Below, in pieces: positions 1 through 64,000 of a DNA stretch of 64,000 nucleotides. A program made the position numbers and the translations under genes. Within the stretch, counting starts at the first letter, position 1. Each line of letters begins with the position of its first letter. Source of the DNA: Ulva prolifera (lineage: Eukaryota; Chlorophyta; Ulvophyceae; Ulvales; Ulvaceae); the NCBI GenBank assembly GCA_023078555.1, contig CM041197.1, positions 4,361,810-4,425,809 on the forward strand, in the 5' to 3' direction. The notes under the pieces are model-generated. The model made no database searches. It was not told the origin of the DNA and saw nothing but the letters and a program-made list of their open reading frames with translations.

Positions 1-2260
1 TGTACAGCTTCACAGCCGTATTCAAAGCCTCCTCCCACATGCATGCTGGTGCATGTGATTCGAACATCAAAGCCCGCAGTTTTTCCATAAGTGACCGATT
101 TGATCTTTCAACTCTGCCATTCTGCTCTGGTGTGTAAACGCAGCTTTTCTGATGTTTGATGAATTGCGAGTCCAAAAACTTTCGAACTCTGGCATTTATG
201 AACTCAGACCCGTAGTCTGACCTCATGAACAACATCTGCTGCCTGGACAAATGTTGCAGCTGCCCCAGCGCGAACGTCAATCGCTCCGGTATGTCAGCTT
301 TTGATTTGACACATACCACTGCTATCATGCGAGAGTAGTCATCGATCATGACCACAGCATATCTTGCACCTGATATACTCGGCAGTGGGAATGGACCCAT
401 GGTGTCCACGTGAACCAGTGTCATTGGCTTGTCAGCGATTGACTCAGATTCATCGAAAGGCAACTTGGCTTGATGCGCTTTCATGCAAGACTCACAGACA
501 TGGCTTGGTGCACCTAGCTTCTCTGGCATGCATTTCAAACAATCATGTTTGCACATGTGTTTGATAACAGTGGGCGATGGATGCCCTAGTCGCTTGTGAA
601 GCAAGTCATATGAGACATGAAAAACTTCCAGCGGTTCCGCCCATGACACAGTCTTGGGCTTCTCATAACTCTGCTGAGTTACAGATGTCTCATAGAATCC
701 ACCAGACAACTTGCCGATGATCACTTCTCTGCCACCCACTGTGGCGATGACATCATGCTCTCCAAAACTGAGTCTAGATTTTGAAGACTTGGCTGCTTTG
801 CTAACTGAAATCAAGTTTGCTGTCACTGTTGGCACGTACAATGCCCCTGTGATCTGCAGCTTGAAACCTTCTTGCACTGCAATCTCGTAGTCCACGAGAC
901 CCAGCGCCCTGTGTTTCTCACCCCCACCCATCTGCACACTTCTGTTAGCTGTGCTGGCAAAAGGCGTGTAGCTCTTCACGGCTACACCTGACTTGAAATT
1001 CGCCACATGTACGTTTGTTCCTGAGTCAAACAAAACTCTTTGCAGCTTCCCCTGAATGTGCATTTCACCCGCTGCAGCGTGATTTGCGACATGATAAACA
1101 AAATCGTCATCTTCATGATGTAAATTAGGTACCCACGGAGTCATGAAGTCATGCTGTTGCATCAAGGCACGCGCATCCTTGGAAATTGTGGGCTGGGTAG
1201 TCCCGAGGAAAATGCTAACCAAATCCTTGTTTGATATTCCTGGATACTTCTCATGTATCATCATCATTGTTGGCAATACATTTCTGACAGTGTGGATGCT
1301 GATTCCAGTGCTGTTTTCCATGAGAACTTTGCATGCTTTTGCGCAGTTCATCAAATTGAAAACGTCTCCAGTGTCCACCACATGTTCCTCTACCTCATCA
1401 GCACTGGGGCTGTCTACAACTTCTGACACGTTGTATACAAGATAGTTGCACATAGCTGGCGGGTCTTTTTCTGCTCGACTGGCGTTTTGGTCAGTAGGAG
1501 TTTGCATTTTCAAAGCTGGACAATCCGGTTTACGATGTCCTTTCTTTCCACAGTTGAAACATTTCCCTGTAAAACGCTTCGATTTTGGTGGATCCTCTGC
1601 TTTTGGCTTATGCGATCTCCTAGGTGGCGGGGCTTTGGCTTGTCTGCCACCTGAATTCTGCACATGGAACGCTTGGAGCTCCGATTCCAATTGTTCCATC
1701 GAAGAGTCTGGCTGCTCCTCGAGCAGTCGATTGCAAAATTCATTTAGAGTCATGCTCTTGACGGTTTGAGACATGCATCTTTTGAAAATTGTATACTCCG
1801 GACCAAGCCCTCTCATGACCGCGTGAATGATTTCATCATCCGGGACACGAATTCCACAGCCATCTAACATTCTGCATTGCAGAGTCTTGGCTCTGCTAGC
1901 GAACTCAAATGCTGTTTCTTTTTCTTCCCGCCGCAACGCGTGCAGCTCATCCCTCATCCGATTCTTTGCACCGAGAGATTCAGTCGTGAATATGCTTTCC
2001 AGTGCTTCCCAAGCGTCCTTTGCTGAATTGGCACTGTCGATATGAATCCTCAGACCTGATGACGTGTTCATTCGTATCACTGCAAGGGCTTTTTGTGACA
2101 TCTTAAGCTTCCCGGCAGCGTCGAGCGCCGCGTACTCTGCGTTCTGTTCCACAGCCGGCCAGAATCCACAGAGAATTAAAGCAGAATGAATGTCCCCTTT
2201 CCATCGGTGATAGTTTGTCATGGTCAATTGAGTGACTTTCATAAAGTCTGACATTCCCAT
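1..2260 (-). CDS. Copia Gag-Pol polyprotein, partial
   Basis: Reading starts at the ATG ending at 2260 (MGMSDFMKVTQLT) and stays open to the window edge. The N-terminal part is a UBN2-type copia Gag with FWPAVEQNAEYAALDAAG, followed by a CCHC knuckle, a protease core near VLFDSGTNVHVANF, the integrase zinc region (HKRLGHPSPTVIKH ... CESCMKAHQAK) and the DDE integrase core with VDTMGPF, MRSDYGSEF and TPEQNGRVERSN. Reverse transcriptase and RNase H would lie left of position 1. It is an element gene, not a host gene. Confidence 0.88.
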   Translation of the reverse strand, partial: MGMSDFMKVTQLTMTNYHRWKGDIHSALILCGFWPAVEQNAEYAALDAAGKLKMSQKALAVIRMNTSSGLRIHIDSANSAKDAWEALESIFTTESLGAKNRMRDELHALRREEKETAFEFASRAKTLQCRMLDGCGIRVPDDEIIHAVMRGLGPEYTIFKRCMSQTVKSMTLNEFCNRLLEEQPDSSMEQLESELQAFHVQNSGGRQAKAPPPRRSHKPKAEDPPKSKRFTGKCFNCGKKGHRKPDCPALKMQTPTDQNASRAEKDPPAMCNYLVYNVSEVVDSPSADEVEEHVVDTGDVFNLMNCAKACKVLMENSTGISIHTVRNVLPTMMMIHEKYPGISNKDLVSIFLGTTQPTISKDARALMQQHDFMTPWVPNLHHEDDDFVYHVANHAAAGEMHIQGKLQRVLFDSGTNVHVANFKSGVAVKSYTPFASTANRSVQMGGGEKHRALGLVDYEIAVQEGFKLQITGALYVPTVTANLISVSKAAKSSKSRLSFGEHDVIATVGGREVIIGKLSGGFYETSVTQQSYEKPKTVSWAEPLEVFHVSYDLLHKRLGHPSPTVIKHMCKHDCLKCMPEKLGAPSHVCESCMKAHQAKLPFDESESIADKPMTLVHVDTMGPFPLPSISGARYAVVMIDDYSRMIAVVCVKSKADIPERLTFALGQLQHLSRQQMLFMRSDYGSEFINARVRKFLDSQFIKHQKSCVYTPEQNGRVERSNRSLMEKLRALMFESHAPACMWEEALNTAVKLY

Positions 2261-2566
2261 CGTTGCGTCGATTTGACTTGTTGCGTCGATAGTCGAACCA
2301 AAAAAAAAACTTTGACCGACACACAACCTGCGTCACACTGCGTCAAACAGTATCTTATGCACTGCGCTCCCGCAGATTCAAATCTGTGCACAGCGGTGCT
2401 TCTCAGTCCTCAGCGACCAGTCGATGGCCGTTTGACCGAACCTGAAGCTCTACCTACCAGGCTTTCACCTACCGTAAGAAACCGGCATCACTATCGAGTC
2501 TCAAGACCTAGGAGCCTTTCTATAAACGGTACCGGCTAAGCAGTGGAAGGCGGCAGGCCCATAACC

Positions 2567-2789
2567 TGTTGTGATTCAGCAGATGACCTGTGCAGTACAT
2601 ATTACAGCACTCATATGCTTAGATCTATCTATAGATCTATCTGAACCGATAGTGTATCTTCGATACACCACATACTTATTGTCAATTGCATGTCACAGTG
2701 CTCTGCATGGCTGCCGCATCAACTGCGCAGCCATCATCGCTAAACACTCATCAGACGTGTCATGCATGCAGTACACGCTATGCCTGACA
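2567..2789 (-). repeat. Probable 5' LTR of the left Copia element
   Basis: The inner end is well fixed: reading the minus strand, the sequence ends in CACAACA at 2567 and is followed directly by the primer site GGTTATGGGC. The outer end is less certain. I placed it at 2789, where the minus strand reads TGTCAGGCATAG, because Copia LTRs start TG. That gives 223 bp, near the 259 bp of the other Copia family here. It contains a short perfect hairpin, GTGTATC-TTC-GATACAC, near 2.65 kb. Confidence 0.55.
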
Positions 2790-5071
2790 CCCCTCACGCC
2801 ATGATTATTTATGCGTGCACATGTACCACGGCTGGTACATCACAACAACAGGCACATCTTCTGAACGCTTGACGAGCATATCGAAGCCTATCAAAAACAG
2901 CAGCCTTCCAGCTCGCGACACGGCGCTCATCTGTAGCAATCTGTTGCGTCGGGCTTGGCTTCTTGGTGCTGCCATCCGAACATGTCGGGCTCGGTGACCG
3001 CTCGACGCCGCGGCACTGAACTTGATACGCAACCACAATAACCACCAAGCTGTCCAATTCACCCGCTTCCAAGCCCAGATAGCATCAGCTCGCCAATACC
3101 CATGTGCACGCAACAGCTCACTGCCTGGCGCTCGCTGACCGCATGCCAGCGAGAGGTGGCTGTTTTTGCCTCTGCTGATTCATTTGACCGTTGGCAATGG
3201 CGCGCAGCTGCAGCGGGTTGCTGCCCTGATTTGTACGTGCATGGGTCTGTTCTTGCTATACGCTGAATCGCAGCGAGCCGCGATTCGCTTGCAATGCACA
3301 ATACATCCGGATCTGAATGTTCGTTCTAGGCTAGGAACACTTTCGTGCACCTACTGCTAGGTTCCATAACACAGAAGAAACACATCATGGCTGACCGGCG
3401 TCCATCTCATCCGTCAATTCATCGGGCATCTGAAAATTCTGCTCAAATGGGCGGGTCTTGACTAGGAATTGAATTACGGGCTTACCGTCAACCTCCCCAG
3501 GACCTCAATTTTGAGAAGAGAGAGATTCAGTCATAACAGGCAACATGCAACTCTGATTTGGCAATCGAAGTGTTGGGTCCCTACCTGCCACATGATTGTT
3601 CGAGCAGCGCTAGCTCAGTGGCCATCGACAATGTCGATTCGACACGGATCCCGATCAGACGATTGCGCCAACGAGCACCAGTAAATTCGCACGCAGCCAG
3701 TTGAACGGCATACTTGATACTTGAAGCTGAAGGTTGCACAATTCGCACTTTCGAGCGTACACCACGCTGCTGGCGCGACTGCACCACCGGACCCAAGCCG
3801 GTAACTACGCTGCACGTCTCGTACGCAAATGCTGCTAGTGATTTGCACCAATCAACTCGCAGATACACGAAATAATGATGTTGGTGCCGCTGCCTGGCAG
3901 GCGGTCGCGTGATGCTCGCGATGCTGCTGCTAAATATTCGCCGAGGACGCGAATGCACCGGCATCACCAACAACGAGCCAACACTAGTACCAATGAGAAC
4001 AGACATATGAAGCTAGTGGCTTGAAGGCATGGTCACCGCAGCTACTGACGCGCAGCGCATTCGCACGTTGACCAGGACCAGAACGTCAGCGTAGCACTGA
4101 CATGGACGTTGCACACGGTCTTGCATTCGGATAAAACATTGATTGTCTGCCCGTGTCCGTGTGCGGTAGCTTGCCTTTGCACGATTGATCCATGCGCCGC
4201 GCGATGTTGCCGGCCGCATCCGATGTTGCGCCGTCAACGTTGAGCAATTCAAAGTACCCAAGGTCACGCATGCAGCTATCCAAATAATGTAGACAACACC
4301 ACAGCTCGAACAGCAAATGAATCGCGGGATTCTACGCGATTGGAAATCAATTGTTCGGCAACGGGGCACACATACTGTTGGTGCGCGAAACTTACTCCGG
4401 TTCATGCCGGTTCAGCCTGAAGGCCACGGCCCCATGTCACTTTCAATGTGCCTCATGCTGCAGGCATGCGGCATATCTCAGAGATACACCGGAAGACTCG
4501 AGAGAATACATCGGACAAACACACGGGTGGGCGCCGCTTTCGGTGCCCAGGACACATAGGACAGCCGTGGTTATAACAACGTTGGATCCAGTCCGGACAC
4601 GCGTTGAAATGAGATGTGTGCTGATTGTGGATCGTGCACATGCAGCTGCATACATACATGCGGCCATGGCGAATATCGTCATCAGATGCAAAGACGCGCA
4701 GTGGCCAGGCCTGGCCAGCTGTCCCGAGATACAGCAGCGTGCTGTCACAGGACGGCGAAGCAGCGCGCAACGCGACTAGATGCTAGCGCGTCACGCCCAT
4801 GCATGGGGGATGCGCAGCTGTCGCGGTAACGCCTGGCCCAGCCGTGTCAGCTCGGTGAGGCCGCGACAGCCTCTGAGCGAGGCAACGGAGACTATGCAAG
4901 TACATACGTCTGCATCGGTGCAGCTCCCAGGTGCTGGACTTTCAATTCTGAATATTTACCTTGTCCAGCCAGCTGCTTGGCACCATGACTAAATCGGCCT
5001 TCCGCAGACTGCACAAAATCCGCGATAGGATGTAGGCCGACAGCTGTTGGACCAGGACCAACGTTTGAGCT
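2790..5071. other. Unresolved stretch, possible minus-strand exons
   Basis: No gene could be assembled here. Two minus-strand pieces read like real protein. About 3585-3840 contains AFAYETCSVVTGLGPVVQ and VRIVQPSASSIKYAVQLA and ends at a possible donor, CAG|GTAGGG. About 4086-4290 contains MRDLGYFELLNVDGATSDAA. They may belong to one minus-strand gene. Another possible piece lies at 2.8-3.28 kb, where two overlapping minus frames are both open. None resembles a family I recognise. Confidence 0.3.
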
Positions 5072-8000
5072 ATGCTAGGGCTTCTCAGCATATTATTGGG
5101 CTTCAGGCTACTGTTGCGTGCGGGCAGTGCCAACGGCTTCGTGCAACCTCCTGAAGACTGCAGGAACGTGACACAGGCGACAGAGGTTCTGGACGCGATC
5201 CAAAATGATCCGACATTGGAGAAGAGTTTCTGCCTTGTTGGTGGCACAGCATCGTGCGTTACCGTGCGAATTCTGTTGAGCACTGCCCGTTCGCGTGTCT
5301 TTCACACTCGATCGCTGCAGGTTCTGCCCGCTCGTACACACTGCCATTTGTGAAAAAGTAGCCGCACCAACGGGTTTGATGTACATATTTTCTGATGTTT
5401 TTGTCGTCCGGCCTAAAATTTTGGTGCTTGTGCGTTCTCATGGATCCAGCATTGGTTCAAATCGTGTAGCCTCGCAAGACTGACGCTCTGATTCATCTCA
5501 GCTCCATGTCAAGATGGTTGTTTTTTCTTGTCACACTTGCATGATCCATGTCGCTGGGGATCTCGTACGCGCAGCTCCAGCGCAAGGCCCATTGCCACTG
5601 CAGCCATCACCGGCGAGCACAGGCGAGCTGCGTCACGAGATCGTTGCTTGCACAGCATCATTGTCGACATATACAGTCGACTAAGCGTTTTCCAGCCTAG
5701 GTACATGTCAGACAATTCACTTGTCTGTGCGAGCTGGAAACGGCATGATGGCCATCGGTAGTGACCATCGCAGCCACAAGGCAAAGCATGCACGCATGAG
5801 CACGGCGAAACCGTGAAGCGGGGACGGTGACTGCGGGATGCCACACTTGTGCGGCATTTAGTCAGCGTTTGCGCACTGGTCAAGCGTCAAACAGGCACGG
5901 GCTAGGCAAATTGTCAGTGGTCTGACCGCCATCCGGAACGCTCGTTCCTATGCCCGCCCCGAATGCACAGGACACCCACGTTCCTCCGCTCGTGTAAACC
6001 GGGGAACAGGTTACGCAAGTGGTGGGCCAGTGTGGTTGTTGTTAAATCGCGCCTCTGGCGAGCATAGCCTTGGAACTGGATTTCCTTACGAAGCTGCAGT
6101 GCCAGATGCCTAAATATTTCGTAATTTTCCGTTCTCCACCGCGTCAATGCTTGATGGTTCAAGACTGAGTTTGTATAACGGCCTACAAGTACCCGCCAGT
6201 GTGCTGCCCGGCTGGTAAACTGTGTTGCAACTGGCTCGCTTCTTCGCGATCTCGGGCGAACGCCCTCAGTGCGTAGGTTAACGCGGCATGTCGGATTCCA
6301 CTTGCGCTCAGTGGCAGTGTCAAAGCACGCAACTACTGTCGTTGAGCTTGAAGTAAAAGCTACGTTTTCGAGGACGCTGATAGCATACGGCCTGCCGTCC
6401 GCTGACCTGGACTGCATGTTACAGGTCCAGCAACTGCGCTACATACCCGCATGAGGACTTGCCCTTATGACAGCTTGCTGTGCAACCTTGATTGCCTTCC
6501 GCTGCCGTTCATGTCACAGCATCTCGATGCGATCATAGTCACTCGGACCACGGCGTTGCGCTGATTATATATGCTTCCACCTGCCGATGCTCTAGCTTCC
6601 GGTTCCTGGTTGCCTTGAGATACCCGTTAGTTCACAGATGTTGCTTTCGCTGGCAGCTGCTGTTCTAATCCTGTCCGCGGCATTTCCCAGCGTCACCTAT
6701 ACACCCGGCCACATAACTCTGGTCAGCAAGTCAGCAGGGACGTGCACACAGTACTGTACAAACAGATGGACGATGCCTGCCATGTACTCTGTTTGACTGA
6801 GCTCTGGGGGCGACTCTTTTGAGAGCTCTGACTGAGCCCCAGTCGCTGCTTCCCCAGCCTTGTCGCTCTCAGTTTCAGTCTCAGTCTCATGTCATCTCTG
6901 TGTGGGTCTGATCATACGCCTCAGTCTAAAGTTCCGAAGCTCTTCGTCTGCACCAGCAGCAGGTCACCATCATCTCACCCCCCTCATGTATGGGAGAACG
7001 GAGGGGGCACGTCCACGTTGCTTGGATGCCGTGGATCTAGAGCCCAACTGCAGCTCTCACATGCCTCGTGCACATAGCCTTACATACCTTAGCAGGTCAG
7101 CAAATAAATCATGCACACGGCTGCACGACTGTGCCTGCCTCTCGCTGCAGCAGCTCCACATCCGTTCTCTGCTCCTCCGGGCGTCCGGCGTCCAGTATCC
7201 ACACATGCAATCCGATGGCCAAATGGAGTTGCATGCACAGCAGGCCCTGAGTCATCACACCGCTGCATACCCACATGCACACCCGCAACCGTCAGCCTGT
7301 TTCGGGTGACCGCCGGCTCACAGCGGCCCTCACTGTTGCAGCCTCTCCTGCCCTGCCCGCTCTGACTCCGCATGGTGCTCAACTGGAAGCTTCGTCTGGA
7401 GCGCTCAGCTTGTTGCTGCCGCTGCAGCTCAATCTGAAGCCCTCTCAGACGCCCGCCACTGGATGTTGTCCTGTGATTCGGAGCTGCCAAAACCAGGAGG
7501 GTGCCCTTGCTGCCCGCCGCCGCCATCATGGGTCTCCAGGCCATCTGTGGTGCTACAGCTGTGGTGCACGCTGGTGGCGGGTCATGTCCTCTTTTCTGGA
7601 CACGGCTCAGTAAATCCAGATTGACTTTCCTTTACTGGAGTTTCAGGCCGCCCTCGCAAGTTGCGCCATGCATGGTGAGGTGGTCGTGGTCACGGTCGCA
7701 GAACCCTGTCGCGGCCGTGACCTCCTCCCCATTTGACCTCATTAAGCCACACAAGAAGCAGACGTTCTGAGGCTCGTATCGCACTCTGTCGCCCCCACAG
7801 GCATCGCCGGTGGTGCCACGCTGCACGCATGGACAGCTCACGTGGCGGCCGCACTCCGCCCCTGCACGCAGCCACTACCGCCGAGCTAACTCAGCCTGCA
7901 CGCGCGGCAAGCACCATCGTGCTGTGCTTCGCCGCGGAGCCAGAACAGTTCCGCACCCGACACACGTCCTGGGTCCAAATTGTGGGGCAGCCTCGGCGGA

Positions 8001-8416
8001 AACTCTGCCGTCGGCAGACCGCAGCACCTCCCATGCGTGCCGGGAACAGCAACACAAGTTATCAGACCATCCTTATTGGTGCGCGCGGGACTTTGACGCG
8101 CATGCTGTGACGTGCTGTGCAGGCCCGTCAGCTTCCGAGACCACCCGCCGCTGCGCGTGCCGCCAGGGTACACCGTCACGCTGTACTGCGCCGGCGGAAC
8201 CCTGGCTCTTGCGACACCGCAGGGGCCGGTGGACATCGGCTCCGGCGGCACCCTGCGCCTCGTCGGCTGCGCGGTGGAGACGTACGGGAGCACGGTGGCT
8301 GCGCGGGACGCGGCGGCGGAGCCGCCGGAGGCCGTCGCGCGGACCCTGGTCAACGGGCAGTCAGGGTCGCGGCTGCAAATCGAGGACTCCGCGTTGCTGA
8401 TGCCGTGGACGGTGCC

Positions 8417-8450
<34 letters not shown>

Positions 8451-11400
8451 CGGGCCTGGACCCGCAATGCGCATCATGCATGCATCGTATTTGGGCGTTC
8501 CGGGGTTGGAGGTTGTGCAATGTGGGAGGGACGTGGCTGCTTGGGTGACGTGACCGCAGTGATGGCTGTGTGGGAATGGCTGGTGCCTGGCGAACGCCGG
8601 GGGCAAGGCTGCATGCCGCCTCTCATGTTGTCAGCGCTGCAGCATGTTGTCTGCAGTGCCTGCCGTGCCCGCCGGGCGTTGGTGAGACTTCATACATGCA
8701 CGGGAATCCGATTTGGGAAGCCGATTTGGCGGCCGCTCGCTGCTTCGTACGCTTCGTACCGCAGGGTCAGGGTCACGGAGCGCTGGGTGTGAAGCTCACG
8801 ACATGCGCAATTTGCTTCACACCCAGCACGGCATGCGCAATTTCAGGCCTTGCTCAGTGCGGTGGTCGAGAGTGATTGCTGTGTGGATGCTCGTTGCAAA
8901 GCAGCAGACGCTCAACAAGCTTGCCGCAGTGGAGGGTGTTTCATGGGCAAGCTTGTTGAGCTGATGCTCCCCTCCCTGCATCACCGCCCTGGGCAGTCAT
9001 CTGCAATCTTGGGTGTGTGCCCGTGTTCATGCTTCTCTGGCATCTCTGTGGGCATCTCATCTCTTTGAGGACTGCTGTGTGTTACAAGGACAAAGGACTG
9101 CTGTGTGGTGCCAACTGTGCTGCAAGTGCAATGCATGGCTCAAAATGCATGCATGCATGTGCACAATGTGACCTGCAGCTTGCCAGCAAACAAGCCAGCA
9201 AACAAGCTGCTGCAGTTTGCATGGGGTAGCTGCACCACTGCACACCACGGTACACCCACTAATTCCAACTTATTCCTCTGATTCCTCTGTTACACTTATT
9301 CCTGTTGACACCCTGCCAGCACAAACGTGCAGCCTCTGTGATGGGATGTATGCCACTTCTACGGGGCCTTGGCCTTGACAGATTGGGTTGGTGGTTGTGC
9401 AAGGGACCCCCTGCACAGATGCTGCACTGTCAACAGGAAAAATAGTAATCCTGCACACATACATAGTGTTGTATGCACCCCAGGGTTGGCTGGGATGCAT
9501 GTGTGCTGCCTGGAGTGTCACTTCTCCCTGCCTGTCTACTGTGCCTTTGTAATGCAAAACTGTGTGCATGGCAGGGCCTGGGCACATAGCGGCCAGTCTC
9601 ATTGAGGATGGCTGTTCCCAGAGAAAGAGAACTTGCTTGCGATTCGGTGCTCTGCCATAACAAGGCCCGAGATTGTGATAACAATCAGAGAAAGATAACT
9701 GTAGCACGAATCAACGGCCCTTCATTTGAGGCACAGCCTTGCCTCGGCCGTGGGCAGGCTTCTGGATACCTCCCTTCTGAGGGTGCTGTGGTGGGTTGGT
9801 GTTGGTATACCCACCAGGCTGCCTGTCAGTCTGGCTCAGTCTGCGTTGACGTCCCCTTGTGTGCTGTCATTGCTGCCTTCCACACTGCCGTCTCCATTAC
9901 AGGCGCATGCATGCATGCACGACCAGCTTCTGGCAATTGAGCACAACTGCTAGGGCTCACCACAAAAGTGTTACATCCAAGTTTGGCGTGATGCTGCTGG
10001 GGGAAGCGAAAACGTTCGAAAGCATGTCTCGGTGCTGCTGCAGTTTCCGGAGATGTTGGTGCCGGGGATCCTCGAATCGATGCAGTTGGAGCAGCAGGCC
10101 GCGTACGTCTCGCTCGGGCCGCTCGTGCGCGACACCGCGCTCTGGGCGCTCACCCTCACCAACTCAGACTTCAAGCCCGGCCCGACCTCCTCCGTCCAGT
10201 TCTCCCTCGTGGCCACAAACACCACCCTGTGGTGCGGGGTGTCGGGGGCCGACGCGGCCCCGGCGATCCGCCACTCGCAGCAGCTGTCGTTCGCACGCGC
10301 GCAGCCATACCATGAAGTTCTCGCCGCGGGGGAGCTCGCGGTCGTGTGGATGAACAGCACGGCTGCACAGGGGGGGGATGCGGCGGCGGCGGCGCCGGCG
10401 GAGACCCCCGCGGAGGGGGGGTTCAGGGGGGCTGTGGGTACCGTCACCGAGCCCGCTGCCGAGCCCGATGCTGCTGCTCCGGGCGCCGACGGCGCGGCGC
10501 GTGACGGTGGGGGCGTGGCACAGGATGTCCCGAGCAGGGCGGCGGCGGAGGGGCAGCCGGTGCAGGCGTCCGGGGCGGCGGCGGCGGCGCCAGCGGCCAT
10601 CGTCACCGTCGGCGGCGGCGGCGCCTCGGAGCCGGCCTGGCTCGTGCCGTTCCTCTCGGTGCTGGTTGTTGGTGCGCACCCTCGCTAAGCCGTGCTGCGC
10701 GTGCTGTGCATGCTGCGGCCCTTGAGTTTCCATGCCGCCCCAAGCGATCGCGTGCGTGCTGGGCGGGCACATGCACATGAGACCACGCCCCGAGGATGCC
10801 ACGCCGCGCCGTGCGCTGTGTAAGAGGAGTGCATCTTTGCTCCGTGGAGGAACACCACGCACGTGTGCTGCTGTGCTCATGCGTGTCTTCGGTGGAGCTC
10901 TCCGGCTGTGTCCTTGTAACACAACATGAGCGCGCTGTGTGCAGTGCTGGTGCTCGCGATCCTCGCGTGCCTCTGCTGGGCGCGCGTCCGCCACCGCCGC
11001 AGCGCCGACATGCCGATCCACATCACCCCGAAGCCCTTCCACATCTTCCACCACGACAGCAGCTACCGGCACTCCTCCCGCGCCTCCGGGACGACGCTCC
11101 CCGACGCGTACCTCTCGGCCGCGGGCGCACAGCGCACGCCGACGAAGTATGATCACGCGTTCTCCGCGTCGCGCAGCGGCAACGGCTCCGGCAGCTCGGG
11201 CGGGGGGCCCCGCGGCGAGGTGCGCATCGCCGGTGGCGGCCACGCACGCATGGACATGACGCCGCTCCCCGGCCTGCTGCCCTCCGGCAGCACGGCCCCG
11301 CCGACGGGGTCCCCCATCGGCCCGGCCGCGGCCGCGGAGGGCACGCGGGGGGGCAGCCGCGCGATGCACGGCGGCAGCAGCGGCCTGCAAGTGCCGTTGC

Positions 11401-14400
11401 TGGAGACGTCGGCGAGCTCGGTGATGACGTCGGGGTCGGTGCTGCTGGGGACGGGGGTGCGCACGATGAAGGACGCGGTGGGGCAGGCGATCCGGGAGAT
11501 GGAGGGGGCGATTGCAGACGGGGGCGACGGCGCCGCCGAGGCGCAGCTCAGGGTTCATGCGCTCATCGGCCGCGGCGGGTTTGGCACCGTGTACAGGGGT
11601 GCGCCGCACCCCCCCTTTCCGCTGCGTGTCGTGGCCCCAGCTGAAACGGCTATGTTTCCGCTTCATGTCTGATCACATGCATGGTTCTCATGCATATGTA
11701 CACGTGTCATATGTAGCACATCTCCGGTGTTTAGTGGAGAGCGAATTCGCGGCGAATGAGCGGGTCCGAGGTGCACGTCCGGGCCGAGCATCTGGTGGCA
11801 AATATGTGTGGCCCACAAGTCGCGAACGGCGTGCTGTGCGTGCTGTGCAGGGGAGTGGAGGGGTCTGCAGGTCGCGATCAAGACGGTGATGCTGCAGCGC
11901 GGGGCGTGCGAGGCGGACGTCAGCCGCGTCGCCTCGGAGGCCGCGATTGCAACCAGCCTCGTACACCAAAACATCGTCGCCACATATAGCCACGACATCA
12001 CCAGCTCCCCGGAGCGGCCGAGACCCCCCAGCGGCACGGCACCTGCAGAGCCGGCGCTCGGCGGAGACAGCAGCTTCAAGTTCTACCTCATCCAGGTGCA
12101 CTAGCCCTAACCCCTAACCCCTCACCCACTAGGTCTGTGCATGCATGTGCCGGTGTGTGGGTGTGTGCTTGGCGGTCTGCGGATCTGTGTCGTTTGCTGC
12201 GCGCGTGATGGGTTTTCTGGGCGTGCGTGGGTGTCTGGGTGTTTGCTTCGTCTGCTTGCTTCTTTCGCGGTGCTGCCCGCCTCGCTGCCTTGGTCCTTGT
12301 AACACTAGGCCACCCTGATCCCGGAGCGCTTCAGGCCACCGTGTGCGCCGGTGCCCAGGCCGCGATCACACCCTGCAGTGGCTGAAAGTGGCCTCGAGAA
12401 GTTCAGAACTTGCACCTGCCGGGAAACGCGCAAGCACCCCCGCAGGGGACGTGCGGGCCATCACATGCATCACGTTGGCAGATACTCTAGCCTACTGTGG
12501 AGAGCGCATCTTGCATCCAGTGTCAACTCCCGCTGCGTGCTGTGCGTGCTGTGACCGCCCATCCACTCCCGCTGCGTGCTGTGCGCGCTGCGGCCCGAAT
12601 CGCACACGCCAGTGGAGAGATGGAGCGCACGGGCGGTCACAGCACGCACAGCACGCAGCGGTCAGAGCATCGCTGCGGGGGGGTGCACACCTCGGTATGT
12701 GGCCTTGTCTGTTCAAACCTGTCAAAGTCCTCTTAAGGTTGCGGCTGACTAAATCCAGAATGCCTGTACTTTCACTCTCTCCGTCCATCGTTCTGTGCGT
12801 GCTGTGCAGGAGTACTGCAACGCCGGCAGCGTGCGGAGCGCGGTATCGCACGGCCGCTTCGTGCCGCCGCTGCTGCCGCAGCGGTGGCGGCCGGTGATGA
12901 GCATGCTCAGCGGGATCGCGACGGGCATGGCGCACATGCATGCGCGGGACATCTGCCACGGCGACCTCAACCCCTCCAACGTCCTCCTGAAGGTGCGCAC
13001 CCCCTCCCATGCTGACCCTGTCATTCATTCATTCAACATATCGCATCTGCAGCGCACCAGCTGCGTGTGGCCACGAGGACCTCAGGCATGCGCGACTGGC
13101 TGCGCTCGTGTTGATCGCTTATCGCGTTGCTTGTTAACACAATGTTTGTTAACACAATGTCTCTTGCAAAACTCAGCAATAGGATGCAGTGGCTGGAAGC
13201 TCAGCCATGGAGGTCCTACACATAGTGCAAGCCTTTTGCTGCTAGGCGTGTGGCAGCTTCAGCTTGGTGGTTATGGTTTTGGTGGTTCTGGTTTTGGTGG
13301 TTTGGTTTTGGTGGTCCGTTAGCACCCGGCACAGCATCTGCTGTCTGTTAGAAACAGACTCCAGCTGACACAGGCAACAGAAACCCATGCTGTGATGCAG
13401 ACTTTGCAGCTTCCACCTTGCTGCTGAAACTGTGCTGACACTGTGGCTGTGGCAGTGCGGCTGGCTCTCTGCTGCTGTTTCCCCCTTGTGTGAGCATCGC
13501 AGAGAGCCCAGGGGGGTAGGCAAACCATTGGCCTCAACACTGTGAAAGCAGAGCAAATACAATCTAGATCTACTGAGCCGCATGCTGTAGAGGACATTGA
13601 CCACTCCAAATGAATGGGACCACATGCCAATGGGGTAAGACACCTGTGTGCAGCATTGGATCAGATGACAGTCTGCAGTCTGCTTACGATCTGTTGACTA
13701 TGCATATGTAATGTGCCAGACCTTTGCATAGCTTTGTGGCGTGAGTCAAGGGATCATGGCATGTATAGATGGCATGGGCCATGCATATGTGACTGAGGGC
13801 ACCTCCTTGTAGCTGCCAGCAGGGATGGTTGCTGGGCAGCTGGTGAGTGAAGCCAGGGCAGGCAGTCAGGTGCACTGCCACAACTGTGGACATGTGTTGA
13901 TGCGGCTGTGTGTAGCAAATAGATGCAAAGCCAGCAGCAGTGGCTGTCATGCTCGTCATGGTGTGGATGTTCTAATGAGTGCTTTCATGTGAGCAGCTTG
14001 CACATTGCACATAAATACATACATACGCAAAAGCAGTGGATACATGATGCCACACTTTGCTGGTGTTGGTAACCTGTACCCTGTCGGCAGTAGCAGTGAA
14101 GGTAGGGTCCACAGCAGTGTTGGTGGCGTCCATCCACAGCAGTGTCAGAGCGGCGTCCATCCACAGCCGTACTAATTAAGCCACTGCTACACATACACCA
14201 CTGTGGCTAGTGCATCCCGCACGCCCTCACCCCCGTTGGCTAGCAAACGGGACACCCATACAGCCTTTCAACCCGCCGCATGGCCGGTCACGCTCAAGGA
14301 AAAATCAATATGTCTTTATAGTCAGACACCGACACACACGTGTGCTGGAGTGCAGGCGGCGACCCCCCGCGGCGGCCCCCTCACCACCGCCGCGCTGCAG

Positions 14401-17243
14401 ACCGCGCTGCAGCAGGGCGGCGTCGGCCCGAAGATCGCGGACTTCGGCATGGCCGCGCTCATGCAGCGCGGCTGCGTCGCGCAGCGCCACACCGGCCGCG
14501 GCACGCCCTTCTTCGTCGCGCCCGAGGTGCTACGCGCCGGCCACATCCACCGCGGCAGCGACGTCTACTCGTTCGGGGTCATCATGTGGGAGCTCATGGC
14601 GGGGACCGCCGTCTATGTCCCGCGGTGCGGCGCCCCGCGGCCCCCCGCGCTCTCTACATGCATGCAGACGCGCTGTGATGATGGTGATACAGGGGGGCGG
14701 GTGCCTTGCCGCATGAGGCCAGCACGCGTGCAGCTTGAGCGGTGCAGCAAGCGGCTCAATTTCACGAGCAAACCTAGCAAACCTGCTGTCTTCTCCACAC
14801 ATGCATGCATGCAAGGGGTCAGGTGTAGCGTCTGCTGTCCCTCCCCACATGCAGGAGGACCCGTGTTGATGCGTGCTGCGTGCTGAGATGCGGCGTGCTG
14901 TGCAGCGACGAGCTGGACGAGCCGGACGCGCAGCAGCCGCGCTGCGCGTTCGTGAGGCACCCCGCGTTCCCGTACCTGCCGGCCAGCGTGCCGCTCACGT
15001 TCACGCTCACGATGAAGGCCTGCCTCAGTGAGAACCCTGACGAGCGCCCGACGTTTGGCCAGATCCTCACGATCTTTGACGACCTCGTGTTTGAGGTGGC
15101 TTCAGGGTCGTACCTGAACTCCCTTGGCCAAATGATGGTGCGCTTGGCCCCCCCCCCCCCCCCACCCTCTTAAATCTGTGATGCAGGCTGTCTGCAAAGC
15201 ATGGATACTGTGCTCCACAGCACGCAGCATGATCCCAGCACACACACACTCTGCAGTCCAGACAGCAGCCATACATCAGTTACGCACAATCGCCCTGCCA
15301 CTACATGTAACTCTGCGGGTGTGCAGGTGAGTGAGGCGGTCCAGATCATGCCAACAGACCAGCCGCCCCTGGAGCACCTCATCGAGTCCACGTTCCAGTC
15401 GGATCCTGTCAACCCGACATACCCGCCGAACCCTAGCAGCTCCTGGGGCGCGCAGGGGCCGCCCAGCTCCCGTGGGGCCTACTCCGGTGTGTCGGTAGCG
15501 TCGAGGGTGTCGCTGTCGAGCCAGATCTGGCGCACCAACTTCCAGGATGTCCTCGCGGCGCTCCCTACCTCGCCCCGGCGCTCCTCCCCGCAGCCTCCGC
15601 CCCCGACCCCATTGCCACCGGTCATGTCGCAGGAGGGCTCGACGCCGAGGCGGCTGCCGCAGCCGGCGGCGCAGCCGCGGCCGCGGGCCGCGGCGGCGGC
15701 AGCGGCGGCGGACGCCGCTCCGCCCGCCGGGCGCATGCCTTCGCGCCCCGGCGCGTTGTCCTCGCGCAGCGCCGCCACCGCCGGCGGCAGCCGCCGTGCG
15801 GCGCGGCTCGGCGGCGGCGGCGGCCGCATCAAGCGCTTCCAGATGTTTGACGGCATCTCTGCGGACCCGGACGGCGTCAGCGGCGACATGTCGGACGGCA
15901 GCTCTGGGCTACCGGTCAGGGTGTCTGCAGCCGACATCTCTCAGCACATGGCCACTACATCCAGCGAGCGGCCACAGGTTCGCGCTCCCCACCCGTAGCC
16001 GCCACATGTATGCTCTCACATGCATGTGCACGCACAGGCGCCGCCGATGCTGCATGTAATCACGATCTCCGCACGCCCTCTCAGCGCGTACGCATGCATT
16101 GTGCAGGACGTATCAGACCCCCGCCGCCGCACGCGGCCAGCCGCCCTCACCACAAGCGACCCGCCCAACGCAGCACACGCCATACTTGACACGGGTAGCT
16201 CGACTGCGGGTGCGTGGGGAGGTGACAGCCCGGCGTACGCGCGCGGGGTGGTCATGAGCGGCGTGGACTCATGCGTGCTCGCGCACGCGCCGCCCGGCCA
16301 GCTGATGAGTGCCGCATCGGTCGAGTCCAGCGCGGCGGACTCGACGGGGGCGATATCAGGGGGGAGCACACCCTTCGGCACTGCGAGTGACCAGGTGCTG
16401 CTTGAGGGGCAGCAGGTGAGCGACCCGTGGACATCTGTGGCCACTTCCTCCCGTACGCCTCCCTCCCCGCACCCTCTGCATCGCTGTTGCAATTGTAAAT
16501 TAACCTACAGCCTACCTCACTGAATATTTGCTCGACCCCTCGCATATACGGCTGAATGATGTTGATCAGGATACTGTGGTCTTAGTTGACTACTGTGTTC
16601 CTGTGCTATCTGCATGGCTGAGCCACGTGGTTTGCGATTTGAATTGTGGTTCTGGGCACTGACAGAATGCGCACCAACGCGTGGCACTACCCTCAAACCT
16701 GCTCAACAGGCGTGTCTCCCTTGCACAGATGCAGGAAGACATCGAGCACTCGAGTGGTCCGCTGATGCTCCTGTTGGCTTGTGAGTTTCGTCCTCGAGGT
16801 TCGGGAGTCGTGGGTGTGTCTGCCATCGCAGGCACCCGGCCGCCACATGCAGCTCGCGCTTGCACAAAACCCATGCCGCTCCCACCATGCAGCCCGTTCT
16901 GGCCGCTGCCAGCCGCTCCTCCGCATCTCCCAGAGTGTGTAAAGCTAGGGTGCGGCACACATGCATTGTGGTTGCCGACGCCGGGGCGCTGTGCGCAGGT
17001 GGCTCAAGGGCCTCCTGGCGGCTGCCGACGCCGCGATCCCTCGGCGGGCGGCCCGCGCGGCCGGCGTCCGTGCCTGTGCCCGGCCCGCTGCCGCGGCCAC
17101 TGCAGCCGCTGCCGCGAACCATCGCCGCGATGCCGTCTCCGCGGTCCCCGGGGCGGCTCCCGGCCGCCTGCGCGGACGCGCGGCCGCCCCGCGGCCCCCC
17201 CGCCGCGCCACAGCGGCATGCTGCGCCCACGGGTCCGGCGTGA
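5072..17243 (+). CDS. Receptor-like protein kinase (13 exons)
   Basis: Exons as read: 5072-5240, 8018-8078, 8123-8411, 10044-10671, 10945-11598, 11851-12095, 12810-12992, 14356-14624, 14906-15137, 15327-15977, 16107-16415, 16729-16780, 16999-17243. Phases agree at all joins and the sum is 3,987 nt (1,328 aa). A signal peptide (MLGLLSILLGFRLLLRAG) opens an ectodomain of about 370 aa with YWPVSFRDHPPLRVPPGY. One helix (FLSVLVVVLVLAILACLCW, about 372-397) spans exons 4 and 5. The kinase follows: IGRGGFGTVYRG (about 590), VAIK with K611, HGDLNPSN (732-739), DFG (D772), FVAPEVL, SDVYSFGVIMWEL and DERPTFGQIL. These motifs fit the TKL group. The catalytic loop is HGD, not HRD, but Asp and Asn are kept, so activity is likely. 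The Pro/Ser/Ala-rich tail has about 420 residues. The kinase core is secure. The first two exons and the last one are less so. Confidence 0.8.
8412..10043 (+). other. Kinase intron with long poly-C tract
   Basis: A 1.6-kb intron between ectodomain exons. It opens GTGCCT and runs straight into 30 consecutive C at 8418-8447, and ends GTGCTGCTGCAG. It holds TGCATG-rich spacer (for example near 9141 and 9903) and the minimal LINE scar at 9082-9094. I see no further exon in it. Confidence 0.6.
9082..9094 (-). mobile_element. 13-bp LINE 3'-end scar with target duplication
   Basis: On the minus strand these 13 bases read TTTGTCCTTGTAA, exactly the last 13 bases of the LINE that ends at 52822. They are flanked by a perfect 13-bp direct repeat GGACTGCTGTGTG at 9069-9081 and 9095-9107. 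On the minus strand the flank following the scar begins CACACAG. This is what an extremely 5'-truncated target-primed insertion should look like. Confidence 0.75.
12105..12122 (+). repeat. Short telomere-like repeat in intron
   Basis: CCCTAAC CCCTAAC CCCT, two and a half units of a 7-bp repeat, lies 10 bases into the intron after kinase exon 6. The unit read on the other strand is TTAGGGG. It is too short to prove telomeric origin, but it lies directly beside a LINE 3'-end insertion. Confidence 0.5.
12134..12302 (+). mobile_element. 5'-truncated LINE copy (169 bp)
   Basis: This segment matches the GT-rich 3' untranslated end of the LINE at 47.4-52.8 kb, with shared words such as GTGTGTGCTTGGCGGTCTGC and TTTGCTTCGTCTGCTTGCT, and ends CCTTGTAA. 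It is flanked by CACTAGG at 12127-12133 and 12303-12309, a plausible 7-bp target duplication. It lies in the kinase intron 12096-12809. Confidence 0.82.
12531..12660. repeat. Perfect 30-bp inverted repeat in intron
   Basis: The arms 12531-12560 and 12631-12660 are exact reverse complements, separated by 70 bp, inside kinase intron 12096-12809. Each arm contains GTGCTGTGCGTGCTGTG, the same word found at the 3' ends of introns in this gene. The transcript could fold into a long hairpin. I see no transposase or clear target duplication. Confidence 0.8.
13262..13318 (+). repeat. TTTTGGTGG minisatellite
   Basis: Imperfect tandem repeats of TTTTGGTGG and TTCTGGTTTTGGTGG inside the 1.36-kb kinase intron 12993-14355. 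Upstream, at about 13131-13160, TTGTTAACACAATG is repeated twice in tandem. I see no other function for this intron. Confidence 0.7.
15148..15163 (+). repeat. Poly-C tract next to splice donor
   Basis: Sixteen C follow the donor GTGCGC at 15138 at the start of the intron after the last kinase-domain exon. The same arrangement, GTGCG or GTGCC then a C run, occurs at other donors of this gene (8412, 11599 and 12993). Confidence 0.75.
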
Positions 17244-19225
17244 CAACCCCGTCCTGCGTCCCCAAGCCACTGTCTCCCCTTTTGGGCCCTACCTCCTCTC
17301 AGCACCCAATTCCATCAAGGCTGCAGGCGGCACCCCGTGCCAGCCAGGAACAAGGAGCAGGGACTAGTACGGACATGGACTGGCTCATCAACGGCGAACA
17401 AGCGTGACTGCGGACGCTCACGCCACAAGCGTCTGCACTGACCCCCCACACATGTGGGCATCCCGTCACACCTGGCACGGGGGTGTTGTCGCAGAGCGGT
17501 CTGCCGATCGCCGGTCCCGAAGAGGACCGAGACCGAGAGACCGGTCTCTCGGGGACCGAAGAGGAGAGGTATGCTGCAGCATGGCAGTGGACCAGCCGCA
17601 CGGTTCGCTGCGCCACAGCGGCCGGGACACGGCACCCCGCACCCGATGTGCACGGCGGCTCCGAAGCGCGTAGTAGGCTCACTCCGCATGGGGCATGGTA
17701 GGGTGCGGATCCTGTGACAGTCCACACGCAGCCGCGATCGATGGTCTAGCGGCCTGACAGCGCTCCCAGGCGGACGGGGCGCGGTGGGCTGCGCCCACAG
17801 CCGTATTTCGTCTCTCGCCCTCGTTTCGGGTGTATTTTTTTCTGATCTTGGGGCCTGGGTGTCTTTTCTGCACGACGCACCTCGTCCGAGCAGGTGCCCG
17901 ACGGGCGCTGTACGGCCTTTGCCGGAGGCAAATGATGGCCCGTCACGCTGTCTGGAGCGTGTCCATGCATGGCTGCAGGGGGTCGTTGCCGCACGCCAGG
18001 GCCAAGGTGGGCGCAGGGTGTATGTCAGCAGCGACATCGCTCTGCGTCGGCGCTCTCGGGCACGACGGGTGGGGTAGTGTTGCCGGGCGGATATATATAT
18101 GTGCATCCCAGGGTGTTTTTATTTTTATTGTTTGATCAACTTCTTGTTCTGCACAAGCATCTGTGGAGGGGTCTACAGTCACATACTGTTGTATGTTGTG
18201 GAGGGAACGGGGGGGGGGGGGCGCTTTCAGCACAGTAATGCGCTGGACTGACGTATGATGCTTGGTGTACATGGGGTAGCCGACTGCTATCAGCACCAGT
18301 TCGAGATAGAGGCTGCCAACAACTTCAGCAGTGTCCGTTGCGGCGTGGCAGGAGGGGGGGTTTCAGTTCATGTGATTGTGTGCTTGTGTATGTACGTATG
18401 CGTGCGATGTGATAGCCGCATCCGTTGGGACATTGACAACTCCGGAGACCTAGGCCGATCTCATGGGATTGTACCATAAACACTCATGGTGGTGATATCA
18501 CGTGTGTTTGGGGCAGTGTTGGTGCGGGAGGCCAGCGCTCGGTCAACATCTTACGCGGCCGTTGCTTGCGCGATCCGGCGTTGACCGCCAGCCTGGAATG
18601 ATCGCTGTAGGGTAGGCAGGGCCGTGGGGTTGCAGTGGCAGTGTGCAAAATGGCAATGGTGATGCTGAAATCTGATGAGGTGTAAGAATGTCACCGTCTC
18701 TGCCGCCCGCACCGTCTGCGTCGCTTGCATGGCACCTGTGGAGCATGCCATGGATCTACGTTGGGGCATGGCTCCTAGCTGAGGGTGGTTGGCTGACTTG
18801 TTGGCAGAGGGAAGTCCAAAAAATTCACATGGCACTACCGCCCCCTGTCGGAGCATTTGCAGGGAGAAACAGGCTACTCCGGTATGAAACACAATGGCTA
18901 CGAGCTGGCTGGACTGCAGAAGAGGGCTTGAATTGCAGGGAGTACAATCGGACAGCAAGAAACGGGTCATGGCAGGTGTGTGAGCTCTGGTCGGTCGCTG
19001 CTGTGATCATCTTCGCAATCACCAGTGTGCAATGTGTTGATCAACGTCTGTGTGTCCACAATCCACGTTTCAGCAGATCTCCCTGTGTTTGAGGTGTGGC
19101 CCACGCCGCCAAAGCAGGTGTGGTGAGAGGCGCATCCTGCAGCCTGCAAAACCACAGTCGCACTTATGTAAACTGTATCTGCAGAGAATTGATTTGGTGG
19201 TTGTCCTGGCCCACACCTGAAACAG
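17244..19225. other. Spacer after kinase gene
   Basis: No gene recognised. It contains a perfect 20-bp palindrome at 17533-17552 (CCGAGAGACC/GGTCTCTCGG) inside a larger partial inverted repeat of GGTCCC and GGGACC. It also has a 14-G run at 18208-18221 and an AT-rich patch near 18.09-18.14 kb. A minus-strand stretch at about 18.70-18.87 kb (CEFFGLPSANKSANHPQLGA) could be an exon belonging with the candidate at 19.2-19.5 kb. Confidence 0.35.
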
Positions 19226-19522
19226 ATTGACCACATCAGAGGGCGACCTGAGTGCTTCAGCTGACCTGAACTTGCCCAGCATTGTTTGCTGGTGCTGCCC
19301 GTGTATGACTGCTGGTCTGATGAGCCTGGCTTTGAGCTTTCGTACTGGAGTCGACGACTGCTTTGCTAAATTTCCAAGTGCGACCATGGTTGCCCAGGGT
19401 CGGTATCTGTAGGGATGGCCATAATCGTCCCAGCAGGTCAAGTCAGTGCAGCAAAGCAAATCCTCATGTGGCCACAGTGACAGATCAAAGACCGAGTTGG
19501 GTGTACTAGATTTATCAGCCAT
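19226..19522 (-). CDS. Candidate first exon, unknown protein
   Basis: From the ATG ending at 19522 the minus strand reads MADKSSTPNSVFDLSLWPHE and continues with PVRKLKARLIRPAVIHGQ to LRSPSDVVNLFQ, followed by a possible donor CAG|GTGTGG at 19226-19225. The composition looks like a soluble protein, but there is no family match I can name and the next exon is not certain. It could be a chance reading frame. Confidence 0.35.
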
Positions 19523-21941
19523 GTCCGCATAACAGCCAATGCTTGCATAATAGCCAACGCCCTAGATGCTTGCACCATCGAGATCTGTTATGTGCCCTCC
19601 GCAAGGTGGAGAGAGGCACACGGGTGTCATCCCACGGTCTCACATAAGCAGGTACAAGTTTCCGGTAGATGCGATACTCAGCCATATGATCCTGCATATA
19701 CCAAAGTGTCACGCGTTTTTTTCAGACGCATTGTGGGTTGCGCGTGTATTACTACAGTGCAGTCGCTTCAAGACACACCGGGCACGTCGGAGACGACAAC
19801 GGTTGTGCTGTGCCCCGATGCACTGTTGCACATGCGACAAAGTTTCAATTTCTGATTCATCGGCGTAACTTTTGGACAGCGGCAGCTTTGCGTGTCCATT
19901 TACAGCTTCGCAGTGCAACATCTACTGCCAAGCCCCGATGCCTGCAGTGCAGTGCGCCCGGATACATGCTAATATGGCCTACTTGGACATCTTGCAGGGC
20001 TATCAGCCTAGTAAGGCGAGCGACCAGCCTTGCAAGGCGCCATCGCGCAGCTACCTGACATGGCAGCCTCGAGGTGAGACAGATTGAATACAACATCGAC
20101 AGACCAATACATCACCTGGATGCTACTGGTCCGAATCATGCCTGTTTATGGACGTGCATTCTCGAGCACAGATGGGGACACGACGACAGCTATGGCCCGC
20201 CGGCAACCAGATGTGACTGATGCTGTTCTCACCAGACCAACTAGAGACACCTACAGCATGTCATACAGCTCTATGTGTACAGGCGCTTGTGTGTCCGCAG
20301 CGTCGGTACACATCTTGGCGAACAGTCATGGCGTTAGAGCGTTAGCTGCTGTTGCTCTGCATGCAGCCTATCGAAACCATCTTCTTGTCACATGCCTAAT
20401 TTGTTGCCATGATCAGCCCACGCTCGGCGACATCACGTGTGCTCATCTGACCCGGCGTGGCACAGGTGAAGCCAGCAAGAGCAGTTATGCAAGAGATGCT
20501 GTACTCGCGATGCAGACGCACGAGCCGCTGCGCGCGGTGACAAACCTACTGGCCGGCTGGACATGGCCCACCAAAGAATCGTCCGTCAAAGTGCACATCA
20601 AAACTCCATTCTGCGGGCACGACCGCAAAACTTCGGCAGGCGCGCACTTGACTCATCCTGCCATCGTTTGGGATGTGGTCTCCCCGAGGCGCGCTCGCAT
20701 ACACATTCTGACAAAGCAGGCACGGCTGAGGAGGCAGCGCATGCATTGATGACTCGCGGTCGCGGCAGGCACCTGGCATGTGTGCACAGTAGACAAGATC
20801 TGCTAGATGTAGCTTCTGCTCGCCGTCGGAGCAGCCCGGCATGCTGATGCGTAGCCACATTCAGCACAAAGTCACCACTTACACATCTGGACTCTCAGCG
20901 ATTTGTAAAGCCATGCACTGGCGCCGGCACACAGCTGCTTGGTGCAGAGCATCACCAACGCGCTTCGGGTCTGACATGGCTCACGCGCGCTTCCCGTTGG
21001 TACAGTACAGCATGATGAGGAGAGGCGTGCGTAACTCCGGGGGATGTAGGTGAACCTCTGATCTGAGGCCAGTATATCCGTCCTCTGGGTTGAAGTCATG
21101 CTTCAAGGGTGGGCCGCCCGCATGCGAGTAGCGCTCTGCCGCTCTGAGGGAGTGATCCGAGTGCGAACATGACCAAACGGTCTTCCCGACGCAGCAGATA
21201 GTAAAGAGGGCCGCGCTCAAACACGAGCTTACTACACAAGACTGGTACGCCCGTGACTTGAAATGTGCTCTTCTCCATTTTGCTATCGAGTACGCAGCAG
21301 TGTTGCCACCGAGTATGATTCAGCCTGCCTCGCCGGGTGTCGGCCTTGGTTGGCGACAAGCAATAGCATCGCATACATTCCATTGGTGTCTCTATAGACG
21401 TGCGCTGCTGCCACGTTCTGTAGTTTCGCGAAGAGGTCTTGGATTCTAGTTGGCAACGAGCGCTGCAGGGCGACGTTCGGCAGGCATGTCAACCCGCTCC
21501 CCACGATAATGCATTTCTCGGGCATGTACTATTTTATTACATTGACTATGCTATCACATACCAGTTGAACGGGATGCCGGAGACACCATGGCGTCGTGGG
21601 ACCGCGGCATGCGCTCCACGGAAACTGTGTATACACAAAGCCGCGTGGCGTCTAACGGAACGCACTGAGTAGCGGCATGTCTATGTTTGGATGTGGGTAT
21701 CCAGTTGATGCCATCGTAACGTATGCTGACGCTTGCATCCAAGCGAGCATGCAAGCTATCTCCACTTCGTGAGCATGTAGCTGAGGCTCGCCTTTGCGTT
21801 TGTAGATATGAACAGCAGTTAATTAGTGCATCGTTCCAAGGAAGGCAGGTGCGCCGCTGAGCGGGTCAACGTATCAGCCATCGGCACAGCGGTAGCCCTG
21901 TACACCGAGGAGCAAGCCCGGCAGCGTACAGCAGCTGCAGA
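19523..21941. other. Unassigned stretch
   Basis: Open frames exist on both strands, but I cannot choose between them. Candidates are a 221-codon plus frame at 20084-20749 and minus-strand pieces at 21096-21525, including FERGPLYYLLRREDRLVMFA. None shows a known domain. No repeats or RNA genes were seen. Confidence 0.25.
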
Positions 21942-24900
21942 ATGTCATCGCCCAGATCCTCACCAGCTGACACTCGTTCATCAGCTCAGGCTGTACCACC
22001 GCCAGACCGCAGCCAGTTCACAGCGCCTCCCCACCGCCCATCAGCCACAGCTCCCATCACATCCAATGCAAACACCCCACAGACCTCTGCATCCCTCCCA
22101 GCCCACCCAGACGGCCGCTCCAGCGGGGCCTGGGTGGGGGTGCTCCGGAGTGAGGGCCCCCACCGCAGCGGCGCGACTGCCAGCGTCCTCGCGCCGGGGG
22201 GCGGAGCGAGCTTCGCAGTCGCCTCTGCGCCATTCTCCTCTGACGAAGACCCCCAGGGAGGCACAGAGATATTCGACCCACACGCTCTAGTAGCCGCGGA
22301 TCATGACCCATCTGAAGGTGACGAGGCGCCCCCCTACCAGCCCCCCTCCCACTTGTCCTTCCTACCGCCCGCAGCCTCCTCCTCCGCCCCCAACGTCTCC
22401 AGTGCCAGCCTCGACACTGGCCCGCCTGCAGCAGAAGTCCGCGCGGCCGCAGTTGCCGGCGGTCCCGGCGAGCCGGCCGGCGCCGGCGGCGCCGGCGCGC
22501 CGGCGCTCGCGGCGGCTGGGGGCTCCGTCGGCGCGGCGTCGTCCGCCGAGGACGGCCCCTCCGCCGGGCCCCCCTCGACGGCTCCGGCCCTGCCTGGGGG
22601 GTCATCCGGCGTGCGCGGAGCGTCGTTCCCCGGCGAGTCGGATGGGGACTCGCAGGCGGCGCCGCCGCCGCCGGCAGCGGCTGCCGAGAGTGACGCGAGC
22701 GACAGCGACCCGGAACGCGACCGCTCCGAAGACGTGTGGGCGGCGCGGAACCTGACGCCGTCGCATGAGCTGCCGCCACGCCGCGTACGCCCTCCTCCCC
22801 CCCTTGCAGTGACCATGTCAGTGCCCCGAAGCTGCCCACACGCTGGTGCCTGGCACCGCTGTCGCACCAGCCATCCACAGCATGCATCTATAGAGTATAT
22901 ATAGAGTAGTTCACCACTGCTCGCCGATGTTCCTGAACGGAGGCTGTCAGATGGAAGCCCCGAGCGGCCGTTGCACCCACCCCCCCTCACATGTTTCCAG
23001 TCTCAGCGTGCTGCAGCATTGCACGGAATCCCTGTAGCCCCCCTGCATCTGTGTGGGGCGGCCTGCTGGTGAGACCTCCCGGTCCGCGTTTTGTTACAAT
23101 GGGCCATGGTTTTCATTTGAAAGTGCATGGTTTGTCGTCCGAGCTGGCTGGCATGAGGGCGGTGTGAGGGTGTTGTGAGGGTGATGTGAATGGCTTCGCC
23201 GGGTGTGTCAGTGTCTGTAACACGTGGTGCGGTGGCTGAGTTCACAGATCCAGCATGAGTGTTCTTATGGTGGTTGTTGGAGGTGTGGTGGAAACATACC
23301 TCCAGGCGCTACAGGAGGGGGGGGGGGGGGGGGGGGGATTTTTGTGTGGCCAAACTTGACAGCCATGCTGCGCGCTCTCAGGTTGTGCACAGTGCCTTGC
23401 TGGTGTGCACTCCGCACTCCGCCCTCTGCGAACACCAGTGTTGGGTCGCCATGCAGCATTGCCGGGGCTCCCATGGAGAAATTCGACCTGAGTAATCGGA
23501 ATTGTTCTATGTGATCGGGCCCGACGACCCGCACGCCGAACCAGAATGCAGCTGCAGAATGCAGCAGACTCTGTCGTCGGACGCTGCCCCCTGCACTGAT
23601 GGTATTGCCACTTCATAGGCATGTGCCGCAGTGATGCAAGCCGTCCAACCTTGTGTGGGTCTGCCATTCTATGCCTTATATAATATATATGTCATCCCTT
23701 GTGAACCAGTCTTGCATCTGCGCCGTGATAAGTATCGTTGGGATGGTGTGAAAGCATGGCAAGCAGGCCTGCTCTGTTCACTCCTGAAGGTCAGAGCGGG
23801 ACTGAGACACTCCCAGAGTGTTGGCCCGTTTCTTCAAATGTTGAGTTGTCGGAATGCAGCGATGGTGAGTCACCATTGGTGACTGCTCTGTGTCAAGCAT
23901 GGCAGTTCACAACAGGCCGCTGTGGTGCCCTGTACTCAATGAGGTAGAAAGTTCACTGGTTGATGCTGTGTTACATGAGCGTCACGGACACTGCCCACCA
24001 TCATGCCATGTATGAGGCCATGGTGGATGAGCTGGCACTGCACAATGTGCATGCCACCATGGCTCAGACCATGCCTTGGGCCATTCTTCAGGCCGACCTG
24101 TGCACCACCATGCACCATGCACTGGTACCGGTACACTGGTCTGCTCTTACAGGTGCACGGATGTGCATGCAAACAGAGCAGGAGATGAGAAAACCATGCG
24201 AGTCACAGTCATCGTGGTCATGTGGAAGTGGCAGGCGTGCAGGCCCCGCGGTGCTGCAGCGATCCACCCGCCTGTGCCACACCAGTGTCCCAGCACTGCG
24301 GATACACAATCAGGTTCTTATGTTGGCCAGTTTGTTTGTCAATGTCAGACTGCATCACATGAAGATGATGTCACTGTCGCAGCCACGGGAAGACTGGCTG
24401 CCCGCCCCCCCCAGGTAGATCAGGCATTGGAAGCTTGCAGAAACGCCTACTCAGTGCATGCTTCTTTGACAGGCACTGTGATTGCACACCACTCACCAGC
24501 ACAGCCTTCACATGCAGCACCAAAATGAATCTTACGGGGAGGGCTGGTTGTGATTCCTGAGAACAACCCATGCAAGCGACCACACTCCTGCAGTGTGCTG
24601 GAATGCGTAGCAAATATCCGAGGTGGCCCTGGAGCAGCTGATGGGCTGGGATCGATGTGGAGCGCTCTCATGAGTCCCTCGTTGCTGGTGCGATGGCAGT
24701 GGTGGTGCAGGCGCCACTGGAGCCGCTGGAGGCGGCTGCCGAAGCGGCCTCGCATGAGTGGGACGGTGGAATCGCGGCTGCGGCCCTCGCTACCGCCGAG
24801 GGCGAGCGCGACCCCCTCCGCATCGCCACCCCCACCTACATCGGCCCGCCGCCGCTGTCCGCCGCCCCCGCCTCCCGCGCCGACGGAGCGACCAGCCCCG

Positions 24901-26214
24901 CCCTCCCCGGCCTCCCCCGGCTCGGCGCTGCGATTCCGGCACCAGCTGCGCACGGGCGGCTGCCGCCGCCTGTACCGCTGAGGCCCGCGGCGCCGCCGCT
25001 GGCGGCGCAGCCGCTGGTGGCAGTGCCGCCGGCAGATGCCCCTGCGGTGGCGGATGCCCGTGCGGCCGTTTATACCGCCCCGGCCGCGGCTGCTGCGCAG
25101 CCCGAGGCAAAGGAGGGCGCCGGCGTCCTCACGTCCGCGCTGGCCCGCGGCGGCGGCGGCGCCGCCAACGCACTCGAGTCGCCGGGTGGCAACACCGGCG
25201 GCGTGGCGGCCGCGGCCGGCAGCGCTGCCGGCGGCGCCGCCCTTTCCTCACCTTACGCATCCATGGACCAGTCCTCCACCGCCTTTGAGTCCGCCCCCGC
25301 AACCCTGATGACGGCCCCCCGGCCACCCTCCTCCTCGACCCAGCCCATCGCCGTCCCGGCACAGCTGCCGCGGCCGCCGCACATCCCTGGCCCCTCTCCC
25401 CCGTACGCCGCCGTGGACGCGCCCCTCCCCCCCGATGCGGATGGCCCCCCAGCGCGGCCAGGCGACGGCATGGCAGCAGCTGCAGCACAAAGCACACCCT
25501 ACCCTGCATTACAGCCTGTCGCATCCCCCCGTCCCTCCCCGCGCCCCGCACCGGGCACACCAGCCGATGCCAGCAACGGAGCGGCCACGACCGGTACCTC
25601 GGGATCACGATCATTCCCGGACGCCCCGAACCGGGCCTCCATATGCGCCCCCCAAGCCCCTCCCGCGGCCGCCCATGTCGTGGTCCCACCGCCTGTTCCG
25701 GAGGAACCCCACACCAAGGAGGGCCCGCCGCGGCCTAGCACCCCCACCAACATCTCGATCGACGCCCCCTCAGACCCCGGCTCCACGCGCCCCGGCTTCG
25801 GCTCCGGCTGGTTTCGGCCGTACACCGGCGGGATTGACGAGCCCCCTGGCGCGGGGCCCGGGCCCCCAGGCCCCGCGACAAACGGCTACGACTCCAGCAG
25901 CACCGCGTTCCACGGCGGCATGCATGGTGGCGGGGACTGGCGCAAGACGGGCCCCCCCGGCGCGGCGGGTGGGCAGTACGCAAATGCGCACGGCGCGCTC
26001 GCGACGATCGAGTCGGAGCCGGGGAGCTTCATGCAGGGTCCGCCGCCGCAGAGTATGGGGGCATCGCCGTACCCTGGCGCTACGGTGCGACCCGATCACT
26101 CCCGGCTGGCTTGTGGCGGGCTTGATGCAGCCGTGGTTGTGTGCTGCCACACACCCCTAAGTTTGTGCATACTAGCCATCCCTGCAGGAGTTGTCGAGGC
26201 CTTGCGGCGGTTGA
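21942..26214 (+). CDS. Pro/Ala-rich low-complexity protein (3 exons)
   Basis: Proposed exons 21942-22784, 24711-26084 and 26188-26214, all joined in phase 0, total 2,244 nt (747 aa). Exon 1 begins MSSPRSSPADTRSSAQ and carries acidic patches (DHDPSEGDEAPPYQPP) and a Ser/Asp/Glu end (ESDASDSDPERDRSED). Exon 2 is Pro/Ala/Gly-rich with FGSGWFRPYTGGIDEPPG near its end. The last exon codes only ELSRPCGG. Splice sites match the neighbouring kinase gene (GTACGC and GTGCGA donors, GTGGTGCAG and CCCTGCAG acceptors). There is no signal peptide, membrane helix or known domain. The start is uncertain, because an acceptor-like CTGCAG directly precedes the ATG, so it could be the tail of a longer gene. GC3 bias supports coding. 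Confidence 0.5.
22785..24710 (+). other. Intron with poly-G run and dispersed repeat
   Basis: The 1.9-kb intron of the Pro/Ala-rich gene. It holds a 21-G run at 23317-23337 and, at about 23430-23530, a stretch related to 28590-28695; both contain TTGTTCTATGTGATC. I see no exon in it with confidence. Confidence 0.4.
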
Positions 26215-28589
26215 GTTGAACGGTCCTAGCATGTCTCGATACTCGTATTCACGTTGTTTCACCACAACTAGTGAACCATGACGTTACAACAACGAGTGAA
26301 GACGGCGTTGCTGTTGCGCTAGTCAGGGTCCGCCCGCGTCCCTGTTGGGTTGAAAGCCACAGCCGCTACACCGATGTGCATGCATCATACACAATGTATT
26401 ACACATCAACGGACTGCGTGGCGTCCCATTGCATTGCATGCTTCTCCATCCGCGAAGTGCTCCGGTGCGTGGCCATGGAAACATGCAGTGGAGACACAGC
26501 GCTTGCATCTGGTGTCAGTGTTGTTGGCTGCCAATGCAGTGATCACCGCGGCGGTGCTCGCTGGGTGGCTCTGCGTCCTCTTGTTGTCCTTCAACTCTGA
26601 TCATTGTTTCCACATTCTGCCTTCTTGTGCTGGCAGTCAACAAGTTACACACACCGGGCCATTGTATGGCAAAGCAACCGAACACACCAAGTCACGGCAA
26701 CGACCGGTCGCCCCGCAAGCAACCACTAAACCTCAACCTGACAGACCCAGACAACCAAGTCTCAACTACAACAAACGCTCCATGAAAAGAGCTCTCAACC
26801 CAACAATCATCCACCATCAGTGGGACCATGTGAGCCAGGCTGTCCAGTTGTCACATGATTCATGTGACAGTCCATCTGATCCGCTGTGCATCATGGGGGT
26901 ACTGGAACAGTGGCCCAGCTTGACCTGCCACCAGCTGCTGCACTTTGTGTGTGACGGGTCAAGTGTCCAGTGTCCTCTTGCAGATACAAATGTTGACCTT
27001 ATATTTTGCCATGCCATGGCCTCAGATGCGTACTGTGCTCACTGTTAATCGACAAGATCCGCACCTGCGACATGAAGGCAATACAAAGGCGTGTAGACAG
27101 CATTTGAACAGTCTCTGCTGTCGGAACTGCGCCACACAGGCCCAGGCAAGCTGTTTGCTTCGTCTGCTTGCTACTTTCGCGGTGCTACCCGCCCCTGCTG
27201 CCTTTGTCCTTGTCACACACAGGCCCAGGCAAGCTGTGGCTGCATCTGTGATGGGCGGAAGCCGTCACCTGGAGGCAGCAGGCTCCTTCCAACTAGACAA
27301 TCTGGCTGCATACATCCACATACCGATGAGCCTGTCATACAGCATACAGCAAAGTAAGGAAAACCTGGCCAGCTGTTTCCTATCACCAGGAGGTGCCCAG
27401 AAAACAAGGCAAGCTATCTGCCACAGCAGAAAGCTATTCCAGTTGCATCTCTGGCATGTAGCCAGCTCTCCCAGGTAGGTGCAGGTGGGTGAATCAGTGT
27501 GATTACATAAGTATGCCTGAAATCACTGCCAGCTCCAGCTAGGGCAGTACAAACATGCAGCTGCAGGTACCCAGGGAGGCCCTGTCCTGCCTGACAGCCT
27601 TGACTGTCACCTGACAGCCATCTACTGAGATGGTACACTCTCTTGCAATGCATTACATCACCTGGCAAGGCAGGCAGGCCCTATCCTGCCTGCCTTGCCT
27701 GCCTTATCCTTGTAACACTCACACGCAATCTCATCACATCACTGCAGTGATGAGAGCATCAGCCAAAGGTTAAACTGCTATGCATCTGAATGACCAGCAG
27801 CTATCTGGGAGAGTTGGGGAGTATGGGCACCTGGGTGCTGCCTGCTCTGCTTGCTTGCTTCGCGGGATGTCCGCTTGAACTCCTTCAACTCGTTCGTTCC
27901 GCGACTGGCGCCTGGCGATAGGAGACTTCCGTCCGTGCATTCACCAGCAAAGTGTCACCACAACGAAATGAAGAATCTGCTAGCTTCACAATTGTTGACA
28001 TGCAGGCACATGTTCCAGACGAGTGAGCAGGCATAGACACACACATCAAATGCGGCATATGCATGTGATATGTCTCCTTCTGTTGGATGTAGGCTGAGAT
28101 TGTGCTAGAGGCTGAGATTGCCCCCGGGCAGGCACCCAGCACGGCAATGCTGTGTCGCTGGACCTCATCCCCCGAAAATATCTTCATTTGTTGGGTCTAC
28201 TGTATGGCGCCACCGCGCCCGCACGGGTCTCGCACATCGCACCGCCTGACACCCACCTAGCTGCGCCATGTGGCAGCACGCCCAAGCACCATTCGATGGC
28301 CACCCTGAGCACACCTGCACCATTGGGCAGCTGCAAAATCTGGCATCAGTATATGCTCCATGCATCTGCGTGCTCCTGCAGCGGGCTCAAGTACATACAA
28401 CGTGTTCCCCTTCTGGTTGCCTCAGCACACCTACATCTGGTCCGTTCGACGTACAGACACCGAGTGATCACGTCATGAGGCCCTCATGAGGCCCGTCCGC
28501 GCAGAGCAGCCCTGCTCTGTAGAACAAGCTGTCGGCCCCTCATGTAGTGCTGGCCGAGGAGGCCTGCGTGTGGGTGCAGCCTCACCGCA
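26215..28589. other. Spacer with LINE scar
   Basis: No gene recognised. The clear feature is the truncated LINE insertion at 27155-27215. A second LINE-end-like word, TTATCCTTGTAACAC, ends near 27714, but I found no matching target duplication. CCTGCCTTG-type simple repeats occur near 27.58-27.71 kb. Confidence 0.4.
27155..27215 (+). mobile_element. 5'-truncated LINE copy (61 bp) with 22-bp TSD
   Basis: Sixty-one bases match the very end of the LINE (TTGCTTCGTCTGCTTGCT, then CTGCCTTTGTCCTTGT). They are flanked by a perfect 22-bp direct repeat starting CACACAGGCCCAGG at 27133-27154 and 27216-27237. This is a clean 5'-truncated target-primed insertion. Confidence 0.88.
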
Positions 28590-28695
28590 GCGGTGTTGCA
28601 ATGGGTCGCGTTGCAGCATTTTCAGGGCTGCCACCCAAAAATCGACCTGGATATTCGGGGTTGTTCTATGTGATCGTGCCCGGTGACCCAACACT
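28590..28695. repeat. Dispersed repeat shared with 23.43-23.53 kb
   Basis: The word order GGGTCGC, GCAGCATT, GGGGCT/GGGCTGCCA, TTGTTCTATGTGATC, then a GCCCG-type end recurs in both places with moderate divergence. It abuts the segmental duplication that begins near 28740. The repeat family is not known to me. Confidence 0.5.
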
Positions 28696-28739
28696 GCACC
28701 GCAGAGGCTGACTTGTGGCAGGTGACGAGGGTAGTGGTT

Positions 28740-30180
28740 GAGGTTCCGTGTTGGATTTCAACCCGGTTGCTGTGCTGTGACACCTGCGGCCTAGTGGTGT
28801 GCAGAATCCATATGGGGACTCCCAGGCCGGCCGTGCCAGTGCCCCCCCGCGGCAGCCGCGGCGGCGCGGCGAGGCGTTCCGGTGCAGCCGCATGGAGCTC
28901 TGGATCCTCGCGGCCGCCCTCGCTGTCGTGCTGCTGCTCGGCGTCCTCCTCCTCGTCCTCCTGCTCGTGCTCTCCTGAGGTCACACTGCGAGCCCAGCCT
29001 CAGCTTCAGGCAGGCCGGCCCGGGATCCAGAACCTCCTTCCGGGCGTGCCTTGATCATTCCGGGGGCAGGGCGCGGGAGAGGGCTGGGTTTGCCGTGCAT
29101 GCTGTCGGCGCCTGTCACCCTGTGACTCGAGATCTTCCCGCAGCACACAGCACGCCCAGCGTGCGAGGCGGGGCTGAGTGTGCAGGGGGACGCGGCAAGA
29201 GTGAGGTGGCAGCTGCAGATAGAGGTCTGCGGAGCACTGTACAGAAAGACAGCGCGTGGTGGATTCAGGCACGGGCGAGCTGGGTGCTGGCCCAGCGGCA
29301 ACTGAGCCCCGCGGCCGCACCACCGTGGGATGCGTCTGCATGAGTGCTTGCTGGTTGTAAGCGGCATGCTGTGCATGCCCCAGGCTAGCCTCTTGTAACG
29401 TGCATTAAGGGGGGGGGGGGGCAAGAGGGGGCATCCGGCTACGATGCACAGCACGCTCAGTACTCCCCAGCATGCTCAGCATGCACAGCATGACTGCCTC
29501 AAGATTCGCGCCTGCAATCGCTACACCCCGGATCATCGGCGGGAGTTTTGCATCGCGCCACGTTGCTGCGCTCACACGCTTTGTGTGCCTGGACAGATGC
29601 TGCAGCCGAGGGACTGCGGCGGAGTCGGTGTGATGCGGCATCGCTGGAGCAGCTACGTTGTCATGATCTTACAAAGGCCCTGAACCAGGACAACGTGTGG
29701 GCCTGCGTCCCCTCTTCCGGGCCGGAGGGCGGCCAGCGGTGTTGTATGGGTGCACCTTGACTGCTACGTCGCGGCACGCCTGGCAGTGGATACACCTGGA
29801 CAGGGCTAGATTGCAGCGATCAACGTTTAGAGGAAGGCAGCGTGCAGCAGGTTTTTTTTTTGGTGAGCAGGACGCGAGACCTATTGCGTGTGATGTGTGA
29901 TTATTACGAGGCGCTACTCCTTTGTCACCTTGTCGAGTGTTGGTTCGTGTAGCCACTCGCCAGGCACTGCGTTCGAGTTGTGACCACAGTCTGTACCGTA
30001 TGTCGAGGACTCGGAAACGCTGCCCAAATGGTCGCAAATCGATCAAGAGCTGTTCACACTGCTGCCATCGGCAGCGACCTGCCCCATCTATGGTGCGTGG
30101 CATCAACACTGTCCTAGTAGTAGCTCTCTGCATGCTGAACTGTTGGTGTTTCGACCTGCTCAACTTCATACAAATATGCG
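28740..30180. repeat. Segmental duplication, copy 1
   Basis: Collinear with about 44130-45160. Shared blocks include CAACCCGGTTGCTGTGCTGTG, GGCAGCAGCCGCGGCGGCGC-like sequence, CGCATGGAGCTCT, GCAACTGAGCCCCGCGGCCG and GGCATCGCTGGAGCAGCTAC. This copy has about 320 bp (near 29753-30075) that copy 2 lacks. Divergence is clear but order is kept, so it is an old duplication or two copies of one transposable unit. A 13-G run lies at 29409-29421. Confidence 0.7.
28892..28978 (+). CDS. 28-aa hydrophobic microprotein or stray membrane exon
   Basis: ATG at 28892 opens MELWILAAALAVVLLLGVLL and ends after 28 residues at TGA 28976-28978. The peptide is one membrane helix. It follows an acceptor-like CCGGTGCAG, so it may be a leftover membrane-spanning exon of a receptor gene and not a free protein. 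In the duplicated copy (ATG at 44289) the fourth codon is a stop, so the frame is not kept there. Confidence 0.3.
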   Translation: MELWILAAALAVVLLLGVLLLVLLLVLS

Positions 30181-31014
30181 TGTGTATGCTGTCGGAGCCC
30201 CGCGTGGCTTGCGGGCTGTGTTGAATCAAAATACAGAGCGCGGTGACAGCGTGCAAATCCGGAAAGACTCGAGGTGCTCTGTCATTTTCTTCACCAACCG
30301 CTCTGCGTGTTATAGATCTGTTAATCTTTTGTCAGATGCACGTGCCCAGATTCGGCGCTAGCAGCAGACTTGCAACAGCACCAGAACTGTCTCAACAGCA
30401 TCAGGCCCCAAAGAACAGTTCCAAACGAGGGATCGGGCGTAGACACACACAGCAAAGGAGTTCCTTTCCGATTGAAAGCTGGGTCAGGCCGCTAAACAAA
30501 TAGAGCGCTCAAACTGCCGAGGAGGGCAGTGGGGGCCTGCAAAACACACGCTCCTAGACGTGAAATATCAAGGTCTGAACATCATCATGATGCCCTGGCA
30601 AAGCACAGCAGATGTTGGCTGCTCACCCGCTACCAGCTTTCTGCAATCACGGCACTCATGCCGTGGCCGCCATCTCAACTAGCCATGGGGCGAATTGTTG
30701 TCAGCACGAGCGAGCAAAGGCCAGCGTCTGCATGTGCATGTTGCCATCCGTAGCTGCACGGGAGAGCTGAGCCTAGGGAACGCTCTCAACGCTGTAGACT
30801 CTTTCACACGGGGCAGGGCTGGCGTCTAAAGGCCGCCTAGCATAGTGCTGCCACGTCCCCCCGAGCTCGCAGGCTCTGCACAATCTGTCACCTTTTGTGT
30901 TGAGCTTTACGCACGGTCCGGCATATGCCCTGGTGACTGGGCGCATGCTAGTAGGCACATTGGCAGATCGCCTGCGTCAGTGAAACAGTTTTACTGAAAA
31001 CAAGTCCACTGAAA
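30181..31014. other. Spacer between duplication and kinase gene
   Basis: No gene, RNA or repeat recognised. It lies downstream of the minus-strand kinase gene stop at 31015. Confidence 0.4.
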
Positions 31015-34000
31015 CTACCGTGTGGCCGATTGCGGTTGAAAGAGTTTGCGCCACTGCCCCACCACCTCCTGTGCCGTCGGCCGCGCCTCCGGCCGCCGCT
31101 GCAGGCACTGCAGGGTCGCCCCCTTCAGCACCTGCAGCTGCGCCAGCTTGCCTGCCTGCCCCGGCGCGCCCTCCTCCCATGGCAGCGGCTCCCGGCCGCA
31201 CAGCTGCGCCCATATCGTTTCTTTCGTGCACGTGAACCGTGGAAAGACGGGCGCGCCAGTGAGAAGCTCGAAGGCCATGACCCCGAGCGCCCACATGTCC
31301 GTGGCGGGGTCGGCGACGGTCGTGCGCACGCCATACTCCGCCGCCTGCGCCACCTCCGGTGGAGCGTATGAGGGGCTGAACGTGAGCGGAGTAGATAACC
31401 CTGCAGCTTACCAGGGTTGATGCGCGGCGCTCAATTGCTGTACATGTTATGTAGACGTGGCGGCAGAAAATGATCATCCTGTGGCTCGTCATTGCCTGGT
31501 GGCGAAAATTTGTGCCCCTGAATGTAGGCAAATGCCATTGCCTCTTTCAGTACATGAACAACAACATCACAATATGTGTGAACTGCAGATGACCAGCTCA
31601 TTTGCCATCGACCCAGAGCGGGTCTTATGTCAAGGATGAGAGCGCACCGGTGCGAGCGGCGCAGCCAAAGTCCATGAGTGTCCAGGAGTGCTGCCCGGGC
31701 AGGCGCAGCACGTTGCCGGGCTTGAGGTCGCGGTGCACCCACCCGGCGCCATGCAGCTGCACCAGCCGCTCCGCGATCAGGCACAGCGCCTGCATGCATG
31801 CCCGACCTGCCCAACGGCCGTACTCGCAGGTGCAAGTGAGTGTCACAGCACACAGCACAGGGCACGGCATGGCTCAGCGTGCTATGACATGACTGAACAT
31901 AGGACATCACACATTTTGGAAGCAGGGGGGCGCACGTCGAGGATGGTGCTGAAGGCGGGCTGAGTCTTGGCCTTCCACTCCTGCAGGCTCTCCCCCTTCT
32001 CCAGCACCATGCATGGGGGCCATGGGTAGCCGCGGCCGTTGCGCTCCGCCGCGTCGGCGTTGGCCACCTGAAGCCGCACCGCCGGCATCATGCTGCGCAG
32101 CACGTCGACGCGGTACAGCTCGCACTCCGTGTCGAAGGCTGTGCGCGAGAGGAAGAACTTCACGGCGACGGCCTCTTCTGTTCGCGTGCTGCGCATGAAC
32201 TGCACAACACCCTGCCCCCCCTCGCGCCGCTCCGTCCACGGCAGCACTGCAAACTGCCCCAGGAACTCCTCCCTGCTGTTCCGCATGTGGTCCAGCTCCG
32301 CCACCAGCCAGGCCTTCTGCTGCACGGCTGTTGTCTCCGCCGCAGCCGCCGCCGTGTTGTACGCATCTGTCACGGCATTCATCGACGTCGTCACACCGCA
32401 CGTGCGCGTGCGTGGCCCTGCCGATGCAGACGCATAGAAAGACGTGGCCGTGGACCTCTGCTCAGCGCTTTCATTCAGACTCGCATTCTGCACTTTGCTC
32501 TTCTCGCTCGGCGCCCCAGCAGCTATCGACTCCTCTTGCAGTACCTGCTGTGAGCCCCCTCGGTGGCTCTTAACTCGGCGGTATCTCACAAAGGCACCAA
32601 GCGCAGCAAGAGCCACAAGTACTGACACCGCAACGCCCGCAGCAATGCCGCCGCCGACCGCCGCCCAGTCTGTGTTGCCCTGCTCCGGATCCGCAGCGCT
32701 CGCGTTCACCGGGGGCGCTTCCTCTGAGAAGCACTGGATGAACTCCAGGTTGTCAATCGTGTCGTAGCCGAGATCTTCGATGGCTTCCTGGGTGTAGAGG
32801 ATGTTGCACTGCCGCTTCGTGCAGCACCACATGTGGTAGACGTTGGGATTATACCCACTGCACGACTTGAGCACCAGTATGCTGCACAGAACTGCTATAG
32901 TTGGTTGTTCATGCACATCTTTTGTTGTCACAGCTTGTTGCAGCAGGGATGGGCGCATGCCACCTCATGCCAGCACATCTATGTGTTTGCTGATGCCAGT
33001 GGAATGTCGAACTGGCTGATGTCCACAAAATGATAATGTTTCTTAAGCTTGGTCATGCGCTTGGGCAGAAAATTGATGAGCAGCAGAACCAAGAGGAGTG
33101 CGAGACGGCTTCAGTCAGAGCTGACAAAGCTGTAAGAATGATTGACATGCTCCAGTGTGCCCCAGGGACTCCCCTTGTAGCTCCACATTGGTCCACCTCC
33201 GAGCGTGCCACTGTGCGCGTGACACGGTGATTGGCGGGCAGGTGCAAACATGCTGGAATGCGGCCTTGTCTTGTCACAAGGGCAAAGGCACATCGCAGAA
33301 CAGGAGGTTTAAACGCATTCTTGGGATTGGGCGTAACCCAGATTGACAGGGTGCATGTGGGGGGGGTTCAGGCTTGCGCTCTGCAGCTGTCTCACCCATT
33401 GGCATAGCTTTGCATGACTGTTCACTGACAGTGTTCAGCCTCTGCGGAGGCGCACCTGTTGGTGAAGCAGAATCGCGCAGACCTGCCGAGATCAAAGAAG
33501 CCCATAAAACCACTCTCGAAAATGCCATCATATGTGACGTTGGGCAGCAACAGCGTCATGTTGGAAAAGTTGAGTGTCACGCCGGGGGGGGACTCCCGAC
33601 TGTCCACCCTGAATACGGTTCCCGCGTGGAAGGGTGCAAACACGGTGGGGATGCGCCGCGGCTGCTTCGTGCTGAGCGTGTCCAGCACCGACTCACCCTT
33701 CAGTACCACCCCCGGGAACTTGATTATAGGAGTCACCTGAGCCTGGATGGGCGGCACGAGGGGCTGCACGGCATGCCACGATCAGATCTCGTTCACCAGA
33801 GGCTTGCCGGCGCCGTATATGCATGTGCATACGCCAGTGCATCCGCAGAGGCGATCGAGGAACGTTATTCGTTTACAAAGCAGAATCTGTGCATCAGCAT
33901 GTACATCAACGCCCGGCATGTAAAAACATAGCAATCCACAATGCCCGCGTTCTGTCAAGCCTATCTGAGGCTTAACACATGTGACATCACAGCTAGTGTA

Positions 34001-34441
34001 GCCAGTGCCGCTGCCAGCGGCAGTGCAAGTAATGACAGCCACAATTGGACGTAATTACCACTACTAGGTCACCAGGTGCATGGCGTGGCAACATGACGAA
34101 AGCGAGGAGGCATTGTAGCACTGCAGGAATCGCGTGCACCACAGCAGCAGGTACACATCACACCCACGTTACGGCCAGCACCGCATGCAGAACAGTCAAC
34201 TTCTCAGAACGACCCCCACACAGACAACCCCGCGCCCCATGGCGCACACACGAGATCGAGAAATCAGCATGTGTATACTCGCAGACACACTCCTTCCAAC
34301 ACACACTCTCCGTACCCGCCTGCGCTGACACCCATATATACATAGTTTCGCGTGTGCCTATATCCACATGCATTCGCAACCACACGCATGCACAGCTACA
34401 GAACATATAAATCTTTTTGCCACAGCCGCCACGAAGCCGGG

Positions 34442-34483
<42 letters not shown>

Positions 34484-36104
34484 GCACTGTGAACTCTCAC
34501 CGCCGCGAAGCCCGTCCCACCCAAGCGCCTTGCCAGGTGGCCTGCTGCATGGCCACCGAAACAGTACGCGCCGGGCAGGGCTGAACAGCCAAACGCATGA
34601 CAAACATATGATGGAACAGTCGACCCTTGTTATTGAGGGGACTTCAATTCAACGGGACCAAATCAACTCCAAATCAACGGCAAAACATGCCGAGAGCCTG
34701 ACTGAGTGAACGGGGTCATTCGAAGAATAAAACATAGGTTCATTACATGGCAGACGTGCACAGGTTCACTACCATAGGTGTTCTAACTCGTGACATGCAC
34801 ATCTGATGTTGCCTTGCGCTACAAGCTTTTCTCATGGCGAAACAGTGTTCATGAGACAGCTTCAGCTGCAGCTTCATGAGGCAGTGTTCATGCCCCCAGC
34901 CAGCACCTTTGGGGGTTTTGAACGTCCCAACAGACACATCAGTCGGTTTCAGGCACAATCGCTCTCCTCGCGTCAGCACCATGCATCATGCCGCCCGCCA
35001 AAACTGAGCCAAAAGGTACTGAACGTAATTATATTCAGAACGACGCGAGATCAGCGGCCATGAATTTCACGGAAACGACTGATATGTTAATTGAATTCCG
35101 GTGGTCCGCATGTAACTTGGCGCGAAACGAACGAGTGATCAGGCAGCATGCACGTCGAGATGAGAGTCGAAGTTATGGGGTTACGGATTTTGGGGCTGCG
35201 AGGTGATAGAAGTACGGATTGTGAAGACATGAAACACACATGCTGGTGGATTCGGCAGAGGCTGCACATGGCAGAACCGACATTTCTGCAGCCCCACAAC
35301 AGCCTGCAATTAGCATGCAAGTGCATTGGGTGCAGTGATGGCGGCCATGAGTACCCAGCAGTTTCTTACTGAGGCTGAACTGGTCATTTTGGACCCCACT
35401 TTTGGCACAAACAGGCCAAACATGCCTCAACTTCAAGGCACCAGCCTTTCACAGGCACAAAGCAACCGTATTGGCTGCGGCTTCCAGGCGCCAGGGGACC
35501 ATGTATCTCACTCACCATCTACTGACACTCCCTTCAAGTCGGGCGTCGAAGGGCTAATGTAAAAAAAAGAGACAGACATGTTGGCTACTTCCTCATGTGC
35601 ATACCCTCGATCGAGCTTGAGAATTCAGCACGTAGCTAATTTCAGCCGGACACGTACGCAGGCAAATCTAGATATACGCAGTACTAGTGGTGCCGCTACG
35701 AGCTACCCATAGTTTCAAGAAAGTTGAGCGTTGGGTGCTGAGACGCACAGCAGTGAACGTACCATCTCAGTCGAAATAATCTCTGCGAGACCGTTGACCT
35801 CCGCCGGCCCCAGGAAGTACATCCCGTACGGCACCGGTGCGCTGCTGATGCTCGAGATGTCAACTTGCCCCTCCAGCTCAATCTCCGGGACAAAAATCTC
35901 AACGTTCAGTGTAGGATTTTCCGAAATATCAGAGAAGTCGGCGACCCGGACGCCAGCTTGGACCGATGCTGCTTCCTGCTGTAAATGTCGCGATCGCCCT
36001 CCGCGGCCGTGTGCGACTGCACTTGCCACGACATGCACGTTGCATTTGGAGTACTGCCAGCAAACACAGAAGCCAAAAATGAGACATAATACGGCTTTCA
36101 ACAT
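31015..36104 (-). CDS. Receptor-like protein kinase, compact (5 exons)
   Basis: Exons on the minus strand: 36104-35763, 33763-33483, 32857-31936, 31789-31648, 31400-31015. All phases agree and the sum is 2,073 nt (690 aa). Exon 1 starts with a signal peptide (MLKAVLCLIFGFCVCWQYSKC). The ectodomain (to about 272) has NFSNMTLLLPNVTYDGIF and a Cys-containing segment CCTKRQCNILY. One membrane helix (IAAGVAVSVLVALAALGAF) spans about 273-298. The kinase runs from about 410: EGGQGVVQF, VAVKFF (K441), hinge PCMVLEKGESLQEW, HRDLKPGNVL, LMDFGCA, SYAPPEVAQAAEYGV, ATDMWALGVMAFELLTG and EARPTAQEVV. All catalytic residues are present and it is an RD kinase, so probably active. Only about five residues follow the domain. 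Donors are GTACGT, GTCTGC and GTGCGC; acceptors end GCAG. Confidence 0.85.
34443..34481. repeat. 39-bp poly-G/C tract
   Basis: Thirty-nine consecutive G on the plus strand (C on the coding strand) within the 2-kb first intron (35762-33764) of the minus-strand kinase gene. The rest of that intron shows no other feature. Confidence 0.9.
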
Positions 36105-36791
36105 CTGGCAGGTGCCCTGCTTTCACGCTTTCGCGACTTGTGGCTTCATCATGCGCAGGCGGTCGGCTCAGGCTGTCGATCGATTGCTTCAGCTGTCACG
36201 GAGCTGTCACAGAGCTATTCTACAGAAGAGCGAGTGGGCAGATAGACACTCACAGCGAAATATTTTCTTCCGAGCTGTGACAGAGCTTGTTACAGATGGA
36301 GCCCCAGCCAGAAGTGCAAAGTTTGATATTGTGGAAATACCATTGATACACATGTTACATACAAGGTACAGCCAGAGAGGCTCTAGGCCAGTACCATCGT
36401 ATTGACGGTATGAAGTCGCCGGTATCGCATCCCCGCACGGTATTCTCGACACAAGTCGAGTATCCAGACACATTGCAGCCACGGCACACGCGCACAAATA
36501 CCCACCGCAGATCGTGCATCTAATCGATCCTAGCTTCGTGCATAAACAATCTATCATGACACTGATCATTGTCCTGCAAACTGCACACTCGCTACCTCAG
36601 CCAGTCGGTCGCAAGCAGCGCCCGAACCGTTGCCATATCGGAGCATTCTGCAGTATCAGACGGGTATCACAGCCATGCATGTAGAATTACAGACAAGAAA
36701 AGCATCTAGACACGCAGATAAATCTCTCCCGAAACGCACTGTCACCTACCAGCAGCGCCACTAGATGGCTAGTCAGCGCCGTTGCATCGAT
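36105..36791. other. Spacer upstream of compact kinase gene
   Basis: Between the kinase start codon and the stop of the next minus-strand gene. It should contain the kinase promoter, but I see no clear TATA box or other element. An imperfect repeat of ACAGAGCT-type words lies near 36.19-36.30 kb. Confidence 0.35.
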
Positions 36792-38860
36792 TCATGGCGT
36801 TGCCAGCATCTCCAGCATGCGGCTGCGTTGTGATTCTGGCAGGGAGCTCAGAAAGGTAGCTCTTTCTCGCTCTGGAAGACAGTTGACTGAACGCAGAAGC
36901 ATGATCAGAGTCGCATTGTCCTGCTCCCTTTCCATTTGCGCGTGTGCTTTTGCCTGCAAGTCGTGAAAGGTTCAGCATGCTGTATGCTATGGTAGAATAT
37001 ACAGTGTTTCAACGTACTGTTAAACTAGACATGGGATTGACACACACACCTGTACCCGTGCAGAGACGCGGGGCTGCGGATTAGCTTGAGCTGCATCTGT
37101 GGTGTCTTTGTTCACCCTTGCTGAACTCTTCTCACCTTGAGCATTTGTGGCCCATCTCCCCTTGATGTTCTGTGCGCCCTACATGGCAAACTGGTGAGTA
37201 TAGCAACTGTCAAGCACTGGAAATCGTACACAGTGGCAGTCACGTCAGAGTTGCGTACCTGCGCCGCAGCTGCACCGCCTCGCTGAGACGCAGAGGCTGG
37301 TGACCATTTCCTCTGCAGCAGTCTAGTGTTTGACTTGGCTGACCATGAGCGCGTCCACATGCAGGGGCAGCAGCAGTGGGGAGCATACCTTGGGCCGAAC
37401 GGGCTGTGGCGCTTGTGCTGCAGCCAGCTGCTGCTGGTACATTTTCTCTGGCTGGCCGGGCTCCGCTTGCACCACAGCGGGCTGAAGAGCAGCGACCTGC
37501 ACCACTGACCTTTGCAGCAGTGTTATCGTTGAGAAGGCTGACCACCGGCAAGTCACAGGCAGGGGCTGCAGCAGTGGGGGACACACCTGGGCCTAACGGG
37601 GGGAATTGGGCTGCAACATGGCTGCAGGCACTGCGTGACCAGCAACGGTATTGCTTGTGCTGCAGCCACCTGCTGCTGGTACGCTCTCTGAGGCTGGTCG
37701 AGCTTCGCTTCTTTACATTCATTTCAGTGGGCTAAAGACCACATCGATATCCGTTCTCGCCTCGGCACACGCATGGTAACCTGAAACCAATTTGGACTTT
37801 TACAAACCTTTTGAAGGGGGCCGCATTGGACTGACCCTGTGCATGCGCTGATGGGCAGACAGTCTCCCAAGGGACATCTGGCTGGAGATACAGAGCATGG
37901 ATCGGTTGGATTGGAAGCTCTGAGCGTACATCGGGATGGGTTGGCGGTATCTGAAACTCTGTTGGTGGTATCTGCAACTCTGGTGTACCGTTCGTTGTTC
38001 CTCGGAGCTCACGTATCTGCCTCTTCAGGTCATCGGACAAACACGGTTGAAATTTATCAGGACGCGGATGCATTGTTTCTTCGCAGCCATTTCTCAGTTG
38101 TATCTACCAGAAGCTTGTCTTGTAATTCCTTGGGTCCAGTCCAGATACTTCTGGTCGATGAACCACGTGTTGAAAGCAGCTGCTGCAATGTCTAGGATGT
38201 CAATTGACTTCGAACCACACGCTGACAGAGTTCAGGGCCGTTGAATCACCTTGATACATTTTTCCATTGTGTAAGCCTGACCCGTATAGAGCAATTTCAT
38301 GCTCAATTTGAAGCTTCTGACACGTTTGTTGGCGATCAATTCTACATGTCGACTATCGCTCAGGCCACGGAGAGCAACCTTCAGTGATGCTCGAAGACTT
38401 GATCTGAATTTCAGCTCCGTGGATTCCAATGTTGTCGTCTTCATAATGTGCTGCCGTTTATCGAGTGCTCTGAGAATTTGTCCTGAGTTGACAGACCACC
38501 AAGCTCGGACTCGGGACATTTTCCCCACAGACTGCTCAATTAACGAGTCTGCTGATCATTCAATTTGGTCGCCCTGCCTCTGGCCAATTTATCCCAACGA
38601 ACTTCTCAGATGCGTACTTACTGCATTCCAGAGTTTCCATGATGCACGCCTCCGAGATCCGTGTTCCAAGTTCTGCATGTTGCATGTATGGCTGCAACTT
38701 CGAGTCCATCCGTCCTGATTTCCTTCCTTGAGCAAGGCTTGGGCGATGCGTAGGACAACATCTGCGACTTGCCAGAATTCAAGCTTGCTGCTGCTTGCAC
38801 GATCTTCGTCAAGTTGCATCCAATAGCCGCATCCAATGGCTCCTAGCTTGGCAAGCACCG
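36792..38860 (-). CDS. Unknown multi-exon protein with Gln-rich repeats
   Basis: Minus-strand exons I can support: about 38858-38622 (LEFWQVADVVLRIAQALLKE; donor GTAAGT), 38531-38250 (SVGKMSRVRAWWSVNSGQIL, helical, in phase with the previous one), 38073-37808 (FQPCLSDDLKRQIRELRG), 37496-37389 (EKMYQQQLAAAQAPQPVRPK), about 37115-37051 and 36953-36792. The last exon ends LIMLLRSVNCLPERERATFL ... MLEMLATP and is in phase with the one before. The middle joins are unresolved, so this could be two genes. The Gln/Ala/Pro-rich part and helical C-terminus suggest an intracellular, perhaps nuclear, protein, but I recognise no family. Base composition is near 50% GC, unlike the kinases. Confidence 0.45.
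37313..37735 (-). repeat. Tandem exon-intron duplication
   Basis: Two diverged units of about 200-220 bp lie head to tail (about 37313-37508 and 37510-37735). Each encodes a related peptide on the minus strand: QPEKMYQQQLAAAQA in one and QPQRAYQQQVAAAQA in the other. Each is followed by VRPK or VRPR just before a donor. This is duplication of an exon with its flanking intron. Confidence 0.6.
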
Positions 38861-39022
38861 GCGAAATGCGGACTCGATTTCATACAGACTATAATCGCGA
38901 ACTGTTCTTTGCAGAGCACGACAGAATGCAGCCATCACGAGCAATAAAAAATATCCAGCGCAAGATCAACGATCTCCCATATGATTCTATCAGTGTATTT
39001 TGTTGCTTTGGCACGACTAGGT

Positions 39023-42000
39023 TCAGATGGAACGCTGGATGCGACGAGACTGCAGCCACATGATGTGGCTACGAGGGTGCACCCACATGTCCATCCACCG
39101 GTCAGCAACCAGAACTTCGAAGTGCCAGGCAGCACCCGGCTCGGAGCAACGAACACACATTGACGATATACAATCCCCACACCGAAAATCAGCACATGTG
39201 CAAGGCTGCGGATTCGCATGGAATGCGTGACAGGTGTTGTAGCAAACACTGCCCATACCGCTGCAGGCACCCCCAGCAACAGATACAAACAAGGACCTCA
39301 GGCACAGCGCAACTCGGGGCAGGATACAAAAGGTTATAATATATTCTTGGAATTTCGCGTGTCAGATCAGCGATTTTCACGCTAATCATGGATTGCACAG
39401 AGAACGGGGCGGAATACGCAGCTGTGCAGTGCTGCGCAGAATGCGGCCCTATACCACATCAGAAACAGCGCCTCGGCGCAGAACAAGCTGCAGTTTACTC
39501 GACACGATAATAACTTGCATTTGTGAAAGAGCCGGGAGAGTATGCCTCCTTGAACAAGCTACTCATAGTTCGGCGTTCCATACTGCACGAATATCGTCGA
39601 TGCCAGACAAGCACGGTGAAGCGCAAACTTTGCGAAAGCGAGCCGCATTGAAACTCAAAAAAAACGTTTGCAATCATGTTGCGACAGTCTACACGTTGGT
39701 AAAGGTCTCAGGACGAGAGGCGCTGATAGCCATGTTGGGAAGCCAATGCCACCGACGTATCCGGCGGTAACGGGGTATTGCTGTCGTATCAAACTTTCAC
39801 TTCCTGGCTGTGAGCTGGGCGGCCAGCTGTGATCAACGAAACGACCCAGACAGTGTGCGAATGTTACACTTTCGCATGGAAACATGTACTATGTACTGCT
39901 GTATTTCCAGGTACCAGAGTTGACGTTGAGGGAACCTCCTTTCCCCCGGGCATGCACAAAATTCGCGCGGAAGGATTTTTAGTTTACGCATCGTGACCTG
40001 GTACCATTGTGCAGGTGCCCCGTGCAGCTCACTGACACAGAGGAGTTCCACGTTCAATGCCACAATTTGCTGGCCGTGTCGTCCTGCGATTGCGAACTTC
40101 CTGGCACTCTCACCAAACGTCTCAGTGACTGACTGCATGGGTCCACGATACCCAGAACGGCTGATCGATATAGTTTGCGCCACAGGCGCTTAGAGCTTCA
40201 TCTGAGGTTCCATCATATATCTCAACTGAGATATGGAGTCCATATTATGGACAGCTGCTCCAGGGCATGCACGTGTGCACATGTGAATGGCGTTCTGTGG
40301 ACGCATCCGCGTGTGCAGCATGCGCGCAAGACAGCATAGGGCTCGAGCTCGCGGCAGGCATCTGGGTCGCCGGAATTTTCGGGTCCACTACCAGCAGAGC
40401 CATGTACGACACTGACTGAAAATTGCGCCGAGGTGACAGTGTTTGTAGAATCAATCACTACAAGAATGACTTGACCAGGGACAGGCTCCCGGGCGAGCGG
40501 GCTCACCAGGGACACTGGTGGCTACGGTCTCCTGGTTGAGAGTTCCGGGTTGAGCGTCACGCAGCTCGCGTCTGCGTGCCCGGGAGTCGGAATTTCTCAT
40601 CTTCCGGGCAGTCGCGCGTGGTTTGGTCGGGTGCCATCGCCCGGAACAGCATGCTTTCCTGCTCCGGGTCTTTCAATGTGCGACGGCGAGCATCCGAACG
40701 CCGGAATAAGTTCAAGTTCACATAACATGCCACCTCGCGGGGCCGTGGTGGTGCACGCCATTTACGCACGCCATTGACACTACCATTAGATGCCGCACAC
40801 GCGGAGCATTGAAGCTATCTCGACACACGGAGAGTTGTCTCATGTCTCGGCCAGGCAAATTGTATCGAATTCGTGCACATACATGTTTTCCACGCTGCAA
40901 CTTTGGATATTCGAGCCCCGCGAAGAGTGTGGCCACCACCATGCCCATTGATACCAGTGACAGCTGCTTTCTTCTTGTCTCTTTTTCTCTGTAGACGTAA
41001 ACTCAAGAGCGTTGTCGTCGTACCCCAGTGCCGCAGCGATCATTGATCAAGACAAGTACGCCTAGGCTCGACAGGAAATATGCCAATCGATGGGACGTCT
41101 CTATTCTATTCAACATCGAGTCGCATAATGTTATCTTCAGGAGATGTCTATTTGGGGGGTACGAAGTTGCCCATTTGTCTGGTCGTGTTAAGTTGCATGT
41201 AGGAGCGGAGACCGCTCCTGTGCAATCTAGCGGATGGACCAGAAAACATGTGACAGCGAGTTCGAGTGTGCAGGGGAGTCAAGCATGCAGATGTACTGCC
41301 TTCTTAATGCAACATGACGAAGTTGACACTTCACCGCAGGTATGCCTCACTCAGCAGCAGGTGTCACAAACGCCTCAGCAATGTCCCGAACTTCGACAGG
41401 TGTCTCCTCGAGACAGGAGCACCAAGCAGAAGCCATGTGTAGCTCTTGCATGGACACGTGCTGATGGGTACAGGTGCCTTCACGAATGATTAGCTTCTGC
41501 TTCAGTACACTACAGCCTGGCTGACAACCTGAAGCTGGCCCGCCATACTAGGTATGCTTCTGCAAAAGATGTGTTGCACGCAGTCAACACTGGCGCTGAC
41601 ATGAGGCTGACAGTGTACGGCTGCTTCAAGACATGAGGATTGGTGCAGGGCAACGGCTGCATGAGCAGTCTGGCAAATGAGAAGCCTGTGAGGTAGCAGA
41701 TGCAGCCACCATTGGCCTGCCACCACAAGCTGAAGGTGAGGATTGCTCCCGCCTGTGATGCAATTTTCAGCAGTTGTGCACTATGATGAGCACGATGGCA
41801 CGTCGTGGTGACTGCTATGCCTCTGAAAGCATCCCATTTGCAGGCAACAGCTGGATACGGCACGACAACAACGTCTTTGAACACAAGCAACCGTCTGCTG
41901 GTCGTAATAGGAGTCAAGCAGAAGAAGAGAGAATTTCGCCCATAGTTGTCTCTGCCTGATTTACGTTTCATGCTGATCCGCCTGCAAAGCGCAGGCCTGG

Positions 42001-43640
42001 TTGCCGGATGCCGGCCCTCGTATGACAGAGCTTGTGCAGAGCGGCAACCATTGCGCCAGGGCGGTGATATGTGATGTGACAAAGTTGTAGAGCTGATGGG
42101 GATTCCCGGTAGGCGATTGGTGGCATACTGCCACGGCGCAGCGGCGATGGGTGATCGGCGCGACACGAGCTGTAATTTGTCTGTGATCATACCAATACTT
42201 AATGATGCATGTATGCGACGCTCAACGATGAAATGGTGCATCCTGTATGATTTACGCTCCCCGTCGGCATTACCCGGAAGCCGAATTACCACGGACAGAG
42301 TAAAAACCCACCCGCGACAACGACTTCCGGGCAACGCGATCCGTCCACAGAAGACGATAAAGAGACGCAGAAGAGAAAAAACATCACACTTTAGTTACAT
42401 TATTAAGATGTACGCCGTTTCTGGCGCGAGCGGAGACTCGGCGAGCGAGGGACATGCCTGATGTGCGTCATGGGAAAGCTCGAGCCAAGTCGGCCTCGCC
42501 AGAACGCGCCCGACTCGACATTCAACGACGGCGAGACGACACACATGTGAACAACAACGATCTGTCGTGTGTTCATGGGCGCAGCGTAGACCGATATACG
42601 CGTTATTAAAGGTGACGAAAGGAAGGCAGTCAGCACCTCAGCCTGGAATCGCGCGTCGCATGAGGGGCCAAGCGCCATGTGATACACCACTGGCTTCTCC
42701 GAAGCCACAAATATGCAGATATTTGACTATGTGCAGTCTGTACGAGCGTTATTGACGCCCAGGTTTATCATCGTACCAGCCACGAGATGGACTGAACGAT
42801 ACTTACAACCGGCGAAGACAGCGACTTCCACGTCTGATCACGCGAAATCGACAGACACCAACAGCAGGATAGACTTGACTGTCATTGGGTACGAATGATC
42901 TGGTGATTCGTAGGCGGTGACGGATCTGGGAACCAGCTCACCTGCGTGTCCCCATGCTAAGCAGAGTCTCACGATGCCGCCAACGCACTCGTGCCAGGCA
43001 TACAGAACGCACATGGGTACGTAAATTGTCTCTACGTCGATGGACGACGCCGGCGCATGCTAATCACGAACATCGGAGACCGAAGCAGGTGGCATGCACA
43101 CACAAACACACGCTCCTGACGATCCACATGCATCTCCAAGAACGCGCAGGCCCGTACCGGACACCCGCAGATACACATAGGAACAACATATCTCACGATC
43201 GGCTACCACGGTACTCTCAATATAGCTATTCGAGTGGCGCTGAAGTCGCGCTCGATCACCCGGGAGAGCTCACCAAACAGCCCTCCGGGTGCCTGTCCCT
43301 GGTCAAGTCGTTCTTGTAGTGAATCGCAGCGCTGCGACTGTGCGGAACACACCGCCTGCAGAATCAGTGCAGATGCAACGAAGAGCGCAGACCCTAGACA
43401 AGAAGAAATAGAAAGGACTTTGATCAAGGAGAAAGTGGGAAATAGCAAGTTCCTAGATCAAGGATTTCTCTCACGCCAGCTTGTGTGACATCGAGCTGTC
43501 TGTTCACATTGTGTGCCACCTGACGGGAGATGAGCATGTAGCTGCACATGTCTGATGCTCCTGGATCAACATCATGAACCACGACCTGGACCAAATTATG
43601 CGTTTCTTGAAGGCGCCACATGTACTACCTTAGTGGTACT
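39023..43640 (-). CDS. Possible large secreted/membrane gene, exons unresolved
   Basis: Several minus-strand pieces read like coding sequence, but I could not join them. From 5' to 3': about 43480-43621 (NLVQVVVHDVDPGASDMCSY); 43394-43215, a hydrophobic signal-like stretch ALFVASALILQAVCSAQ, then a soluble part and donor GTACCG; about 42720-42413 (PVVYHMALGPSCDARFQAEV); about 40520-40300 (GQVILVVIDSTNTVTSAQFS); about 40190-40000 (KFAIAGRHGQQIVALNVELL); and about 39270-39060, Cys-rich (CTCADFRCGDCISSMCVRC). The hydrophobic leader and Cys-rich piece suggest an extracellular protein. The number of genes, the order and the family are inference only. Confidence 0.3.
41510..42334 (-). CDS. 274-codon open frame, unknown
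   Basis: An uninterrupted minus-strand frame starting MPGSRCRGWVFTLSVVIRLP. A frame this long is unusual in near-50% GC sequence, but the product has no motif I recognise and mixed hydrophobic and basic composition. It lies between candidate exons of the region 39.0-43.6 kb, so it may be intronic chance. Confidence 0.2.
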   Translation of the reverse strand: MPGSRCRGWVFTLSVVIRLPGNADGERKSYRMHHFIVERRIHASLSIGMITDKLQLVSRRSPIAAAPWQYATNRLPGIPISSTTLSHHISPPWRNGCRSAQALSYEGRHPATRPALCRRISMKRKSGRDNYGRNSLFFCLTPITTSRRLLVFKDVVVVPYPAVACKWDAFRGIAVTTTCHRAHHSAQLLKIASQAGAILTFSLWWQANGGCICYLTGFSFARLLMQPLPCTNPHVLKQPYTVSLMSAPVLTACNTSFAEAYLVWRASFRLSARL

Positions 43641-44129
43641 TTAGTATGCCGCAACCTGACACAAAGTTGCAGCAGACAAAAGCACCGGCCTACACTGCGA
43701 ACTCGAAGCAGCATTCAGCCGGTGAACTACACACATGGAGCCGATCATTCGTGATCTTTGCGTCGGCTGCGGAGGGGATTTGTCTGTGCTAGCTACGTCT
43801 GTGGTCCGTGTGGTGATGTTTGCCTCCAACTATTTTATGCACACAGCATGTTTGCCGAGATGGCCGGCCTTGCGTTGGAGCTTGGCATGCCGCGGCATTG
43901 GCACCACCTTGGCCATGCGTTAATGTGTGACCTGCCGCAGGAGCGTGACGGCGGGGTGCGGGGATGAAGGGCTAGGTCTTGGGACGGGGGGTCCAGCCTG
44001 AGGTACCTACGTGTACGGGTGCGCGGGGTCGTGTGGGGGCCGGTGGGGGGCTTCTGATTGACGGGGTGGGTTTTTCTGGGAGACTCTAGGGCTTCGCGGG
44101 GGTCACCCCGGTTGTTGTGGGCGTCCCTG
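43641..44129. other. Spacer
   Basis: GC-rich, with G-runs near 43.95-44.10 kb. No gene or repeat recognised before the duplication begins. Confidence 0.4.
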
Positions 44130-45160
44130 TGTGTTTGCGTTTCCGTGTTGGAGTTCAACCCGGTTGCTGTGCTGTGACACTTGCGGCCTCCTGGTGTGCA
44201 GAACCAACACGGGAACTTTCAGCCTGGCCACGGCGGCGCTTCCCGGCAGCAGCCGCGGCGGCGCGGCGAGGCTTTCCGGTGCAGCCGCATGGAGCTCTAG
44301 ATCCTCGCGGCCGCGCTCACCGCCGTGCTGCTGCTCAGCGTCCTCCTCCTCGTCCTCCTGCTCTCTTGAGATCACACCGCAAGCTCACCCTCGGCTCCAA
44401 GAAACCTGGCCTGGCGTGGGATCGGCACTTCGTCCGTGGCTGCATGCGTGCGTGTGTCTTGATCAAAGGGCGGGGCTGCACACTCCGCGGTGCACTCTGT
44501 CGGCGCCTGTCACGCTGTGACTCAAAATCTTCCCGCAGCACACAACACGCAGCACACGCAACGTGCGAGGTCTGGTGTAAGGGGACCCGGCAAGGGCGAG
44601 GTGGCAGCCGCGGACAGGGGTCCCTGGAGCCCTGAACGCTGAGACGGCGCGCGGTGCACTCATGCACGGGGCAGTGTGGCGTGCTGGGCCAGCGGCAACT
44701 GAGCCCCGCGGCCGCACCAGCGCGGGCTGCGTCTGCATGTGTACATGCTAGTGGTAAGCTCCACGGTGTGCATGCGCAGGCTAGGCTCTTGTGGCGTGCA
44801 TCACGGGGGGGAGGCATCCGGCTATGCTGCACAGCATGCCCGTCTTGAGCTTCGCGTCTGCACTCGCTGCCCCCTGAGCATCGGCGGGCATCGCGCATCT
44901 CGCCATGTCGATTCGCTGTGTGTACCTGGAGACGTGCTGCAGCTGAGGGGCTGCGGCGCAGTCAGTTCGGTACGGCATCGCTGGAGCAGCTACGTGCGGG
45001 CCTGCACCCCCTCTTCCATGCCAGAGGGCGGCCACGAGTGTTCAACACGACGGTCACCTGTCCCACCTGCGGTCCGTGACATCAACACTGTACTGCTAGT
45101 AACTATCTGCATGCTGCTTCTCTGGAGTTTCGCCTTGGTCAAGTTCCACAGTTTGCCGAA
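44130..45160. repeat. Segmental duplication, copy 2
   Basis: Collinear with 28740-30180, with the same order of blocks and no counterpart of the 29753-30075 insertion. The short hydrophobic frame seen in copy 1 is closed by an early stop here (TAG at 44298-44300). No coherent longer gene is visible in either copy. Confidence 0.7.
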
Positions 45161-46835
45161 GTTTGCTGTAAGGCTATGTTCAGTGGCGGCGGGCGCACAG
45201 CGAGGACGCGGACTGTTCGACCGGGTCTACAGCGGCTACGTGTTCAGTGGCGATTAGTGTCATCCGGACGCACAGCCCCGCGAATGCAACGAGCCGTCTA
45301 AATGCATCCAAACTGCACGTCTGAGCTCTGTGCGATAACTATAGACCTTGTATGGTGTCTTGTGGTGTTGCGAGATGAGTTCTTCCTCGAATGCCGACGC
45401 GGAAGGCCCGCGGTGGCCTGTTGCCCTAGACTTCCCCACGGCCATCGTTCCGTCCTAATCACCACCGATTGGAGGATATTTGACAAAACTTTCAAATTAT
45501 ACTTCCCCCTGTTCGCGAGAGAACTTGGGACATGTGGCGTCAGAAGCCATGGTGCACGTTCACAGATTCAGACGCAAATGTCGATGGCAAAGCAAGAAAC
45601 AACACAACACAAACCAGGTATATGCACAGTTTTCATGATCGGCGGTCAGGTAGCTTCGAGGCCGTTCCCTGGCACATCAGAGTGTGTGCGTCCTGCCTGA
45701 GCGTCCGCGTCCACGCCCTATGCTGTGCGTCCTCCCTGTGCGCACCCCCCCCCCCCCCCCCCCCCCCCCCCCGGGGGGGTACTCACAGGCTGTCTTACTT
45801 GCCCGCTCGGCCGCCGCGGGCAGCGGGGCCCCGCTATCTCGTAGCCCCTTAGCCCCTTACCCCCAGCCGACGCACACCGACGCACACCGGGCGACCGCGA
45901 CACCGACGTACGGCCAGAGGTACACCTCTCTTACCTCTCTCTTACCTCTCTGGTGGTCTGCGTGGCCCTGTGTGTGTCGCTTGCAGATCACTGGCTCCGG
46001 TCACGCTCCACGTAATCGCACGTTCCACGTAACCTCACAGCATCGTACGACGACGTCGCGTGGCGCACCGGCGGAATATATGTATATCTCTGTTTCTGTT
46101 GAAACGCCATCTCTGAACGTTGTCGTCGGGCTGCTGTTGGATGGGTGGGTGGATGGGTGGGAGGGTTGGCAGCTGTGCGGGCATTCCCACCACTGGACCC
46201 ACAGTCTGGCCTTCATCTTGACCTCCAGCCTCCAGCGAACCATCCTGTCGGACGGCTGGAGCAATTGCTCGAGGAAGAAGCCGTCTCGGCGTGTTGACTG
46301 TCGTCATACTGCACTCCGGCTGCAATGCCGTTGCGTACAGCGCGGCATGATCCTAGCACATGCAAGGCACGTGAATTCTTATGGTGTGTACAAGAAAACT
46401 GCAAGGCGATTTGTGGGTTCGCTGCACGTCTTGAATGCTTGTTGATGCTCGTCGATCTTTTGGCGCACCCACACGTCAAGGCATTCCCAAAAAAGCGCGA
46501 TAGAATAGCATGCAGCGCAGGTTCCAGATGTGCTGGTGAGCAATGTCCTTTCCATCGGGACCAGGGACACAACGTGTCGCTGCAGACGGCAGAGCATACA
46601 ACGTGGCTAAGGGGAGCTTGTGCGATTCTCAGCCGATCGCCTCGTCGGCAGTAACGCGACCTGTAGTGCCAAATCCTGGATGTATCGGTGTCGAAGGTAA
46701 CCAGCAGGTGTCAGGTGTGGTCTCAATCTAGCCTGCACGTGTAGCACAAGATCACATCACATTTTCCGTAAGCCCTTAACACATACCGCTGCCACACATG
46801 GCAATATCCCGTGAAACAGTAGGATCAGATCAGAA
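45161..46835. other. Spacer with simple repeats
   Basis: Contains 28 C followed by 7 G at 45745-45779, a C-rich AGCCCCTT repeat near 45.85 kb, tandem ACCTCTCTT near 45.92-45.95 kb and a GGATGGGTGG repeat near 46.14-46.17 kb that could form a G-quadruplex. No supported gene. Confidence 0.5.
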
Positions 46836-46905
46836 GTGCGTGTAGCTCAGTGGAAGAGCGCTGGCTTCAAGCCAAGAGGCCCGTGTTCAACTCACGGCAC
46901 GTACA
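46836..46905 (+). tRNA. tRNA-like gene, anticodon UCA (possible pseudogene)
   Basis: The sequence folds as a cloverleaf. The acceptor stem GTGCGTG pairs with CACGTAC (one G-U) before discriminator A. The D arm is GCTC-AGTGGAA-GAGC. The anticodon loop CTTCAAG puts UCA at 34-36, with U33 and A37. The variable loop is AGGC and the T arm is CCGTG-TTCAACT-CACGG. The anticodon stem lacks one base on its 5' side, so only three pairs form, which suggests a pseudogene or a tRNA-derived repeat. UCA would read UGA. The molecule lacks the long arm of selenocysteine tRNA. Only TTT follows, a weak terminator. It lies 45 bp before the satellite array. Confidence 0.55.
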
Positions 46906-46921
46906 GTTTCCAATGCCAGGC

Positions 46922-46953
46922 TCCCTGCCCACCAGCATCCCTGCCCACCAGCA
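46922..46953 (+). repeat. 16-bp tandem repeat at satellite edge
   Basis: CCCTGCCCACCAGCAT occurs twice in tandem between the tRNA-like sequence and the first satellite monomer. Confidence 0.7.
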
Positions 46954-47435
46954 TCCCAGCACTGCTTGCCACTTGTAACTGCACATGCCCCTCTGCCGTG
47001 TATGTGTGTGTGATGCCACATGGGGCTGACACTCACAACTGCTGTTGAGTTGTTGGTTGTGTGCAGCAGCTGTGAAGCATTCCAGCACTGCTTGCCACTT
47101 GTAGCTGCACATGCCCCTCTGCTGTGTATGTATGTGTGATGCCACATGGGGCTGGCTGACACTCACAACTGCTGCTGATTGTTTGGTTGTGTGCAGCAGC
47201 TTTGAAGCATTCCAGCACTGCTTGCCACTTGTAGCTGCACATGCCCCTCTGCTGTGTATGTGTGTGTGATGCCACATGGGGCTGACACTCACAACTGCTG
47301 TTGAGTTGTTGGTTGTGTGCAGCAGCTGTGAAGCATTCCAGCACTGCTTGCCACTTGTAGCTGCACATGCCCCTCTGCTGTGTATGTATGTGTGATGCCA
47401 CATGGGGCTGACACATGGGGCTGCCACATGGGGCT
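46950..47435 (+). repeat. 127-bp satellite, array A (about 3.5 monomers)
   Basis: Monomers contain AGCATTCCAGCACTGCTTGC, GTAGCTGCACATGCCCCTCT and GATGCCACATGGGGCTGACA. Some carry an extra GCT. The array ends with a local repeat of ACATGGGGCT at about 47.40-47.435 kb, where the LINE begins. Confidence 0.93.
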
Positions 47436-47851
47436 TTTTTTGTCTGTCGAGTGACCTTCTTTGTTTGTTCTGAATGCGTGGCTCGCTCTGCTCGCCGCGC
47501 GTTGCGGTTCCGCCTCCGGCAGGCCCCAGAACGATAACTTAGAAATTATTTTTTGTAAAACACAGCCGCAGTAGGTCGAAGCGGCTTTAGCGCCGGGTCC
47601 TGCGCCTAGTGCAGCCACCGTGCTTCCGCTCTGCGCAGCCAAGTGCTGATCCGCCCTCCGGCCCAGCCTCCTACTCTGGAGCCTGCGACAGTGTATAATA
47701 AATGATTTGACGTCTTATTTTGTCCTCGACAGCGGGGTCACGAACTCGTTCTTGGCCCATACTTTCTGTGGGTGCGGATGCACCAGGCGAACTGATCGTT
47801 TGCCGCCCTGCCCAAACGACGTCGACGTGCCTCAACGGAGCTTAGGCAGGA

Positions 47852-50800
47852 ATGCCGAGTGTTCGACAGGTTCAGCGGAGGCGAAGGAAGGAACCGGAAG
47901 AGGAGCTACCATGTCCTGTGTGCGAGGAGCAGGTCAAGAAAGGGCGCCTGCCCGATCACTGACGTAGACAGCATCCAGGCCATGTGTACTCGACGGATCA
48001 GCTGGCCCTGCACAGCTGGCAGCCGTGCCCATTCTGCAGACTCCCGTTCTCGACCATCAGTGGGGGCCTAATGAAGCACGCAGCGAACTGCCCGCACGAT
48101 CGGCAGCCGCAACTGCAGCAGCGCGGCAGGAGCAGGGATCAGCTGCTTCCCCAGCAAGGACCGTCTGCACCAAGCTCCTCACCAGCTGCGATCGCTGCGC
48201 AGCACGCGCGGGAGGACCGCTGCCGCCACGAGCCGCCGCAAGCGGACGACGCCTTGGTGCACCGAGCGTCGCGCTGCGACCAGGACGCGCGGGACCCCGA
48301 CCCGCTGCTCCCTGGGGCTACGAGCGGCAGCGGAGGCTCCACTGGGCCGCTGGAACAGCCGGCTGCCCGCTCCGACATGGTCCTGGCATCGAAAGATGTG
48401 CACCAGTGGACCGCGGGCAGCCCGGCTGGCGGCCATATCCCCTCAGGTGACGTCCCGTCACCCACACTCCCCTCGGATGACGAAATGCATGAGGACGATA
48501 TGCCGGCGACGAGCTCCATGCCTGCTCCCCACCCCCACCAGACAACAACACTGCATGGGGTGGGAGGCACGCGAGGGGCGCCTGAGCCTACCCCTGAGGC
48601 GGCCGTCCCCCATGCATTGAGACATGCGATGAGCCGAGAGCAGCCGCTGCAGGCCGGTCCCTCAGACCCTGCGCTATCTGGGTCCATGCACGCAGGGACA
48701 GCCCCTATAGCGGCCCCCGCAACAGGCAGCCCCCGTGACGGGAGTCACTCGGCGCAGAGAGCGGCGCAGGCACGCCCGCCAGACCCCGGAGACATCGCCC
48801 CAGACGTCTCGCGCGCCGAGATCCACGGCGAGGCGGCGCGAGATTCGCACATGCGGGACATCGGAGAGCACAGTCGTGTCGGCCGCGACCCCCAGCCGTC
48901 CACGGCCCCCACACACCCATCAGCACCATCTCCGCAGTCCTCGGGCCCGGTTCCCCGCATCCACCAGACGGTCGCCTTCCATGGCAGGGAGGCCTGGGCA
49001 GGGGCTGTGGCTGACGCGGGTGCAGCGATCATCGATGCGACGGAACGAGAGCACCCTCCCAGCATCGTCAAGGCCGTGGGCCGCCTCATCGATCTGCCGG
49101 TCGAGGTCCTGGCAGATGACAGGGCCAGCGAAGGCCGCAGTCGCAGGATCATCGCGCGTGTGCGCGAGCTGAAAACACGCACGCGCCGGGCAATGACGCT
49201 GGGGGAGGCAGCGGGCCTGGACCCAGGCCGCACCCCCACACAAGTGGTTGAGGACGCTGCCATGGCGGACCGGATAGACAGCAGCTGCCGCCTCGGCAAC
49301 GTTGGCAAGGGCGCACGCAGCCTCGACGCCCTCAAGATGATGGAGATCAACGACGCTACCGTCCGTGAGCTCGAGGGGCTCCACCCACGCGCCCCCCCGC
49401 TGGCAGGCCGCCCCCAGCAGCCCTCCGTCGAGGGGACTGCACCAGCCCAGATCGGCGCCGAACAGTTCGAGGCCATCCTGCACTCCCTGAAGAGGGGCAC
49501 CGCAGCAGGCCCCAGCGGATGGACGTACGAGCACATCCGCATTGCAGGCCTGTACGATGAACGCACTGGCGAGATCTTGCGGAAGTGCATCAATCTCATG
49601 CTGGCGGGAAGGCTGCCACACCTGGAGCACCTCCTGGCATCCCGCCTTGTCGCCCTCGAGAAGCCAGCAGGAGGGGCGAGGCCCATCGCGATCGGTGAAG
49701 CGTTTGTGCGCCTGGCAAGTATCTGTGCACTGGCGTGCGTGCCGGACGTCGGTGCCCTCCTCGCCCCGCTGCAGATCGGTGTGGGCATCCAAGGGGGAGC
49801 CGAGATCCCGGGCCATGCCCTGAGGCCGGATTTTGCGAAGCCAGACACCGTCACGGTGTCCACGGATCTGCAGAATGCCTTCAATGTGATGTCCCGGGAG
49901 GCAATGGAGGAGCAGCTCGCCGCATCGCTCCCGGAGCTTCTCCCATACTTCCGAACGGTGTATGGGCAGAGCAGCGCCCTCCTCGCCCGCCGCCCGGATG
50001 GCTCCTGCGTGGAGCTGCGCAGCGAGACGGGCGTGCGGCAGGGCGACCCCCCCTGGGGCCGCTCTTGTTCGCGCTCGCCTACCTCCCCACCTTGAAAGAG
50101 GCGCAGCGGCTCGCCCCCAACGCCCTTGTCGCATCCTGCCATGATGATACGTATGTGCAGGGCGATGCAGACAGTGTGGTGGCTGCTGCGAACGCGATCC
50201 TCACGCGCCATCCATGCAACCGCGCGAAAACCGTCGTGTACTGCACCGATCCGGAGAAAGCGCGCCATGTGGCAGCGCAGTTGCAGGCTACGGTCGCCGA
50301 GGACGGGATTGTGGTCTGCGGCACGCCGCTCGGCACCGACGCCTTCATTGAAGCCCACGTGAAGCAGCGCTGCCAGCACAAAACGGCGCTCATCGACAAG
50401 CTGATCGGGCTGCCCCTGCCGGCGCAGTCGAAGTGGGCGGTCCTGTACTACTGCCTCCAGCACAGGGAGGCACACCTCCTCCGCAACACGAGCTGGGGTG
50501 CGCTCCGGGACTATCTGCCGACCGTCGAGGACGCCACGCTTCGTGCCCTGTGCAACATCATGGATGTGGCTGACCTGACCAAGGCTCAGGCCGAGCAGGC
50601 CCTCCTGCCTCACCGCCATGGCGGCATGGGGCTCCGGCACTACACCGCGGATGTGGCAGATGCGGCACGCCTTTCATCAGCTGCGCTGGCGCAGTGTGCG
50701 CTGGTCGACGGTGTTGAGCGTGGCCGGCCGTTCCGCGGCAGCGCAGCCGTGGAGCTGCAGGGTGTCCTTGACCGGCTACGCGCGACGTGGGGTCACGCGA

Positions 50801-52239
50801 TCGCCGACCTCGGCGCCGGCCCTGCTGACGCCGCAGCATGGGCGCTGGACACCACAGCGAAGCTGCGCCTGACGCAGCTGCAGCGGGCGATATCGCGCGC
50901 TGAGGCTGACGGGCGCAAGGCCGCCATGTTTGCTGCGCTCTTCATGGCCGGCAGCGGCCGGACGTCCCAGTTCACTGAAGACGGCCAGGCGGCGGCAGCC
51001 AGATTACGCAGCTGCATGGGGGCCATGGCATCGGCTTGGCTCACGGCGCTCCCGGGTCCAGTGACGGGCCTGTCCGACCTGGAGTTTGGCGTGTACGCGC
51101 GGCTCCGGCTCGGGGAAGTCCTCCTGCCCCGTCTCAGCGGCGACGATGACACATCCTCTGAATGCCCCTGTGGCCGCAGTGATGCGTCTGGTACGCACTC
51201 GCTGATCTGCAAGTCGCTGTGGGGTACCGTCGTGGCCCGCCACAATCTCGTCATGGAGACATGGCGCCGCATCATGGCACGCGGCGGAATCGCATCAGCG
51301 GTCGAGCCTCACATGAGCAGGCTCCCCCGCGGCCTCGGCCCCGGCATTGGGCTCGCCCGCAACGTCCCGGACAGCACGGACGCAGCTTCCCCGTCACTCA
51401 CCACCAAATCCTCACCCAACCAGGCCTCGGTCGCGCCCGCTCCTCCTCATGGCGCCCAGGCCCTGTCCCCCACCATCCCGCAGCCTGCTCCAGCATGCCC
51501 CGACAGCGCGACGCCGTCCCCCACGGCCGACCACCTCGCAACCTCCCCCGCCCCCGCCGCGGTCGCGCCCGCTCTCTCCCATGGCGCCCAGGCACCCTCT
51601 TCCCTCACGTACGCGGCTGTCCTTGCGTCCTCCTGTGCTGCCACGACGGCGACCGGTGCCGAAGCCCCCGCTGGTGCGGCCGCCCCCCACACCGCGCAGG
51701 CAGTGCCGCAAGCACCGCAGCAGTCGGTCCAAGCACCAGCTGCCCCGTCGCAGGCAGTGCCCCGGTCCCGCAGACCCGCACAGCGGGGCGACATCCTCGC
51801 GTTCTTCCCGGGCGCGCCGGTCATCGGCGACGTGTGCGTCACCCACCCGCTGGCTTCCTCGAACGTCAGCGCCGCGGCGCTCCGCGACGGTGCCTCGGCA
51901 GAGGCCGCCGACCGGCGCAAACGCGAAAAGTACGGCCGGGCCGGCGCGGGCGCGTTCACGCTGGTCCCGCTGACGCATGAGACGTACGGCCGTGTTGGCC
52001 CGGCCGCCTTTGCATTCCTCAACAGGCTTGCTGATGTGGCTGCAGGGTCTGGCGCGGCCTCTCGGCGGCGTTTCCTGGAGAACGCAATGCGCGATCTCTC
52101 GACGACGCTCTGTCGTGCAGTGGCGCGCCAGGTGCGCGCCGCAGCTCCGCTGATGGCACGTCACGCGGGCAAGGCAGTTTTGGCGGGACTCACAGTCCCG
52201 TCTGATGACCTCTCGCCGCTTACAGGCCATCCGGCCTGA
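47852..52239 (+). pseudogene. LINE ORF: zinc fingers, RT, endonuclease
   Basis: The frame opens with MPSVRQVQRRRRKEP at 47852. A first finger (CPVC ... H-x4-H) contains an in-frame UGA at 47960-47962. A second is CPFC-x13-HAANC near 48.02-48.09 kb. The RT follows: GTAAGPSGWTYEHIR, LVALEKPAGGARPIAIGEAF, STDLQNAFN, TGVRQGDP, then LGPLLFALAYLP in the -1 frame after a C7 run at 50047-50053, and the catalytic HDD (ASCHDDTYVQG). A finger CPCGRSDASGTHSLIC near 51.16-51.21 kb and RHNLVMETWRRIM start the endonuclease. A Pro/Ala-rich insert (51.36-51.77 kb) precedes QRGDILAFFPG and IGDVCVTHPL. The C-terminus is KREKYGRAGAGAF and GRVGPAAFAFLNRLAD, ending at 52239. The UGA and the frame change suggest decay. 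Read-through or -1 slippage on C7 is possible but unproven. Confidence 0.85.
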
Positions 52240-52822
52240 GCGGTGGGGTGCCCCTTGGGCGCCCCGTCCGCTTGACGCCACCGACCTGTGGCCTCTGACT
52301 CCAGCTGGGCCGGGTCCGATGGGTGTGCGGGATGCCTTCGTTGGCATGTGCGGGGACTGCGGAACGGCTTGGGCGATGCAGTGTCCTAGGTGCGGTGCGG
52401 CGTGGGCCGGCGGGGCTGCGCGGCGGTGTGCCGGGCTGGCGTGGTATGCTGTGGCTTGGTGGGGTGGGGGTGGGTCTTGGGGCCAGGGCGGCCCCCGGCA
52501 ATCGGGCGGCCATGATGGGCGGCCTCAGGCAGCAGTGTGTTGGGTTTGGCCCTGTCGTACGGCGGCGGGCGTTGTGGTGCTGGTGGTTGTGATGTTGTGT
52601 GTCGGCCGTGGGGTTTGTGCGTGCGCGTGTGTGGGTTTGGGTTTGTGGGTATGTGGGTCTGTGCGTGTGTGTGCTGGTGTGTGGGTGTGTGCTTGGCGGT
52701 CTGCGGATCTGTGTCGCTTGCTGCGCCGGTGATGGGTGACATGTTCGTGGGTGTCTTGGTGTTTGCTTCGTCTGCTTGCTCCTTTCGCGGTGCTGCCCGG
52801 CTTGCTGCCTTTGTCCTTGTAA
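52240..52822 (+). other. LINE 3' untranslated region
   Basis: G- and GT-rich (repeated GTGTGGG and GTTTGTGGG words at 52.60-52.70 kb), then a fixed tail with GCTTGGCGGTCTGCGGATCT, TTTGCTTCGTCTGCTTGCTC and TTTGTCCTTGTAA. This tail is what recurs in the short copies at 9082, 12134, 27155 and 53699, so it probably carries the reverse transcriptase recognition structure. Confidence 0.75.
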
Positions 52823-53698
52823 CACTCACAACTGCTGTTGGGTTGTTGGTTGTGTGCAGCAGCTGTGAAGCATTCCAGCACTGCTTGCCACTTGTAGCTG
52901 CACATGCCCCTCTGCTGTGTATGTGTGTGTGATGCCACATGGGGCTGACACTCACAACTGCTGTTGAGTTGTTGGTTGTGTGCAGCAGCTGTGAAGCATT
53001 CCAGCACTGCTTGCCACTTGTAGCTGCACATGCCCCTCTGCTGTGTATGTGTGTGTGATGCCACATGGGGCTGACACTCACAACTGCTGTTGAGTTGATG
53101 GTTGTGTGCAGCAGCTGTGAAGCATTCTAGCACTGCTTGCCACTTGTAGCTGCACATGCCCCTCTGCTGTGTATGTGTGTGTGATGCCACATGGGGCTGA
53201 CACTCACAACTGCTGTTGAGTTGTTGGTTGTGTGCAGCAGCTTTGAAGCATTCCAGCACTGCTTGCCACTTGTAGCTGCACATGCCCCTCTGCTGTGTAT
53301 GTGTGTGTGATGCCACATGGGGCTGACACTCACAACTGCTGTTGAGTTGTTGGTTGTGTGCAGCAGCTGTGAAGCATTCCAGCACTGCTTGCCACTTGTA
53401 GCTGCACATGCCCCTCTGCTGTGTATGTGTGTGTGATGCCACATGGGGCTGGCTGACACTCACAACTTCTGTTGGGTTGTTGGTTGTGTGCAGCAGCTGT
53501 GAAGCATTCCAGCACTGCTTGCCACTTGTAGCTGCACATGCCCCTCTGCTGTGTATGTGTGTGTGATGCCACATGGGGCTGACACTCACAACTGCTGTTG
53601 AGTTGGTTGTGTGCAGCAGCTGTGAAGCATTCCAGCACTGCTTGCCACTTGTAGCTGCACATGCCCCTCTGCTGTGTATGTGTGTGTGATGCCACATG
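52823..53698 (+). repeat. 127-bp satellite, array B (about 7 monomers)
   Basis: Monomers of about 127 bp with variants of 123 bp (GAGTTGGTTG form) and 131 bp (extra GCTG). They are nearly identical to each other. The array is cut on the left by the LINE end and on the right by a truncated LINE copy. All three minus-strand frames of a monomer are free of stops, so long repetitive open frames appear there. They are not genes. Confidence 0.95.
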
Positions 53699-53930
53699 GC
53701 TGTTGTGTGTCGGCTGTGGGGTTTGTGCGTGCGCGTGTGTAGGTTTGGGTTTGTGGGTGTGTGGGTCTGTGCGTGTGTGCGCTGGTGTGTGGGTGTGTGC
53801 TTGGCGGTCTGCGGATCTGTGTCGCTTGTTGCGCCGGTGATGGGTGAGATGTTCGTGGGTGTCTTGGTGTTTGCTTCGTCTGCTTGCTCCTTTCGCGGTG
53901 CTGCCCGGCTTGCTGCCTTTGTCCTTGTAA
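53699..53930 (+). mobile_element. 5'-truncated LINE copy (232 bp)
   Basis: Collinear with the LINE tail from about 52.59 kb to its end, with few differences. CACATG occurs on both sides (53693-53698 and 53931-53936), a possible 6-bp target duplication, though the right flank continues like a different part of the satellite monomer. It looks younger than the 12.1-kb copy because it matches the full element more closely. Confidence 0.85.
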
Positions 53931-54158
53931 CACATGCCCCTCTGTGGCAGCACAGACTTCTCTGGGCTGTGGGAATGAGTCATGCTAATGTTGTAGTCAA
54001 ATGTGAGGTGCAGCAGTGGCTGCCTCATTGGCCGATTGTCCTCTATTAGTGTTGCATGCACACGTGAGACGGACAGTCAAGACTCAGGAAAACGAGTCAA
54101 CACACACGCATGCAGGCAGATGCCTGGCATGATGCGTGACACGACGCGTACGCAGTCG
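53931..54158. other. Spacer between LINE copy and LTR fossil
   Basis: No gene recognised. The first bases (CACATGCCCCTCTG) resemble the satellite; the rest does not. Confidence 0.4.
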
Positions 54159-54621
54159 TGTGAGAGCACCACACATCCTATGGTATAGTATGATGTGATG
54201 GTGTGGATGATTTGGTAGATCTGAGCTCCACAGAGCCACAGTGTTGTGCTCTGTGCACCATGGTGTGTGCGTGGAAATGGTATATATGCAGCCGTGCACT
54301 CTGTAGCAGACATCTTGTCTGAACAGAGAATGCACAGGTATGCACATCCAGCTACGGTAGTTTGGACTGCATGTTGTGTTCGTGTGCTGAGTGTCATTTG
54401 TGAGAACTGTGGGTAGCATAGAGTTCATAGAACAGATGCTGCAGGTGCTGTGTATGTATTGAGCAAAGGCCAATACAACAAGTGACAGATCACCTGTTTA
54501 TTCCCACAGGTGAGACAACTTAGCACATGTAATCTTGTCTGAACAGAGAATGCACAGGTGCTGTGTATGTATTGAGCAAAGGCCAATACAACAAGTGACA
54601 GATCACCTGTTTATTCCCACA
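54159..54621 (+). mobile_element. LTR-element fossil, one full and one partial LTR
   Basis: A probable 350-bp LTR (54159-54508, TGTGAG ... CCCACA) is followed by 22 bp of other sequence and then a second copy of its last about 90 bp (54532-54621), with the same words CTTGTCTGAACAGAGAATGC and GTATGTATTGAGCAAAGGCC. The element has lost all coding sequence and looks like a deletion remnant. The family is unknown and I saw no target duplication. It lies inside the satellite array, which resumes at 54622. Confidence 0.45.
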
Positions 54622-56261
54622 CCCTCTGCTGTGTATGTGTGTGTGATGCCACATGGGGCTGACACTCACAACTGCTGTTGAGTTGTTGGTTGTGTGCAGC
54701 AGCTGTGAAGCATTCCAGCACTGCTTGCCACTTGTAGCTGCACATGCCCCTCTGCTGTGTATGTGTGTGTGATGCCACATGGGGCTGGCTGACACTCACA
54801 ACTGCTGTTGGGTTGTTGGTTGTGTGCAGCAGCTGTGAAGCATTCCAGCACTGCTTGCCACTTGTAGCTGCACATGCCCCTCTGCTGTGTATGTGTGTGT
54901 GATGCCACATGGGGCTGACACTCACAACTGCTGTTGAGTTGGTTGTGTGCAGCAGCTTTGAAGCATTCCAGCACTGCTTGCCACTTGTAGCTGCACATGC
55001 CCCTCTGCTGTGTATGTGTGTGTGATGCCACATGGGGCTGGCTGACACTCACAACTGCTGTTGGGTTGTTGGTTGTGTGCAGCAGCTGTGAAGCATTCCA
55101 GCACTGCTTGCCACTTGTAGCTGCACATGCCCCTCTGCTGTGTATGTGTGTGTGATGCCACATGGGGCTGACACTCACAACTGCTGTTGAGTTGGTTGTG
55201 TGCAGCAGCTTTGAAGCATTCCAGCACTGCTTGCCACTTGTAGCTGCACATGCCCCTCTGCTGTGTATGTGTGTGTGATGCCACATGGGGCTGGCTGACA
55301 CTCACAGCTGCTGTTGGGTTGTTGGTTGTGTGCAGCAGCTGTGAAGCATTCCAGCACTGCTTGCCACTTGTAGCTGCACATGCCCCTCTGCTGTGTATGT
55401 GTGTGTGATGCCACATGGGGCTGGCTGACACTCACAACTGCTGTTGGGTTGTTGGTTGTGTGCAGCAGCTGTGAAGCATTCCAGCACTGCTTGCCACTTG
55501 TAGCTGCACATGCCCCTCTGCTGTGTATGTGTGTGTGATGCCACATGGGGCTGACACTCACAACTGCTGTTGAGTTGGTTGTGTGCAGCAGCTGTGAAGC
55601 ATTCCAGCACTGCTTGCCACTTGTAACTGCACATGCCCCTCTGCCGTGTATGTGTGTGTGATGCCACATGGGGCTGACACTCACAACTGCTGTTGAGTTG
55701 TTGGTTGTGTGCAGCAGCTGTGAAGCATTCCAGCACTGCTTGCCACTTGTAGCTGCACATGCCCCTCTGCTGTGTATGTATGTGTGATGCCACATGGGGC
55801 TGGCTGACACTCACAACTGCTGCTGATTGTTTGGTTGTGTGCAGCAGCTTTGAAGCATTCCAGCACTGCTTGCCAGTTGTAGCTGCACATGCCCCTCTGC
55901 TGTGTATGTGTGTGTGATGCCACATGGGGCTGACACTCACAACTGCTGTTGGGTTGTTGGTTGTGTGCAGCAGCTGTGAAGCATTCCAGCACTGCTTGCC
56001 ACTTGTAGCTGCACATGCCCCTCTGCTGTGTATGTGTGTGTGATGCCACATGGGGCTGACACTCACAACTGCTGTTGAGTTGTTGGTTGTGTGCAGCAGC
56101 TGTGAAGCATTCCAGCACTGCTTGCCACTTGTAGCTGCACATGCCCCTCTGCTGTGTATGTGTGTGTGATGCCACATGGGGCTGACACTCACAACTGCTG
56201 TTGAGTTGTTGGTTGTGTGCAGCAGCTGTGAAGCATTCCAGCACTGCTTGCCACTTGTAGC
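54622..56261 (+). repeat. 127-bp satellite, array C (about 13 monomers)
   Basis: The same monomer as arrays A and B, with blocks of two-monomer higher order (alternating 131- and 123-bp forms near 54.7-55.6 kb). It is interrupted at 56262 by the Copia element, which split one monomer after CACTTGTAGC. Confidence 0.95.
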
Positions 56262-56520
56262 TGTCGTGAGAAGTTGTTGTGTAGTCCAGTGCACTGTGTG
56301 CATGGCATGCATGTGCATGCATAGGCCTGATTAGGTCTGTGCAGAGGGTCATGGCAGTTGGGTATTTGATTGCATATAGGTAGACTGTAGCAGGTGAACA
56401 CTATCGTGTTCACTGAGCTCCCGCTGTCATGACAGGTGTGATATCCATTACCATCGTGATATCCTGACTGGTCACTCCCCACACTGTAATCGTGTTCACT
56501 GAGCTCCCGCTGTCATGACA
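56262..56520 (+). repeat. Copia 5' LTR
   Basis: Begins TGTCGTGAGAAG and ends GTCATGACA. Internally it repeats TCGTGTTCACTGAGCTCCCG twice. It is almost identical to 60995-61253. Confidence 0.95.
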
Positions 56521-59500
56521 GGTTATGGGCTTCTGACGACTCCACTGCGCCAGCAATGAGCAACGTCAACCAATTCAAGCTCGGCATCGAGCTCACGGCT
56601 GCGAATGCCGTGAGCTGGTTCAAGCGGATGACGCTGCTGTTGCAGTTGTATGATGGCTGCTGGAAGGCAGTCACAGAAGACAGTGGGACGGACATGGTCA
56701 AAGCTAAGGCTCGACTCGCAATCTCAATGAATGTGGGTGACGATCTACTCCACGTAGTACATCCTGCCAAGTCTCCCAAGGAGATCTGGACTGCCTTGAA
56801 TGCTCAGTTCGTAGGCGTGAGTGCGGCACGCAAGATGTCACTTCAGAAATTGCAGACTTCCTTCAGAAAGGAGTCAACTGAATCCCTTGAGGAATTCATT
56901 GCACGCGCTAACGACCTCCGTGGTCAGTTGGCCACAGCAGCCATGCTTGAGGAAGAGGCATTTGTGCTTTTGTTCCTGGCTGCACTGAGTGAATCACAAC
57001 TAGCGGCTTGGTCTCAGAGCCTGCTAGCTCACAAGCCGCTGATGTCATATGCTGACATAATCGAGAACATGCGAGGCACGTTCGGTGCCGACATGCTCGC
57101 CAAGCGTGAAGCTGCTGCCGGACAGCAAGCTTACGCTGTCGCCGACACCAACGGCGCATGTGCGTACTGTCACAGAAATGGTCATAACATCCTGCAATGT
57201 TACAAGCTGCGCAACGATCAGCAGTCGCATGACAATGGCAACCCCCCGCGCAGCAGTCGCGGCAATGCACGCGGCGGTGGCAGGCGCGGTGGCGGTGGCG
57301 GGCGCGGCGGAGGCCGTGGCCGCGGCGGACGCCCACAGGCGAATTACAGCAGCGCATTCTTCTGCGTCTCAGCGAACCAGGTGTCCGCTTCCAGCTCCAA
57401 ATGGCTGTTCGATTCAGCTTGCACTGACCACATGGTCAATGATGCGAGCCTGCTCCACAATGCGCAGCCATATGCATCGTCATGCACTGTCGCAAACAAC
57501 CAGTCCGCAGCTATCACAGCAAAAGGCGAAGTGCGGCTGACCAACCATCTAGGTGAGCTCGTCACTCTGCAAGACGTGCTACTTGTGCCAAATTTGCAGC
57601 ACAATTTGATATCTCTCGGCCGTGCTGACGCCGCGGGGATGACATACAATGGCAAACATGGCGCACTCATGTTGCGCCACAAAGGTCACCAGCTGTTACG
57701 TGGCCAGCTGTCACAAAAGCTGTACGAAGTCGAATGCACTCCACAGCAGTGCACACAGGCTGCCGCGCCGCATGCGCCAGCAGCCGCGCAAACTGTTTCC
57801 AAAGCAGATGCCCGATTGTGGCATCGCCGGTTCGGACACACCGGCATCACAACCCTTGCCAAAATGTCCAGAGGCCAGACCGTCGATGGCCTCCCGCCAG
57901 CAACAGACTTTGAGGCGCTTTCTCAATCCACAGCCGTGTGCAGCCCATGTGCACAGGGCAAAATGAAGCGCGAGAGCTTCCCAGCATCTCATGCACGCGA
58001 GCAAGTCAAGTTTGCAAAACTCCATGTAGACATCGCAGGCCCGTTCGACACCAGCGCGGGCGGGATGAACTACTTCTTGATAGTTGTCGATGACTACTCC
58101 AATTACAAGATTGTAGAACCTATCCAACGCAAATCCGATGCAGCTCCAGCACTCAAATCGATCATCCTAGGAGTCGAGAAGATGTATGATGCACGTGTCA
58201 AAGCGATCAGGTTTGACCGGGACTCCGTGTTCCTGTCACATGATATGCATGCATTCTTCAAAGGCAAAGGGATTGAGCGACAGCCCACTTCCGGCTACAG
58301 TCCTGCGGAGAATGGCCATGCAGAGCGGGGAATCGGCTCTGTGAGTCCGATTCGTGATGCATTGCTTGCAGATTCAGGTCTGAGGAAATGCTACTGGGGT
58401 GATGCACTCATGCATGGAGTGTATATCTCAAACATCTCAAGCAGCGATGGCGGCCCCACCTCTTGGCAGCTTGTGAAGGGCACGAAGCCGGACATCAGCA
58501 ATCTCCGGCTCTTCGGCTGCACCTGCTGGTACAAATTGCCACAGCAAGCGCGCAACAAGCGCTCCCTGCCTCCAAAGGCAAATGTCGGCAAGTTTATTGG
58601 GTATGCTCAGCCCAACTTCAAAGCTTTCCGCGTGCTGCTCCCAAATGGCAAAGTGATCACTACACGTGATGTGATGTTTGATGAATCGGCATCACCAGCC
58701 AGCGACATGCACATTGATGCATGCTCTGATCTCCTCGCAGATCCTGCTGCCCCAGCTGCACCAGCTGCACCAGCTGCACCAGCAGCACCAGCTGCACCAG
58801 CTGCACCAGCTGCACCAGCTGCACCAGCAGCACAAGCAGCACCAGCTCCACCAGCTCCAGCTCAACCAGCAGCACCAGCACCCGCAGCACCAGCATTGCC
58901 ACCTCAGCAACTCAATCCACTCATGGCGAACAATCCATTGTTCGATGAGTCTGCCCAGCCTGCAGCCCAGCCTGCAGCTCCGCCTGCAGCCCCGCCTGCA
59001 GAGCAGCCAGAATTGCGCCGCAGCGAGCGCATACGTGAGTCGCCGAAAGATGTTTACGCCAAGTTTATGTATGGGCTACCTAGAAGCTCATACGTAAATT
59101 TTCCGTTGTCGGGCTTCCCCCTGAGCCCTTGACGATAGCGGAAGCACTCACAGGTCCAGAAGCACCATTCTGGCAAGCAGCAATTGATACAGAGTATGAT
59201 GCTCTGATTGCGATGGGAGCGTGGAACCTGACCGCGCTTCCACAGGGGAAGAAGGCCATTCCAAGCAAATGGGTCTTCAAGCGCAAGCTCAATGCAGATG
59301 GAAGCATTGAGAGATATAAAGCCAGACTAGTGATCAAAGGGTTTTATCAGAAAGAGGGTATCGACTATAATGCAGTCTTTGCTCCAGTGGTGCGTGCAAG
59401 CACTGTGCGCTTATTCCTGTCAATAGTGGCCTGCTTTGACATGGAATGTCATTCAATTGACATCAAGAATGCTTTTATCCAAGGCACGGTTGCCGAGGAG

Positions 59501-59615
59501 ATCTACATGCGACAGCCAGCTGGCTATGATGACAATTCAGGTCGTGTGTGCATTCTGAGCAAAAGCTTGTATGGTCTCAAGCAAGCTCCCCGCGTCTGGA
59601 ACGAGACGCTGACAG

Positions 59616-59705
59616 TGTCATGATGAGTCATCAGCACTCAAGTACATATATGACGAGATCCTCAAAGGAAAGTAGTACACCTTCGGGTGGGCGCTTTTCC
59701 TGACA
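59616..59705 (+). repeat. TRIM left LTR
   Basis: Ninety bp. It carries a stable hairpin CACC-TTCG-GGTG within an outer GGAAAG/CTTTTCC stem. It also starts with the near-palindrome GATGAGTCATC. Confidence 0.93.
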
Positions 59706-59841
59706 TGGTATCGGTGAGAGTGGTCATAGAGAGGATCGTAACCTCCATAGACGCGGGTTCAAATCCGGGCAGCTGCACCCGGATACGCGTCCGCCTTCCA
59801 AGCTTTCGGATCCTAGTCAACGGTCCTTGAGTGAGGGGGGG

Positions 59842-59931
59842 TGTCATGATGAGTCATCAGCACTCAAGTACATATATGACCAGATCCTCAAAGGAAAGTA
59901 GTACACCTTCGGGTGGGCGCTTTTCCTGACA
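59842..59931 (+). repeat. TRIM right LTR
   Basis: Ninety bp, one mismatch to the left LTR. It is preceded by the purine-rich tract at about 59830-59841. Confidence 0.93.
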
Positions 59932-60994
59932 GACAGCCTTCATCATATCACTCGGATTTGTGCAATGCAAGAGTGATGCAGCAGTGTTTATGCTGTGGAC
60001 AGATGAGTTAGGCTTTGTCCTCCTGCTCTGCTATGTTGATGACATTCAGATCGCAGCATTGCAGCTCTACAGCGTTCAATTCATCAAGAAAGCACTCCTC
60101 TCAAAATTCCCCGGAAAGGACACTGGCGAATCGCAGTATTTCCTCCAGATGACCATCACTAGAAACAGACCAGCACGAACAATCTACTTGAAGCAGCAAC
60201 GGCATATTGAGAAGTTGATTGAGCAGCATCAACTACAGGAGGCGTGGCCAATTTCAACTCCAATGATTGTGAATGTCTACAAAGATCCTGCAGGTTCAGA
60301 TGTTACTGATGCAGCTGCAATTTCACAGTACAAGTCAATCGTCGGTGCTCTGCTACATATTGCCAACAATACCAGGCCCGACATCTCCTTCGCTGTGTCA
60401 TATCTAGCCAGATCAACACAGCAGCCGACTTGCAGTAGCTTTGCTAGAATCAGGGATGTTTTGTTGTATCTCAAGGGAACCGCATCCTACAGCTTGCGTC
60501 TGGGTGGTCCTCAATGTGTATTATATGGGTATTGTGACTCTGATTGGTCCGGTTGTCCCTTAACTCGTAGATCGACTACAGGGTTCATTGTCAAATGTGG
60601 CTTGGGCTCCATTTCATGGAAGTCAGCCAGACAGCCAACAGTTAGCAGATCATCATCAGAAGCTGAGTATGTTGCAGCAGGGGAAATAGCCAAAGAAGTT
60701 CAGTATTTTTGTGGGTTAGCTCCTCAGATGGGCTTGCCACCATCATGTGTCTCTGTAGGTTTAGACAATCGTGCAGCGAAGTATTTGATTGAAGATCCTC
60801 TCTCAGCTGCACGAACGAAGCATATCGAGATTATTTATCATCATGTGAGGGAGAAGGTAGCACGTCAGCAGATGAAGTTCATCCCAGTTCCCACTGCTGA
60901 CAATCCTGCCGATGTTTTGACCAAGCCACTGCCACAGCAGCTGTTTGAAAAGCACCGTCAGTCTCTCGGTGTTGTGCCCTAGACTAAGGGGGCG

Positions 60995-61253
60995 TGTCGT
61001 GAGAAGTTGTTGTGTAGTCCAGTGCACTGTGTGCATGGCATGCATGTGCATGCATAGGCCTGATTAGGTCTGTGCAGAGGGTCATGGCAGTTGGGTATTT
61101 GATTGCATATAGGTAGACTGTAGCAGGTGAACACTATCGTGTTCACTGAGCTCCCGCTGTCATGATAGGTGTGATATCCATTACCATCGTGATATCCTGA
61201 CTGGTCACTCCCCACACTGTAATCGTGTTCACTGAGCTCCCGCTGTCATGACA
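60995..61253 (+). repeat. Copia 3' LTR
   Basis: Matches the 5' LTR at 258 of 259 positions and is followed by the target duplication GTAGC and the resumed satellite monomer. Confidence 0.95.
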
Positions 61254-61372
61254 GTAGCTACACATGCCCCTCTGCTGTGTATGTGTGTGTGATGCCACAT
61301 GGGGCTGACACTCACAACTGCTGTTGAGTTGGTTGTGTGCAGCAGCTTTGAAGCATTCCAGCACTGCTTGCC
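61254..61372 (+). repeat. 127-bp satellite, array D (one monomer)
   Basis: The right-hand continuation of the monomer split by the Copia element, ending at GCACTGCTTGCC, where unique sequence begins. This is the right border of the satellite region. Confidence 0.93.
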
Positions 61373-61798
61373 AACAGCTCGGGCATTATGAGGGCAGGTC
61401 TGCACATCAGACCGTGTGGCCCTGCTGGCAGCAGGCTAATGCTTACGTTTCTAGCACATCTTCTCGTGAAGAAGCCGTCACAGTGCAGTAACAATATGCA
61501 CATGTGTGTGGACCGCATCCAGGGACTCAATTGCACATTATTGTCAAGTGCTACCAAGAGTATTTGATCAGCGAAATTTTGATCAGCAATGAACACGCAT
61601 CGGGGGGGGGGGGGGGGGGGGGGGGGGGTTCGAATTACAATGTGGGCAAATGCTTCTCAACTATCGGCAAAGTTGCAACATAGACGCCGTGCCTGTGGGA
61701 ATCTCTATCCTATATTGTACATATCCCACACAAACAGCAAAGGCGCCTATATTGCCCGCCCTTAGAATCACAACAACACTCCAGCTCAGTTGGGTACT
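61373..61798. other. Spacer with 27-bp poly-G run
   Basis: Between the satellite border and the 3' end of the minus-strand gene. The G run is 61602-61628. It should hold that gene's terminator or poly-A region, but no clear signal is visible. Confidence 0.5.
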
Positions 61799-64000
61799 CT
61801 ACTCAATTCGTGGGCGTTTGCATGGCTCATGCTGGGTAACTTCTTCTGCCGATTTGCATTCTACTCTGTTCATGCTCTCCATCAAGACGATTAGGAGTTT
61901 GACCGTGGGGCTGTCTTCTCCAGGTGCGGCATGATCACAAACTCTCTTGAGCGCCGCTGCCTCCTCGATGAGTTTGCAGTGTTTGAGAAAGTAGTGCATT
62001 ATCTGGCACCTGCACACATCAACCTATTGATATATCATTCACCTCTGACCTGCGATGATGACTGTAGCATTTGTATGGCACACACATCACAGACGTGCAT
62101 GATTCACATGAACAACACAATCCCATGTATGTGATCACACTTGATGGTATCTGTACCTCACGGTCCCAACGTCCCGTTCACATGGCGGTGCAACCGATTC
62201 ACGCAATGACAGTAGCTTGAGGTCAATCAGACACGCGCATGAGCGTGCATACGCTTCGCTTCCATATTTGGGTGCTTGTTGCCCTGAGAACACCTGCAAA
62301 ATTGAATGGCCTGATACAGAGCTTTGGATCATTGCTTATACAGAGCAGACAGACAGCTTGTCACACACCTTGGTGATCCCGCCATGCAAAGCCACGGCAG
62401 CAAAAAGGTCGGTGAACAAAACGACGCGACTGTTTGCAGCATCCTCTGATTGGCTGCAGCTCTGCCCGCCAGGAGGATTTGGCTTCTTCCACGTATACTT
62501 CATGCTCTCTTTGCCATACCTGAATCGGATGGGCTTGTCGCCATCTTGCTTTGCCTTGAGCAACTCTGCCTTCAAATGACCAATCGTCCAATCATGATTG
62601 CTGATACCTGTGCCGATCTCATGACTCGCAGAGTCTACCAGGGTTTTTAAACGTGCTGACGTTGTTGCGTTGTTTATGGCGGACGTGAGAGAATTAAGCC
62701 GATCGCTGCTGGTCGGTGAGCGCTCTGAACACAACACATCCGTAACACAATCGGGCGTCCACGAACATCCTGAACAAATAACAAAGAACGTATCGCATTC
62801 TGGCAATCACACCTTGGCACTGGAAAGGAGCCGGCTCCAAAGGATGAGTGCAGGAGTGATCCACTGCACCTGGCATATGCATGGACAAAGCCCGATCAGA
62901 CATTGCAAGCACTGCAGCAGTCACGTCGTGACTTTGGAAGTTGAAACATGATGAGGCCGGAGTAGGTGTCGAAGCAGGTGCAATGCTAAGATCCAATGGT
63001 GCAGCAGCAGTATTAGGTGTAGCTGCATCCGGCCCGAGCTGTTGCGACTCAGCTGTGACGTGACCCTGAGCCAGCTCTGGCTCTGCCATGTTGCAGGCAG
63101 CTTGTGTCTGAGTGTCGATTTGCCTGTCTCCGGAATCATCCATAGGCCAGCACTCTTGCTGCGATGGTACATTCTCCATATTGCATAGCATTGCGGATTC
63201 GTCTTGGGTGTGATGTTCCTCAATGCCTCCAGCATCCTCGCATACTGCCTCGTTCATGACAGCAGGATGTTCTGTGGACTCAGCTCGCTCACCAACTCTC
63301 GGCTGACAATACCTTTCATTGGGGACTCGGGCCTGGACAGTCAGGCCATCTACCTGCATGCCGCGGTCGTGATGCAGGTATCAACTGCGTCGCCTACTGC
63401 ACCAGCATAAAGATTATCAGTAAACAAGTGCTCACTTGGGCTTCTAGGGTCATGTGCGACCGATTGTTCTTGCGCGATGTAGCACAGTAGTAGATGAACC
63501 TCCGTATAGCGGTCTTGTCACATTGCGCATTGTCTTCAGCCAGGATTCCTGAAATCCAGCGTGCAAGGCTGATAGTACCTTTGATGCTTGACAAATTAGC
63601 TGCCAAATAATGTTGGGGAAGTGGAAGTCTTGCAACCGGGACACCTGTCCCCTTTGTTGTGATGCTCATGTACGGCAGGTTCAGGCTCATGAGCACTCTC
63701 ATTGCAGAAATCTCCAGGATCAGAACGCGCAATTGTTTCAAACAATGAGCGGTGTCAAATGTGGACCGCGGAACGGACTCCACTGCACAGGGCGCAACCT
63801 GCAAAGCAACACATGCCACACATGAGCCACGTGATGAATTGTAGCTGTACAACACATGCATGTTGTATTGTGAAATACAAACAGGCCATCACAGCGATCA
63901 TGCAGGGCGACGGTATACCTGCGATGCTTGTACCAGCACGGCGTCAGCACGTAGTGCTTGTGCTACCTGGTCAGATCTACCTGTATGAGCAACCTTCTTG
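61799..64000 (-). CDS. Unknown protein, C-terminal six exons
   Basis: Minus-strand exons 64000-63919 (running off the edge), 63798-63436, 63353-62813, 62724-62369, 62293-62157 and 62009-61799. All five joins agree in phase, giving about 563 residues up to the stop. Exon 2 has LRVLILEISAMRVLMSLN and HYLAANLSSIKGTISLARWI. Exon 3 is acidic and Gln/Thr-rich (AESQQLGPDAATPNTAAAPL). Exon 4 has HLKAELLKAKQDGDKPIRFR and SMKYTWKKPNPPGGQ. The C-terminus ends CKRPRIE, a weak nuclear signal. There is no membrane helix and no domain I recognise. Introns are short (about 80 to 150 bp) with GTGAGC, GTGTGA, GTGTGT, GTATAC and GTACAG donors. Composition is near 50% GC. Confidence 0.7.

Follow-up and report, generated by a model that had tools for sequence, protein, structure and literature searches.

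Pure poly(A) insertions mediated by LINEs occur in human disease genes. They capture a minimal LINE 3' end together with a duplication, as does the scar described here at positions 9069-9107 of a 64,000-nucleotide stretch of Ulva prolifera DNA (the whole stretch that was analysed, hereafter the window); however, a poly(A) scar is not assignable to its source, whereas the 13-base end found here is. Because copies of this LINE group have as their 3' end a distinctive word of 13 bases and not poly(A), insertions far below the usual survey sizes can be recognised and counted. As described in two reports (PMC2912911, PMC2666801), the 5'-truncated insertions of human L1 and zebrafish ZfL2-2 have, like the scars in this alga, a fixed 3' end and a variable 5' end, with duplications of about 15 bp for L1 and with 5' junctions formed in L1 and ZfL2-2 through microhomology or end joining, as here. 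The 5' truncation of LINEs is already known, and the new part is the missing lower length limit: the inserts in this genome reach about 12 bp without a fall in density. The human-chimpanzee survey admitted only insertions of 50-10,000 bp, so that a class of 12-14 bp lies outside it (PMC2912911). In chicken cells, the loss of end-joining factors lengthens LINE inserts, which fits a competition between copying and joining (PMC2666801). The open literature that was searched on very short LINE inserts, algal LINEs and target-duplication minisatellites held nothing direct on such scars, which does not imply their absence from print.

The scar was read directly in the window, where its minus strand consists of CACACAGCAGTCC, TTTGTCCTTGTAA and again CACACAGCAGTCC, exact and in direct succession. 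On the forward strand, both outer copies read GGACTGCTGTGTG and the segment between them reads TTACAAGGACAAA, the reverse complement of TTTGTCCTTGTAA; the 3' end of the insert (minus strand) is at 9082, adjoining the duplication copy at 9069-9081 (Table 1). One A fits either the repeat or the insert, so the scar can be divided into a 13-bp repeat and a 13-bp insert, or into 14 and 12 bp. An earlier note on this DNA had described a 13-bp insert equal to the LINE 3' end between perfect 13-bp duplications, and the letters are exactly as described; its identification of the structure as a LINE scar, and as one of many, was borne out by each sequence sign that could be tested. Here it is proposed, with a probability of about 0.85, that the scar is an extreme 5'-truncated LINE insertion made by target-primed reverse transcription. 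The joined flanks, searched in this genome as the corresponding empty site, matched the scar site alone.

Table 1. Coordinates of the scar and of the LINE-derived features in the window.
Feature	Position	Strand	Remark
Target site duplication, one copy	9069..9081 (9068-9081 if 14 bp)	-	minus strand CACACAGCAGTCC
LINE 3'-end insert, 12-13 bp, TTTGTCCTTGTAA	9082..9094	-	exact match to LINE end
Target site duplication, other copy, 5' side of insert	9095..9107	-	repeat identity
Further LINE tail ending TTGGTCCTTGTAA before CAC	12210..12302	+	5' limit arbitrary
LINE tail between perfect 22-bp duplications CACACAGGCCCAGGCAAGCTGT	27133..27237	+	tail 61 bp, 27155-27215
Long LINE copy inside 126-bp satellite	47434..52822	+	5' limit approximate
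5'-truncated copy of the 47434-52822 LINE, ending alike	53697..53930	+	5' limit approximate

The two LINE copies of the window share the end that is found in the scar. In the long copy, TTTGTCCTTGTAA occupies positions 52810-52822 and is followed by CAC; in the shorter one it lies at 53918-53930 and is followed by CACATG. The tail at 27155-27215 ends in TTTGTCCTTGTCA, with one mismatch, and is hence outside the copy counts based on the exact 13-mer. Satellite arrays with a unit of 126-130 bp lie around and between both LINE copies (46950-47414, 52822-53699 and 54622-56263), and the window also contains a Copia-type polyprotein frame at 56556-59132 with Retrotran_gag_2, gag_pre-integrs, Pol_BBD and SH3_retrovirus, rve being under the cut-off.

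The long copy has two coding frames, 47963-50095 and 49699-52239, which are mutually out of frame and in which putative reverse transcriptase and endonuclease motifs were read by eye. When each frame was searched on its own against Pfam, NCBIfam and PDB sequences, neither matched a reverse transcriptase; the only matches were chance-level ones in PDB and one weak match to DpdE far below the cut-off. Genome-wide, 150 scored matches to the RVT_1 profile were obtained from 452 candidates and did not include the window copy, and the predicted structure of a 197-residue C-terminal piece had a mean pLDDT of 43, too poor for a fold search. The C-terminal frame, also read by eye, has CCHC followed by D...D and K..KY, which we take to be motifs as in RLE-type LINEs (R2/NeSL/Dualen group); unlike RLE-type LINEs with a single site, this one has dispersed CAC targets, and its assignment by motif is without profile or fold support. 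There is also a likeness to RTEX LINEs in the CTTGTAA at the 3' end and the non-poly(A) tail, since in PMC3747384 six green algal RTEX families are listed (Table 3 there), one of them with the 3' repeat (CTTGTAA)n. The LINE was not placed with RTEX, since all 17 aligned tails have one CTTGTAA unit and not a tandem.

Every search in the genome began from the LINE end. In the 88.9 Mb genome there are 1,617 copies of the 13-mer TTTGTCCTTGTAA versus one of the same word written backwards, and CAC follows it directly in 1,369 of the 1,617 copies (0 in the backwards control); a shorter word, TCCTTGTAACAC, occurs 1,956 times versus 19 backwards. The pattern CACAN{4,14}TTTGTCCTTGTAACACA gave 48 rows genome-wide (44 places by hand count, as overlapping starts appear twice) versus 0 backwards. 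The earlier note had made its reading depend on flanked 13-mers being commoner than in a reversed control, and the outcome favours it.

These counts also bear on whether the scar could be a chance or purely tandem structure, in which a 26-bp repeat, present one and a half times, holds the LINE end by coincidence. The window has nine repeat-gap-repeat structures in which repeats of 12 bp or more enclose 10-16 bp, versus one among 20 block-shuffled windows taken together; eight of similar size all sit in tandem or homopolymer DNA, the ninth being the scar, and some scars are tandem arrays now. Judged from the letters, a repeat-gap-repeat alone is not rare, and what is beyond chance is the equality of the gap with the LINE end and its recurrence. 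The 48 rows versus none backwards, the eight sites with 12-14 bp inserts and different repeats, and the rarity of matches between mismatched flanks all speak against such an origin, which was rejected in view of the backwards and mismatched-flank controls and retains hardly any probability. A minisatellite with a unit unrelated to a mobile element was rejected as well: at independent sites, whose flanking repeats are not alike, the inserted letters are those of the LINE end.

The duplications were assessed in 100 listed of the 1,617 matches, on contig C1, plus the three of the window; with an identical pair merged, this C1 sample has 102 distinct copies. Where the tail homology stops, 54 of the 102 have a duplication score of at least 9, versus 5.3% of mismatched flanks. 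When the loci of the 48 pattern rows were included as well (151 copies, leaving out those near locus ends, identical copies, inserts below 8 bp and pure CA-repeat duplications), exact duplications of 9 bp or more were found in 62 copies versus 1.9% of mismatched pairs within 700 bp. The 89 of 151 in which no exact duplication of this length passed the filters could result from decay, deletion or other joining. Around the pattern places, 25 of 47 distinct copies (43 from the pattern and 4 neighbours) are flanked by exact duplications of 10 bp or more, versus 1.0% of mismatched pairs. In the C1 sample, duplication length is 9-31 bp with a median of 13, 9 being the threshold. Inserts from about 12 to more than 600 bp terminate at one common 3' base, the copies having been selected by that end.

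The tails sort by eye into at least three related kinds with their last 13 bases in common, and a stretch resembling GCGGTGCT, located about 26-36 bases before the 3' end, is largely common to the 17 aligned tails. Other 3' ends before CACA were also observed, TTCATCCTTGTAA and TTTATCCTTGTAA, at C1:4706933, C1:3058224 and other places; the TTCATCCTTGTAA end is present at seven places with near-identical flanks. Their sequence suggests that both ends belong to further LINE families with related tails.

Eight independent sites (L088, L091, L092, L103, L114, L116, L128 and L101, which is the window scar) have inserts of 12-14 bp between exact duplications of 13-16 bp, and the flanking repeats differ between the sites. 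L017, with a 13-bp insert present twice, 23 bp apart, was counted once as a ninth event of 12-14 bp. At C5:9098726-9098788, the order is CACAGAACCGGCA, GTGTCCTTGTAA, CACAGAACCGGCA, GTGTCCTTGTAA, CACAGAACCGGCA, an insert of about 12 bp that has been doubled. L130 can be read as a 10-bp insert, GTCCTTGTAA, in CACACACATTT (11-bp duplication), or as 13 bp with CACACACA. About 22 candidates of 8-12 bp were picked among 100 listed of 138 rows, and among the six sub-13-bp candidates with the right flank read, the sole good fit was L137, with an 11-bp insert and an 8-bp repeat; the duplication of L139 is ambiguous, and no convincing duplication was found at L134, L135, L136 and L138. For inserts of 6 and 7 bp, the patterns CACAN{4,14}DTTGTAACACA and CACAN{4,14}DCTTGTAACACA gave 28 rows versus 5 backwards and 16 versus 7, respectively, as counts alone, which include overlapping or repeated sites and carry no claim of duplications.

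The length distribution was derived from the 30 events of the C1 sample with exact duplications of at least 9 bp, the tandem copy L037-1040 being left out. After scaling to all 1,617 copies, event density per bp of insert length is 2.7 at 13-25 bp (2 events), 2.9 at 25-75 bp (95% 1.3-5.5; 9 events), 0.65 at 75-150 bp (95% 0.13-1.9; 3 events), 0.75 at 150-300 bp (7 events) and 0.36 at 300-700 bp (9 events). The genome-wide pattern gave a density of 3.0 at 12-14 bp (95% 1.4-5.7; nine events including L017), or 4.5 after correction for the duplications that the pattern cannot catch. These figures have wide intervals, but nothing in them points to a minimum length near 30 or 50 bp. It is also plausible, as the earlier note expected, that repeat maskers report fewer marks than the element has left, because 11 of the 30 C1 events with intact duplications are shorter than 75 bp and 2 of the 30 are shorter than 25 bp. 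Even the most aborted jumps of this LINE can, it seems, be sealed into the genome as marks so short that ordinary repeat searches would be expected to overlook them, and if this is true, counting insertions by repeat annotation would leave out part of the LINE's activity.

Short and long inserts have alike a median duplication of 14 bp (n=29 and n=27; p=0.38), and in the C1 sample the duplication starts with CAC in 9 of 10 short versus 17 of 19 long inserts. At the 5' junction, the final target bases match the LINE bases that would come next. The mean of this microhomology is 1.8 bases in 30 short inserts versus 0.68 in simulated targets (0 of 20,000 resamples were as high); it reaches at least 3 bases in 33% of the short inserts versus 5% of the simulated ones, and it is zero in 8 of the 30. 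In long inserts, read by local alignment, the mean is 1.3 (21 of 27 measurable), and the difference between the 30 short and these 21 of 27 long inserts was not significant (p=0.19). The sets left out L037-1040, the duplicates L094 and L109 and the composites L017-1024, L120 and L121, and the comparison with simulated targets also dropped inserts with less than 70% match to a long copy; with composites included, an earlier computation on 33 short inserts arrived at a mean of 1.67. An apparent absence of microhomology from long inserts (mean 0.77, n=15) was discarded as an artefact of fixed-index partner reading across indels.

The reading of the scar as a target-primed insertion rests on the exact LINE 3' end, the CAC at the 3' junction, duplications as in the long copies, lengths down to about 12 bp and the excess of 5' microhomology, and from these we infer the enzyme steps, their order and the mode in which cDNA growth stops. 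The LINE enzyme would nick the target strand reading ...TGTG, and the freed end would prime the copying of LINE RNA from its last base, ...UUGUAA. After about a dozen bases had been copied, the nascent end would be linked with the opposite end of the target, in many cases across a few bases that match, and the second strand would be cut about 9-20 bp off and filled in, which would create the duplication. With the 13-base end as a marker, how early the second target end can be joined during target-primed reverse transcription becomes measurable from sequence, and if a product of 12-14 bases carries a normal duplication, second-strand cutting and joining need no long cDNA.

The earlier note's interpretation is thus supported in part. 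Copying itself may have aborted after about a dozen bases: the 5' microhomology fits abort followed by annealing, but the trimming of a longer cDNA fits it equally, and a short RNA fragment as template would leave an identical scar. In the case of trimming, synthesis would yield a longer cDNA, which would pair through internal microhomology with the other target end and lose its overhang in microhomology end joining, and insert length would therefore be uninformative on the extent of copying. This agrees with the above-chance microhomology of the short inserts and with the mean of 1.3 in the long ones, and microhomology joining is discussed for LINEs in PMC2666801 and PMC2912911; however, 8 of the 30 short scars are without microhomology, and PMC2666801, in which 5' microhomology did not rise when Ku70 or ligase IV was missing, favours template jumping there. 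Moreover, abort and then annealing predicts the identical pattern, so sequence cannot separate the two. Trimming is a version of target-primed insertion, whose odds are not added to those of the main reading, and it is regarded as possible at clearly less than even odds.

Degraded 3' fragments of LINE RNA, copied to their end with neither abort nor trimming, would be another version of target-primed insertion, with odds to be treated likewise. They would also yield a common 3' end, normal duplications and inserts of any length, but RNA breakage alone does not predict microhomology at the 5' junction, and a 12-nt RNA would be without the conserved stretch at about 26-36 bases from the 3' end, which may be needed for recognition; such templates are considered unlikely. 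A double-strand break patched with a copy of the LINE tail would involve no nicking by the LINE at all. Templated filler occurs in break repair, and to this extent the scar could be a patch; the duplication size and the CAC start, common to the long copies, are unexpected from random breaks, and this origin is rated very improbable.

For target-primed insertion, a broader form is put forward tentatively, as a possibility that is somewhat doubtful as a whole: joining may compete with copying from the first bases on, with no lower limit, so that scars below 12 bp would be about as dense, down to apparent bare duplications, and scar units would seed minisatellites. A scar with its two duplications already amounts to a tandem unit and a half, and expanded scars were found at L017 (2 units, 23 bp), L026 (2 units, 58 bp), L037 (4 units, 39 bp) and C5:9098726 (2 units, 25 bp). 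At L037 (C1:1803770-1803899), a 28-bp LINE scar and an 11-bp duplication, CACATGAATGC, make up four 39-bp tandem units, as would be expected of a LINE scar acting as a minisatellite seed. Tandem growth was seen in 3 of 11 events below 75 bp versus 0 of 19 longer ones in the C1 sample (Fisher p=0.04), which is only suggestive of short scars being more prone to it, because the difference was counted after the data had been seen. If true, some minisatellites start as LINE scars, and LINEs are a hidden source of tandem repeats.

Some single loci have additional features. At L056 (C1:3134632), the 13-mer is preceded by an inverted near-copy, CAAGGACAAA followed by TTTGTCCTTG, forming a 20-bp palindrome, as if copying had folded back. 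L121 (C6:2427054) has two LINE-end-like stretches, TGTCCCTGTAA and TTGCTTTGTCCTTGTAA, inside one pair of 17-bp duplications, and looks like a second insertion beside a first, since each scar recreates the CAC target. L094, L109 and L110 (C1:12167085, C3:2117315 and C3:2133289) are a single short scar in three duplicated segments; a search for an empty paralogue of L110 with its joined flanks matched three places, which by length and position are the filled L094, L109 and L110 themselves. The insert of L094 differs from its duplicates and is 3 bp shorter, and therefore the scar changed after the segment had been duplicated.
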